43,293 bases of DNA from Patescibacteria group bacterium (lineage in GTDB: Bacteria > Patescibacteriota > Minisyncoccia > RBG-13-40-8-A): the NCBI GenBank assembly GCA_022705575.1, contig JAKJED010000002.1, positions 1 through 43,293 on the forward strand, read 5' to 3'. The notes under the pieces are model-generated. The model was not told where the DNA came from and did not search any database. It saw only the letters and a program-made list of their open reading frames with translations. Below, in pieces: positions 1-43,293 of this stretch. Numbering within the stretch: the first letter of the stretch is position 1; each line of letters starts with the position of its first letter. A program made the position numbers and the translations under genes.

Positions 1-89
1 GCTTTATGATCAATAACAGCATACCAAATCCAGGACACAATAATTAATACCACCAATATTGCTAAAATAATTAATAATATTTTTTTCAT
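1..89 (-). CDS. Membrane protein, N-terminal fragment
   Basis: An ATG at 87-89 on the minus strand opens a frame that runs off the window edge after 29 codons. The visible peptide begins MKKILLIILAILVVLIIVSW, a two-lysine N-terminus followed by one uninterrupted hydrophobic helix, then WYAVIDHK. It is either a signal anchor or an uncleaved signal peptide of an exported protein. It lies downstream of yqeY on the same strand with a 33-base gap, so it may be the last gene of the lepB-hisS-rpsU-yqeY run. Too little is visible to name a family. Confidence 0.6.
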   Translation of the reverse strand, partial: MKKILLIILAILVVLIIVSWIWYAVIDHK

Positions 90-122
90 ATATTTGCGGC
101 GTAATTGAACGCTAAAAAGTAA

Positions 123-614
123 TTATTTTAATAATTCTCCAACAATTTTACTAACGATTGTGCCATCAGCCCTGCCTTTAACTTGGGACATAATTTTTGC
201 CATAACTTTTCCTGTATCCTTTAGTCCAGTTGCGCCAATTTCAGAAATTGCTTTTTGCACAATTTCTTTTATTGCGTCTTCCGACATCTGTTCCGGCAAA
301 TATTGTTTTAAAATTTCCAATTCTTTTTGTTCCTTTTCCACCAAATCCTGTCTATTGCCTTTTGTGAATTCTTCGATTGAATCTTTTCTTTTTTTTGCTT
401 CACCAGAGATAACATTGATTATTTCTTCATCGGACAATTTACACAATTCATCAAGCTTTGTTAAATCTTTTTCCTGCTTGAAAAGCTTGGTTCTTTTTTC
501 GATCTCCTTATTTTTAATTGAAGCATTGATTCCTCTTAAGACCAAAAGTAACAATTCTTGTTTTGCAATCATGGCTTGCTTAATTTCTCCATTAATTTTT
601 TCTTGTAGCTTCAT
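123..614 (-). CDS. yqeY: GatB/YqeY domain protein
   Basis: 163 residues, the usual length for the stand-alone YqeY family, which resembles the tRNA-binding C-terminal domain of the GatB amidotransferase subunit. The N-terminus (MKLQEKINGEIKQAMIAKQE, then LVLRGINASIKNKEIEKR) and the C-terminal GKVMAKIMSQVKGRADG block are typical of the family. The role is not firmly known; tRNA or ribosome association is inferred from homology. It follows rpsU on the same strand, an adjacency seen in many bacteria, but here the two are separated by 178 bases of structured non-coding sequence. A TATAAT-like box lies 3 bases before the ATG. Confidence 0.9.
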   Translation of the reverse strand: MKLQEKINGEIKQAMIAKQELLLLVLRGINASIKNKEIEKRTKLFKQEKDLTKLDELCKLSDEEIINVISGEAKKRKDSIEEFTKGNRQDLVEKEQKELEILKQYLPEQMSEDAIKEIVQKAISEIGATGLKDTGKVMAKIMSQVKGRADGTIVSKIVGELLK

Positions 615-792
615 ATAATTATATAATATTTTAAAAAATTAATTTATACTGAGACAATCTCGGAGTCCCGATCGCAATCGGGATGAGAGTTAGTATGATT
701 GCTACAGCTTAAGCAATCAACACGTGTCGACATATAAAATAAATTTTAAAAGGGACAACAAAGGGACTTAAAAGAAATCCCAATGATATCAA
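615..792 (-). other. Structured intergenic element between rpsU and yqeY
   Basis: Non-coding stretch of 178 bases. It holds two inverted repeats: tcccgat/atcggga around a 4-base loop (666-683) and gattgct/agcaatc at about 697-718. Read on the minus strand it also has two TCCCTTTG/TCCCTTTT blocks followed by a GACACGTGT block. A similar order of blocks occurs in the leuS-purN gap (9792-9966). It could be a transcribed small RNA, a 3' UTR structure of rpsU, or a dispersed repeat. Confidence 0.4.
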
Positions 793-1002
793 TTAGTTTT
801 TACCAAATTTTCTTAATTTGTTTTTTTCTTTTCTCATTTTGACCCTCTCTAATGCGTTTTTTCTTCGGTTAATTTTGCTTAATTTTTTTTCGCGAAATTG
901 CGATTTTTTTGCTTTAACCAAAACACCGCTTTCTCTAACTTTTTGACTAAAACGCCTTATTAAAGAAGAGACATTTTCTTTTGGTTTTTTCACAACTTCC
1001 AT
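793..1002 (-). CDS. rpsU: Small ribosomal subunit protein bS21
   Basis: 69 residues, highly basic, with the S21 signature: MEVVKKPKENVSSLIRRFSQ at the N-terminus, then KVRESGVLVKAKKSQFREKK and a lysine/arginine tail. bS21 sits near the 3' end of 16S rRNA on the 30S platform and helps initiation. It starts 11 bases after the hisS stop, so it is probably co-transcribed with lepB and hisS. Confidence 0.93.
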   Translation of the reverse strand: MEVVKKPKENVSSLIRRFSQKVRESGVLVKAKKSQFREKKLSKINRRKNALERVKMRKEKNKLRKFGKN

Positions 1003-1013
1003 TTTTATTTATT

Positions 1014-2348
1014 TTACTTTTCAATTCTCTTTTTAATTTCACCAACTACTCTATCCAATCTTATCGTTTCTTGAGCGCCTGTTTTCATGTCTTTGATTAT
1101 TATAGTATCTTCAAGCGCTTCTCGCTGACCCATAATAAGCGCCCAATCAACACCCTCTTTATCTGCGACCTTTAATTGTGCTTTAATCGACGGTTTTGAA
1201 AAAGCTTCACCCACATTTACACCTTTTGACTGAAATTCTTCAAATAATTTCAAACATTTTTTCCTTCCCATTTCTCCTAATTGAATTAAAAAAACCTTTG
1301 GCTTCTCTTTCTCTGCAACTTTAACATCTTGTTTTTTAACAACATTAATCAATCTTTCTATCCCTGCTGCAGCGCCAACTCCCGGAGTTGGCTTGCCTTT
1401 GAACATTTCTACCAAATTATCATATCTTCCTCCACCCATTAATGCTCCTTGTGAAGCATTGATTTTTGTATCTTCGTAAAATTCAAACACTGTTTTGGTA
1501 TAATAATCTAATCCTCTCACCAACTGTGGATTCAAATGATAAGGAATTTCCAAATCATCAAGATATTCTAATACCTCTTTAAAGTGTTTGTGACATTCTT
1601 CACAAAGATAATCAAGTGTTTGCGGGGCTTTGATAATAACATGTTCGCATTTATTATTTTTACAGTCCAATAATCTTAATGGATTCTCTTTAAACCTTCG
1701 GTTACAATCAGGACAAATATTTTTTAAGTGTTGATGGTAATAACTCGTTAATGCTTTTTTATATTTTGGAATACAAATCGGACAACCAATACTATTTATA
1801 TATAATGTATATTTCTTTAAATTTATTTTTTTAAGAATACTAATAAATGATTGAATAATCTGTACATCGCTTACTGCACTTTGATCTCCCAATATTTCCC
1901 AATTTATCTGATGAAATTGTCTAAATCTTCCTGCTTGCGGTTTATCGTGTCTGAACAATGGTCCGGTTGTATAAAGTTTCACCGGCTGCGGCAAATTCTT
2001 CATTCCGTGTTCGATATATGCACGAACAATTCCCGGAGTAAATTCCGGTCTTAATGCAAAAAGTTCTGCATCTCCTTTTTTAAAAGTATACATTTCTTTT
2101 TGTACAATATCCGTGCTTTGTCCTGTTCCTTTTAAATATAATCGCGCATCCTCAAAAATCGGAACATCAATTCTTCTAAATCCATAACTTGGCAAAACCT
2201 GTGCCACAACTGAGTAAAGTTTTCCCCAGTATTTCTGTTCATCAGGCAAAATATCATGCACGCCTTTTGCTGCCTGAATTTTTATTTTTGAAATTTTTGG
2301 CTTTTTCGGCTTTGATGGTCTGCCTCTTTTCTTTTTTTCTTTTTTCAT
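1014..2348 (-). CDS. hisS: Histidyl-tRNA synthetase
   Basis: Class II synthetase of 444 residues that charges tRNA-His. Motif 1 region AAKGVHDILPDEQKYW, motif 2 GPLFRHDKPQAGRFRQFHQ, the histidine-binding LVRGLDYYTKTVFEF and motif 3 GGGRYDNLVEMF...GAAAGIERL are all present, followed by an anticodon-binding domain. The insertion domain carries several CxxC pairs (CPIC, CPDC, CEEC), suggesting a zinc ribbon. The N-terminus has an unusual 25-residue basic extension with an AT-hook-like KKRGRPSKPKK. It begins 4 bases after the lepB stop, so the two are in one operon. Confidence 0.96.
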   Translation of the reverse strand: MKKEKKKRGRPSKPKKPKISKIKIQAAKGVHDILPDEQKYWGKLYSVVAQVLPSYGFRRIDVPIFEDARLYLKGTGQSTDIVQKEMYTFKKGDAELFALRPEFTPGIVRAYIEHGMKNLPQPVKLYTTGPLFRHDKPQAGRFRQFHQINWEILGDQSAVSDVQIIQSFISILKKINLKKYTLYINSIGCPICIPKYKKALTSYYHQHLKNICPDCNRRFKENPLRLLDCKNNKCEHVIIKAPQTLDYLCEECHKHFKEVLEYLDDLEIPYHLNPQLVRGLDYYTKTVFEFYEDTKINASQGALMGGGRYDNLVEMFKGKPTPGVGAAAGIERLINVVKKQDVKVAEKEKPKVFLIQLGEMGRKKCLKLFEEFQSKGVNVGEAFSKPSIKAQLKVADKEGVDWALIMGQREALEDTIIIKDMKTGAQETIRLDRVVGEIKKRIEK

Positions 2349-2352
2349 AATT

Positions 2353-2904
2353 TTATTTGTTTACTGCGCCTAAACGATTAACGGGCCAAGCACGCAACCA
2401 CGCCCGACCAATGATAAGTTTTTTGTCTACCTCTCCCCATTTTCTCGAATCTGAACTCGCATCTCGATTGTCTCCTAAAACAAAATATTCGTCTTTATCC
2501 AATTTTACTTCTACATTGCCAACTGTTTCAATATTTTGTAAATATTTTGTTTCATTTAATTCACTACCGTTAATATATACTTTGCCATCTTTTACCTCAA
2601 CATTTTCACCCGGCAACCCAACTACGCGTTTGATAAAAAATTGCGACGGCTCAAGCGGATATCGAAAAATAATCACTTCTCCGCGTCGCGGAGTTTCAAA
2701 ACGATAACTGATTTCATCAACTATCAAATAATCTCCATCTAAAAAATTTGGCTCCATTGAAGCTCCTTTAACAAAAAACGGTTGGATTAAAAAATATCTA
2801 ATGGGAACAATAATCGCCAATGAGATAATAACGATTTTTAAAATCTCCCATGTAAAATCCAGCCAATATCTAAAACCCGAAACTTTTGGTTTGTTTTCTT
2901 CCAT
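2353..2904 (-). CDS. lepB: Signal peptidase I
   Basis: 183 residues. A single N-terminal membrane helix (about residues 17-40) anchors the enzyme, which removes signal peptides from exported proteins on the outer face of the membrane. The catalytic serine is in GASMEPN (Ser49) and the general-base lysine in FIKRVVGLPGE (Lys92). The C-terminal GDNRDASSDSR box is also conserved. It heads the minus-strand run lepB-hisS-rpsU-yqeY, divergent from the LCP gene. The window encodes several exported proteins that would be its substrates. Confidence 0.95.
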   Translation of the reverse strand: MEENKPKVSGFRYWLDFTWEILKIVIISLAIIVPIRYFLIQPFFVKGASMEPNFLDGDYLIVDEISYRFETPRRGEVIIFRYPLEPSQFFIKRVVGLPGENVEVKDGKVYINGSELNETKYLQNIETVGNVEVKLDKDEYFVLGDNRDASSDSRKWGEVDKKLIIGRAWLRAWPVNRLGAVNK

Positions 2905-3032
2905 GCCTTATAGTAAACTCTCAACTAATTAAAATTATTAATTATTATATTGCCCCGTAACAGTTAAGAATTTACTACGGAGCATATAATTTTATTATAT
3001 AGCTTTTTTTCAAAAATGCAAATTTATTATGT

Positions 3033-3038
3033 TATAAT
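3033..3038 (+). promoter_or_regulatory. -10 box of the LCP gene, near-leaderless
   Basis: A perfect TATAAT ends 7 bases before the ATG at 3046. A weak -35 (ttcaaa, 3009-3014) lies 18 bases upstream. Transcription would start at or within a few bases of the start codon, and no Shine-Dalgarno is visible. Confidence 0.55.
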
Positions 3039-3045
3039 ATAATTG

Positions 3046-4077
3046 ATGGAACAATGCAAAAATAATCCAAACGGTTTATTTAAAAATGAACTTAAACCGA
3101 TAAAAACAAAAAAACATAAAACTTTTACTGTTTTTTTATTTATTTTATTATTTTTAATAATTGCCACTCTTTATTCAAAAAATATACTAAATCGAGAAAT
3201 AACCGTTATCGCCAACGGTTCCAATGCTTCAATTTTAAATCTCGGTAAAGTTGGTCCGATTATTTCTCCACAACTTAGAAAAGAACGTGTAAACTTGCTT
3301 TTCTTAGGGATTGCCGGTGAAGGAAATTCCGCCTCACAATTGACCGACACCATTTTAATCATCAACATCTCACCAAAAGCAGAAAATCCAATTGCCATAT
3401 CTATTCCTCGTGATCTGTTGGTCAAATATCCTAATCAAAATTATTACACAAAAATTAACACCCTTTATCAAAGCGGCGGAATAAAAACAATTGAATCTAA
3501 AATTTTTGAAATCACCGGAATGGAAATTGATTATTATTTAGTATTAGATTTGAAAAGCGTCAAAACTTTAATTGATAAATTGGGAGGAATTGATATTGTT
3601 ATAGAAAAAGATATCTACGATCCAAAATTTCCCGCAGAATATAATTCATTTGAAACCTTCTCGCTTAAAAAAGGCAATCAACACCTAAACGGCGAAACTA
3701 CATTAAAATACATTAGAACCAGAAATGATTTTGAGGGCGATTTCGGAAGAATTAAAAGACAACAACAAGTTATTGGTGTATTAAAAGAAAAAATTCTGAA
3801 ATTAAATTTTGTTTGGAATTTTCCTAAAATTTTAGGAATTTGGAATACGCTACAAAATAATACAGATACCAATATCGGATTAACCGATATAAAATATGCT
3901 TGGAATTTGATTAAAAAGATTAATATTAATGAAATTGGGTTTAACACTATTGCTCCTCCCCTTATAAAATCCGGCACTGCTATTCTAAATCAAGAGACGG
4001 CATCGGTTTTAGTGCCCATCCACAGCATTAACAATTACGAAGAAATACAAATATTTATTAATAAATTAATAAATTAA
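3046..4077 (+). CDS. LytR-CpsA-Psr (LCP) family protein
   Basis: About 343 residues. I prefer the ATG at 3046 to the TTG just before it because of the promoter position. A basic cytoplasmic N-terminus and one membrane helix (about residues 25-44) are followed by the extracellular LCP domain. Family motifs are visible: NLLFLGIAG, LTDTILIINI, SIPRDLLV, KINTLYQSGG, GGIDIVI, HLNGETTLKYIRTRND and GDFGRIKRQQQVI, whose arginines bind the lipid pyrophosphate in known members. LCP enzymes move glycopolymers from a polyprenyl carrier to the cell wall. The exact polymer here is unknown; an O-antigen-ligase-like gene lies at 37683-39092. Confidence 0.92.
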   Translation: MEQCKNNPNGLFKNELKPIKTKKHKTFTVFLFILLFLIIATLYSKNILNREITVIANGSNASILNLGKVGPIISPQLRKERVNLLFLGIAGEGNSASQLTDTILIINISPKAENPIAISIPRDLLVKYPNQNYYTKINTLYQSGGIKTIESKIFEITGMEIDYYLVLDLKSVKTLIDKLGGIDIVIEKDIYDPKFPAEYNSFETFSLKKGNQHLNGETTLKYIRTRNDFEGDFGRIKRQQQVIGVLKEKILKLNFVWNFPKILGIWNTLQNNTDTNIGLTDIKYAWNLIKKININEIGFNTIAPPLIKSGTAILNQETASVLVPIHSINNYEEIQIFINKLIN

Positions 4078-4083
4078 ATTTCT

Positions 4084-4158
4084 AATTATTCTAATTGCTC
4101 TAATTATTCTAAAAATTGGGATTTGATTAGGTCAATTAGAAATTAGGTTAATTAGACT
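4084..4158 (+). repeat. AT-rich dispersed repeat, copy 1
   Basis: Made of the unit taattattcta and a block tttgattagRtcaattagaa followed by attaggttaatt. A near-identical block occurs at 19591-19663. It fills the LCP-pth gap. Confidence 0.55.
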
Positions 4159-4164
4159 AATTTT

Positions 4165-4713
4165 ATGCATTTAATCGTGGGCTTGGGAAATCCTGAAAAA
4201 AAATACGAAAAAACCCGACACAATATCGGATTTCGAGCGGTCGATGAAATCGCCGCCAACTTTCAATTTCCAATTTTTAATTTCCAATCAATTTTCAATG
4301 CTCAAATTTCCAAAGGAAAAATTTTAAATAAAGATATTGTCATCATAAAACCGCAAGCCATGATGAACAATTCTGGCTTAGTCATTAAAAAATTCATTCG
4401 AAATTCAAAATTCAAAATTCAAAATTTAATTGTTATTCACGATGATATTGATTTGCTGTTCGGAGATATACGCATCAGCACCAATTCATCTTCAGCCGGA
4501 CACAAAGGAGTACAATCAATTATTGATGAACTGAAAACGCAAGATTTTACAAGAATCAGAATCGGAATCAAGCCCGAATTAAAAGTCCAAAATCAAAAAT
4601 TAAAAGTTAATACTACTGATTTTGTTTTAAAGAATTTTACTTCCGATGAAGAAAAAAAAATTCCCGAAATAATTAAAAAAGCGGTTGAGATAATTCCTGT
4701 ACCGCTTTCTTAA
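4165..4713 (+). CDS. pth: Peptidyl-tRNA hydrolase
   Basis: 182 residues, the usual length. It frees tRNAs from peptidyl-tRNA dropped by stalled ribosomes. MHLIVGLGNPEKKYEKTRHN contains the conserved GLGNP and the catalytic histidine of TRHN; KPQAMMNNSG, VIHDDID and SSAGHKGVQSI follow. Three short stretches look like inserted low-complexity repeats: FQFPIFNFQS, NSKFKIQN and KVQNQKLKVN. They fall in loops between conserved blocks and are shared with other genes in the window. Confidence 0.94.
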   Translation: MHLIVGLGNPEKKYEKTRHNIGFRAVDEIAANFQFPIFNFQSIFNAQISKGKILNKDIVIIKPQAMMNNSGLVIKKFIRNSKFKIQNLIVIHDDIDLLFGDIRISTNSSSAGHKGVQSIIDELKTQDFTRIRIGIKPELKVQNQKLKVNTTDFVLKNFTSDEEKKIPEIIKKAVEIIPVPLS

Positions 4714-4719
4714 TTTCCT

Positions 4720-4847
4720 GTTTCCGGTCCCACCCGCGAGCGGTTTAGATTTTCCCGCAAAAGCAAGAAACCCTAAACACTTTTGACTATCAACCAAATC
4801 AAGGAGGGTAGATTGGTTCTCGTCACTCATCAGGCAGGACCAGAAAC
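4720..4847 (-). ncRNA. Candidate structured RNA or small palindromic element
   Basis: The outer arms gtttccggtcc (4720-4730) and ggaccagaaac (4837-4847) form an 11-pair closing helix. Its only mismatch becomes a G-U pair if the minus strand is transcribed, which is why minus is preferred, weakly. Inside are three further helices: 4734-4736/4741-4743, gtttag/ctaaac (4743-4748/4773-4778) with an inner ttttc/gaaa extension, and 4792-4800/4811-4818, whose plus-strand loop is AAGGAGGGTA. I recognise no known RNA family. A MITE with terminal inverted repeats is the main alternative. Confidence 0.45.
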
Positions 4848-4973
4848 ACGAAACAAATAGCAACACCAATTACAAATAACACGCGAATTTACGAATATTA
4901 GTAAATTAGTCTTAATTAGTAATTAGTGTTGATTTTAAGTTAACTATATAAAGTATAGCATAATACTGATTTT

Positions 4974-5846
4974 ATGTCAAGTACTTCAAAAACAATTTTA
5001 ATTGGCGACAAAGATTATCCTTCTTCCCTAAAAGAAATCCACAACCCCCCAAAACAACTATACATTAAAGGTGAAATCACAAATCAAGATAAAGTTGCGA
5101 TTGCTATTGTGGGAACGCGCGAATACTCGGCATACGGAAAACAAGTCGCGCTTGACTTATCTTCCAAGTTAGCTAAACTAGGAATTACAATTATTAGTGG
5201 TTTAGCGCGAGGTATTGATACTTTCGCTCATAAAGCAGCGCTGGAGGCGGGCGGAAGAACAATCGCAGTATTGGGAAGCGGAATGGACAGAAAAAGTTTT
5301 TCCCCTTCATGTAATTACGCTCTTGGCGAAGAAATTGCCAAAAATGGCGCAGTAATCACTGAATATCCCGAAGGCACAATCGGCGCAATTTATACTTTTC
5401 CAGAGAGAAACAGGATTGTAAGCGGATTAAGTTTGGGAGTAATCGTAATCGAAGCACCAGAACGAAGCGGAGCATTAATCACGGCTAATTTAGCGCTTGA
5501 ACAAAATAAAGAAGTATTCGCTGTGCCCGGAAACATATATGACAGAAACTCGCAAGGCGCGCATAACCTTATTAAGCAAGGCGCAAAATTAGTTACCTGC
5601 GTTAAAGATGTTTTAGAAGAATTAAATTTAACACACTTGCTTACCGAAAGTCCAAAAACAAAAATAAAACCGGAAAATAAAGAAGAAGAAATTATTTTAT
5701 CCGCCCTTTCTTTGCAACCAACACACATAGATGATATTATTAAAATTACAAAACTACCAACATCAATAGTAAATTCCACATTAACAATTTTAGAAATTAA
5801 AAACGCCGTAAGAAATTTAGGTAAAAACAATTATATAATCAAATGA
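4974..5846 (+). CDS. dprA: DNA-processing protein DprA
   Basis: 290 residues. DprA binds single-stranded DNA and loads RecA during natural transformation. The Rossmann-like core is clear: VAIAIVGTREYSAYGKQVA, ISGLARGIDTFAHKAAL, TIAVLGSGMD, ITEYPEGT, FPERNRIVSGLS and VIEAPERSGALITANLALEQ. A C-terminal winged-helix-like region ends the protein. The ATG at 4974 has a cataat box (4959-4964) 9 bases upstream and no Shine-Dalgarno. Its stop overlaps the topA start by 4 bases, so the two are translationally coupled. Confidence 0.95.
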   Translation: MSSTSKTILIGDKDYPSSLKEIHNPPKQLYIKGEITNQDKVAIAIVGTREYSAYGKQVALDLSSKLAKLGITIISGLARGIDTFAHKAALEAGGRTIAVLGSGMDRKSFSPSCNYALGEEIAKNGAVITEYPEGTIGAIYTFPERNRIVSGLSLGVIVIEAPERSGALITANLALEQNKEVFAVPGNIYDRNSQGAHNLIKQGAKLVTCVKDVLEELNLTHLLTESPKTKIKPENKEEEIILSALSLQPTHIDDIIKITKLPTSIVNSTLTILEIKNAVRNLGKNNYIIK

Positions 5847-8056
5847 ATCTTATAATCGTTGAGTCGCCAACAAAGGCAAAAACAATCAAACAATTTTTAG
5901 GCAAAAAATTCTCGGTTGAATCCTCTTTTGGGCACGTGCGCGATCTTCCGGCAAAGGAACTGGCAATTGATATTGAAAACGATTTTACGCCAAAATATGT
6001 AATTATGCCAAAAGCAAAAAAGAATATCGCAACACTGAAAGAAAAAGTTAAAAAAACAAACGAAATTGTTTTGGCAACCGACGAGGACCGTGAAGGAGAA
6101 GCAATCGCCTGGCATTTAGTTCAAGCTCTTGGTTTGGATGAATTGAAAGTTAAAAGTCAAAAATTAAAAATTAAAAGAATTGTTTTTCATGAAATTACCA
6201 AATCAGCGGTTGAAGAAGCGTTAAAAAATCCTCGTGAAATTAATTTAAATTTAGTTGACGCGCAACAAGCAAGAAGAATTTTAGACAGATTGGTTGGATA
6301 TAAACTTTCTCCGTTATTATGGAAAAAAGTCGCCCGAGGATTATCCGCCGGCAGAGTACAATCAATTGTTGTCCGTTTGCTTGTAGAAAAAGAGCGTGAA
6401 ATTCAAAATTTCAAAATTGAAGAATATTGGGAATTGTCCGGCAATTTTAAAACTCCAAGAAACGATGAATTTACCGCCAAACTACAAAAAATAAACGGAA
6501 AAACAATAGATAAGATTGAAATTAAATCACAAAAAGAAGCCGAAAAACTTTTAGAAATTTTATCTAAAGAAAATTATTACATCGCTGATATTGTCAAAAA
6601 AGAAGTCAATCGCAATCCACTCCCGCCGTTTACCACATCAACCTTACAGCAAGAAGCCAACCGTAAGATAGGATTTTCCGCAAAACAAACAATGACCGTT
6701 GCGCAAAAATTGTATGAAATGGGATTTATTACTTATATGAGGACTGATTCGTTGAATTTATCGGAAAAATTTATTAATGAATCCGCAAATTATATTAAAA
6801 ATAACTTGGGTAATAATTACTTAGAAACTAAACATTTTAAAACCAAAAGTAAAGGCGCGCAAGAAGCGCACGAAGCCATCCGTCCTACAGAAGCAAACAG
6901 AATTCCCGAGCAACTAAAAAACGATCCAAACAAAAGCCATTTTAAGCTTTATCAATTAATTTGGCAAAGAGCAATCGCCAGTCAAATGAGTCCGGCGAAA
7001 CTTGACGCAACATCAATCGATATTAACACCAAAGACGATAAATATTCCTTTAAAACAACCGGACAAATTATCAAGTTTGATGGATTTTTAAAAATTTATC
7101 CCTCGCACACAAAAGAAGAAATTTTGCCGGCAATTAATGAAAAAGAAAACGTTAAATGCATCAAAATAGACCCTTTACAAAAATTTACCCAACCGCCGGC
7201 GCGTTATTCTGACGCCAGCATCGTTAAAATATTAGAAGAAAAAGGAATTGGTAGACCCTCAACCTATGCCCCGACAATCTCTACGGTGATTGACCGCGGT
7301 TATGCCGAAAGAACAGAAAATAAAAAATTAAAACCAACTGACATTGCTTTTGTAGTCAATGATTTGTTAATAAAGCATTTTCAAGATATTGTTGATTTTG
7401 ATTTTACCGCCAATATGGAAGAAGACTTGGATAAAATTGCCGAAGGCAAACAAAAATGGCAGACAACGCTAAAAAAATTCTATGATCCGTTCAATAAAAA
7501 TCTTTTAATTAAGGAAAAAGAATTAAGCAAAAAAGATATTATTGAAACCAAAACAAATTTAACCTGCGAAAAATGCGGTTCGGCAATGATAATTAAAATC
7601 GGAAGATTTGGGAAATTCCTTGCTTGCTCTAATTTCCCAAAATGCAAAAATACAAAAAAGATAGACCACGAAGGAAACGAAGTTAAAAAAGCAGAACCAA
7701 TAATACTTGATGAAAAATGTCCAAAATGCGGAGCCAATCTAATTATGCGCGAAGGCAGATATGGCGCGTTCAAAGGATGCTCTACTTATCCGAAATGCAA
7801 TTATATCCAAAAACAAGAACAAAAAGATTTAAATTTGGAATGTCCGAAATGTAAAACCGGCCTGCCTGCCGGTAGGCAAGGAAAAATAATTCTAAAACGC
7901 AGTAGAAGAGGAATGTTTTACGGGTGTAATGAATATCCAAAATGCGATTTTGCTTTTTGGGGAAAGCCGACCAAAGAAAAATGTCCTCATTGCGGATTTA
8001 TTGTTATTGAAACCAAAACCGGCAAAAAATGCAGCAACAAAGATTGTAATGCGTAA
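5843..8056 (+). CDS. topA: DNA topoisomerase I
   Basis: 737 residues, type IA topoisomerase that relaxes negative supercoils. The Toprim domain starts LIIVESPTKAKTIKQFLG and has ATDEDREGEAIAWHL (about 78-92). The catalytic tyrosine is Tyr298 in GFITYMRTDS. Four C-terminal cysteine motifs (CEKC..CSNFPKC, CPKC..CSTYPKC, CPKC..CNEYPKC, CPHC..CSNKDC) indicate zinc ribbons. Two repeat-derived insertions are visible: LKVKSQKLKIK after the Toprim motif and GLPAGRQG inside the third zinc ribbon. It overlaps dprA by 4 bases and is followed by tRNA-Leu. Confidence 0.96.
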   Translation: MNLIIVESPTKAKTIKQFLGKKFSVESSFGHVRDLPAKELAIDIENDFTPKYVIMPKAKKNIATLKEKVKKTNEIVLATDEDREGEAIAWHLVQALGLDELKVKSQKLKIKRIVFHEITKSAVEEALKNPREINLNLVDAQQARRILDRLVGYKLSPLLWKKVARGLSAGRVQSIVVRLLVEKEREIQNFKIEEYWELSGNFKTPRNDEFTAKLQKINGKTIDKIEIKSQKEAEKLLEILSKENYYIADIVKKEVNRNPLPPFTTSTLQQEANRKIGFSAKQTMTVAQKLYEMGFITYMRTDSLNLSEKFINESANYIKNNLGNNYLETKHFKTKSKGAQEAHEAIRPTEANRIPEQLKNDPNKSHFKLYQLIWQRAIASQMSPAKLDATSIDINTKDDKYSFKTTGQIIKFDGFLKIYPSHTKEEILPAINEKENVKCIKIDPLQKFTQPPARYSDASIVKILEEKGIGRPSTYAPTISTVIDRGYAERTENKKLKPTDIAFVVNDLLIKHFQDIVDFDFTANMEEDLDKIAEGKQKWQTTLKKFYDPFNKNLLIKEKELSKKDIIETKTNLTCEKCGSAMIIKIGRFGKFLACSNFPKCKNTKKIDHEGNEVKKAEPIILDEKCPKCGANLIMREGRYGAFKGCSTYPKCNYIQKQEQKDLNLECPKCKTGLPAGRQGKIILKRSRRGMFYGCNEYPKCDFAFWGKPTKEKCPHCGFIVIETKTGKKCSNKDCNA
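6146..6172 (+). repeat. In-frame low-complexity repeat in topA
   Basis: A 27-base block beginning aaagttaaaagtcaaaaatt encodes KVKSQKLKI. The same 27 bases occur in inverse orientation inside ileS at 25694-25720, again translated as KVKSQKLKI. Confidence 0.75.
7861..7881 (+). repeat. Translated palindromic repeat in topA
   Basis: A GC-rich imperfect palindrome centred on tgcctgccggtaggca is read in frame as LPAGRQG between the cysteine pairs of the third zinc ribbon. Its composition contrasts with the AT-rich gene around it. Confidence 0.7.
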
Positions 8057-8081
8057 AATTTTATGGTAGTTTAAAAATCAA

Positions 8082-8165
8082 GCCCAGGTGGCGGAATTGG
8101 CAGACGCGCACGACTCAAAATCGTGTGACCGTAAGGTCATGGGAGTTCAACTCTCCCCCCGGGCA
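8082..8165 (+). tRNA. tRNA-Leu (anticodon CAA)
   Basis: 84 bases with the long variable arm of class II tRNAs. The anticodon loop is ctcaaaa, giving CAA, which reads UUG. D-arm (ggcggaattggcagacg), variable arm (gtgaccgtaaggtcat) and T-arm (gggagttcaactctccc) fold normally. The acceptor stem gcccagg/cccgggc has one A-C mismatch at its fifth pair. CCA is not encoded and must be added. It lies 25 bases after topA. Confidence 0.95.
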
Positions 8166-8173
8166 CAATAATA

Positions 8174-8202
8174 AATATTTGGTCCTTCAAGGACCAAATA
8201 TT
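8174..8202. repeat. 29-base perfect palindrome, copy 1
   Basis: Arms aatatttggtcctt and aaggaccaaatatt surround one central base. The same palindrome occurs at 43173-43199, there inside a reading frame. It follows the tRNA and could also act as a hairpin at the transcript end, although no T-run follows. Confidence 0.8.
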
Positions 8203-8216
8203 ATCAAACCCTTTCT

Positions 8217-8245
8217 CGCCTCCCCTTATCAAGGAAGGTGTTTTT
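8217..8245 (+). terminator. Weak terminator after topA-tRNA-Leu
   Basis: cgcctcccctt and aaggaaggtg form an imperfect hairpin (with an internal loop) followed directly by ttttt. It would separate the topA-tRNA transcript from the promoter at 8258. Confidence 0.35.
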
Positions 8246-8257
8246 GTATATAAAAAC

Positions 8258-8285
8258 TTGACAAAATCTGTGGATATGCTATAAT
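8258..8285 (+). promoter_or_regulatory. Consensus sigma-70-type promoter of the GC-rich cassette
   Basis: TTGACA (8258-8263), a 16-base spacer and TATAAT (8280-8285), both hexamers perfect. The leader to the GTG start at 8379 is about 85 bases and contains two small hairpins (gaact/agttc near 8295 and ttcgtc/gacgaa near 8333). It is the best promoter in the window by eye. Confidence 0.8.
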
Positions 8286-8378
8286 TATATTATCGAACTA
8301 GTAATAGTTCTTTTAAATATTTCTGTATTGAATTCGTCCTAGACGAACCACAATTCAGAAAGAACAAAGGAGGAAGTT

Positions 8379-9119
8379 GTGAAAAAGACAATGGTGTTCG
8401 TCATCATTATTCTCATCGGCCTCACGGCCTGCGCGAAGCAGTCCGTGGCCCCGGCCTCAGCTCCCGAAACGGAGATGAAACCGGTCATTGAGTCGAACGC
8501 CTTCGCGGTGTTCGACAAGTGGCCGTTAGGCATGGACGCCGAGCGCGCTCTCGCGCTCGGTCTCCGGGAAACGACCCTGACCGAGCCGCTCCGCGTGTTC
8601 AATTATATGGGCACGCAGAATGGTAAGGTCCGGTGGCAGCCGGAAACGTTACCGACCGGAACGAAAGTCCTGGTCGGAGATGATGGCATCCCGTTGTATA
8701 AACGGGACTGCTTCAACAAACTGTTCGTTCCGGTTGCCCTGCAACCGGTGACGAACGCTCCGGCAATCGTGGAGAAAGAAAAAATGGGAGTGTGGGAGCT
8801 CCTAGGAATTACCTTTCTTATCCTGTTGGCGATGGCACTTGCGTTCCTGATGTGGAATGCGAGCATACTCCAACGGCTCGCCCGCTGGCTGTACGAACAC
8901 GGCCACGAGCACGATGACCCGCCAGCACCGCGTGGCGGAATCCGGCCGACGGTGCCTCCGACGACTCCACCGGTACCCAACACGAATATCTGGACGATCC
9001 GGGCCTCTCTCGACACGAACAAAATCGTTCATGTCGCGGGAGAAGGAATCGAATCGGTTTCGGTGGAGTTCCCGCCGGATCCGAACAAACAGATCTTAAT
9101 CAAGGCCTCCAGGAGGTAG
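8379..9119 (+). CDS. GC-rich orphan lipoprotein with an internal membrane helix
   Basis: 246 residues. The GTG start is preceded by AAAGGAGGA, a strong Shine-Dalgarno. The N-terminus MKKTMVFVIIILIGLTAC ends in a lipobox (L-T-A-C, Cys18). An extracytoplasmic region of about 110 residues includes LYKRDCFNKL. A membrane helix then follows (about residues 137-158, LLGITFLILLAMALAFLMW), then a histidine-rich EHGHEHDD stretch, a proline-rich linker and a short C-terminal domain. Base composition is far above its neighbours in G+C, and it has a private promoter and terminator, so recent acquisition or a special expression class is likely. I recognise no family; function unknown. Confidence 0.85.
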   Translation: MKKTMVFVIIILIGLTACAKQSVAPASAPETEMKPVIESNAFAVFDKWPLGMDAERALALGLRETTLTEPLRVFNYMGTQNGKVRWQPETLPTGTKVLVGDDGIPLYKRDCFNKLFVPVALQPVTNAPAIVEKEKMGVWELLGITFLILLAMALAFLMWNASILQRLARWLYEHGHEHDDPPAPRGGIRPTVPPTTPPVPNTNIWTIRASLDTNKIVHVAGEGIESVSVEFPPDPNKQILIKASRR

Positions 9120-9143
9120 GTCATTTGTTCTTCAAGATTAAAC

Positions 9144-9177
9144 GGGAGCACCCCTCGGTGCTCCCGCCTTTTTTTAT
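9144..9177 (+). terminator. Strong intrinsic terminator of the GC-rich cassette
   Basis: Perfect 9-pair stem gggagcacc/ggtgctccc with loop cctc (9144-9165), followed by gcc and a run of seven or more T. It ends the lipoprotein transcript before the convergent purN. Confidence 0.92.
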
Positions 9178-9188
9178 TTTAAAATTAT

Positions 9189-9791
9189 TTACTTTTCTAT
9201 TTTTACTTTTCTTCCTTCAATTTTCAACTTATCATCACAAAATAATTTTACTGCTTCGGGAAGTGCTTGATGTTCAATATCTAATCCGCGTTGTTTAAAT
9301 GTTTCCAATGTGTCGTCTTCTCGAATTTCATTAGCCCTTTGAATAATAATCGGACCAGTATCAACTCCCTCATCAACAAAATGTACCGTGCAACCACCGA
9401 CCTTGCAACCATAATTCCAAGTATCACCATAACCATCAGTTCCTGGAAATGCCGGTAAAAGTGCGGGGTGAATATTAATCAACCGATTTTTGTATTTGCC
9501 AACAAACAACGAAGTCAAAACGCGCATATATCCCGCCAAAACAACCAAATCAACTTTTTCTTTTTCTAAAATATCAATTATTTTTTGTTCATGTTCTTCG
9601 CGCGTAATTCCTTTGTGGCCAATAAAATATGTTGGGATGTCGGCTTTTTTTGCTCTTTCCAGTCCAAACGCATCTGCTTTATTGGAAATTACGGCAACAA
9701 TTTTGCCGTTGATCTTTCCTGCTTTTACATTATCAATTATTGCCTGTAAGTTTGTCCCGTTTCCGGAAATTAAAACTGTTATATTTTTCAT
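9189..9791 (-). CDS. purN: Phosphoribosylglycinamide formyltransferase
   Basis: 200 residues. PurN transfers a formyl group from 10-formyl-tetrahydrofolate to glycinamide ribonucleotide in purine synthesis. Visible motifs: ITVLISGNGTNLQAIID (phosphate binding), the catalytic Asn and His in INIHPALLPAF, and the catalytic Asp in VDEGVDTGPII. No other purine gene is in the window, so its role in a genome likely to lack the full pathway is open. Its -10 box TATAAT (9798-9803) is 6 bases before the ATG. Confidence 0.95.
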   Translation of the reverse strand: MKNITVLISGNGTNLQAIIDNVKAGKINGKIVAVISNKADAFGLERAKKADIPTYFIGHKGITREEHEQKIIDILEKEKVDLVVLAGYMRVLTSLFVGKYKNRLINIHPALLPAFPGTDGYGDTWNYGCKVGGCTVHFVDEGVDTGPIIIQRANEIREDDTLETFKQRGLDIEHQALPEAVKLFCDDKLKIEGRKVKIEK

Positions 9792-9966
9792 AAAATTATT
9801 ATAAATAAAAATTATTTGTTAAGAAGACCGCCTCGCAGGCCGAGCGCATGGTTAAGGCGAGGCCGAGAGAGAATGCAATTTCTCGCCGGGAAATTGACAT
9901 GTGTCTTCGGATAAATAATTTTTGTAAAAGGGATTCAAAGGGATTAACGAATGGATTCAAAGATGA
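9792..9966 (-). other. Structured intergenic element between leuS and purN
   Basis: 175 bases, non-coding. On the minus strand it has repeated ATCCCTTTGAATCCC blocks, a GACACATGTC block, a small hairpin aatttc/gaaatt and a GC-rich hairpin gcctcgc/gcgaggc (about 9830-9862). The order parallels the rpsU-yqeY gap at 615-792. The purN -10 box (9798-9803) lies at its downstream end. Confidence 0.4.
9798..9803 (-). promoter_or_regulatory. -10 box of purN, leaderless spacing
   Basis: TATAAT on the minus strand with exactly 6 bases to the ATG. No Shine-Dalgarno. No convincing -35. Confidence 0.5.
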
Positions 9967-12423
9967 TTAAATTACAATATTAATTAATTTTCCTTTCACA
10001 AAAATTATTTTCTTTAGTTCTTGGTTATTCAACCAAGATTTTATTTTATCGCTGGACAAAACCAATTCTTTTGCTTCTTTTTCAGAAATATCAACATTCA
10101 CATTAATTTTATCTCTAACTTTACCATTAATCTGCACAATCAAATCAATTTTATCTTTTTTAATTAATTTTTCGTCATATTTCGGCCATTCGGTCTCAAA
10201 AATTGATTTTTTGTTGCCCAATGTTTCCCAAAGTTCTTCAGTAATATGTGGAGCAAGTGGCGCTAAAATTTTCAAAAAATATTCCGCATCTTTTCGAGAT
10301 AAAACATTGTTTTTTTCATTCCATGTATTTATAAATTCCATCATACTTGATATTACGGTATTAAATTTCATATTATCTATATCATCACTCACCTTTTTAA
10401 CGGTATAATGTAATTTTTGAATTAGCTCTTTTGTTGTTTCTTTATCTATCTTTTCTGTATTGTCATAAATATTCCAAATTTTTCTCAAAAATCTCGCACA
10501 ACCCTCCAAGCTTTCCGTACTCCAAGCAATCGCATCTTCATACGGCCCCATAAACATTTCGTAAAGACGAACAGTGTCTGCGCCGTATTTTTTTATAATC
10601 TCATCGGGATTTATAACATTACCCCGTGATTTAGACATTTTTTGTCCATCAGAGGCCAAAACCATGCCATGCGCGCATCTCCTTTTGTATGGTTCTGGTT
10701 CTGGCACAACACCAATATCATACAAAAACTTATAAACAAACCTCGAATATAAAAGATGTAAGGTAACATGCTCCATTCCGCCGTTATATAAATCAACAGG
10801 CATCCAATATTTCAATTTTTTCATATCAGCCAACTCCTTATCGTTGTTTGGATCACAATAACGAAGAAAATACCAATTTGATCCAGCCCAATTTGGCATA
10901 GTATCGGTTTCTCTTTTTGCCCTGCCTCCACATTTCGGACATTTTACATTTACCCATTCATTAATCATTGATAATGGCGATTCTCCGGTTTCGGTTGGTT
11001 CGTATTTTTCAACATACGGTAATTCTACGGGCAAATCTTTCTCGTTTACCGGCACAACTCCGCATTTTTCACAATGCACAATTGGAATCGGCTCACCCCA
11101 ATAATGCTGACGCGTAAAAACCCAATCCCTTAAATGATAATTGATTTGTTTTTTGCCTAATTTTTTCTTTTCCAGCCATTTTGTAATTTTTTTAATTGCT
11201 TTTTCCGAATCCAACCCGTTAAATTCTCCGGAATTAACCAATTTTCCATATTCTATATATGCTCCGACGATTCGCTCTTGGCGAATGTCGGAGTCCCGCA
11301 CCTCCGACTGCTGTCGGAGCGTCGGGACTTTTTCACCTGGCCTTATTACTTCTCTAATTTCAATTCCGTATTTTTTGGCAAATTCATAATCTCTTTCGTC
11401 ATGTGCTGGTACCACCATCACAGCTCCCCCGCCATAAGTGGCAATTACATAGTCTCCAATCCAAATTGGAATTTTTTCATCATTTAGAGGATTAATCGCA
11501 TATACTCCTTTTAATTCAACCCCTGTTTTTTCTTTTGCAAAATCCATTCTTTCAATTTCGCTTTTCTGTTTGGATTTGTTTATATAATCTTCAACCTCGT
11601 CCCAGTTTTTAATGTTTAATTTCTGTGTCTGGACCAATTCGTGTTCAGGAGCAAGCACCAATGCGGTTACGCCAAAAATAGTGTCAATTCGCGTTGTAAA
11701 AACTTCTAAATCATTATTTCCGATTTTAAATTTTATATTAGTTCCTTCACTTTTGCCAATCCAATTTATTTGTTGATTTTTAATTCTTTCCGGAAAATCA
11801 ACCAATTTCAAATCATCAATTAATCTGTCCGCATAAGCGGTAATTTTTAATAACCATTGTTTTTTATTGCGTTTCTCGGTCTGTGCGCCGCAACGTTCGC
11901 ATTTTCCATTAACGACTTCTTCATTGGCCAATCCGATTTTACAACTTGGACACCAATTAATCGGCATTTCTTGCTGATAAGCCAATCCTTTTTTAAAAAA
12001 TTGTAAAAATATCCACTGCGTCCATTTATAATAACTCGGATCAGTGGTGTTTATTTCCCGCGACCAATCAAACGATAATCCTAAACTTTTTAACTGTTCC
12101 CTAAAAATTACCGTATTCTTTTTTGTCACTTCAATCGGGTGTATGCCGGTCTTTATCGCATAATTTTCGGTCGGCAAACCAAACGCATCATAGCCAATTG
12201 GAAATAACACATCATATCCCTGCATTCGTCTTTTGCGCGCTATCGTATCTAGCGCAGAATAACTTCTAGCGTGTCCAACGTGCAATCCATCGCCCGAGGG
12301 ATAGGGAAATTCAACTAAAATATATTGCTTTGGTTTTTTATCAAAATCAGTGGCTTGATATAAGCCAAGTTTTTCCCATCTCTCTTGCCACTTTTTTTCA
12401 ATTTCCTGCGGATTATAATCCAT
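9967..12423 (-). CDS. leuS: Leucyl-tRNA synthetase
   Basis: 818 residues, class I synthetase for tRNA-Leu. The HIGH motif is in FPYPSGDGLHVGHARSY and KMSKS in ASDGQKMSKSRGNV. The editing (CP1) domain carries TTRIDTIFGVTALVLAPEH and the GGGAVMVVPAHDERDYEFA block. Zinc cysteine pairs CPSC/CERC and CEKC/CPKC are present. A stretch of about 20 residues around VPTLRQQSEVRDSDI, in the linker before VNSGEFNGL, comes from a double palindrome at 11262-11327 and is absent from usual family members. The ATG has TATAAT (12430-12435) 6 bases upstream, inside the 3' end of tatD. Confidence 0.97.
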   Translation of the reverse strand: MDYNPQEIEKKWQERWEKLGLYQATDFDKKPKQYILVEFPYPSGDGLHVGHARSYSALDTIARKRRMQGYDVLFPIGYDAFGLPTENYAIKTGIHPIEVTKKNTVIFREQLKSLGLSFDWSREINTTDPSYYKWTQWIFLQFFKKGLAYQQEMPINWCPSCKIGLANEEVVNGKCERCGAQTEKRNKKQWLLKITAYADRLIDDLKLVDFPERIKNQQINWIGKSEGTNIKFKIGNNDLEVFTTRIDTIFGVTALVLAPEHELVQTQKLNIKNWDEVEDYINKSKQKSEIERMDFAKEKTGVELKGVYAINPLNDEKIPIWIGDYVIATYGGGAVMVVPAHDERDYEFAKKYGIEIREVIRPGEKVPTLRQQSEVRDSDIRQERIVGAYIEYGKLVNSGEFNGLDSEKAIKKITKWLEKKKLGKKQINYHLRDWVFTRQHYWGEPIPIVHCEKCGVVPVNEKDLPVELPYVEKYEPTETGESPLSMINEWVNVKCPKCGGRAKRETDTMPNWAGSNWYFLRYCDPNNDKELADMKKLKYWMPVDLYNGGMEHVTLHLLYSRFVYKFLYDIGVVPEPEPYKRRCAHGMVLASDGQKMSKSRGNVINPDEIIKKYGADTVRLYEMFMGPYEDAIAWSTESLEGCARFLRKIWNIYDNTEKIDKETTKELIQKLHYTVKKVSDDIDNMKFNTVISSMMEFINTWNEKNNVLSRKDAEYFLKILAPLAPHITEELWETLGNKKSIFETEWPKYDEKLIKKDKIDLIVQINGKVRDKINVNVDISEKEAKELVLSSDKIKSWLNNQELKKIIFVKGKLINIVI
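11262..11327. repeat. Double palindrome inside leuS
   Basis: Two adjacent hairpins: ctccgac/gtcggag with inner attcgc/gcgaat (11262-11293), then tcccg/cggga enclosing ctccgac/gtcggag around tgct (11294-11327). It is read in frame through leuS. The junction sequence tcggagtcccg resembles the hairpin at 660-683. Confidence 0.85.
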
Positions 12424-12429
12424 GTCTTT

Positions 12430-12435
12430 ATTATA
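12430..12435 (-). promoter_or_regulatory. -10 box of leuS, leaderless spacing
   Basis: TATAAT on the minus strand with 6 bases to the leuS ATG, within the last codons of tatD. It suggests leuS has its own near-leaderless transcript in addition to read-through from tatD. Confidence 0.5.
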
Positions 12436-13201
12436 TCATCAAATTAAATATTTTTTTTGCGTTTTGGGTGGTTTGTTCTGCTACTTCTCCGAAACTGAGT
12501 CCTTTTATTTCTGCAATTTTTTCGGCCACGTATTTAATATTCTCGGGAGTATTTCTAACCATCTTGTCTTTTTCGCGCAAAGGTTCGGGTATTAAATATG
12601 GCGAATCAGTTTCAATTAAAATCCTATCCAAAGGACAATTTTTAATCACTTTATCGTAATCACGCGCATAAGTAATCAATCCCGTAAAGCTCAAATAATA
12701 TCCCAATTTTAAATATTCTTCGGCATAAGACCAACGTCCCATATAGCAATGCAAAACTCCGATTACCTTCGGATAATTTTTAACAATTTCCAAAATTTCC
12801 GGAAATAAACGGCGAGAATGAATAATTATCGGTTTATTTGCTTCCTGTGCCAATTTTAAATGCTGAATAAAGATTTTCTGCTGTTGTTTTTGCGCTTCTA
12901 TATCGTTTTCACAAAATTGATAATCTAATCCGCACTCGCCAACCCCCACAATCTTTGAATGTTTTGCTAATTCTAAAAATTTATTGTAATCAAACGTTTC
13001 GCTTGCGTCGTGCGGATGGACCGCAACCGTCGCCCAACAATTACTGTATTTTTCCGCAATCTCAATTACTTGTTTTGACGTTTCGTAATTTACGCCAATA
13101 TTAATAATGCCAACATTATTTGCTTGGCATTTTTTAATAATTTCCTCTCTGTCGTTATCAAAATCTTTAAAATTAAGATGCGCGTGCGTATCAATTAACA
13201 T
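12431..13201 (-). CDS. tatD: TatD-family metal-dependent hydrolase
   Basis: 256 residues, the usual size of TatD DNases, TIM-barrel nucleases acting on DNA ends in repair and degradation. Motifs: LIDTHAHLNFKDF (first metal site), VGVGECGLDY (Glu), KPIIIHSRR, GVLHCYMG, and the final aspartate in LIETDSPYLIPEP. The gene precedes leuS by 7 bases. A TATACA box (13208-13213) is 6 bases before the ATG. Confidence 0.94.
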   Translation of the reverse strand: MLIDTHAHLNFKDFDNDREEIIKKCQANNVGIINIGVNYETSKQVIEIAEKYSNCWATVAVHPHDASETFDYNKFLELAKHSKIVGVGECGLDYQFCENDIEAQKQQQKIFIQHLKLAQEANKPIIIHSRRLFPEILEIVKNYPKVIGVLHCYMGRWSYAEEYLKLGYYLSFTGLITYARDYDKVIKNCPLDRILIETDSPYLIPEPLREKDKMVRNTPENIKYVAEKIAEIKGLSFGEVAEQTTQNAKKIFNLMI

Positions 13202-13207
13202 AATTTA

Positions 13208-13213
13208 TGTATA
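13208..13213 (-). promoter_or_regulatory. -10-like box of tatD, leaderless spacing
   Basis: TATACA on the minus strand with 6 bases to the ATG at 13199-13201. It lies after the terminator at 13231-13260, so tatD needs its own promoter. Confidence 0.4.
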
Positions 13214-13230
13214 ACACTATTTAAAGAATA

Positions 13231-13260
13231 AAAAAAGGGGGCGTTCCGCAAGGAACGCCC
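13231..13260 (-). terminator. Strong intrinsic terminator of the second cassette
   Basis: Perfect 9-pair stem gggcgttcc/ggaacgccc with a 4-base loop (13239-13260). On the minus strand it is followed by cc and a run of T. It ends the transcript of the exported barrel-like protein 16 bases after its stop codon. Confidence 0.92.
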
Positions 13261-13276
13261 ACTGTAAATCACGACG

Positions 13277-14281
13277 TTAGAAATAGAACTGAATTTGCAA
13301 AGATATTTTGTAATTTCCCCCCAGACCTCTTAGGTCACCTTTAAAAGGAACTCTACCCCGGACAAATAAATCACAATTTTTAATACGAAATCCCATATCG
13401 GGTCCGTATTCTAACTGTGACTCCTGTCCCTCCTTCATTTTGCCGGAAAATCCGATACCAAATCCGATATAAATCGGCTCAAACAGCATTCCGACCAAAT
13501 CAAGATTCACCATTGGTACAGTATACCAATTATCTCTGTCTCGACCAATCGGAACGCCAATGCCGATTGATCCCAATAAATCGGTCGAATCAAAAATCTG
13601 ACGCTTTATTCCCAATTCGACGATTCCGTACTCCATAAAACAAGAGTAGAATCCTCCAATTCCTACTCCTGCAAAAAAATCCATTTGAGCGGGTTTCGGA
13701 ATTATCGATTTTTGGGATTCAAATTGAATTTCGGGTGAAGGCTGAAGTTGTGATTTTGGTTCGGGCAATTTCCCGTTTAAACTTCTTGATGGATATTCTT
13801 TGATTTGCGGTAATTGTGGGGTTTCAATCGCCTCGATTTCCTCAATCTTCCAGAGACAAATGTTCCCACAAATTTCCGGAACAACGATCCAATAACGTTT
13901 TTCCAAAAATTCAATAGAAACAACGTAGGCCATAAACGGTTTATCATCATCCCACTCCCATTTACCCGTATCCATGACACTACCATTCCAACGATAGGTC
14001 ATAGAAAGAAATTTCTCGCCTCGGACAAATTTCTGATACCAGATAGCGACTCCAAACATTTGTTCAAGAAAAACTTTGACAAGCGCATCATTTTTGTTGA
14101 AAATAACGCTAAGCGCCTTTTGTTCTTGGTTGAACAGATCCATCAGATCTTGTTCGCCGTGAACCCCTCCCATTTTAAGCGGGGCCACACCGAATCGACT
14201 AACCTTTTTATACTGGTCTTGTCCAAAAGTAAAAGCAACCATCAACAAAACCACCACAAATCCAATAATTGTTTTTTTCAA
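13277..14281 (-). CDS. Exported protein with outer-membrane-barrel-like C-terminus
   Basis: 334 residues from a TTG start at 14279-14281. I chose that start because AAGGAGAG sits just upstream and the peptide then begins MKKTIIGFVVVLLMVAFTFG, a clean signal peptide with likely cleavage before QDQ. A longer frame to 14314 would overlap the upstream small ORF. Residues of about 30-165 form an unrecognised domain containing PEICGNICLWKIEE. A proline-rich linker follows. The last 130 residues alternate polar and apolar, are glycine and aromatic rich, and end QIQFYF-stop, like the terminal strand of Gram-negative porin-like barrels. Function unknown; an outer-membrane location would be surprising for this kind of organism. 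Confidence 0.82.
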   Translation of the reverse strand: MKKTIIGFVVVLLMVAFTFGQDQYKKVSRFGVAPLKMGGVHGEQDLMDLFNQEQKALSVIFNKNDALVKVFLEQMFGVAIWYQKFVRGEKFLSMTYRWNGSVMDTGKWEWDDDKPFMAYVVSIEFLEKRYWIVVPEICGNICLWKIEEIEAIETPQLPQIKEYPSRSLNGKLPEPKSQLQPSPEIQFESQKSIIPKPAQMDFFAGVGIGGFYSCFMEYGIVELGIKRQIFDSTDLLGSIGIGVPIGRDRDNWYTVPMVNLDLVGMLFEPIYIGFGIGFSGKMKEGQESQLEYGPDMGFRIKNCDLFVRGRVPFKGDLRGLGGNYKISLQIQFYF

Positions 14282-14294
14282 GATGCTCTCCTTT

Positions 14295-14453
14295 TTATCC
14301 GAAACCAATGCCAATTTCCTCCAACTCCATCAGAACGCGAGCTTCTTGATGCTCGTTTTCGGCCGAAGGACGAAAGCAAAAAGCCATCGCCACAACGCGG
14401 ACTTCTTCTCTCTCCCTTCTTTTCTCTTCTTCTTTTTCTTTTTTAAGGTTCAT
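14295..14453 (-). CDS. Small charged ORF upstream of the exported protein
   Basis: 52 residues beginning MNLKKEKEEEKRREREEVRV, then a more mixed half ending LMELEEIGIGFG. The ATG at 14451-14453 has AAAGGAGAAC about 6 bases upstream, one of the best Shine-Dalgarno sequences here. Its stop lies 13 bases before the TTG of the exported protein, so the two form a small operon behind the promoter at 14476-14504. The acidic/basic alternation suggests a helix or coiled coil. It may be a real small protein or a translated leader that tunes the downstream gene. No family recognised. Confidence 0.6.
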   Translation of the reverse strand: MNLKKEKEEEKRREREEVRVVAMAFCFRPSAENEHQEARVLMELEEIGIGFG

Positions 14454-14475
14454 TTTTTGTTCTCCTTTCAACTAT

Positions 14476-14504
14476 GTTTTATCAATTTTATTTTGTTTTG
14501 TCAA
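14476..14504 (-). promoter_or_regulatory. Promoter of the second secreted-protein cassette
   Basis: On the minus strand, TTGACA (14499-14504), a 17-base spacer and TAAAAC (14476-14481). The -35 lies inside the last codons of metG. The start codon of the small ORF is 22 bases beyond the -10. Confidence 0.65.
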
Positions 14505-15984
14505 GACGCGGAAATAGAATTTCTGGTTTATTTGATTTTAGTTGCTTTTTTATTTTTTCACTCGTTTCGGGTAAAAATGACTCGATTAAATCAGCAATTT
14601 CAGAAATACAATAGATTAAATTAGACAAAACCAATTCTATTCCCTCAATATTACCCTTTGCGCCTCCCTTTGTTAACTCCCATGGTTTTGTCTTATCAAT
14701 ATAACTGTTGCAAAATGATACTAATTTCCAAATTTCCCCTAATCCACGATTGAATTCAAATTCTTTAATCAGTTTTTCTAAACCTTTTTTTGTTTTTTCG
14801 ATAAAAATTGTAATTTCCTTATCTTTAATTTCATTCGGCAATTGGATTTTATTCTTTACTGCCAATGCTAACACTCTTGCCACTAAATTTCCTAACCCAT
14901 TAGCTAAATCTGCATTATATAATTCTTCAAATTTTTCAATGGAAAAATCACCATCTTCGGCAGATGGAATTCCACGCAATAAATAATAACGTACGGCATC
15001 AATACCATATTTATCAACCAATTCAATTGGGTTCGGTAGTATTGCTCCTGATGATTTACTAATTTTTTGCCCTGCTAAATTAATAAATCCGTGAATAAAT
15101 ACTTGTTTTGAAGTCGACAATCCAGCAGATAAAAGCATCGCTTGCCACATCGCGGTTTGCTGTCTTAAATTGTCCTTACCCGCAACCTGTATTCCTGGCC
15201 AAAATTCTTTGAATTTTTTTTCATTTTTTGGCTTACTCGCCGAAACCTTGGCGAAGGTGGGCCAACCCAAACAAGAAATATAATTAATAAGGGCGTCAAA
15301 CCAAACATACATTATATGCTCACCGTCCCCCGGAACAGGCACGCCCCATGGCATTTTTGTTTTTAGACGCGAAATGCTGAAATCCTGCAATCCACTTTTT
15401 ACAAAATTATAAATTTCCTTCTGGCGATGTGCAGGAACAACAAAATCTTTATTTTTATCGTATAAATCTAAAAGTAATTGCTGATATTTTGAAAATCTGA
15501 AAAAATAATTTTCTTCTTCAATAATTTCAATTTCACGATTGGAGTGAATTGGGCATTTGCCATCAACCAATTCTGAATCAGTTTTCTCTAATTCGCAACC
15601 AACACAATATTTGGTTTTATAATTCTTTTTATAAATATCTCCATTTTTCTCGCATCGTTTCCAAAATTCCTGACACGCCTCAATATGATGTTTATCGGTT
15701 GTACGAATAAAATTATTATAAGAAAGGTTTAATTTTATTTTTAATAAATCAAATTTTGCCGCATATTCGTCACAATACGCTTGCGGATCTTTTTTTTCTT
15801 CAAGCGCTTTTTGATAAATTTTAAGTCCGTGCTCATCAGTTCCAGTATTAAAAAATACCTCGTCGCCTAATTTGGTGCGATATCTAGCAACAACATCTGC
15901 CTGTATAATCTCTAATGCAAACCCAATATGCGGTTCTGCATTCACATACGGCAATGTAGTTGTAATATAAAATTTATTTTTCAT
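14488..15984 (-). CDS. metG: Methionyl-tRNA synthetase
   Basis: 498 residues, class I synthetase without the extra C-terminal tRNA-binding domain, so of the short form. HIGH motif is HIGF in LPYVNAEPHIGFALEI, and KMSKS is KISKS in LAGQKISKSSGAI. A zinc-site region CVGCELEKTDSELVDGKCPIH is present. The stretch PTFAKVSASKPK comes from a palindromic repeat (15237-15254) inserted in frame. The start overlaps the rsmI end by 11 bases, so rsmI and metG are coupled. Confidence 0.96.
   Translation of the reverse strand: MKNKFYITTTLPYVNAEPHIGFALEIIQADVVARYRTKLGDEVFFNTGTDEHGLKIYQKALEEKKDPQAYCDEYAAKFDLLKIKLNLSYNNFIRTTDKHHIEACQEFWKRCEKNGDIYKKNYKTKYCVGCELEKTDSELVDGKCPIHSNREIEIIEEENYFFRFSKYQQLLLDLYDKNKDFVVPAHRQKEIYNFVKSGLQDFSISRLKTKMPWGVPVPGDGEHIMYVWFDALINYISCLGWPTFAKVSASKPKNEKKFKEFWPGIQVAGKDNLRQQTAMWQAMLLSAGLSTSKQVFIHGFINLAGQKISKSSGAILPNPIELVDKYGIDAVRYYLLRGIPSAEDGDFSIEKFEELYNADLANGLGNLVARVLALAVKNKIQLPNEIKDKEITIFIEKTKKGLEKLIKEFEFNRGLGEIWKLVSFCNSYIDKTKPWELTKGGAKGNIEGIELVLSNLIYCISEIADLIESFLPETSEKIKKQLKSNKPEILFPRLDKTK
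15237..15254. repeat. Translated palindromic repeat in metG
   Basis: Arms tcgcc/ggcga with inner partial pairing. It is read in frame as part of TFAKVSAS. It is the same type as the YAKASAD repeat in the EndoQ-like gene at 36891-36918. Confidence 0.7.
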
Positions 15985-16681
15985 GATTTTTTAATTTGCT
16001 TGCCTCGCCATTGGCAGGACAAATTATTACTACAAATTCTCCTCGCGGTTCGATTTGGGGAATGACTTCTGAAATCTTGCCACGATAGATTGTTTCAAAT
16101 TTTTTGGTTAATTCGCGTCCCACAACACAATTTGTATTTAGTGTTTGATATTTGGTATTTAGCAATTCGTTTATCTGTTTTAGTGTTTTGATTATCCGAT
16201 ACGGTGATTCGTATAATATCACAGGGCATTTACTTTCTGCAACTTCTTCAAAAAATTTATTCCTGCCTTTTTTGTGCGGAGGAAATCCTAAAAACAAAAA
16301 TTTGTTCATCGGAATGCCCGCCACACTCGTAATTGCGGTAACGGCACTTGGACCCGGAATCGGAACACTCTCTATGTTATTTGTCAGCTTGTTTATTAGC
16401 TCATTTCCGGGATCAGATACTCCCGGCGTGCCAGAATCAGATACTAGAGCAATATTTTTTCCTTCTTGTAAAATTTTTGTAATATAATCTAATTTTTTTG
16501 TATCACTGTGTTGATGATAACTCTGCAATGGTTTATTAATTCCAAAGCGATTTAACAGCTTCTGTGTTACGCGCGTATCTTCACATAAAATTAAATCAAC
16601 GCCTCTTAAAATGGCTAGCGCGCGCTTAGTAATATCATCCAAATTTCCTATTGGGGTTGCTACAATATATAATCTTGCCAT
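15974..16681 (-). CDS. rsmI: 16S rRNA (cytidine-2'-O)-methyltransferase RsmI
   Basis: 235 residues. RsmI 2'-O-methylates C1402 (E. coli numbering) of 16S rRNA using SAM, tuning start-codon and decoding fidelity. Signature blocks are clear: LYIVATPIGNLDDITKRAL, LILCEDTRVTQKLL, IALVSDSGTPGVSDPG and PIPGPSAVTAI. Two inserted repeat peptides are visible: NTKYQTLNTN near residue 180 and PANGEASK at the C-terminus. It overlaps metG by 11 bases and is divergent from the membrane protein at 16698, with only 16 bases between their starts. Confidence 0.95.
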   Translation of the reverse strand: MARLYIVATPIGNLDDITKRALAILRGVDLILCEDTRVTQKLLNRFGINKPLQSYHQHSDTKKLDYITKILQEGKNIALVSDSGTPGVSDPGNELINKLTNNIESVPIPGPSAVTAITSVAGIPMNKFLFLGFPPHKKGRNKFFEEVAESKCPVILYESPYRIIKTLKQINELLNTKYQTLNTNCVVGRELTKKFETIYRGKISEVIPQIEPRGEFVVIICPANGEASKLKNHEK

Positions 16682-16695
16682 ATAATGATATTATA
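16681..16695. promoter_or_regulatory. Interlocked divergent -10 boxes
   Basis: TATAAT at 16681-16686 (plus) serves the gene at 16698; its -35 could be ttgcta (16657-16662, 18-base spacer). TATAAT on the minus strand at 16690-16695 serves rsmI. The two hexamers point past each other within 15 bases, so RNA polymerase can probably use only one at a time. Confidence 0.5.
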
Positions 16696-16697
16696 AC

Positions 16698-17207
16698 ATG
16701 ATTTTAACACCACACATCTTGGTTGGCGCGACAATCGGAGCTAAAATACACAATTTTTGGCTAATTATTATTTTAAGCATGGTATCACATTTCATTTTAG
16801 ACAAAATCTTCCATTGGGAATATTCTTCAAATAATAAATTTTTTAAAAAATTTCGCGAAACCGGCAATTTAAAATCTTTGTTCGTTTTTACCGGACAAAC
16901 ATTAATTGACGCATTTATCGGATTAACAATTGTTTTTGTTTTTTTGAAAACAAAAAATTTGCTCTTAAATTTTACATTGATTAAAAACATATTAATCGGA
17001 TGTTTTTTTTCTGTTGTTCCAGATATTGTTCTGGGAATTTCACTTTTATTCAGAAATTCTGATTTTTCCCAAAAATATCATACATTTCACAACAAATATT
17101 TGCACTTTGAAAAAAAACTTGAAAAGGAAGGCGCTATTACCTTCCTTGGCATTTTCACGCAAATTGTAATTATGATTATTTCGCTTCTGCTTCTTTTCTT
17201 TTCTTAA
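16698..17207 (+). CDS. Integral membrane protein, DUF457/YdjM-like metal-dependent hydrolase type
   Basis: 169 residues, about four to five membrane helices. MILTPHILVGATIGAKIHNF followed by SHFILDKIFHWEY gives the paired histidine/aspartate pattern of small membrane-bound hydrolases of the YdjM/DUF457 type. A second group FFSVVPDIVLG and FHNKYLH also fits. Activity in this family is largely unproven. The gene is isolated on the plus strand; its 3' end overlaps the convergent permease gene by 32 bases. Confidence 0.7.
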   Translation: MILTPHILVGATIGAKIHNFWLIIILSMVSHFILDKIFHWEYSSNNKFFKKFRETGNLKSLFVFTGQTLIDAFIGLTIVFVFLKTKNLLLNFTLIKNILIGCFFSVVPDIVLGISLLFRNSDFSQKYHTFHNKYLHFEKKLEKEGAITFLGIFTQIVIMIISLLLLFFS

Positions 17208-18216
17208 GCATATCACGCAACAACTCACCAAAAACCGCGGCCAAGGGAACAGACAAAACCATGCCCAATACTCCGCCCAATCTTTCACCAATAAGCAATG
17301 CTAAAATTACCACAATCGGATTCAAACTAACAACCTTCCCCATTACTAATGGAGCAATTATATAAGATTCTATTTGTTGGATTACAACGTAAACAATTAA
17401 TACCCACAAACCAAAAATTGGCGACTGCAAAAATCCTAAAATAATTCCCGGAATTGCTGCGAGTACAGGCCCAACATAAGGAAATAATTCCAAAATTCCC
17501 GATATAATTCCCAATAATAATGCATATCGGACACCTAAAAGAGAAAGACTGATGTAAACCAGTACCCCGACAAGTATTGCCAAAAATAATTGACCCTGGA
17601 GCCAACGCCCCAGTTTTTTTTGTGCTCTTTCCCAAAGATTTAAAATATAATCTCGGTAATTTATCGGCATAATTGCAGTCAAAACTCTTTGTACTCCGCC
17701 TTTTTGAACTGAAATATAAAAAGACATTACCACAACCAAAAAGAAAGAGAATATTCCTCCAAAAAAACTAACCGCGCTTGAAAATATATTTGAACCGACT
17801 TCTTTTAATGCATCTCCAATAGTGCTTAAATAATCCTGCAATTTATTTACAATTACTTCATATTTCGACGATGCGTTTTTAAGAGATTGAAATTTTTCCG
17901 ATAAAGTATCAATATAATCAGGTAAGCTAGAAGCCAAATCTTTAACATTTCTTGCAATTGTCGGAAAAACCAAAGCAATCAGCAATGCGGCGATTGCAAT
18001 TAATAAAATATAAATTAACAATGTTCCGATAACGCGCGGAATTTTTATTTTTTCCAAAAATCCTACTGCCGGAGCAACTGCCGAAGCGATAATTAAAGCA
18101 AAAATAAATAAAATAATTACATTGCGTAAAACGTATATGAAAACCAAAAACAATAGAATTAAAATAATTCTTAAAATTGTGTTTGTAGAAATATTTATTG
18201 TTTTAGATTCATTCAT
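17176..18216 (-). CDS. AI-2E family transporter (PerM/YdiK type)
   Basis: 346 residues with about seven to eight membrane helices and a central soluble segment (roughly residues 90-135). The C-terminal region GIISGILELFPYVGPVLAAIPGIILGFLQ and the IAPLVMGKVVSLNPIVVILALLIGERLGGVLGM block are characteristic of the family. Members export varied substrates (autoinducer-2, or sodium/proton exchange); the substrate cannot be read from sequence. An AT-rich 101-base gap follows its upstream neighbour. Confidence 0.9.
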   Translation of the reverse strand: MNESKTINISTNTILRIILILLFLVFIYVLRNVIILFIFALIIASAVAPAVGFLEKIKIPRVIGTLLIYILLIAIAALLIALVFPTIARNVKDLASSLPDYIDTLSEKFQSLKNASSKYEVIVNKLQDYLSTIGDALKEVGSNIFSSAVSFFGGIFSFFLVVVMSFYISVQKGGVQRVLTAIMPINYRDYILNLWERAQKKLGRWLQGQLFLAILVGVLVYISLSLLGVRYALLLGIISGILELFPYVGPVLAAIPGIILGFLQSPIFGLWVLIVYVVIQQIESYIIAPLVMGKVVSLNPIVVILALLIGERLGGVLGMVLSVPLAAVFGELLRDMLKKRKEAEAK

Positions 18217-18317
18217 AATTTTGAAATTAGTTATACAGAATTTAGTTATTTAGTAATAAATATCAAAAAAATAGAAATTAAAAGCAATTAAATAACCAAC
18301 TTCCAAATAACCAGTTT

Positions 18318-19589
18318 CTAAAATTTCAAAAGTTTTTGAAATTTTGTTTTGTCCTTAAAGGGACCAATCAATGCTAAATTTAATTTTTCTGGTTTGAAAA
18401 TGTCTCGCGCCACCCGTTGTATGTCTTCCGCTGTTACTGCTTCTATTTTAGCAAGTTTTTCTTCCAAGGTCAAAATTTTATTTTCGGATAATTCTTGATT
18501 AGCATAAAAACCAGCTTGCGCATCAGAAGATTCCATTCTCAACATTGCTTTGCCCTTAATGTAATCTTTGGCCTTCCTTAATTCTTTTTCGTCTATTTTT
18601 TCTTTAGTTATTCTTTTATATTCTTTTAATATAATATTTATTGCTGTGTCCACCCTTTTGTTATCTACACCCGCCCATGTTGCAAAATATCCCGTATCGG
18701 TATCGGCATTGTTCTCTGTAAAAATATAATATCCCAACCCCTCTCTTTCTCTAACCGATATCCATAATCTCGAACTCATCCCATTGCCTAAAATTGTGCT
18801 TAAAACATCCATAATATAAGCATCTTTATGAAACAAATTATGCCCCCTAACCCCTAAAATAAAATGTGTTTGATCTGTTTTTTTATAACGAATTGAGGCC
18901 TCTGGTTTATTTTGTTTTTCTATTACTTTTTGTTTCCCATGGGGCTTTATTGTTCTAATATTAGAAAAATAGTTTTTAACTTTTAAATGTATGTTTTTAC
19001 CAATATTCCCCGCAATAACGATTACTGTATTCTCCGCGGTATAGTGATTTTTGAAATATGACAAAAATTGGTTTTTTTTAAATTTACTTATGTTTTTCTT
19101 TTCGCCGGCAACAAACCATCCTGCGGGCTGATTCCCGTACAATAAAGAAAGCCATATTTCTTCAATATACTCCCTTGGAGAGTCCAAGTACATATTAATT
19201 TCTTCTATAATTACACCTTTTTCTCTTTCTATTTCCCTATGATCCAATTTTGAATTTAAAAATATATCTGAAACCCAATCCAACGCCAAATCCAAATGCT
19301 TACTGTCAACTTTCGCCCAATAACCAGTTTTTTCTTGTCCGGTAAATGCATTGTAATTGCCCCCTACCTTGTCCAAATCTAAAGATATTGCTAATGTGTT
19401 CGGTCTTTTTTTAGTCCCCTTGAAAAACATGTGTTCCAAAAAATGAGAGATACCATTAATTTCTTTAGTTTCATATTTAGAACCCGTACCAACCAAAACT
19501 AAAACAGTCACTGCTTGAGTGTTTTTCATCGGAACAGTGACCAATCTTAATCCATTTTTAAATGTAAACTTTCTAAATGGCTTCGCCAT
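18318..19589 (-). CDS. M16 family zinc metallopeptidase
   Basis: 423 residues, the length of single-unit M16 (processing peptidase-like) enzymes. The inverted zinc motif HxxEH is in GISHFLEHMFFKGTKKR, and the downstream glutamate in EKGVIIEEINMYLDSP. The M16 C-terminal domain follows (AENTVIVIAGNI, LGNGMSSRLWISVREREGLGYYI). It has no signal peptide, so it is probably cytoplasmic. It follows glyS after 65 bases of AT-rich repeat. A TAGAAT box (19595-19600) is 5 bases before the ATG. Confidence 0.93.
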   Translation of the reverse strand: MAKPFRKFTFKNGLRLVTVPMKNTQAVTVLVLVGTGSKYETKEINGISHFLEHMFFKGTKKRPNTLAISLDLDKVGGNYNAFTGQEKTGYWAKVDSKHLDLALDWVSDIFLNSKLDHREIEREKGVIIEEINMYLDSPREYIEEIWLSLLYGNQPAGWFVAGEKKNISKFKKNQFLSYFKNHYTAENTVIVIAGNIGKNIHLKVKNYFSNIRTIKPHGKQKVIEKQNKPEASIRYKKTDQTHFILGVRGHNLFHKDAYIMDVLSTILGNGMSSRLWISVREREGLGYYIFTENNADTDTGYFATWAGVDNKRVDTAINIILKEYKRITKEKIDEKELRKAKDYIKGKAMLRMESSDAQAGFYANQELSENKILTLEEKLAKIEAVTAEDIQRVARDIFKPEKLNLALIGPFKDKTKFQKLLKF

Positions 19590-19590
19590 A

Positions 19591-19663
19591 AATTATTCTA
19601 ATTATTCTAAAAATTGGAATTTGGAATTTGGGGTTTGATTAGATCAATTAGAAATTAGGTTAA
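19591..19663. repeat. AT-rich dispersed repeat, copy 2
   Basis: Shares taattattctaaaaattgg and a following tttgattagatcaattagaa block with 4084-4158. It fills the gap before the M16 gene and runs into the glyS coding end, supplying its last codons and stop. Confidence 0.55.
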
Positions 19664-20992
19664 TTTGTCATTAATGTAACTCTTAATTTCCTCTATTTTA
19701 ATTCTTGTTTGTTTCATACTATCTCTATCTCTGACGGTAATTGTATTGTTTTCAAGCGTTTCAAAATCAACAGTGATACAAAATGGAGTACCAATTTCGT
19801 CTTGTGAAAAATATCTTTTGCCAATATTCCCTCTATCGTCCCAAGCAACATTAAAATATTTTTTCAGTTCTTTGTAAATTCCATCAGCTTTTTTAACTAA
19901 ATCCGGCTTATTTTTCAACAACGGAAACACTGCTACTTTATATGGCGCCAATTTAGGATGAAGTTTCAATATTGTTCTTTCTGCTTCTTCACAATAAGCA
20001 TCGATTAAAAAAAACAAAATTGCTCTATCAATTCCTCCAGATGTTTCAATCACCCAAGGAATAAATTTTTCCTTTCCACTAATTAGCGGATTTTCATCAA
20101 AATAATTCATATCTTGTCCGGAAAACTGTTGATGACGCAATAAATCCCAATCTCCACGATGATGAATTCCCTCTAATTCTTTCCAACTTGCTTCACTATC
20201 GGGTGCGGCAAATGGCGTTTTGTATTCGATGTCCCAAGCAGCACGTGCATAATGCGCTAATTCATCTTTTTTATGTTCACGAAATCGCAAATTTTCTTTT
20301 TTAATGCCCAAATTTTTATACCAATCCATTCTAATTTTTTTGAAATAATCATATTGCTTCATTGATTCTTTTTCATCGGGTTTGACATAATACTGCAATT
20401 CCATTTGTTCAAATTCCACTGAGCGATAAGTAAAATTTCCCGGCGTAATTTCATTTCTAAAGGCCTTGCCAATCTGCGCAACGCCGAAAGGAATTTTCAA
20501 ACGCGAAGAATTTAAAATATTTTTAAAATTAACATGCACCCCCTGCGTAATTTCTCCTCGCAAATAAGTTGTATTTTTTTCTCCTTCCACAACACCCAAT
20601 TTTGCTTCAACCAGAAGATTAAATCTTTTCGGCTCGGTCCAGCTTGCTTTTTTACCATGCTCTTTTTCATGCTCTTTAATTGCATCTTCCTGATCTGTCC
20701 TGAATCTTTGGTGGCAAATCTTACATTCCACCAAAGGATCGGTGAAATTCTGCATATGCCCAGAACCTTCCCAAACTTTTGAATTCATTAAAATTGACCC
20801 GCTAAATCCAACAACGTCATCTCTCTCTTTCACCATTGTTTTCCACCATTCTTGTTTTAAATTAAATTTTAATTCACCGCCCAACGGACCATAATCCCAT
20901 GTTCCTTTTAATCCGCCATAAATTTCTGAACCCGGATAAATAAATCCGCGTCTTTTACATAAACTTACTATTTTTTCCATCATATTTTCCAT
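19655..20992 (-). CDS. glyS: Glycyl-tRNA synthetase (alpha2 dimer type)
   Basis: 445 residues, class II synthetase of the homodimeric type found in Gram-positives, archaea and eukaryotes rather than the alpha2beta2 type. Start: IVSLCKRRGFIYPGSEIYGG, then TWDYGPLG. Motif 2 is GKAFRNEITPGNFTYRSVEFEQMEL and motif 3 is VIETSGGIDRAILFFLIDAY. The anticodon-binding domain ends with GNIGKRYFSQDEIGTPFCITVDF. The stop codon lies inside an AT-rich dispersed repeat. It begins 14 bases after the upstream surface protein gene. Confidence 0.96.
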   Translation of the reverse strand: MENMMEKIVSLCKRRGFIYPGSEIYGGLKGTWDYGPLGGELKFNLKQEWWKTMVKERDDVVGFSGSILMNSKVWEGSGHMQNFTDPLVECKICHQRFRTDQEDAIKEHEKEHGKKASWTEPKRFNLLVEAKLGVVEGEKNTTYLRGEITQGVHVNFKNILNSSRLKIPFGVAQIGKAFRNEITPGNFTYRSVEFEQMELQYYVKPDEKESMKQYDYFKKIRMDWYKNLGIKKENLRFREHKKDELAHYARAAWDIEYKTPFAAPDSEASWKELEGIHHRGDWDLLRHQQFSGQDMNYFDENPLISGKEKFIPWVIETSGGIDRAILFFLIDAYCEEAERTILKLHPKLAPYKVAVFPLLKNKPDLVKKADGIYKELKKYFNVAWDDRGNIGKRYFSQDEIGTPFCITVDFETLENNTITVRDRDSMKQTRIKIEEIKSYINDKLT

Positions 20993-21006
20993 AATTCTGC
21001 TACTTG

Positions 21007-22848
21007 CTACTGAATTACTTTTTCTCCCGAATCTCCTATTTTAAAATCATCCGGAATCGATGTATTAACCGCAGAAGCGGTTTTTGTCAGAATTGTTCCT
21101 GTGAATAAATCTTTCCCCTCTATTTGCGATTCGTTAATTAGTGTCGGCATTGCGCCAACTTGGTTGATTGACGGTGTCAACGCAATTTGAAAAATTATTT
21201 CATAAACAGACATTGTTACCCCTGCCCCCGCAGAAACTTTTCCCACGTTCCAAACAATTTCTTTGGTTCTTTCATTATAAAATATTTGTCCTTTGTCAGA
21301 TTTGTTTATTACGTTTCCAGTCCATTCTATCCCTTGTGGTAAAACCGATTTTACTATAACATTATTTAAATCATTAGAAGTATTAGTTATTTGCCAATGA
21401 ACTGTGTATTGAGTTGTGCTATTCACCTTCGGAGGAATCGGTCCACTATTATAAATTCCTTGATAAGTATCATGATAATAAACTTTTGTTGCTAAACTCA
21501 TCTGTGTATTAATCTTGCAGCTTAATTCTTTTTCAAATTTCAATTCAGTTCCTGCAAATTTTGCCGGCACAGTTAGTGTCTGAATTTCCGCGATTATGTT
21601 TGCTTTAAAATTTTTATCGTTAAAACTATATATCGGCAACCTGTTTCTGATTTGTATTGAAAAACCAACCTCCCCTGATTGCCCTGTTTCTAATAAATTT
21701 AAGGTTGGAATATCCGCTCCACTCCAAACAATAACATTATTTCTGCTATCAAAAAATCCTTTTTTGTTTAATTCGATATCTTCAACATTAAAAATTCCAT
21801 TATTTTCTATATGCGCCTTTAAAATTAATTCTCTTAAAGCGATATCGGTATTGTTTTTAAATTTAATCGTATATTTTAAATTTTGTCCTGCATCAATAAC
21901 ACAGTTTTCTTTTGAAAAATTGTCAATTCCGATATCTAAAATAATCGGCGCCTGTGAGATCTGAGTTACAAATTCAGACTGACTATATTGTAAAAAATTA
22001 TTTCCTTCATTTTTTCCAATCGTGCCTTTCAAAATTTTATTTTCCATTTCCTGTCCGTTTAATACACCAACTAAATTGATTGTTTTCTTTTCGTTTGCTT
22101 TTAATGTATTTATTTCCCAAATACTAGTATCATTTTCGGATGTCGGCACCGGCTCGGAATTTTTAAAAATAAAATCGTCAGGATATTCCAATTTAATTTT
22201 CAAATCATTGATTGTTTTATCTGTTTTATTTTCATATTCAATCGCATAATTAACTTCTTGTCCAGCAACTGCTTTTTCCGAGCCCTCAATATGAATTCCG
22301 ATTGAAATTACATTAATCTCTATTTTTGTTGATGTATTACTTTCAAATTTAGAACTTATATTTTCCGGCTTATATATTAATTTAGCAACAATATTTTTAG
22401 CGCTTCCTTTTTCGCCCAATAATCTTACTTTAAATATTACTTCGCCTTGTTTTTTGCCCTCAATAATTCCTATCGTTTTTGAATCTTGATATATTTCTTC
22501 CCCATTTGAAGAAAAAGCTCCTTCGGGATAAGTAACAATTAAATTAGCTTCATTTAAATCAACTCGGTTACCATTATCATAATGCACAATTAACTCAATT
22601 TCTTCTCCGGAAGCAATATCGTTCGGTGATTCTATGCTGATATTTACATTTGAAGACAAAAAAGAACTTCTTCCCCACAAAATTGCGCCAACGATAATTA
22701 AAATACCAATGCCAATTAAAATTGCCGATGTTTTGGGTAGATTCCGCTTGTTAAAAAATTTTTTGATGCCTTTTTCTTTTAACTCAACTTTTGGCTGAAA
22801 GGCCGGATTAATTTGCGTATTTATTTGTTTGAATTGAAAATTCTCCAT
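21007..22848 (-). CDS. Membrane-anchored surface protein with repeated DUF11/CARDB-like beta domains
   Basis: 613 residues. A basic cytoplasmic tail of about 40 residues precedes one membrane helix (TSAILIGIGILIIVGAILWG). The outside portion looks like four or more Ig-like beta domains in series, each with the alternation AGQEVNYAIEYENKT-type, seen again in AGQNLKYTIKFKNNTDIALR and TTQYTVHWQITNTSNDL. These resemble DUF11/CARDB modules of bacterial S-layer-associated proteins. A role in surface structure or adhesion is inferred. A TATAAT box (22855-22860) is 6 bases before the ATG. Confidence 0.75.
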   Translation of the reverse strand: MENFQFKQINTQINPAFQPKVELKEKGIKKFFNKRNLPKTSAILIGIGILIIVGAILWGRSSFLSSNVNISIESPNDIASGEEIELIVHYDNGNRVDLNEANLIVTYPEGAFSSNGEEIYQDSKTIGIIEGKKQGEVIFKVRLLGEKGSAKNIVAKLIYKPENISSKFESNTSTKIEINVISIGIHIEGSEKAVAGQEVNYAIEYENKTDKTINDLKIKLEYPDDFIFKNSEPVPTSENDTSIWEINTLKANEKKTINLVGVLNGQEMENKILKGTIGKNEGNNFLQYSQSEFVTQISQAPIILDIGIDNFSKENCVIDAGQNLKYTIKFKNNTDIALRELILKAHIENNGIFNVEDIELNKKGFFDSRNNVIVWSGADIPTLNLLETGQSGEVGFSIQIRNRLPIYSFNDKNFKANIIAEIQTLTVPAKFAGTELKFEKELSCKINTQMSLATKVYYHDTYQGIYNSGPIPPKVNSTTQYTVHWQITNTSNDLNNVIVKSVLPQGIEWTGNVINKSDKGQIFYNERTKEIVWNVGKVSAGAGVTMSVYEIIFQIALTPSINQVGAMPTLINESQIEGKDLFTGTILTKTASAVNTSIPDDFKIGDSGEKVIQ

Positions 22849-22854
22849 AAATTA

Positions 22855-22860
22855 ATTATA
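22855..22860 (-). promoter_or_regulatory. -10 box of the surface protein gene, leaderless spacing
   Basis: TATAAT on the minus strand with 6 bases to the ATG at 22846-22848. No Shine-Dalgarno is present. Confidence 0.5.
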
Positions 22861-22866
22861 TCATTT

Positions 22867-23343
22867 TTAGTATAAATTTTCTATCTCGCGCATATGCTCC
22901 GAATCATAGCCCAAAAGATTAATTAATTTTTTCTCAAAAGTCATAATTACGTTTCCAACATTTCCCACATTTCCAACATCAAGCATCGTAAATGTTTCCA
23001 AAATCAACTTCCAAATGTCTTCATCTTTCTCTTCTCCGGCCATTGCCTCGTCAATCAAGTCCGCAATCTTTTTAGCGGTTGTTATTTTTTTCAAATCTTT
23101 TTTAATATTTAAAAATTGATTTAATAAAAATGCGTCTTTTAAAATTAACGAATTTTTACCTTCAATCAAAATTAACTGTACATAAGAAATCGACTCTATG
23201 TGTCCGCGCAGTTTGCTTTCAACTTTTTTCACCCCCTTTGCCTGAATAGTAATCTTTCCCAATTTTTCCGAATAAACAGTTAGCGTCTTACCTGTTTCAT
23301 TTAAATCCGTAGATTTTAGAATAATGGCAGATGTTTTAATCAT
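22867..23343 (-). CDS. recO: DNA repair protein RecO, short form
   Basis: 158 residues from the ATG at 23341-23343 (IKTSAIILKSTDLNETGKTL). That start fits the family; the longer frame to 23412 would run through a terminator hairpin. The N-terminal OB fold is clear (TVYSEKLGKITIQAKGVKK, SKLRGHIESI). The helical part is cut short compared with the usual 240 residues and lacks the zinc-finger cysteines. RecO loads RecA with RecR at gaps. A VGNVGNVGNV repeat (22951-22980) is inserted near residue 135. A TACAAT box lies 7 bases before the ATG. Confidence 0.85.
   Translation of the reverse strand: MIKTSAIILKSTDLNETGKTLTVYSEKLGKITIQAKGVKKVESKLRGHIESISYVQLILIEGKNSLILKDAFLLNQFLNIKKDLKKITTAKKIADLIDEAMAGEEKDEDIWKLILETFTMLDVGNVGNVGNVIMTFEKKLINLLGYDSEHMREIENLY
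22951..22980. repeat. Tandem repeat in recO
   Basis: Three near-identical copies of a 9-base unit (ggaaatgtt type, read on the minus strand) encode VGNVGNVGNV in the C-terminal part of RecO. Confidence 0.7.
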
Positions 23344-23367
23344 TAATTTAATTGTATTGTATTTTGT

Positions 23368-23410
23368 AAAAAATAAAAAGCCCCGCACCATTTCGAATAT
23401 GGTACGGGGC
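23368..23410 (-). terminator. Intrinsic terminator upstream of recO
   Basis: On the minus strand a 12-pair stem (23380-23391 with 23399-23410), whose one non-Watson-Crick pair is G-U in this orientation only, is followed by ttttta and more T. It ends a transcript coming from 23411 upward (the small ORF or the DHH-JAMM operon), 25-35 bases before recO. Confidence 0.85.
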
Positions 23411-23815
23411 AATGATTATATTTTCTTCCTGTAGAAAATGTAATTCACTGTGGATATCTCTTCGAAGTTTCCCCTATGATTTTTTTAATTTCTCCAAATA
23501 ATAATCACCGATCTTTTGTATGACCCCCAAAAGTTACTTAGGTGAATATTCTTTCTGCCTATTTTTAAATTAACAAGATCTTGAAAATCGTAAAAAAAAT
23601 GATTCGTTTCAACCAAATTTTTTATTATTTTGTTCATGCCTTCTCCAGCTCGTCAAAGTAAGTCTCGTTGAATTAAATTAGCGTTTTTGGCTTTTTCCAT
23701 TAAAAACATTTCATTTGATATTTTCCTTTTTCTGTGGTTTTAATTTTTCTTAATTAATGATTGGGGTCTATAATTAGATCCTAATCCAAAAAAATCAACA
23801 CAAAAAAATAATTTT
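23411..23815 (-). other. 405-base gap between the terminator and the DHH-JAMM gene
   Basis: It contains only a possible 50-codon ORF (23485-23637) with a Shine-Dalgarno. The rest is AT-rich. I saw no tRNA, RNase P, SRP or 6S RNA consensus in it. Confidence 0.5.
23485..23637 (-). CDS. Possible 50-residue protein
   Basis: The ATG at 23635-23637 is preceded by ctGGAGAAGGc, a good Shine-Dalgarno. The peptide begins MNKIIKNLVETNHFFYDFQD and ends WGSYKRSVIIIWRN. It is rich in aromatic and basic residues and has no signal or membrane segment. About 75 bases after its stop comes a strong terminator in the same direction. No family recognised; it could be chance or a decayed gene. Confidence 0.35.
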   Translation of the reverse strand: MNKIIKNLVETNHFFYDFQDLVNLKIGRKNIHLSNFWGSYKRSVIIIWRN

Positions 23816-25375
23816 TTATTTTTTAATTTCTACAACTCTTGTTGGTAACCTTTTTTTTAATTTTCCTTTCCATGTCCAATATGCAAATTCTCCTGTTTGC
23901 TCTTCTTCCTGCTGAGCTTCGTTCCATACTTCTTCATCAATTTTTTTAATTTCATCAATCTCTAATCTTTTTTCAGGAATATGTATTAAAATCTTATTTT
24001 TAGAAAATATTACTTGACCGAAAGAAAAATAAGTTGCCAAAATATCTTGACCCGACTCGTTATCTAGTCCGTTGTCGGGATGTGTATGAAAGTTTATAAT
24101 CCCACTTTCTCCCAAATCTCTTTCTTTTTCATAGGTATCGAAAATTACGGAATCTTCTGTTTGTTGATTTTCGTCTACCAATTCTATCTTATTGTCGACA
24201 ATTCTTCCGCCAACTTCCTTTTTATTTTTTCTCAATTCTTTAATTTGTTCAATATGTGGATTAATAACGTTCTTTATGTGTTCAATTTTTTCTTGGATTT
24301 CTTTTTCGGGAAAATATTTTTTAGACCTTAAGCCATCAATAATATCAAATAATTTTAATTTCAATGGTTCTTTTTCGTTGTAAATCCACATTTTGCCCCT
24401 AATAATCTTACCTTGAAATTTATTCCCCAATTTTCCCTTAATTTCTTTTTCGTCAATGTCTTTATCTTTAAATGTTACGGCAAAACTTTTATCCGGAGTA
24501 TAATTTAAAACTCCATCATGTCTTATATACGCAGCAGATGACCCTGTTTTAAGTTCATTGTTTTCGTTTATTAATAAGCTGCCATATTCAGTAGCGACAA
24601 CTCTTCCCTGCCCTTCCATTTCTTTTAATTTGTCCATTGACTCATCGATTATTTTTTGTTGCTCTTCGGCTGCTTGTCTCAAATTATATTTCTCAAATTC
24701 TTCTGCTGCCAATTCTTCTGTTGGACTTTCGTGCTCATTAAAATAAGCAAATAATTTATTAAAATCCAACTCTCTCTGAAGACCCAAAATAGTTTTTGCG
24801 CTCTTCAAAAATTCCTCTGGAGGATATTTACGATTATCGATTTTGGTTACAAAGCCTACTACCCGATCCAATGCTTCTGTTTTTTTGAGTAAACGCAAGC
24901 CAACTAAAGTTTTATAAACAATTTCGGCCGTAGAGGTTACTTCTTTTGTTCCTAATTTATGATGATCAAAATATAGAGTATAAGACGGTTCTTCGTAAAC
25001 AACGCCAAATTTATCGCCGGTATCTAAATTTATTGCTCCTTCCAAATATTTTCCTGGCCTCACATAAGTCAAATTTGAAACATTAAATCCGGACAATTCT
25101 AATAACCCCAAAGAGCACTTGCCGTCTAGATCTGTAAATGGTTTTAAAATTTGTTCTCCTTTTTCTTTATCAAATTGCAAGACTCCAGAGACAGCAAATT
25201 CTTTCCATGTGTTTATAATTCTTTCTTTAAATTCTGGTTTTTTCTTTTCTTTGGCCAGTTCTAAAATAGACTGATTCAATTCTTCCCAGTTTCTTATTTT
25301 TTCCGGGATTACAGTTTTAACAGCTTCCTTGCCATAGTTTACTGCTTCACGATAAAATTTAAATTTTTCTGACAT
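23816..25375 (-). CDS. DHH phosphoesterase-JAMM metalloprotease fusion protein
   Basis: 519 residues, cytoplasmic (no signal). N-terminal half: FTDLDGKCSLGLLELSGF (Asp82, Asp84), YTLYFDHHKLGTKEVTSTAEIVYKTL (Asp137-His138-His139) and GFVTKIDNRKY (Asp180) match the DHH motifs of RecJ/NrnA-type phosphoesterases in order and spacing. C-terminal half: GIINFHTHPDNGLDNESGQD matches the JAMM zinc motif HxHP...SxxD (His430, His432, Ser441, Asp444), with one residue more than usual between P and S. A charged helical segment (about 365-385) separates them. It follows ileS by 18 bases. The function of the combination is unknown to me. Confidence 0.75.
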   Translation of the reverse strand: MSEKFKFYREAVNYGKEAVKTVIPEKIRNWEELNQSILELAKEKKKPEFKERIINTWKEFAVSGVLQFDKEKGEQILKPFTDLDGKCSLGLLELSGFNVSNLTYVRPGKYLEGAINLDTGDKFGVVYEEPSYTLYFDHHKLGTKEVTSTAEIVYKTLVGLRLLKKTEALDRVVGFVTKIDNRKYPPEEFLKSAKTILGLQRELDFNKLFAYFNEHESPTEELAAEEFEKYNLRQAAEEQQKIIDESMDKLKEMEGQGRVVATEYGSLLINENNELKTGSSAAYIRHDGVLNYTPDKSFAVTFKDKDIDEKEIKGKLGNKFQGKIIRGKMWIYNEKEPLKLKLFDIIDGLRSKKYFPEKEIQEKIEHIKNVINPHIEQIKELRKNKKEVGGRIVDNKIELVDENQQTEDSVIFDTYEKERDLGESGIINFHTHPDNGLDNESGQDILATYFSFGQVIFSKNKILIHIPEKRLEIDEIKKIDEEVWNEAQQEEEQTGEFAYWTWKGKLKKRLPTRVVEIKK

Positions 25376-25393
25376 ACAATAATAAATCTTTTA

Positions 25394-28153
25394 TCATATT
25401 TTCTCAATTTTAAGTTCGCCGCCGAATATAAGTTCTTCCGCAATTACTTGTTTTTTAATTTGATCAGCGTATTTTGAGACGATTTCCTGATTTTCAGAAT
25501 ACGTAACTCGAATTTTATCTTTCGGTGTCAATCCCATTTCTTTTCTTTTTACCTGAATACTGCGTACAAAATCACGCACAAGGCCCTCTGCTTTGAGTTC
25601 TTCGGTGATAGTGGTATCTAATACCACCCCCTCTTTTAAATCTGCCACAACCTCTTTCACATTCACTTCATCCTTAATCAAATCAATTAATTCAATTTTT
25701 AATTTTTGACTTTTAACTTTTAACTTCGCTAATGGTTGTCTCACTTTTATTCCTGCTTCTGCTCTTTTTTGTAATCCTAAACTGCAAATTTCTCTAACTT
25801 GTTTCATTTGTTCTTCTAATTTTTCATCAATTAATTTTTTATCTGTTTCCGGCCAATCCACCAAATGTACGGAGGACTGTCCTCCGTATATTTCTTGATA
25901 TAAATAATCTGCCATAAACGGCATAATCGGCGCAATCACTTTTGAAAATTCCAATAAAACATATTTTAATGTTTGTACCGCCTCCTTATTGTCTTCAGAT
26001 TTAAACCTTTCTCTCGATCTACGCACATACCAGGTTGATAATTCATCAATAAATCCCGCAATTGGTTTGGTGGCTTTGTTCAAATCATAATTTTCATAAC
26101 CTTCGGTTATTTCTTTTTTCAAAGATTCTGTTTTCGAAAGAATCCATTTGTCTAAGATATTTTTGCTTTTTGTGTTTTCTTTAATATCAACCGCAAATAA
26201 TTTATAAAACGACAAAATATTCAAAATCATTAATGAAACTTTCTTTACAACCTCATCAACCCCCTTTTCGGAAAAGCATAAATCATCTGCTTTCATTACC
26301 GGAGAAGTTATCAGGTAAAACCTTAAAGCATCAACTCCATATTTTTCGAATAATTTTATGGGATTAGGAAAATTATTTTTGCTTTTGGACATTTTTTCGC
26401 CATTTTCGGCTAAAATTGTTCCGGTCACAACGATATTTTTATAGGGAATATCATCAAATAATATTGTCGACATTACTAAACAATAATAAAACCATGCCCT
26501 TGTTTGTGCAATATATTCAGCAACAAATTCGGCTGGAAAATTTTCTTCAAAATATTTCTTGTTTTCAAATGGGTAATGAAATTGTGCAAATGGCATACTT
26601 CCCGATTCGAACCAACAATCTAAAACTTCTGGGATTCTAGTCATTTCTTTTTTGCATTCGCATTTTAATTTAACGGCATCCAAGTAATCTTTGTGTAAAT
26701 CAATATCACCAGAAAGATTGATCGCATTTTGTTTGAGTTCATCAATGCTGCCAATTACTTTTAACTTTCCGCATTCATCACATTGCCAAACCGGCATAGC
26801 CGATGCCCAATATCTGTTTCTAGATATCGTCCAATCGGGTGCGGTCTCAATGTTGTTTTTAAATCTTCCGTTTTTTAATGACTCTGGATACCAATTAATT
26901 TTTTCATTCAACTTAAGCATTTTTTGTTTAATTTTTTGTATATTAACAAACCACGAGGGTATTGCACGATACATTAATGGTGTCTCGCATCTATAACAAA
27001 ATGGATATTCATGCGCCTTTCTTTCAATTTTTACAATTTTTCCGTGTTGCTTTAAAAATTCTATAATTTTAGCATCGGCATCTTTAATATACATCCCCGC
27101 AAAATCGATCACTTCGTTTGCAAATTTTCCTTGTTTGTCAATCGGTTGCACAAAATCAATGCCATTTTCCTTACATACAATATAATCAACCTCTCCAAAG
27201 GCAGGCGCTGCATGAACAATTCCCGTTCCGTCGTCTGCAGTAACAAAATTTCCAGCAATTATTCTAAAGGAATTTTTAAAATTACTAAAGTACGGAAAAA
27301 TTGGTTCATATCTTTTTTTTATAAGATCACTTCCAACTACTTCCTTTATTATCTTATATTCATTTTCATTTTTGAAGTATTTTGTAATAACCGTTTGACC
27401 TAAAATATAAATTTTATTATCTTTAAGGTTTTGAAGGTAGACATAAGTTAAATCTGGATTTACTATTAAAGCCAGATTTGAGGGTAGTGTCCATGGAGTC
27501 GTTGTCCATGCAAGAACATAAGCATCTTCATCTTTGAGCTTGAATCTTACAGTTATTGTATCTTCTTCAATCGTTCTATATGATTTATCCATCGCTATTT
27601 CCGAACTAGCAATAGGGGTTCCGCAACGAGGACAATACATCAGAACCTTTTCTCCCTTATAAATAAATCCTTTATCATAGAGTTGTTTAAATGCCCACCA
27701 AACACTTTCAATATAAGAATTGTCCATGGTTTTATATGAATTCTCAAAATCAACCCATCTGCCAATTCTTTCGACAACACTTCCCCATTCCTTAGTGTAC
27801 ATAAAAACTCTACTTCTACAAAAAGCGTTAAATTTTTTAACACTCATCTTTTCAATTTCGTCTTTAGTTTTAATGCCCAGTTCTTTTTCTGCAATATTTT
27901 CTATTGGCAAACCATGACAATCCCAACCCCAAACTCTTTTAACATAACGACCATTCATGGTCCAAAACCTAGGTACAATATCCTTTATGGTGGAAGCAAG
28001 AATATGCCCATAATGAGGAAGACCGGTTGCAAATGGTGGCCCATCATAAAAAATATAAGACTTGCCATTTTGGGTTTTTTCAAGCGTTTTTTCAAATACT
28101 TTATTTTTTTTCCAAAACTTTAATATTTGTTTTTCTATTTCTGGTATATTCAT
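25394..28153 (-). CDS. ileS: Isoleucyl-tRNA synthetase
   Basis: 919 residues, class I. HIGH is in DGPPFATGLPHYGHILASTIKD and KMSKS in LAENGEKMSKSKNNF. The editing domain has AWTTTPWTLPSNLAL and DGTGIVHAAPAFGEVDY. The form with CDECGKLKV and CECKK pairs looks like the eukaryote/archaeal-like (type 2) IleRS rather than the E. coli type. Two repeat insertions occur: YGGQSSVH from a palindrome (25868-25888) and LKVKSQKLKI from a low-complexity repeat (25694-25720). The start overlaps the histidine phosphatase stop by 4 bases. Confidence 0.96.
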   Translation of the reverse strand: MNIPEIEKQILKFWKKNKVFEKTLEKTQNGKSYIFYDGPPFATGLPHYGHILASTIKDIVPRFWTMNGRYVKRVWGWDCHGLPIENIAEKELGIKTKDEIEKMSVKKFNAFCRSRVFMYTKEWGSVVERIGRWVDFENSYKTMDNSYIESVWWAFKQLYDKGFIYKGEKVLMYCPRCGTPIASSEIAMDKSYRTIEEDTITVRFKLKDEDAYVLAWTTTPWTLPSNLALIVNPDLTYVYLQNLKDNKIYILGQTVITKYFKNENEYKIIKEVVGSDLIKKRYEPIFPYFSNFKNSFRIIAGNFVTADDGTGIVHAAPAFGEVDYIVCKENGIDFVQPIDKQGKFANEVIDFAGMYIKDADAKIIEFLKQHGKIVKIERKAHEYPFCYRCETPLMYRAIPSWFVNIQKIKQKMLKLNEKINWYPESLKNGRFKNNIETAPDWTISRNRYWASAMPVWQCDECGKLKVIGSIDELKQNAINLSGDIDLHKDYLDAVKLKCECKKEMTRIPEVLDCWFESGSMPFAQFHYPFENKKYFEENFPAEFVAEYIAQTRAWFYYCLVMSTILFDDIPYKNIVVTGTILAENGEKMSKSKNNFPNPIKLFEKYGVDALRFYLITSPVMKADDLCFSEKGVDEVVKKVSLMILNILSFYKLFAVDIKENTKSKNILDKWILSKTESLKKEITEGYENYDLNKATKPIAGFIDELSTWYVRRSRERFKSEDNKEAVQTLKYVLLEFSKVIAPIMPFMADYLYQEIYGGQSSVHLVDWPETDKKLIDEKLEEQMKQVREICSLGLQKRAEAGIKVRQPLAKLKVKSQKLKIELIDLIKDEVNVKEVVADLKEGVVLDTTITEELKAEGLVRDFVRSIQVKRKEMGLTPKDKIRVTYSENQEIVSKYADQIKKQVIAEELIFGGELKIEKI
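25694..25720 (-). repeat. In-frame low-complexity repeat in ileS
   Basis: Inverse-orientation copy of the 27-base block at 6146-6172 in topA. Both encode KVKSQKLKI. Confidence 0.75.
25868..25888. repeat. Translated palindrome in ileS
   Basis: Arms tacggagga and tcctccgta around a 3-base centre, read in frame as YGGQSSV just before the conserved VHLVDWP block. Confidence 0.8.
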
Positions 28154-28716
28154 AATTTTCTTAGTTCTCCGTTTTTTAAAATTAAATCTTTTTTGTATAA
28201 AATCTGTTGTTTTTCTGTATAATTTTTAACTAATGCCTGCATATTTTCAAACACTCCTCCGTGCCCCACAATAAGAATTTTTTTATCGTGATATTGTTTA
28301 TTGATTGCTTCCAGAAAATTTTTTGCTCTTTTTTTAACATCACGATAATTTTCTCCGCCATTTTTTGGTCTTTTTACAAAAAAATCTTTATCTTTTTTGT
28401 AAAACCCGTACCATTGATCTAATGATTTCCCGTTAAAAATTCCTGTGTTTATTTCGCGTAATCTTTTGTCAAATTTTATTCTTAATTTTAGCGCTTTAAC
28501 AATAATTTCTGTGGTTTGTTTTGTTCTTAATATGTCCGAACTAAAAATTAAATCAATTTTTAATTTTTTTATTTTTAAAATCGCTTTTTTAATTTGCTGT
28601 TTACCGTTTTTGGTTAACGGATTCAAAAATTTTTCCGGCCAACAACTCGAAATATTTTTTTTATTAGAAACAGCTTCTCCGTGCCGAAAAATATAATACT
28701 GATTATTTAATTTCAT
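28150..28716 (-). CDS. Histidine phosphatase family protein
   Basis: 188 residues. The catalytic YIFRHGEAVSN (RHG motif) is at the N-terminus, with LTKNGKQQI, IFSSDILRTKQT, LREINTGIFNGKS and the second histidine in LIVGHGGVFENM. This is the phosphoglycerate mutase-like phosphatase fold; the substrate could be a sugar phosphate, a nucleotide or a phosphoprotein. It overlaps ileS by 4 bases (ATGA) and starts 1 base after argS, so argS-phosphatase-ileS-DHH/JAMM form one operon. Confidence 0.9.
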   Translation of the reverse strand: MKLNNQYYIFRHGEAVSNKKNISSCWPEKFLNPLTKNGKQQIKKAILKIKKLKIDLIFSSDILRTKQTTEIIVKALKLRIKFDKRLREINTGIFNGKSLDQWYGFYKKDKDFFVKRPKNGGENYRDVKKRAKNFLEAINKQYHDKKILIVGHGGVFENMQALVKNYTEKQQILYKKDLILKNGELRKL

Positions 28717-28717
28717 A

Positions 28718-30280
28718 CTACATTTTTTCGGGCTTACTTATGCCCATTAAATCAAGAATATTACCTAAAACAATTTTTACCGCCACAATCAAGACCAAAC
28801 GCGCCTTCTCAAACTCTTTCTCTTCTCCCAAAATACGACATTCGGTATAAAATTTATGAAAAAGCGAAGCTAATTTAATTGCATAATTCGGCAAACGATG
28901 AATTTGATAATCTCTCACTGTATCTTTAATAATTTCCGGCAATTTTATCAATTCTTTAATCAAGTCTATTTCCGCGCTATGATTCAACAATTCTAATTTT
29001 GCATCCAAATTATGTCCCTTTGATTTTCGTAAAATACTATTTATGCGCGCATATGCATATTGTACATAATAAACCGGGTTTTTATCCGATTTTTCCCGCG
29101 CCAAATCCAAATCAAAATCCATTTGCTTGTCATTTGAATACATCAAAAAGAAAAATTTAACTACATCCGCGCCAACTCTGTCTAACAATTCATCTATTTC
29201 CACATAAGTTCCAAGACGCTTAGACATTTTTATTTTTTCTCCGCTCTCAACAACCGTAATAAATTGTTGCAAGATAATTTCTAATTGCCCCTTGCATCCG
29301 ATTGCTTCAACTCCTGCCATTAACCCCTGCACATCACCATGATGATCTGCTCCCCAAACATTAATAACCTTATCAAATTTTCTTTCTTTAAATTTATTGT
29401 AATGATAAGCAATGTCTTCGGCTAAGTATGTTTTAAACCCGTCTTTTTTAATCAAAACCCGATCTCTGTTATCTCCAAATTGACTGCTTTTAAACCAAGT
29501 TGCACCATCTTGTTCATATAATAATTCTTTGTCTTTTAAAAATTTGATTATTTTATCCGGTAATTTTTTTTTGATTAAATCGGCTTCAGAAAACCATACA
29601 TCGTATTTAATATTAAATTTCTCGGTAGTTTTTTTAATCATTTCATTTGCAATGATGTTTGCGGCTTCCTGTCCGAGTTTATATGCGTTTTTTTCTAAAA
29701 ACGACTGACTTTGCGATAATCTATTTGCCAATGCATCAATATAATCGCCCTTATACTGCGCTTCGCTATCTTTCAAAATTGAGTGCCCCAAAATTTCAAC
29801 TTGGCGACCCGCGTTGTTAATATAAAATTCTCTTTTCGCTTTATATCCGGCAAAATTCAAAACATTCGCCAACGCATCTCCAAACGGACCTCCACGACCA
29901 TTAGCAACAGTCAAAGGACCGGTTGGATTAGAAGAGATAAACTCAACTTGCGCTTTTTTATTTTTACCAACATCAATTTTCCCATAATTTTTACTTTGTT
30001 TAATAATCTCTTTAATTTGATTCTGTAAAAATTCCGGTTTTAGATAAAAATTAATAAAACCATTAATGAATTCTGTTTTTTCCAAAATATCGCTTTCTAT
30101 TTTTAACTCAATTTCTTTGGCGATTTCCGCAGGGTTTCTCTTTTCTTGTTTAGCTAAAACCATGGCAACATTCGTGGCATAATCGCCATATTGCTTATTT
30201 TCAGGAATTTCAACCGTAAAATTTACCGATTCACCCACTACGCCTTTTATCAAAAAATATATTTCTTCTCGAATATTCAT
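28718..30280 (-). CDS. argS: Arginyl-tRNA synthetase
   Basis: 520 residues, class I. It has the N-terminal ArgRS domain, the catalytic core and a C-terminal DALR anticodon-binding domain (RLVLIVAVKIVLGNILDLMGI). KMSKS is KMSKR (GEKIKMSKRLGTY), as usual for ArgRS. The HIGH region reads SSNPTGPLTVANGRGGPFGD: the family's H-x-G-H is replaced by T-V-A-N, so both histidines are missing, while PTGPL and GRGG flank it intact. It is the only argS visible, so it is probably functional. Confidence 0.94.
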   Translation of the reverse strand: MNIREEIYFLIKGVVGESVNFTVEIPENKQYGDYATNVAMVLAKQEKRNPAEIAKEIELKIESDILEKTEFINGFINFYLKPEFLQNQIKEIIKQSKNYGKIDVGKNKKAQVEFISSNPTGPLTVANGRGGPFGDALANVLNFAGYKAKREFYINNAGRQVEILGHSILKDSEAQYKGDYIDALANRLSQSQSFLEKNAYKLGQEAANIIANEMIKKTTEKFNIKYDVWFSEADLIKKKLPDKIIKFLKDKELLYEQDGATWFKSSQFGDNRDRVLIKKDGFKTYLAEDIAYHYNKFKERKFDKVINVWGADHHGDVQGLMAGVEAIGCKGQLEIILQQFITVVESGEKIKMSKRLGTYVEIDELLDRVGADVVKFFFLMYSNDKQMDFDLDLAREKSDKNPVYYVQYAYARINSILRKSKGHNLDAKLELLNHSAEIDLIKELIKLPEIIKDTVRDYQIHRLPNYAIKLASLFHKFYTECRILGEEKEFEKARLVLIVAVKIVLGNILDLMGISKPEKM

Positions 30281-30312
30281 TACTTTAATTTTAACCCAAT
30301 TTATCTTAATTT

Positions 30313-30339
30313 AAAAGAGCCAGTCAGACTGGCCCTTTT
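30313..30339 (-). terminator. Terminator after rplT
   Basis: gccagt/actggc stem with a 3-base loop (30319-30333) extended by A-T pairs. T-runs occur on both strands, so it can act both ways. It separates the infC-rpmI-rplT block from argS. Confidence 0.85.
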
Positions 30340-30354
30340 TATTTTATTTGTGTG

Positions 30355-30702
30355 TTATTTTTTAATCTCTTCGATTATGCGTTTGAATGTTTCAGGGTGA
30401 TTTTCGGCCAGCTGCGATAGAACTTTTCTATCAATAATAATACCTGCTTTTTTAATAATATTAATGAATCTGCTGTAAGATATTCCATTTTCTCTGCAAA
30501 TGGCGTTAATTTTAATATTCCAAAGATTTCTAAAATTTCTTTTTTTATTCCTTCGATCGCGATAAGCATAAGTCCATGCGTGCATTAACGCCTCTTTTGC
30601 TGCCCGATAATTGGATTTTCGTCTCCATTTAAATCCTTTAGCTAATTTTATAATTTTTTTCTTCCTTGCGCGCTTTTGCACGCCTCGTTTAACTCTGGTC
30701 AT
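30355..30702 (-). CDS. rplT: Large ribosomal subunit protein bL20
   Basis: 115 residues, usual length. TRVKRGVQKRARKKKIIKLA, then FKWRRKSNYRAAKEALMHAW and AYRDRRNKKRNFRNLWN are bL20 signatures. It binds 23S rRNA early in 50S assembly. It starts 3 bases after rpmI, in the conserved infC-rpmI-rplT order, and is followed by a terminator. Confidence 0.96.
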   Translation of the reverse strand: MTRVKRGVQKRARKKKIIKLAKGFKWRRKSNYRAAKEALMHAWTYAYRDRRNKKRNFRNLWNIKINAICRENGISYSRFINIIKKAGIIIDRKVLSQLAENHPETFKRIIEEIKK

Positions 30703-30705
30703 ATT

Positions 30706-30903
30706 TTATACATTCCTATACTTAATAAAATTACGCGACATTTTTGTTGTCGTTTCAACTCTTTTTGAACGCCTTTTCGCTCTTTTCTTGTTTCCTGATT
30801 CTTTGGCATTTAAATGATTCTGTCCCGGTAACCTGTGAATCAGTTTTTTATTTTTTGTTATTTTGAATCTTTTTGTAATTGATCCTCTGCTTTTCCCTGA
30901 CAT
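30706..30903 (-). CDS. rpmI: Large ribosomal subunit protein bL35
   Basis: 65 residues, very basic. SRGSITKRFKITKNKKLIHR matches the bL35 core (usually KTHKGAAKRFKVT...), and it has the tail KMSRNFIKYRNV. The start lies 46 bases inside infC on another frame, an unusually long overlap, supporting translational coupling. Confidence 0.9.
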   Translation of the reverse strand: MSGKSRGSITKRFKITKNKKLIHRLPGQNHLNAKESGNKKRAKRRSKRVETTTKMSRNFIKYRNV

Positions 30904-31454
30904 ATGTTTATGCTTAGTCCCTGTGGACTTCTTTTAATAATATCTTCCTTTTTTGCCCTAGGAATTGTGTTTATAAATAATTCTAATTTTGTTTTTGCTA
31001 AATCAAAATGCGCCTTTTCTCGTCCTCTTAATTTCATCTCAACTCGCACTTTATGGCCTTCTTTAAAAAATTTATCAATTTGACGAATCCTGATTGCTAA
31101 ATCGTGCGCAGACGTAGCAAGACCTATTCTCACTCCTTTAATTTCTGATTTTTTTTGGCTTGATTGTTGTTTTTTTTCTTTTTTCTCCTGAATGTATTTG
31201 TATTTTCCGTAATCAATAATTTTACATATCGGCGGCTGAATATTCTCTGCAACTTCCACCAAATCCAAACCTCTATCTTTTGCCATTTGCAATGCCTTTT
31301 CCGTGCTTAATACTCCCAAATTAGTACCTGTTTCATCAATTACTCGAATTTCTGACACCCGAATTTGTTCGTTAATTCTTTCTTTATTTTGCTTTACAAA
31401 TGGTTTTGTAAATGGTCGATTAAATTTTTTAAAAAATGGTTTTTTTTGAAACAT
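30858..31454 (-). CDS. infC: Translation initiation factor IF-3
   Basis: 198 residues. N-domain: RINEQIRVSEIRVIDETGTNLGVLSTEKAL and GLDLVEVAENIQPPICKIIDYGKYKY. The C-domain has GVRIGLATSAHDLAIRIRQ and VRVEMKLRGREKAHFDLA. IF-3 keeps the subunits apart and checks the start codon. The start codon is ATG rather than the AUU used for autoregulation in E. coli. It begins 24 bases after the 3' end of tmRNA. Its basic N-terminal extension (FQKKPFFKKFNRPFTKPF) is longer than usual. Confidence 0.96.
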   Translation of the reverse strand: MFQKKPFFKKFNRPFTKPFVKQNKERINEQIRVSEIRVIDETGTNLGVLSTEKALQMAKDRGLDLVEVAENIQPPICKIIDYGKYKYIQEKKEKKQQSSQKKSEIKGVRIGLATSAHDLAIRIRQIDKFFKEGHKVRVEMKLRGREKAHFDLAKTKLELFINTIPRAKKEDIIKRSPQGLSINICQGKAEDQLQKDSK

Positions 31455-31478
31455 TAATATTTTAATTTATTTTTATAA

Positions 31479-31833
31479 TGGAGATGAGGAGAGTTGAACT
31501 CCTGTCCAAAAGATTTTTTAAAAACAATTCTACAAATATAGTTTGTTTCCTTGATTATTCAAATTATAAACAAACAAAATTTTGAATAATTTAACCCAAT
31601 TATTTTCGATATTATAATTTGGGCATTATAATATCTATCTCAAGTATCCAATAAGGATACTATAACACTTCAACGACCTATTGAGAATCTCCGTTAAAGT
31701 GGCCTCAGCTTTAATTAAGCCGTGGCAAAGGCAAAATTTGTATTTGCGTTTATTTTTTCTAGATTTTAACGAGATGCTAGAATCCTCGAATTGCTTGTTT
31801 TTAATGAATCTTCTGTCGAAACCTATCACCCCC
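31479..31833 (-). ncRNA. ssrA: Transfer-messenger RNA (tmRNA)
   Basis: 355 bases. The 5' end GGGGGTGATAGGTTTCGAC and the 3' end AGTTCAACTCTCCTCATCTCC plus A form the tRNA-like domain; GGGGGTG pairs with CATCTCC using G-U pairs. CCA is not encoded. The tag frame is 31715-31747: GCA start, then AAT ACA AAT TTT GCC TTT GCC ACG GCT and TAA, giving ANTNFAFATA. It is one-piece, lies directly after smpB and before infC, and has no terminator of its own. Confidence 0.94.
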
Positions 31834-31856
31834 AAAGCCCTGCTTCGCAGGAAATT

Positions 31857-32300
31857 TCAATTTTTCAATTTGCGTCCCAGCTCACGTTCTATATCGCGTT
31901 TCTTAATTGATATCCTTTTATCGATTTTTCTTTTTCCTTTGGCTATTCCAAATTCAAGTTTAATTCTGTTCTTTTTAGTATATAACCTAATTGGGATTAA
32001 TGTCAATCCTTTTATCTTTAATTTGCCGATTAATGTGCTAATTTCTGATTTTTTCAACAATAACTTCCGCGCGCGCGACTGATCATAATCAACCGGAGTA
32101 TTCTTGGGTTGATAAGGAGGAATAAGCGCATTGGTTAAAAAAAGTTCCTTGTTTTTTAATGTAACAAAAGAACCCTTAAGACTAATGTGGCCGGTTTTGA
32201 TTGCTTTTACTTCAAAACCATAAAGCGCCAAACCAGCCTCGTATGTCTCCAATATTTCATAATTATAAGTGGACTTTCTGTTTTCCGTTAAAACCTTCAT
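31857..32300 (-). CDS. smpB: SsrA-binding protein SmpB
   Basis: 147 residues, usual length. SmpB binds tmRNA and delivers it to stalled ribosomes. Motifs: NRKSTYNYEILETYEAGLAL, GFEVKAIKTGHISLKGSFV, the NALIPPYQ block and RARKLLLKKSEI, then the basic tail GKRKIDKRISIKKRDIERELGRKLKN. It is immediately upstream of ssrA on the same strand. Its start lies inside the upstream membrane-protein gene (38-base overlap). Confidence 0.96.
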   Translation of the reverse strand: MKVLTENRKSTYNYEILETYEAGLALYGFEVKAIKTGHISLKGSFVTLKNKELFLTNALIPPYQPKNTPVDYDQSRARKLLLKKSEISTLIGKLKIKGLTLIPIRLYTKKNRIKLEFGIAKGKRKIDKRISIKKRDIERELGRKLKN

Positions 32301-32637
32301 CTTCGTTTATATTTTCTCCTTTTTCTCTTTTATGAGTAGCTTCTTCGTGCCATTCATCAATTTTCTTTTCCACCACACTATCTACTGTTTCAATAATTTT
32401 ATTAAGTTTTGACTGAATTCTATCGTCTGATGCCAATTTAGAGAAAATATTATGTACAGCGATTTTCTTTCGGCGCTTCTTAAGTGTTAAAATATAAATT
32501 CCGATGATAATCAAAATTATCGGCCACCACGCCCAAACAGCCGCGCTAATTACTCCAAGGTTCATCAAAAGCAAAATAATTCCGACAATAATCAAAAACC
32601 CTGCCACAAACCCCAAACCAAATAATGAATAAAACAT
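32263..32637 (-). CDS. Small two-helix membrane protein (LiaF/DUF5668-like N-terminus)
   Basis: 124 residues. Two membrane helices (about 3-25 and 30-50: FGLGFVAGFLIIVGIILLLMN and WAWWPIILIIIGIYILTL) match the DUF5668/LiaF-type hairpin with the conserved W-W-P turn. A basic patch KKRRKKI and a charged soluble tail follow. In LiaF-type proteins this module senses envelope stress; that role here is only a guess. The 3' end overlaps smpB by 38 bases. Confidence 0.75.
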   Translation of the reverse strand: MFYSLFGLGFVAGFLIIVGIILLLMNLGVISAAVWAWWPIILIIIGIYILTLKKRRKKIAVHNIFSKLASDDRIQSKLNKIIETVDSVVEKKIDEWHEEATHKREKGENINEDEGFNGKQKVHL

Positions 32638-32661
32638 AATCTTAAAATTATTCTAATTAAT

Positions 32662-33045
32662 CTAATTATTCCAATGTCTAATTATGACCTTTCTATTTTT
32701 AATATAACACATTAAACAAAAAATAAAAATACCCATGGCATCGATACCGACATCTGCTAAACTTCCGTGACGGTTGCGAACAAATAATTGATGAAATTCA
32801 TCAGAACAAGCGTAAAATAAAGCAAAGATAAAAGAAAAAATTAGTGTTTTTCGAAAACTAATTTTTTCCTGATTTAATGCGCGAAAAAATAACCACGTTA
32901 AAATTCCAAATTCAACCATATGCGCAATTTTCCTTAATAGAAAATCCTGCTCCGAATCAGTTTTTAAATTCGGGATTGCAGAAAGCATAAAAATTACCCC
33001 CGCCCACACTACCGCCGGCAACCAATATTTCAAAAATTTCTTCAT
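32662..33045 (-). CDS. VanZ-like membrane protein
   Basis: 127 residues with four membrane helices. AGVIFMLSAIPNL, KIAHMVEFGILTWLFFRAL and the hallmark ACSDEFHQLFVRNRHGSLADVGIDAMG are typical of the VanZ family. VanZ gives low-level teicoplanin resistance in enterococci; homologues in other genomes probably act on the envelope without a known reaction. Its start overlaps the PolX stop by 4 bases. Confidence 0.88.
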   Translation of the reverse strand: MKKFLKYWLPAVVWAGVIFMLSAIPNLKTDSEQDFLLRKIAHMVEFGILTWLFFRALNQEKISFRKTLIFSFIFALFYACSDEFHQLFVRNRHGSLADVGIDAMGIFIFCLMCYIKNRKVIIRHWNN

Positions 33046-34805
33046 TTCAACGTTTTTAGCATTTTATCTATTGGCCAGGCATTGATAATATCTTTCTTCT
33101 CTGCCCATCCCCTGCGAGCTTGGGCAATACCTAATTCCAAATATTGAAAATGTGAAATACTGTGCGCATCAGAACTAATCGCTAATTTAACTCCGGCATT
33201 TTTTGCCATTCTAATATAATCGTCCTTCAAATCCAAACGATTAAAATAAGCGTTAATTTCCAAAATTGTTCCTGTTTCTTTTGCAGTTTGAACAATTTTT
33301 TCAATATCCAGCTTGTAAGCTGGCCTAGCTCCAATAAGTCGGCCGGTAGGATGGCAAATGATATCAACATTCGGGTTTTTCATTGCTTTGATAATTCTTT
33401 CTGTCATTTTTCCTTTTTGCATTTTAAAGTTGGAATGAATTGAGGCGCAAACAACATCGAATTTTTTTAAAATTTCATCTTCTAAATATAATTCACCATT
33501 ATCCATTATATCCACTTCGCATCCTTTCAATATTCGAAATTTTGAATTTTGAATTTTGAATTTTGAATTTAATTTGTCTATTTCTTGCCATTGTTTTACT
33601 ACTGTCTGCGAATTTAATTTATTGCTGAATATGGGTCGAAAATGATCAGTAATTAAAATATATTCTTTCCCCGTTTTTAATGCCTCGTTCGCCATTTCTT
33701 CAATTGTATTCATGCCATCCGACCATTTTGAATGCATTTGTAAATCGCCTCGCAAATCATTATATCCGATTAATTTGGGCAATCCATCGGGTTTGCCTTG
33801 AGCTTGTCGAAGAGCTGCTTGAATTTCTCCTTTGTTCTCTCGTAATTCCGGCTCGATCCATTTTAACCCTAATTTATTATAAATTTCTTCTTCGGCTTTA
33901 GCTGAATTTTTAATTTTTGACTTTTGATTTTTAATTTGAAAAATTCCGTATTCATTCAATTTTAATCCTTTTTTAATCGCAATTTTTCTTAATTCGATGT
34001 TATGATCCTTGCTCCCAGTAAAATATTGTGAGGCAGCGCCAAAACTGTTTTCATCAACAACCCTAATATCAAAATTAATATAATTTTTAAGTTTCACTGA
34101 TGATTTGGTTTCTCCTTTGTTGTAAATGTGTGCTACTTCCGACATATGAATAAAATAATCCATTATTTTTTTGGCGTCTTTTTTAGATGAAACAGCAACC
34201 AACATATCCGCATCTCCAACATCTTCTTTCATTCTTCTCACCGAACCGCTCAACAATGTATTTTTGACCCCTGATAATTTTTTAATGCGTTGTTCTATAT
34301 TTCGTAAATCATATAAAACATAACCCAAAGGGAACCTACTGCTTGAATTTTTAAAAAATTTTAACGCCATTAAAATATTCTCTTCGCTTTTGAATCCAAA
34401 TCCTTCCAGCTGTCTAATTTTTTTATCTTTTGCCGCCTTTTCCAAATCTTCAATATTTTTAACTCCTAATTCCTTATAAAATCTTAAAATGCTTTTAGGT
34501 CCAATACCGTGAACAGAGGTTAGTTTTTCAAGATCAACCGGCGTTTTCTTTTTTAATTGTTCATATTCTTTAATTTTTCCGGTTTTGATATATTCTTCAA
34601 TTTTTTTTGCAATACCATACCCAACAGCAGGAATTTCCTCTAATGCTTTTATTCCTCCTGATTTATAAATATCAAAAACACTTTCGTTAAGCGCTTCAAT
34701 ATTCACCGCTGCTTTTTCATAAGCGCGCGGCTTGAATTCAATATCTTCCATTGCCAAATACTCGGAAATGTTATTCAAAATGTGAGCGATTTCTTGATTA
34801 ATCAT
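33042..34805 (-). CDS. polX: DNA polymerase/3'-5' exonuclease PolX
   Basis: 587 residues. Order: helix-hairpin-helix lyase region (about 50-110), polymerase beta palm with SGSVRRMKEDVGDADMLVAV, then a C-terminal PHP domain with LRGDLQMHSKWSDGMNTIEEM, LITDHF, CEVDIM, ICHPTGRLIGARPAY and ISSDAHS. Family X polymerases fill short gaps in base excision repair; the PHP domain gives 3'-5' exonuclease activity. Three repeat-derived insertions sit in linkers: KNQKSKIKNSAK, LRQAQGKPDG and NSKFKIQNSKFR. The DUF1858 gene ends directly upstream (no gap). Confidence 0.95.
   Translation of the reverse strand: MINQEIAHILNNISEYLAMEDIEFKPRAYEKAAVNIEALNESVFDIYKSGGIKALEEIPAVGYGIAKKIEEYIKTGKIKEYEQLKKKTPVDLEKLTSVHGIGPKSILRFYKELGVKNIEDLEKAAKDKKIRQLEGFGFKSEENILMALKFFKNSSSRFPLGYVLYDLRNIEQRIKKLSGVKNTLLSGSVRRMKEDVGDADMLVAVSSKKDAKKIMDYFIHMSEVAHIYNKGETKSSVKLKNYINFDIRVVDENSFGAASQYFTGSKDHNIELRKIAIKKGLKLNEYGIFQIKNQKSKIKNSAKAEEEIYNKLGLKWIEPELRENKGEIQAALRQAQGKPDGLPKLIGYNDLRGDLQMHSKWSDGMNTIEEMANEALKTGKEYILITDHFRPIFSNKLNSQTVVKQWQEIDKLNSKFKIQNSKFRILKGCEVDIMDNGELYLEDEILKKFDVVCASIHSNFKMQKGKMTERIIKAMKNPNVDIICHPTGRLIGARPAYKLDIEKIVQTAKETGTILEINAYFNRLDLKDDYIRMAKNAGVKLAISSDAHSISHFQYLELGIAQARRGWAEKKDIINAWPIDKMLKTLK
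33791..33819. repeat. Translated repeat in polX
   Basis: A GC-richer block including gccttgagcttgtcgaagag is read on the minus strand as LRQAQGKP, in the linker before the PHP domain. agct...agct symmetry gives partial hairpin potential. Confidence 0.65.
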
Positions 34806-35003
34806 TTATTTCTTTTCAATTGCCTTATTTAGTTCTTTAACAAATTTTTCAACATCAATTCCGTGTACAACCGCACCATCTTCAATGCTTTCGAAATTAG
34901 ATGCCGCACACCCCAAACAGTGAAACCCATATTCCATAAAAATTTCCGCTGTTTCAGGATATTTTTGTAAAATTTCTTCTATTTTCATTTCTTTTGTAAT
35001 CAT
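34806..35003 (-). CDS. DUF1858 domain protein
   Basis: 65 residues, a single DUF1858 domain. EEILQKYPETAEIFMEYGFHCLGCAASNFESIEDGAVVHGID has the conserved CLGC pair proposed as a redox disulfide or metal site. Members are linked with hybrid-cluster and iron-sulfur chemistry by association only. The stop codon abuts the polX start codon. Confidence 0.9.
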   Translation of the reverse strand: MITKEMKIEEILQKYPETAEIFMEYGFHCLGCAASNFESIEDGAVVHGIDVEKFVKELNKAIEKK

Positions 35004-35030
35004 AAATTTGTCTCGACCAAAGTCGAAAAA

Positions 35031-35651
35031 TTATTTTTTAATAAATCTTATATGATGATCTCCGCTGATATTTACATCTTTATATATAAATAACGGAATC
35101 AATGCCCCAACCATTGCCACAATGCCCGCAAACATAAATAATTGATTAAAACCATAATTAACAACTACGATTCCGCTGATTATTCCCGCAATTCCAATGC
35201 CAACACTATACGCAACATGCTCCAATCCCCACTCAAATCCTTCTTTGCCTTTATCAATATGTCTAGTAAATATTGCTGACCACCCCGGAGCAGCAAATGC
35301 CATGGCAACCGCATAAACAAATTGCAAGATATAAATATGCCACGATAATGTTGCCTGAATATATCCAAAATGAACCAAGGCAACAATCAAATATCCTCCG
35401 ACCAAACACAATAAATCATCTCTTTCTCCTCTGCATTTATCTAAAAATTTAGCCACAGGAATTTCAAAAATTGATCTTACAATCCAATAAATTGCCATCG
35501 CAAAACCCGCTACTTCAATGTTTCCATCTTTCAAATTATCGGTTAAAAACACTGCGAACACCGGAGAAACCAACCCTAATCCGGAAAAAAAGAAAAAATC
35601 AGCCTTAATCATAAAAAGAACTATTTTATTGATCGAAAATTTAATTTTCAT
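35031..35651 (-). CDS. Half-size MFS-type transporter
   Basis: 206 residues with about six membrane helices. Full MFS carriers have 12 helices and around 400 residues. FFFFSGLGLVSPVFAVFLTDNL (helix 1), RSIFEIPVAKFLDKCRGERDD (the loop 2-3 MFS motif) and PGWSAIFTRHIDKGKEGFEWG are MFS features. A dimer could form a complete carrier. It overlaps the DedA gene by 11 bases and lies 27 bases before DUF1858. The substrate is unknown. Confidence 0.8.
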   Translation of the reverse strand: MKIKFSINKIVLFMIKADFFFFSGLGLVSPVFAVFLTDNLKDGNIEVAGFAMAIYWIVRSIFEIPVAKFLDKCRGERDDLLCLVGGYLIVALVHFGYIQATLSWHIYILQFVYAVAMAFAAPGWSAIFTRHIDKGKEGFEWGLEHVAYSVGIGIAGIISGIVVVNYGFNQLFMFAGIVAMVGALIPLFIYKDVNISGDHHIRFIKK

Positions 35652-36354
35652 TTTTATATTTCTTACTTTCTGAATGAAACGCTTTGCGGATAAATCCTCC
35701 GATTGAACTTAAAACCAGCGAATCATGATTTTCCAAATCTTTTACGAATCGCGTTTTAGCGAAATAACGCATCCATGCCACAAAAGAAACGGAAATTAAA
35801 ATTATTAATAAAAATATTATTACTATTATGCCGGTAGTAATGCCTTTGGTTACATTTTTTAACAAACCCAAACCCGCTCCAAATCCATATCCTAATGCGC
35901 TCATTCCTATAACCCAAACCGCCGCTGCAACCATATTTATCGCAGTAAATTTTTTCCATTTCATCCTCAAGCTCCCTGCAATCATAAATGCGAACATTCC
36001 AATTCCGTATGTAATTCTAGTCAAAAACAATGTTTTTTCGGCATGATTGGAAAAATATTCTTCAAGTTTCTCCATTCCCCTACGTCCTGTTTTAAACTTT
36101 TTTATAAATTTTTCAACCAGATGATGACCACCCAACCTTCCCAATAAATACCAAAATATTCCATTCAAAAAATATCCCACAACCAACACCGTAAAAAGAG
36201 GCCAGAAATTAAAATACCCCAATTTAAACAATACTCCGCTTAAAACCATAATAAAGGTTCCCTCTAAAGCAGCAGCCAAAAAGACAAAAATATAACGATG
36301 TTCGTATAACAATTGTAACGCTGAATTATTAATATCATTACCTACAATGTCCAT
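35641..36354 (-). CDS. DedA family membrane protein
   Basis: 237 residues, the usual DedA size with about five helices and two re-entrant segments. YIFVFLAAALEGTFIMVLSG (family E motif), YFLNGIFWYLLGRLGGHHLVEKF, and FLTRITYGIGMFAFMIAGSLRM (the G/R-rich motif) match. Recent work connects DedA proteins with recycling of the undecaprenyl-phosphate carrier. That would fit the LCP, VanZ-like and ligase genes of this window. It overlaps both neighbours (11 and 13 bases). Confidence 0.9.
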   Translation of the reverse strand: MDIVGNDINNSALQLLYEHRYIFVFLAAALEGTFIMVLSGVLFKLGYFNFWPLFTVLVVGYFLNGIFWYLLGRLGGHHLVEKFIKKFKTGRRGMEKLEEYFSNHAEKTLFLTRITYGIGMFAFMIAGSLRMKWKKFTAINMVAAAVWVIGMSALGYGFGAGLGLLKNVTKGITTGIIVIIFLLIILISVSFVAWMRYFAKTRFVKDLENHDSLVLSSIGGFIRKAFHSESKKYKNEN

Positions 36355-37679
36355 AAAGTTTCTTGCGTTTTAGATGTTTTCGGTTTTTTATTTGCATTAA
36401 AAACATTGATTTTACCGAATTCTCCATCATAGCCGGGGCTAATATTTATTCTTCCCTCTCTGACTCTTTGAATCCCCTCGGCAATTTCCGGAAATCCGGC
36501 TTTAACAATTTCTTCTTTTTCAACATTCAATAAAATATCCAATTCCGATTTAAAAATATTGATTAATTTATAATAATTATCAGCAACCTTTTTGGAAGCA
36601 ATGCCGATTTCAAAAACAGCAGCGATAATTTCTCCCAAGGGAACTAATTTCACAAACGGAACTCTATTTTTTGTATCCGCTGAACCAATTTTTCTATCCG
36701 CTAATTTCATAACCCGATTCATTACTCCGATTGTCATTAATTTTCCGCAACGTGGACATAAATTATTATATTTTAACGATTCTTCAGGATTTAAAACAAC
36801 TCCGCAAAGCCGGTGACCGTCCCAATGATATTTACCTTCTTCGGGAAAAAATTCGATAGTTTTAATAAGTTTTAACTTATTAGAACCATCGTCCGCCGAA
36901 GCTTTAGCGTAAGCGGACCCTCCTTTAATCGCCTCCCGAATTAAATTATAACTTATTTTTTCTCCTTGGAAAATGTTTGCCTCTCTGGCAATCTTTGACG
37001 GGCTATGCGCGTCGGAATTAGAAATTAAAGTTATATTGTCCAATTTTGACCACGTCCAATTCATTTCCGGATCGCTGGATAATCCGGTTTCAATTGCAAA
37101 AATATTTTTGCTGTATTCTTCAAAACATTCTTCAATTGAATCAAAACCGGAAAAATGTCCAAAAATTGAAAACCATGGAGTCCAAGCGTGCGCAGGAATA
37201 ATCATACAATCTTGCGAAATATTAAAAACAATTCTTGCCAATTCTCTTGCATCCAATCCTAAAATCGGTCTGCCGTCCGATTTCAAATTGCCAATTTGTC
37301 CTAATTGTGTGTTAATTTTATCTACTATTTCAAACGACGGCGCAAAAATCAAATTGTGTATTTTTCTTGTTTTATTGTTTTTGGTATAAATACTGGAAAT
37401 TTCCGTAGTTAAAATAAATCTTGTTTCGTTTTTAAAATTTAAATTTTGCCTATCTGCTTGCGAACATGGGGTTTTAGATTTTAATTTGTATAATCCTTGT
37501 TCTGCTGGTTCTAATTTTTCTTTCAATTCTCTAAGCCATATCGGGTGTGTAAAATCGCCAGTACCCAAAATATTCACGCCCTTAATTTGCGCCCATTTTG
37601 CTAATTCTTCAACACTGATATTTTTTGCCGTCGCGCGCGAATATTTTGAATGTATGTGAAAATCACAGATATAATTCAT
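36342..37679 (-). CDS. Endonuclease Q-type PHP nuclease (COG1379)
   Basis: 445 residues. The PHP domain begins YICDFHIHSKYSRATAKNIS, then GTGDFTHPIWLREL, IIPAHAWTPWF, IETGLSSDPEMNW and ISNSDAHSPSKIARE. A zinc ribbon CPRC (LCPRCGKLMTIGVMNRVMKLAD) and a C-terminal domain follow, as in EndoQ, which nicks DNA 5' of deaminated bases. It carries at least two repeat insertions, TPCSQADRQ and YAKASADD. PolX lies three genes away on the same strand, so a joint deamination-repair role is plausible but unproven. Confidence 0.85.
   Translation of the reverse strand: MNYICDFHIHSKYSRATAKNISVEELAKWAQIKGVNILGTGDFTHPIWLRELKEKLEPAEQGLYKLKSKTPCSQADRQNLNFKNETRFILTTEISSIYTKNNKTRKIHNLIFAPSFEIVDKINTQLGQIGNLKSDGRPILGLDARELARIVFNISQDCMIIPAHAWTPWFSIFGHFSGFDSIEECFEEYSKNIFAIETGLSSDPEMNWTWSKLDNITLISNSDAHSPSKIAREANIFQGEKISYNLIREAIKGGSAYAKASADDGSNKLKLIKTIEFFPEEGKYHWDGHRLCGVVLNPEESLKYNNLCPRCGKLMTIGVMNRVMKLADRKIGSADTKNRVPFVKLVPLGEIIAAVFEIGIASKKVADNYYKLINIFKSELDILLNVEKEEIVKAGFPEIAEGIQRVREGRINISPGYDGEFGKINVFNANKKPKTSKTQETLWTL
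36891..36918. repeat. Translated palindromic repeat in the EndoQ-type gene
   Basis: Arms gtccgc and gcggac around a partly paired centre, read in frame as YAKASAD. Same type as in metG (15237-15254). Confidence 0.75.
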
Positions 37680-37682
37680 AAA

Positions 37683-39092
37683 TTATTCCGATTTAATTAA
37701 TGCCAATGCCAGCCAAAACATAATTGTTCCTGATTGCAATGTCCAAAAATAATGATCAGTTAAAGCAATAACCAAAAAACATCCTACAAGAACCCCGCCC
37801 GCCACGCAAGACAGCTTGCTGGCGCTACAAGCAGACAAAAAACAATTCTTAAACCAATCTAATAATATCATCCCAACAATTCCCAAAAATACCAACAACC
37901 CCAAAACCCCCATTTCCGAAGCAATTAACAAATAAATATTATGCACTGGCTGATAAATCCAACCCGGAATCTGACTTGTGTTTCCTTCAATTATTTTCAA
38001 GGCCGCTTTTGCGTATATCGGATAATTCTCCGAATAATGCGCGAAATTCCCGATACCAATTCCCAAAATCGGTTTCTCTTTAATCATTTGAATCGCCATT
38101 CTGTTATAAAAAAACCTTAAATCAACCGCCTGCTCTTCCATAGATATTGTAAAAAATCTTGCTTTTAAATATGGAAATAATAAAATAACAACCAAGATAC
38201 AAGATACAACAACCAAAACAAATAATTTTGTTAAAGTTTTCCCGTCTTTTAATCGTTGTTCGGTATGTTCTAATCTGCGCAGTTTAAAAAAATCAATCAA
38301 AAACATCATTAAATTCCCAAAAATAAAAACTGCAATCGCTGTTCGGGAAAAAGTTAAAAACAGCCCCATAATAATAATTAAAACGCAAGATATAATAACC
38401 AAATTTTGGATTTTGAATTTTGGATTTTGGATTTGTTTATAATTTGTATTTTGGTGTTTAAAATTTGCTATTAGCAATATTTTATATCCACAAAATATAG
38501 TTAACAACAAAAATCCCGCCAAAACATTTGGATGAGAAAAACTTCCATATGACCTTAAAATTCTTTCACCGTTTAGAATAAAATTCGCCACTCCCGGAGA
38601 ATTCGGATCAAACACGCCTGCTTCAATAAATTTTATACCGATACTGCTATTTTTTACAAACTGTGCAATTGCCAAAATGCTTTGTGCCACGCCGGAATAA
38701 AATAAAACCGATAAAATATTCTTTTTTGTTTGAAAATTAAAAATTGAAAATTGAAAATTATAATTTATATATATGTATAAAATAATAACCTCAATCAATT
38801 TCAACCATCTAAAAATGCTTATTTTCGTTGCCGAACTGATAAAAATGGAAATAAAGGCGATTAAAATAAAAATCAACAACAGCCAAAATTTTAAATTAGG
38901 AAAAATTCGCGTTTTTTTAATTCTATTTAGAAATAATAAAAATACTATAAAAAATACAATATCGCCCAAATAAATAAAAAATGAATTCCATTCGCCCACA
39001 ACCACCGGATTTGAACGCACAAAAATCCTGAGTTGAAACGGGATCAGGATTAAAAAAATAAAAAATAGAGTTTTCTCCAGCTTTTTCAGCAT
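37683..39092 (-). CDS. O-antigen ligase (Wzy/WaaL) family membrane protein
   Basis: 469 residues with about 10-12 membrane helices. The family region is IYQPVHNIYLLIASEMGVLGLL, with its conserved VHN. GIGIGNFAHYSENYP precedes it in the large outer loop. Such enzymes polymerise or ligate lipid-linked glycans on the outer face. The polymer is unknown. Repeat-derived peptides NYNFQFSIFNFQ, IQNPKFKIQN and SASKLSCVAGG are inserted in loops. It is 3 bases upstream of the EndoQ-type gene. Confidence 0.87.
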   Translation of the reverse strand: MLKKLEKTLFFIFLILIPFQLRIFVRSNPVVVGEWNSFFIYLGDIVFFIVFLLFLNRIKKTRIFPNLKFWLLLIFILIAFISIFISSATKISIFRWLKLIEVIILYIYINYNFQFSIFNFQTKKNILSVLFYSGVAQSILAIAQFVKNSSIGIKFIEAGVFDPNSPGVANFILNGERILRSYGSFSHPNVLAGFLLLTIFCGYKILLIANFKHQNTNYKQIQNPKFKIQNLVIISCVLIIIMGLFLTFSRTAIAVFIFGNLMMFLIDFFKLRRLEHTEQRLKDGKTLTKLFVLVVVSCILVVILLFPYLKARFFTISMEEQAVDLRFFYNRMAIQMIKEKPILGIGIGNFAHYSENYPIYAKAALKIIEGNTSQIPGWIYQPVHNIYLLIASEMGVLGLLVFLGIVGMILLDWFKNCFLSACSASKLSCVAGGVLVGCFLVIALTDHYFWTLQSGTIMFWLALALIKSE

Positions 39093-39113
39093 ATTAACTC
39101 TATTTTACCACGT

Positions 39114-42100
39114 TTACGGCGCATAATCCACTGTTTTAAACTCCGCGCTCGCACTACCGATTAACTCCGGTTCACCGGATCCGTAATACATCGACACATA
39201 ATCTAATACCGAGCCCGTGCTTGTTGTTTCAAAAATTATTTTTTTCCAATCATGAATTTTTGGCATTGTAGCATTATCATCATTATTTGTGTCTCCTCCG
39301 ATTGTATCATCTTTTATAGACGTGAATATAATTTTATTTTCCGCGCCACCCTCTGCTTTCAATGTTCCTCTAATTTCCAGTGGCGTATAATACTCGGTTA
39401 ATGGTTTTATAATTGTTCCCGGCTCAATAATTAAAACTGTTCCTTCGGCGATTATTGCTCGTCGCTTAGAATTTGCAGCTAAAATATAGGGTAAATTCGC
39501 ATTTAATGTATAATCTCGATCAAAAATTGATATGTCATGAATAAGAACTCCATTCAATAAATTATTCGATGCTTTATTCCCAGCAAAACTTGGAAAAGCA
39601 TTGTTGATAACTACGGCTCCTTGACTACTATATATAGTGTCCGTGCCGACACTACCATTGTTTAAAAAATTATTATTACTGATTGTCGATTCTGCGCCAT
39701 TAATAATTTGTAATCCAAACTCCGTATTATTATCAAATAAAGAATTATTAATTGTTGATGTATCTAATAATCCTTCTACTAAAATTCCCACTTTTGAATC
39801 TCGAAATATCGAATTATCAATTGAAGAATCGGAATCAATCAAATGCAACCCTCGGGTTAGACTTTTTTCAATAATAATGTTTTCCGCATTAATTGAACCT
39901 TGATCTACTTTAATCATTTCACTTGCAATATCATTTACCCCGGTCTTTGCTCCGCCATAACGAAAAATTACATTTTTAAAAGTAGAATTTCGGCTTGTTG
40001 AAGTAAAAATCATATTCAGCCAATCTCCGGGCATAGCAGTGCCATCTCCGCCGTAATCTCCATCTTTTATGGAAGTAAAAACAATTTTATTGTTAGTGTT
40101 TCCTTCCGCTTTTAATGTTCCTTGAATTTCCAAAAATGTATGGTATGAACTTCTCGGCATTATAATTACTCCCGGCTCAATGGTTAGAGTCGCTCCTTCT
40201 TTGACAATCGGCCGTTTGTTTTTATTCGAAGTTATATAATATGGACTATTCGCAATTGTCCATGTCGTGTCTTCACTAATTACTAAATTATCAGGAATAG
40301 ATGTGCCTTTTCTTGCTATTTGATTTTGCGAATTCGTTGGCGACGGAATTATTTTGTGCTCAAAATCCATATTGTTGTCATTGCTATCTTCAAAATTTTT
40401 TCTTTGCATTGATTTATCTATTCCTAATTCTTGCTGAAACTCTGTTCCTTCTTTTACAAAGTTAACATTATTCCATGCAACAACATCTATAGCTTCGGAT
40501 TTAATTTCTGCAATGGTTTTTGTTTTATTTTGCGGATCAAACGAAAAAATCGCAACCGAACCGTGCGTATTGCTTAATTGGTTTGAATCATACGGTTGCC
40601 AATCCGCTTTTGGGTTTCCATCAATCTCGGAATATCCTTTCAATCCTATCAAAAAATATCCATTTGCGTCAATGGATGCGCTTGCCAGAAATTCTTGATT
40701 TCTATGCGGATCATCCCAATCATTATTTTGCGCATAATATGAAAAATAATAACCCGACAAATCAATTGAAGATGAGGTTGGATTATATAGTTCTACAAAT
40801 TCATTGTCGCGAATTTGAATTTCATTGATTATAAGATGCGATTCAACAACTATTTGGTCGTTGTTATTATTGTTTTGATTTTCTTGCGGTAGCGGTTCTT
40901 CTTGTTTTATTGAACCCGGAGCCACGCCTCCACTATTACCGGTTGATGGACCATCAACAATAATTGGTTGGTTTTGATCGACATAATTTTTCTTTTCGTT
41001 TTCCTCTTTTTCCATTGTGACTCCTGCATCATCAGCGGGTGGATTAACGGGAGCAGATTGATTTTTTTGATTTTCTTTAGGTGATTCTAAGGGACTTTCT
41101 GTGGGCAAATCTACGATTTCAACAATAACTGATTGTGTTTCTGGCAATCTTAATGGTTGTATTTCGGGCAATCTCCCTATTAAATTAACGTTGTTAAAAT
41201 TATTGTTCGTGGAATTTAAAGAATTAGTGTTTGTTATCTGCGCCATACTTAAGGGATTTTGCTGTTTGGCCAATTTTTCTTTTTCATATTCTGAATTTTC
41301 TACAAACAATCTAATCACCGCCATGCCATATTCTACTGCCTTTGGCGCCAACCGTTTCCAATAGTCGAGATGGAGTTTTTCATCATCTTCTATAATAAAA
41401 TAATAATCTTTTAAATTTAAATCTTTGGCATACGGCGACACGTCATACCACGCCGCTTTGAATGGTTCAAATTGCGCCAATCTATATGGCGTTCCATTTT
41501 CATCTATTCCGATTGCATACGTAATCTGTCCAATTCTTTTGTAATCTTCTTGTTTTCGCTTCACTATTTTAGGATTATCATATTGATCGCCCAAATTAGT
41601 TCCCGGTAAACTATCCTTACTAAAAAAATATTTATTGCTATAATACGCTAAATCATCAAATGCTTCTGAAATAAAAATTATGTCAAAAGGACTATATGGG
41701 TTGTTTTTGTAAATTTTATCGGCAAATCCATAATCACTATCTTTCAAATTTGCGCCGGTCCACGACTCAAAAGGATCTTTTCCAAGATGGTGATCATTGC
41801 GTGAATGCGCGGGAACAGTCATATCCGCAATCAAATGTAAAATATGCCCCAACCCATACCATGCTTCCTTGGTCTTATCTTTTACAAAATTTTTAATATT
41901 TTTATCCCACGAAAAATCTCCGTGATATCTGAACTCATTTGAACCAAATAAATTAAATAAGGCATTGGCAAATTTACGAATCATGTCTCCTTGTACGGTA
42001 TAAATCGCCCATTCTTTCGCAGTAATCACTCCAAGTGGGGCACGATTATAAACCGGATCATATATATGAAACGCTTGTCTCGGAATCATATCCTCATCAA

Positions 42101-42311
42101 TACTCCCTTGAACAATTCTATTATATGCCTCACCCGTTATATCAGGATCATAATATAAATTATACAAACGAATCATTTCTTTAGTTAAATTGGGATGTGT
42201 CGGGGTTGTAGAATAGGCAAAAACCTTGTTCGAATAAAAAACAAGGTTTCCTAAAATTAGAAACAATAAAGTAATTACATAAATTACTCTTTGTTTAAAC
42301 ATTTTAATCAA
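39114..42311 (-). CDS. Large secreted protein: zinc phospholipase C-like domain, lamin-tail domain, beta-helix
   Basis: About 1065 residues from TTG at 42311, or 1062 from ATG at 42302, which I think more likely. Signal peptide to about residue 32 (FYSNKVFA). Residues of about 35-345: PTHPNLTKEM and GHILHLIADMTVPAHSRNDHH fit the zinc phospholipase C/S1-P1-like fold. A low-complexity linker (about 355-485) rich in N, Q, P and E follows. A lamin-tail domain (LIINEIQIRDNEFVELYNPT, GYYFSYYAQNN, GYFLIGLKGY) is next. A right-handed beta-helix with two similar units (PGVIIMPRS..., PGTIIKPLT..., each KAEG/NKIVFTSIKD) ends it. Probably surface-exposed or released. Role unknown. Confidence 0.82.
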   Translation of the reverse strand: MIKMFKQRVIYVITLLFLILGNLVFYSNKVFAYSTTPTHPNLTKEMIRLYNLYYDPDITGEAYNRIVQGSIDEDMIPRQAFHIYDPVYNRAPLGVITAKEWAIYTVQGDMIRKFANALFNLFGSNEFRYHGDFSWDKNIKNFVKDKTKEAWYGLGHILHLIADMTVPAHSRNDHHLGKDPFESWTGANLKDSDYGFADKIYKNNPYSPFDIIFISEAFDDLAYYSNKYFFSKDSLPGTNLGDQYDNPKIVKRKQEDYKRIGQITYAIGIDENGTPYRLAQFEPFKAAWYDVSPYAKDLNLKDYYFIIEDDEKLHLDYWKRLAPKAVEYGMAVIRLFVENSEYEKEKLAKQQNPLSMAQITNTNSLNSTNNNFNNVNLIGRLPEIQPLRLPETQSVIVEIVDLPTESPLESPKENQKNQSAPVNPPADDAGVTMEKEENEKKNYVDQNQPIIVDGPSTGNSGGVAPGSIKQEEPLPQENQNNNNNDQIVVESHLIINEIQIRDNEFVELYNPTSSSIDLSGYYFSYYAQNNDWDDPHRNQEFLASASIDANGYFLIGLKGYSEIDGNPKADWQPYDSNQLSNTHGSVAIFSFDPQNKTKTIAEIKSEAIDVVAWNNVNFVKEGTEFQQELGIDKSMQRKNFEDSNDNNMDFEHKIIPSPTNSQNQIARKGTSIPDNLVISEDTTWTIANSPYYITSNKNKRPIVKEGATLTIEPGVIIMPRSSYHTFLEIQGTLKAEGNTNNKIVFTSIKDGDYGGDGTAMPGDWLNMIFTSTSRNSTFKNVIFRYGGAKTGVNDIASEMIKVDQGSINAENIIIEKSLTRGLHLIDSDSSIDNSIFRDSKVGILVEGLLDTSTINNSLFDNNTEFGLQIINGAESTISNNNFLNNGSVGTDTIYSSQGAVVINNAFPSFAGNKASNNLLNGVLIHDISIFDRDYTLNANLPYILAANSKRRAIIAEGTVLIIEPGTIIKPLTEYYTPLEIRGTLKAEGGAENKIIFTSIKDDTIGGDTNNDDNATMPKIHDWKKIIFETTSTGSVLDYVSMYYGSGEPELIGSASAEFKTVDYAP

Positions 42312-42315
42312 AAAA

Positions 42316-42921
42316 TTAATGAATATTGTTTATTTTCCATTCTCCTTCCCAACTTTTGGAAAACTCTAAAATTCTTACTGATTCTTGAGGATCGTTATTT
42401 AAAACATAAGCATAAGATTCTATCGAAGTATTATTCAAATCTCTTTGAATACTATCTTCCAATTTTTCTGGCAAATCATCAATCATGCCCTGTAAAAACC
42501 CTTTATCTTTTATTTCGTATAATGATTTTCTCCATGCTTCTTGTTGCTCTTTTGTAAAACACTTTGTTGCCACATCTAAATCTTCATCAATTAATGCTTG
42601 TCTAAATTTTGCGTATGTTTCTTCGGGACGAACCGTGGTAATAATAGCATTTAATTCTTGTGATTCTCCGCTCCATAATCCTTTTTCCACCAATTCTCGC
42701 TCTGTAAACATCCTGAATGGAAATTTGTCGCTCGCAAAACCCGCCTTAACCCACATTTGTTTTTCCTGCCACCATTGCATTGTCTCATCTATACCAACAT
42801 ACAAAATCACCGAAAGAACAATAAAAAAAATCACAACCGTGATTATTTTTCTCTTTTTCGGCTTAGGCTCGCTCTGCAAAGATCCGTCTACCTGATTGGC
42901 AGAATTCATATCTTGCATCAT
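42316..42921 (-). CDS. Membrane-anchored small protein, partner of the large secreted protein
   Basis: 201 residues. A basic cytoplasmic start (PKPKKRKI), one membrane helix (about 26-43, TVVIFFIVLSVILYVGI) and an outside domain with WWQEKQMWVKAGFASDKFPFRMFTERELVEKGLW, then a helical segment YAKFRQALIDEDLDVATKCFTKEQQEAWRK typical of small NTF2-like or accumulating-load domains. Its end is 4 bases from the next start, so it is coupled to the large secreted protein. I do not recognise a named family. Confidence 0.72.
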   Translation of the reverse strand: MMQDMNSANQVDGSLQSEPKPKKRKIITVVIFFIVLSVILYVGIDETMQWWQEKQMWVKAGFASDKFPFRMFTERELVEKGLWSGESQELNAIITTVRPEETYAKFRQALIDEDLDVATKCFTKEQQEAWRKSLYEIKDKGFLQGMIDDLPEKLEDSIQRDLNNTSIESYAYVLNNDPQESVRILEFSKSWEGEWKINNIH

Positions 42922-42987
42922 AATATTAAATTTTTATTTTTTAAATTACGCCCTCTGTTTAAATTATAGTTTTATATAATTTCCGTG

Positions 42988-43293
42988 TCAAATATTTGCA
43001 TGGGCCCATAACATTCTGGAAAAATCAAGCGTATCAATTAAGCAATTAACAAGACTTTGATTGTTTAATGAAAAATGCGGTCTTTTAGTATTGTGCCATA
43101 TTAACCAATTAACCGGTTTATCGTTAAAAGCGTTAATATCGTTTACTAACAAATCTTGATTCCAGTTAATAAATATTTGGTCCTTGAAGGACCAAATATA
43201 ATTATTCTCTATTTTTAAACCATCAAGCCTAACCTTTTGATCAATTTCGGCCATTTTTAAGATAGAATTAGCCAGTTTTTTATTAATTGCCAC
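42988..43293 (-). pseudogene. Integrase/transposase C-terminal remnant fused to unrelated sequence
   Basis: The C-terminal part (NAFNDKPVNWLIWHNTKRPHFSLNNQS..SRMLWAHAN) matches the end of IS3/IS481-type transposase (rve) catalytic domains, with the (Y/H)NTxRPH(x)SL signature. Upstream of it the palindrome at 43173-43199 is read as YIWSFKDQIF, and beyond that VAINKKLANSILKMAEIDQK does not look like a transposase. No DDE aspartates are visible. It runs off the window edge. I take it as a decayed fusion, not a working enzyme. Confidence 0.7.
43173..43199. repeat. Palindrome, copy 2
   Basis: Arms atatttggtcctt and aaggaccaaatat around one base. Same sequence as at 8174-8202 (minus orientation). 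Here it sits in the transposase remnant frame. Confidence 0.8.

What the first reader, a model, noticed from the sequence alone, without database searches (positions are those of the whole stretch)
23816..25375. DHH phosphoesterase fused to a JAMM/MPN metalloprotease-like domain
One cytoplasmic 519-residue protein carries in order all the DHH motifs (Asp82/Asp84, Asp137-His138-His139, Asp180) and a zinc JAMM motif (His430, His432, Ser441, Asp444). I know of no described protein joining nucleotide or nucleic-acid phosphoester cleavage with a JAMM isopeptidase/protease in this order. It is the last gene of an argS-phosphatase-ileS run, so it may act on nucleotides, nanoRNA or modified proteins linked to translation stress. 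The JAMM spacing is one residue longer than usual, so activity is not assured.
Basis: partly seen in the sequence, partly recalled or inferred. Interest (0 to 1): 0.75.

Follow-up and report, generated by a model that had tools for sequence, protein, structure and literature searches.

The report
DHH phosphoesterase with orphan JAMM-like tail
A tiny-genome bacterium (Patescibacteria) carries an enzyme from a previously unmodelled branch of the DHH phosphoesterases, and in this one lineage an extra tail that resembles a zinc JAB/JAMM domain has been added to it; the tail is found in none of its relatives, so its activity is unproven.

Summary
The 519-codon ORF and every residue named are real, but the gene is on the minus strand (25375 to 23819). 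Residues 1-350 belong to a sporadic Patescibacteria family without a Pfam, NCBIfam or PHROG match. Across 22 relatives, motifs I-IV are almost all kept: D82/D84, D118, D137-H138-H139 and D180. A profile comparison with RecJ/NrnA beats every shuffled control. DHH-type two-metal phosphoesterase is therefore well supported, although the NrnA/RecJ GGGH motif is missing. The C-terminal 167 residues are a different matter. They code like a gene and carry E387...H430-T-H432-P-x7-S441-x2-D444 in a JAB-like order of strands. However, the best family match is Prok-JAB at E=0.14, no homologue was found in two Patescibacteria samples of 384 and 287 genomes, and AlphaFold models failed. The closest relative (74% identical) ends at residue 350, and the next (67%) carries a different, KH-like tail. 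The fusion is thus a recent, lineage-specific appendage rather than a conserved DHH-JAMM enzyme. The genome shows no E1 (ThiF), ThiS or other Prok-JAB match, so a classical ubiquitin-type isopeptidase role is unlikely. Best reading: a member of a new DHH branch with swappable C-terminal modules.

The parts
23816..25375 (-). whole ORF, 519 aa plus stop
24326..25375 (-). DHH-type phosphoesterase module, residues 1-350 (the part shared with all relatives)
25121..25135 (-). motif I, T-D82-L-D84-G
   Evidence: D82/D84 invariant in the 14 sequences of A2; D-x-D intact in 20 of 22 in the larger table
25022..25024 (-). motif II aspartate D118 (N-L-D-T-G)
   Evidence: invariant in A2; 21 of 22 in the larger table
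24959..24967 (-). motif III, D137-H138-H139
   Evidence: intact in 19 of 22
24836..24838 (-). motif IV aspartate D180 (K-I-D-N-R)
   Evidence: 21 of 22
24329..24604 (-). second subdomain, residues 258-349, in the place of DHHA1; conserved G265, G278-x2-A281-A282, F298, G322 but no GGGH
   Evidence: alignment A2; comparison with NrnA as described in PMC5593865
24224..24319 (-). linker, residues 353-384, predicted as one long helix (low confidence)
23966..24223 (-). JAB/JAMM-like orphan tail, residues 385-470
   Evidence: Prok-JAB E=0.14 as best family; RadC profile match at the motif; no homologue found
24044..24088 (-). H430-T-H432-P-x7-S441-G-Q-D444; candidate glutamate E387 at 24215-24217
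25394..28153 (-). ileS, directly upstream (18-base gap)

Best explanation
The gene encodes a soluble member of a previously unmodelled, Patescibacteria-restricted branch of the DHH superfamily. Residues 1-350 form a DHH catalytic domain (motifs I-IV, two divalent metals, activated water) plus a divergent second domain in the place of DHHA1; together they most likely hydrolyse a phosphoester in a nucleotide or short oligonucleotide. In the window's lineage a coiled linker and a small JAB/JAMM-like, zinc-binding type domain were added at the C terminus; in another lineage a KH-like domain was added instead. The tail most likely modifies substrate choice or location, or processes a nucleotide or nucleic acid as proposed for the RadC branch of JAB domains, rather than removing ubiquitin-like tags. 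Shown here: conserved DHH motifs, modular tails, orphan status of the tail. Inferred: catalysis, substrate, zinc binding, JAB fold.
For: DHH: motif columns kept in nearly all of 22 relatives from many families. hhalign against RecJ/NrnA proteins of the same class gives score 44.9, E=6.6e-5, against a best control of 31.3 in 60 column shuffles. Modularity: L003 (74%) stops at 350 aa and L004 (67%) has a different 300-residue tail with KH_2 E=8.7e-4. Tree: the compact clade of 7 is supported 100/100; window+L003 and window+L003+L004 are each supported 100/99. JAB: Prok-JAB is the top family for the isolated tail (E=0.14 in 24,736 models, so about 6e-6 for that single model). RadC profile score 22.5, reached by 2 of 400 shuffles and 3 of 241 real fragments. 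The strand/helix order around HTHP...SxxD looks JAB-like in both low-confidence models. Against Ub-type function: no ThiF, ThiS or other Prok-JAB match in the genome.
Against: No curated model recognises the DHH half in any member, and pairwise hhalign probability is only 64%. The GGGH motif is absent. The JAB match is below every curated threshold, the spacing is one residue long, there is no homologue to show conservation, AlphaFold models are useless (pLDDT 37) and fold searches empty. Substrate is unknown and gene neighbourhoods of the compact clade are not conserved.
Confidence: 0.62

Rival explanations
1. True bifunctional enzyme: a phosphoesterase and an active JAMM metallopeptidase (isopeptidase) in one chain, acting on one pathway.
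For: All ligand-type residues (E387, H430, H432, S441, D444) are present in order, and both halves code well.
Against: The tail is absent from all other members examined. No E1 or ubiquitin-like partner was found in the genome. Spacing is off by one residue and profile support is weak.
Confidence: 0.12
2. The tail is not a JAB domain; the motif is a chance match in an unrelated orphan extension.
For: Prok-JAB E=0.14, real protein fragments reach the RadC score in 3 of 241 cases, no homologue in two samples of 384 and 287 genomes, models of pLDDT 37.
Against: Joint motif with a preceding glutamate occurs in 4 of 100,000 shuffles. Prok-JAB is nevertheless the best of 24,736 families, and the RadC alignment is centred on the motif.
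Confidence: 0.25
3. The DHH-like half is a degenerate or non-catalytic relative that binds rather than cleaves nucleotides.
For: No family model matches and GGGH is missing. A few distant members have lost motif III (L046 NDS, L053 DED).
Against: In the compact clade that holds the window all metal-site residues are intact at 57-74% identity.
Confidence: 0.1
4. Assembly or frameshift artefact that joins two neighbouring genes.
For: Only one genome shows the join, and it is a draft in 52 contigs.
Against: One uninterrupted frame, same codon usage on both sides, no gap at the joint, and a relative with another tail shows that this joint is a natural fusion point.
Confidence: 0.06

Closest known systems
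NrnA / c-di-NMP phosphodiesterase branch of the DHH-DHHA1 family (Pfam PF01368 + DHHA1)
   Same: Order and spacing of motifs I-III and the S/T-rich stretch after DHH; two-domain layout of about 330 residues.
   Different: No Pfam match, no GGGH and no RxRxR in the second domain; a helical N-terminal extension; found so far only in Patescibacteria.
RecJ (present once in the same genome, G000:C26)
   Same: DHH core; D rather than H in the first position of motif I.
   Different: No DHHA1 GGGH, much shorter; hhalign to RecJ alone is weak (E=0.009).
Prok-JAB (PF14464) and RadC branch of JAB/JAMM domains
   Same: Glutamate, then HxHP, then S-x2-D; strand before and helix after the motif.
   Different: One extra residue between HxH and S; below the curated cut-off; no E1 or ubiquitin-like partner found in the genome.

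Membership tests
DHH phosphoesterase superfamily | Motifs I-IV each with conserved aspartate, motif III = DHH (PMC5593865) | tested here: met
   D82/D84, D118, D137-H138-H139, D180; near-invariant in 22 relatives
DHH phosphoesterase superfamily | Profile similarity to known DHH proteins | tested here: met
   hhalign E=6.6e-5, above 60 shuffled controls; but no hit to PF01368 with hmmscan
DHH-DHHA1 (NrnA/RecJ) subfamily | GGGH motif in the C-terminal domain | tested here: not met
   G278-x2-A281-A282 in its place
DHH phosphoesterase superfamily | Metal-dependent phosphoester hydrolysis | not testable with these tools
   needs biochemistry
JAB/JAMM (MPN+) | E...H-x-H-x7-S-x2-D | tested here: inconclusive
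   all residues present but x8 instead of x7; E387 by position only
JAB/JAMM (MPN+) | Match to a curated JAB model over its cut-off | tested here: not met
   Prok-JAB 12.5 bits against cut-off 25
JAB/JAMM (MPN+) | JAB fold | tested here: inconclusive
   both AlphaFold models at pLDDT 37
Prokaryotic Ub-like deconjugation system | E1 (ThiF) and Ub-like partner in the genome | tested here: not met
   no PF00899 or PF02597 match in a 99.6% complete genome; controls positive

The most novel reading that the evidence does not exclude
The DHH-like module is a portable enzyme that Patescibacteria combine with different C-terminal domains (JAMM-like, KH-like) and, in long 450-1830 aa versions, place next to type IV secretion coupling ATPases and DUF5663 genes. 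It could be the missing nucleic-acid-processing part, or an exported effector scaffold, of their relaxase-less secretion systems, with the window protein a mobile-tail derivative.
Probability: 0.1. Interest if true: 0.75.

Novelty: new variant of a known kind. Interest (0 to 1): 0.42.

Why it matters
If right, a whole branch of DHH enzymes has been missed by the family libraries because Patescibacteria are so divergent. It is small enough (about 340 aa) to express and test. The tail swap (none, KH-like, JAMM-like) within 67-74% identical proteins offers a natural experiment on how substrate choice or localisation is changed by module addition. The DHH-JAMM join itself matters only if the tail proves to be a working JAB domain.

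Tried and rejected
Tail homologues: 384 genomes of the class and 287 of the phylum gave only spurious hits (methyltransferase, peptide-binding protein, dihydroorotase-like protein and others). IMG/VR, phages and plasmids: nothing for the whole protein or its parts. PDB by sequence: only chance hits. The A2 profile's weak match to PggH (7d62, E=0.45) falls on motifs I-III and is only suggestive. AlphaFold with 3 rows and with one row: pLDDT 37, fold searches meaningless. Sequences from genome-search loci were not handed to the structure tool because its rule names other sources only. One column-shuffle control gave an anomalous score of 133, so the control was repeated on gap-filtered columns, where no shuffle exceeded 31.3. 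DHH-JAMM fusion in the literature: no paper holds the terms together.

Full report
Observation. The ORF is on the minus strand, 25375 to 23819 plus stop, 519 aa. It is the last gene after argS, a histidine phosphatase and ileS, 18 bases downstream of ileS, and is followed by about 400 bases without a good gene before a short recO-like gene.

DHH half. No Pfam or NCBIfam family matches it, and PHROG matches lie only in the tail. Relatives were found by sequence: two in GTDB genomes, 13 of 384 genomes of the class, including the window's own, 8 of 380 of the phylum sample and 5 of 150 in the order of one of them. Alignment of 14 domains at 27-74% identity to the window shows invariant D82, D84, D118 and near-invariant D137, H139, D180 and S148. 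In a 22-row table motifs I-IV are intact in nearly all members and in every member of the compact clade. Profile comparison with RecJ/NrnA-type proteins drawn from the same class gives score 44.9, E=6.6e-5, over 192 columns; 60 column-shuffled controls reach 31.3 at most. The second domain keeps G265, G278-x2-A281-A282, F298 and G322 but has no GGGH, the substrate motif of NrnA and RecJ (PMC5593865). It is therefore a member of the DHH superfamily but not of the DHHA1 subfamily as defined.

Architecture of the family. The closest relative (L003/L035, 74%) is a 350-residue protein that stops where the window's tail begins; the next (L004, 67%) continues into a different 300-residue tail with a weak KH_2 match, E=8.7e-4. 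Others of the compact clade (L036, L037, L047, L120) have no tail. The clade of seven compact members is supported 100/100, and window, L003 and L004 nest inside it with 100/99. The simplest history is a tail-less ancestor with separate additions in the window and L004 lineages. More distant members carry the module inside proteins of 450-1830 aa with unrelated flanks.

JAMM half. Residues 353-519 have normal coding statistics. The combined motif E...HxHP...SxxD occurs in 4 of 100,000 shuffles. The isolated tail matches Prok-JAB at E=0.14, half the curated cut-off in bits, as its best Pfam family. A RadC-type JAB profile from the same class aligns exactly at the motif, with a score reached by 2 of 400 shuffles and 3 of 241 real fragments. 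The strand-HTHP-loop-S..D-helix-strand-strand order in the two low-confidence models agrees with JAB but cannot prove it. No homologue of the tail was found in either Patescibacteria sample or in the viral collection, and no other DHH-family member in the motif scan carries the motif. The genome has no detectable ThiF, ThiS or other Prok-JAB match, which argues against a ubiquitin-type isopeptidase. The RadC branch of JAB domains has been proposed to process nucleic acids or nucleotides (PMC5512222), which would fit better with a DHH partner; this is inference.

Mechanism. By the established DHH mechanism two divalent metals held by motifs I-IV activate a water for attack on a phosphoester. 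The only other PF01368 protein found in this genome is RecJ-sized (567 aa), so a role in short RNA or nucleotide turnover is possible, but the sporadic distribution (2 of 6 genomes of the same family) argues against an essential housekeeping role. Operon partners differ: ileS in the window, a uridine kinase/CYTH protein in L035, none fixed elsewhere. A histidine phosphatase gene lies close by in both the window and L120.

Verdict. The DHH assignment is strong. The JAMM assignment is plausible but unproven. A conserved bifunctional enzyme is not supported. The more durable result is an unmodelled DHH branch of Patescibacteria with exchangeable tails.

Noticed in passing
L042, L044, L046, L048, L049, L050, L053: In 7 of 14 long-form loci the DHH-containing gene lies near a type IV secretion coupling-protein-like ATPase (within 5 genes) and/or a DUF5663-like gene (within 2); 0 of 10 short-form loci, window included, do. 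The DUF5663-like profile was built from five of these neighbours, so that part of the count is not independent. Patescibacteria T4SS clusters mostly lack a relaxase (PMC12102498).
   Followed up: partly
L004:1740-2642: The closest differently-tailed relative carries a KH-like segment (PGWWIGKKGWRIKALEE), E=8.7e-4 to KH_2, after the DHH module.
   Followed up: partly
L035:10371-12119: A phosphoribulokinase/uridine kinase-CYTH fusion protein lies about 20 bases upstream of the tail-less DHH gene on the same strand.
   Followed up: no
L054, L055, L056, L065: Patescibacteria loci with weak Prok-JAB proteins, with ThiF/E1-like sequences next to them as read by eye; possible ubiquitin-like systems in this phylum.
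   Followed up: no
window 31479-31833 (-): tmRNA with tag ANTNFAFATA, near rplT and the argS-ileS run; tRNA-Leu(caa) at 8082-8166.
   Followed up: no
window 22867-23412 (-): RecO-like protein of only 181 aa matching the first 146 of 239 positions of the RecO model, apparently shortened at the C terminus, preceded by a GC-rich hairpin followed by a T run.
   Followed up: no
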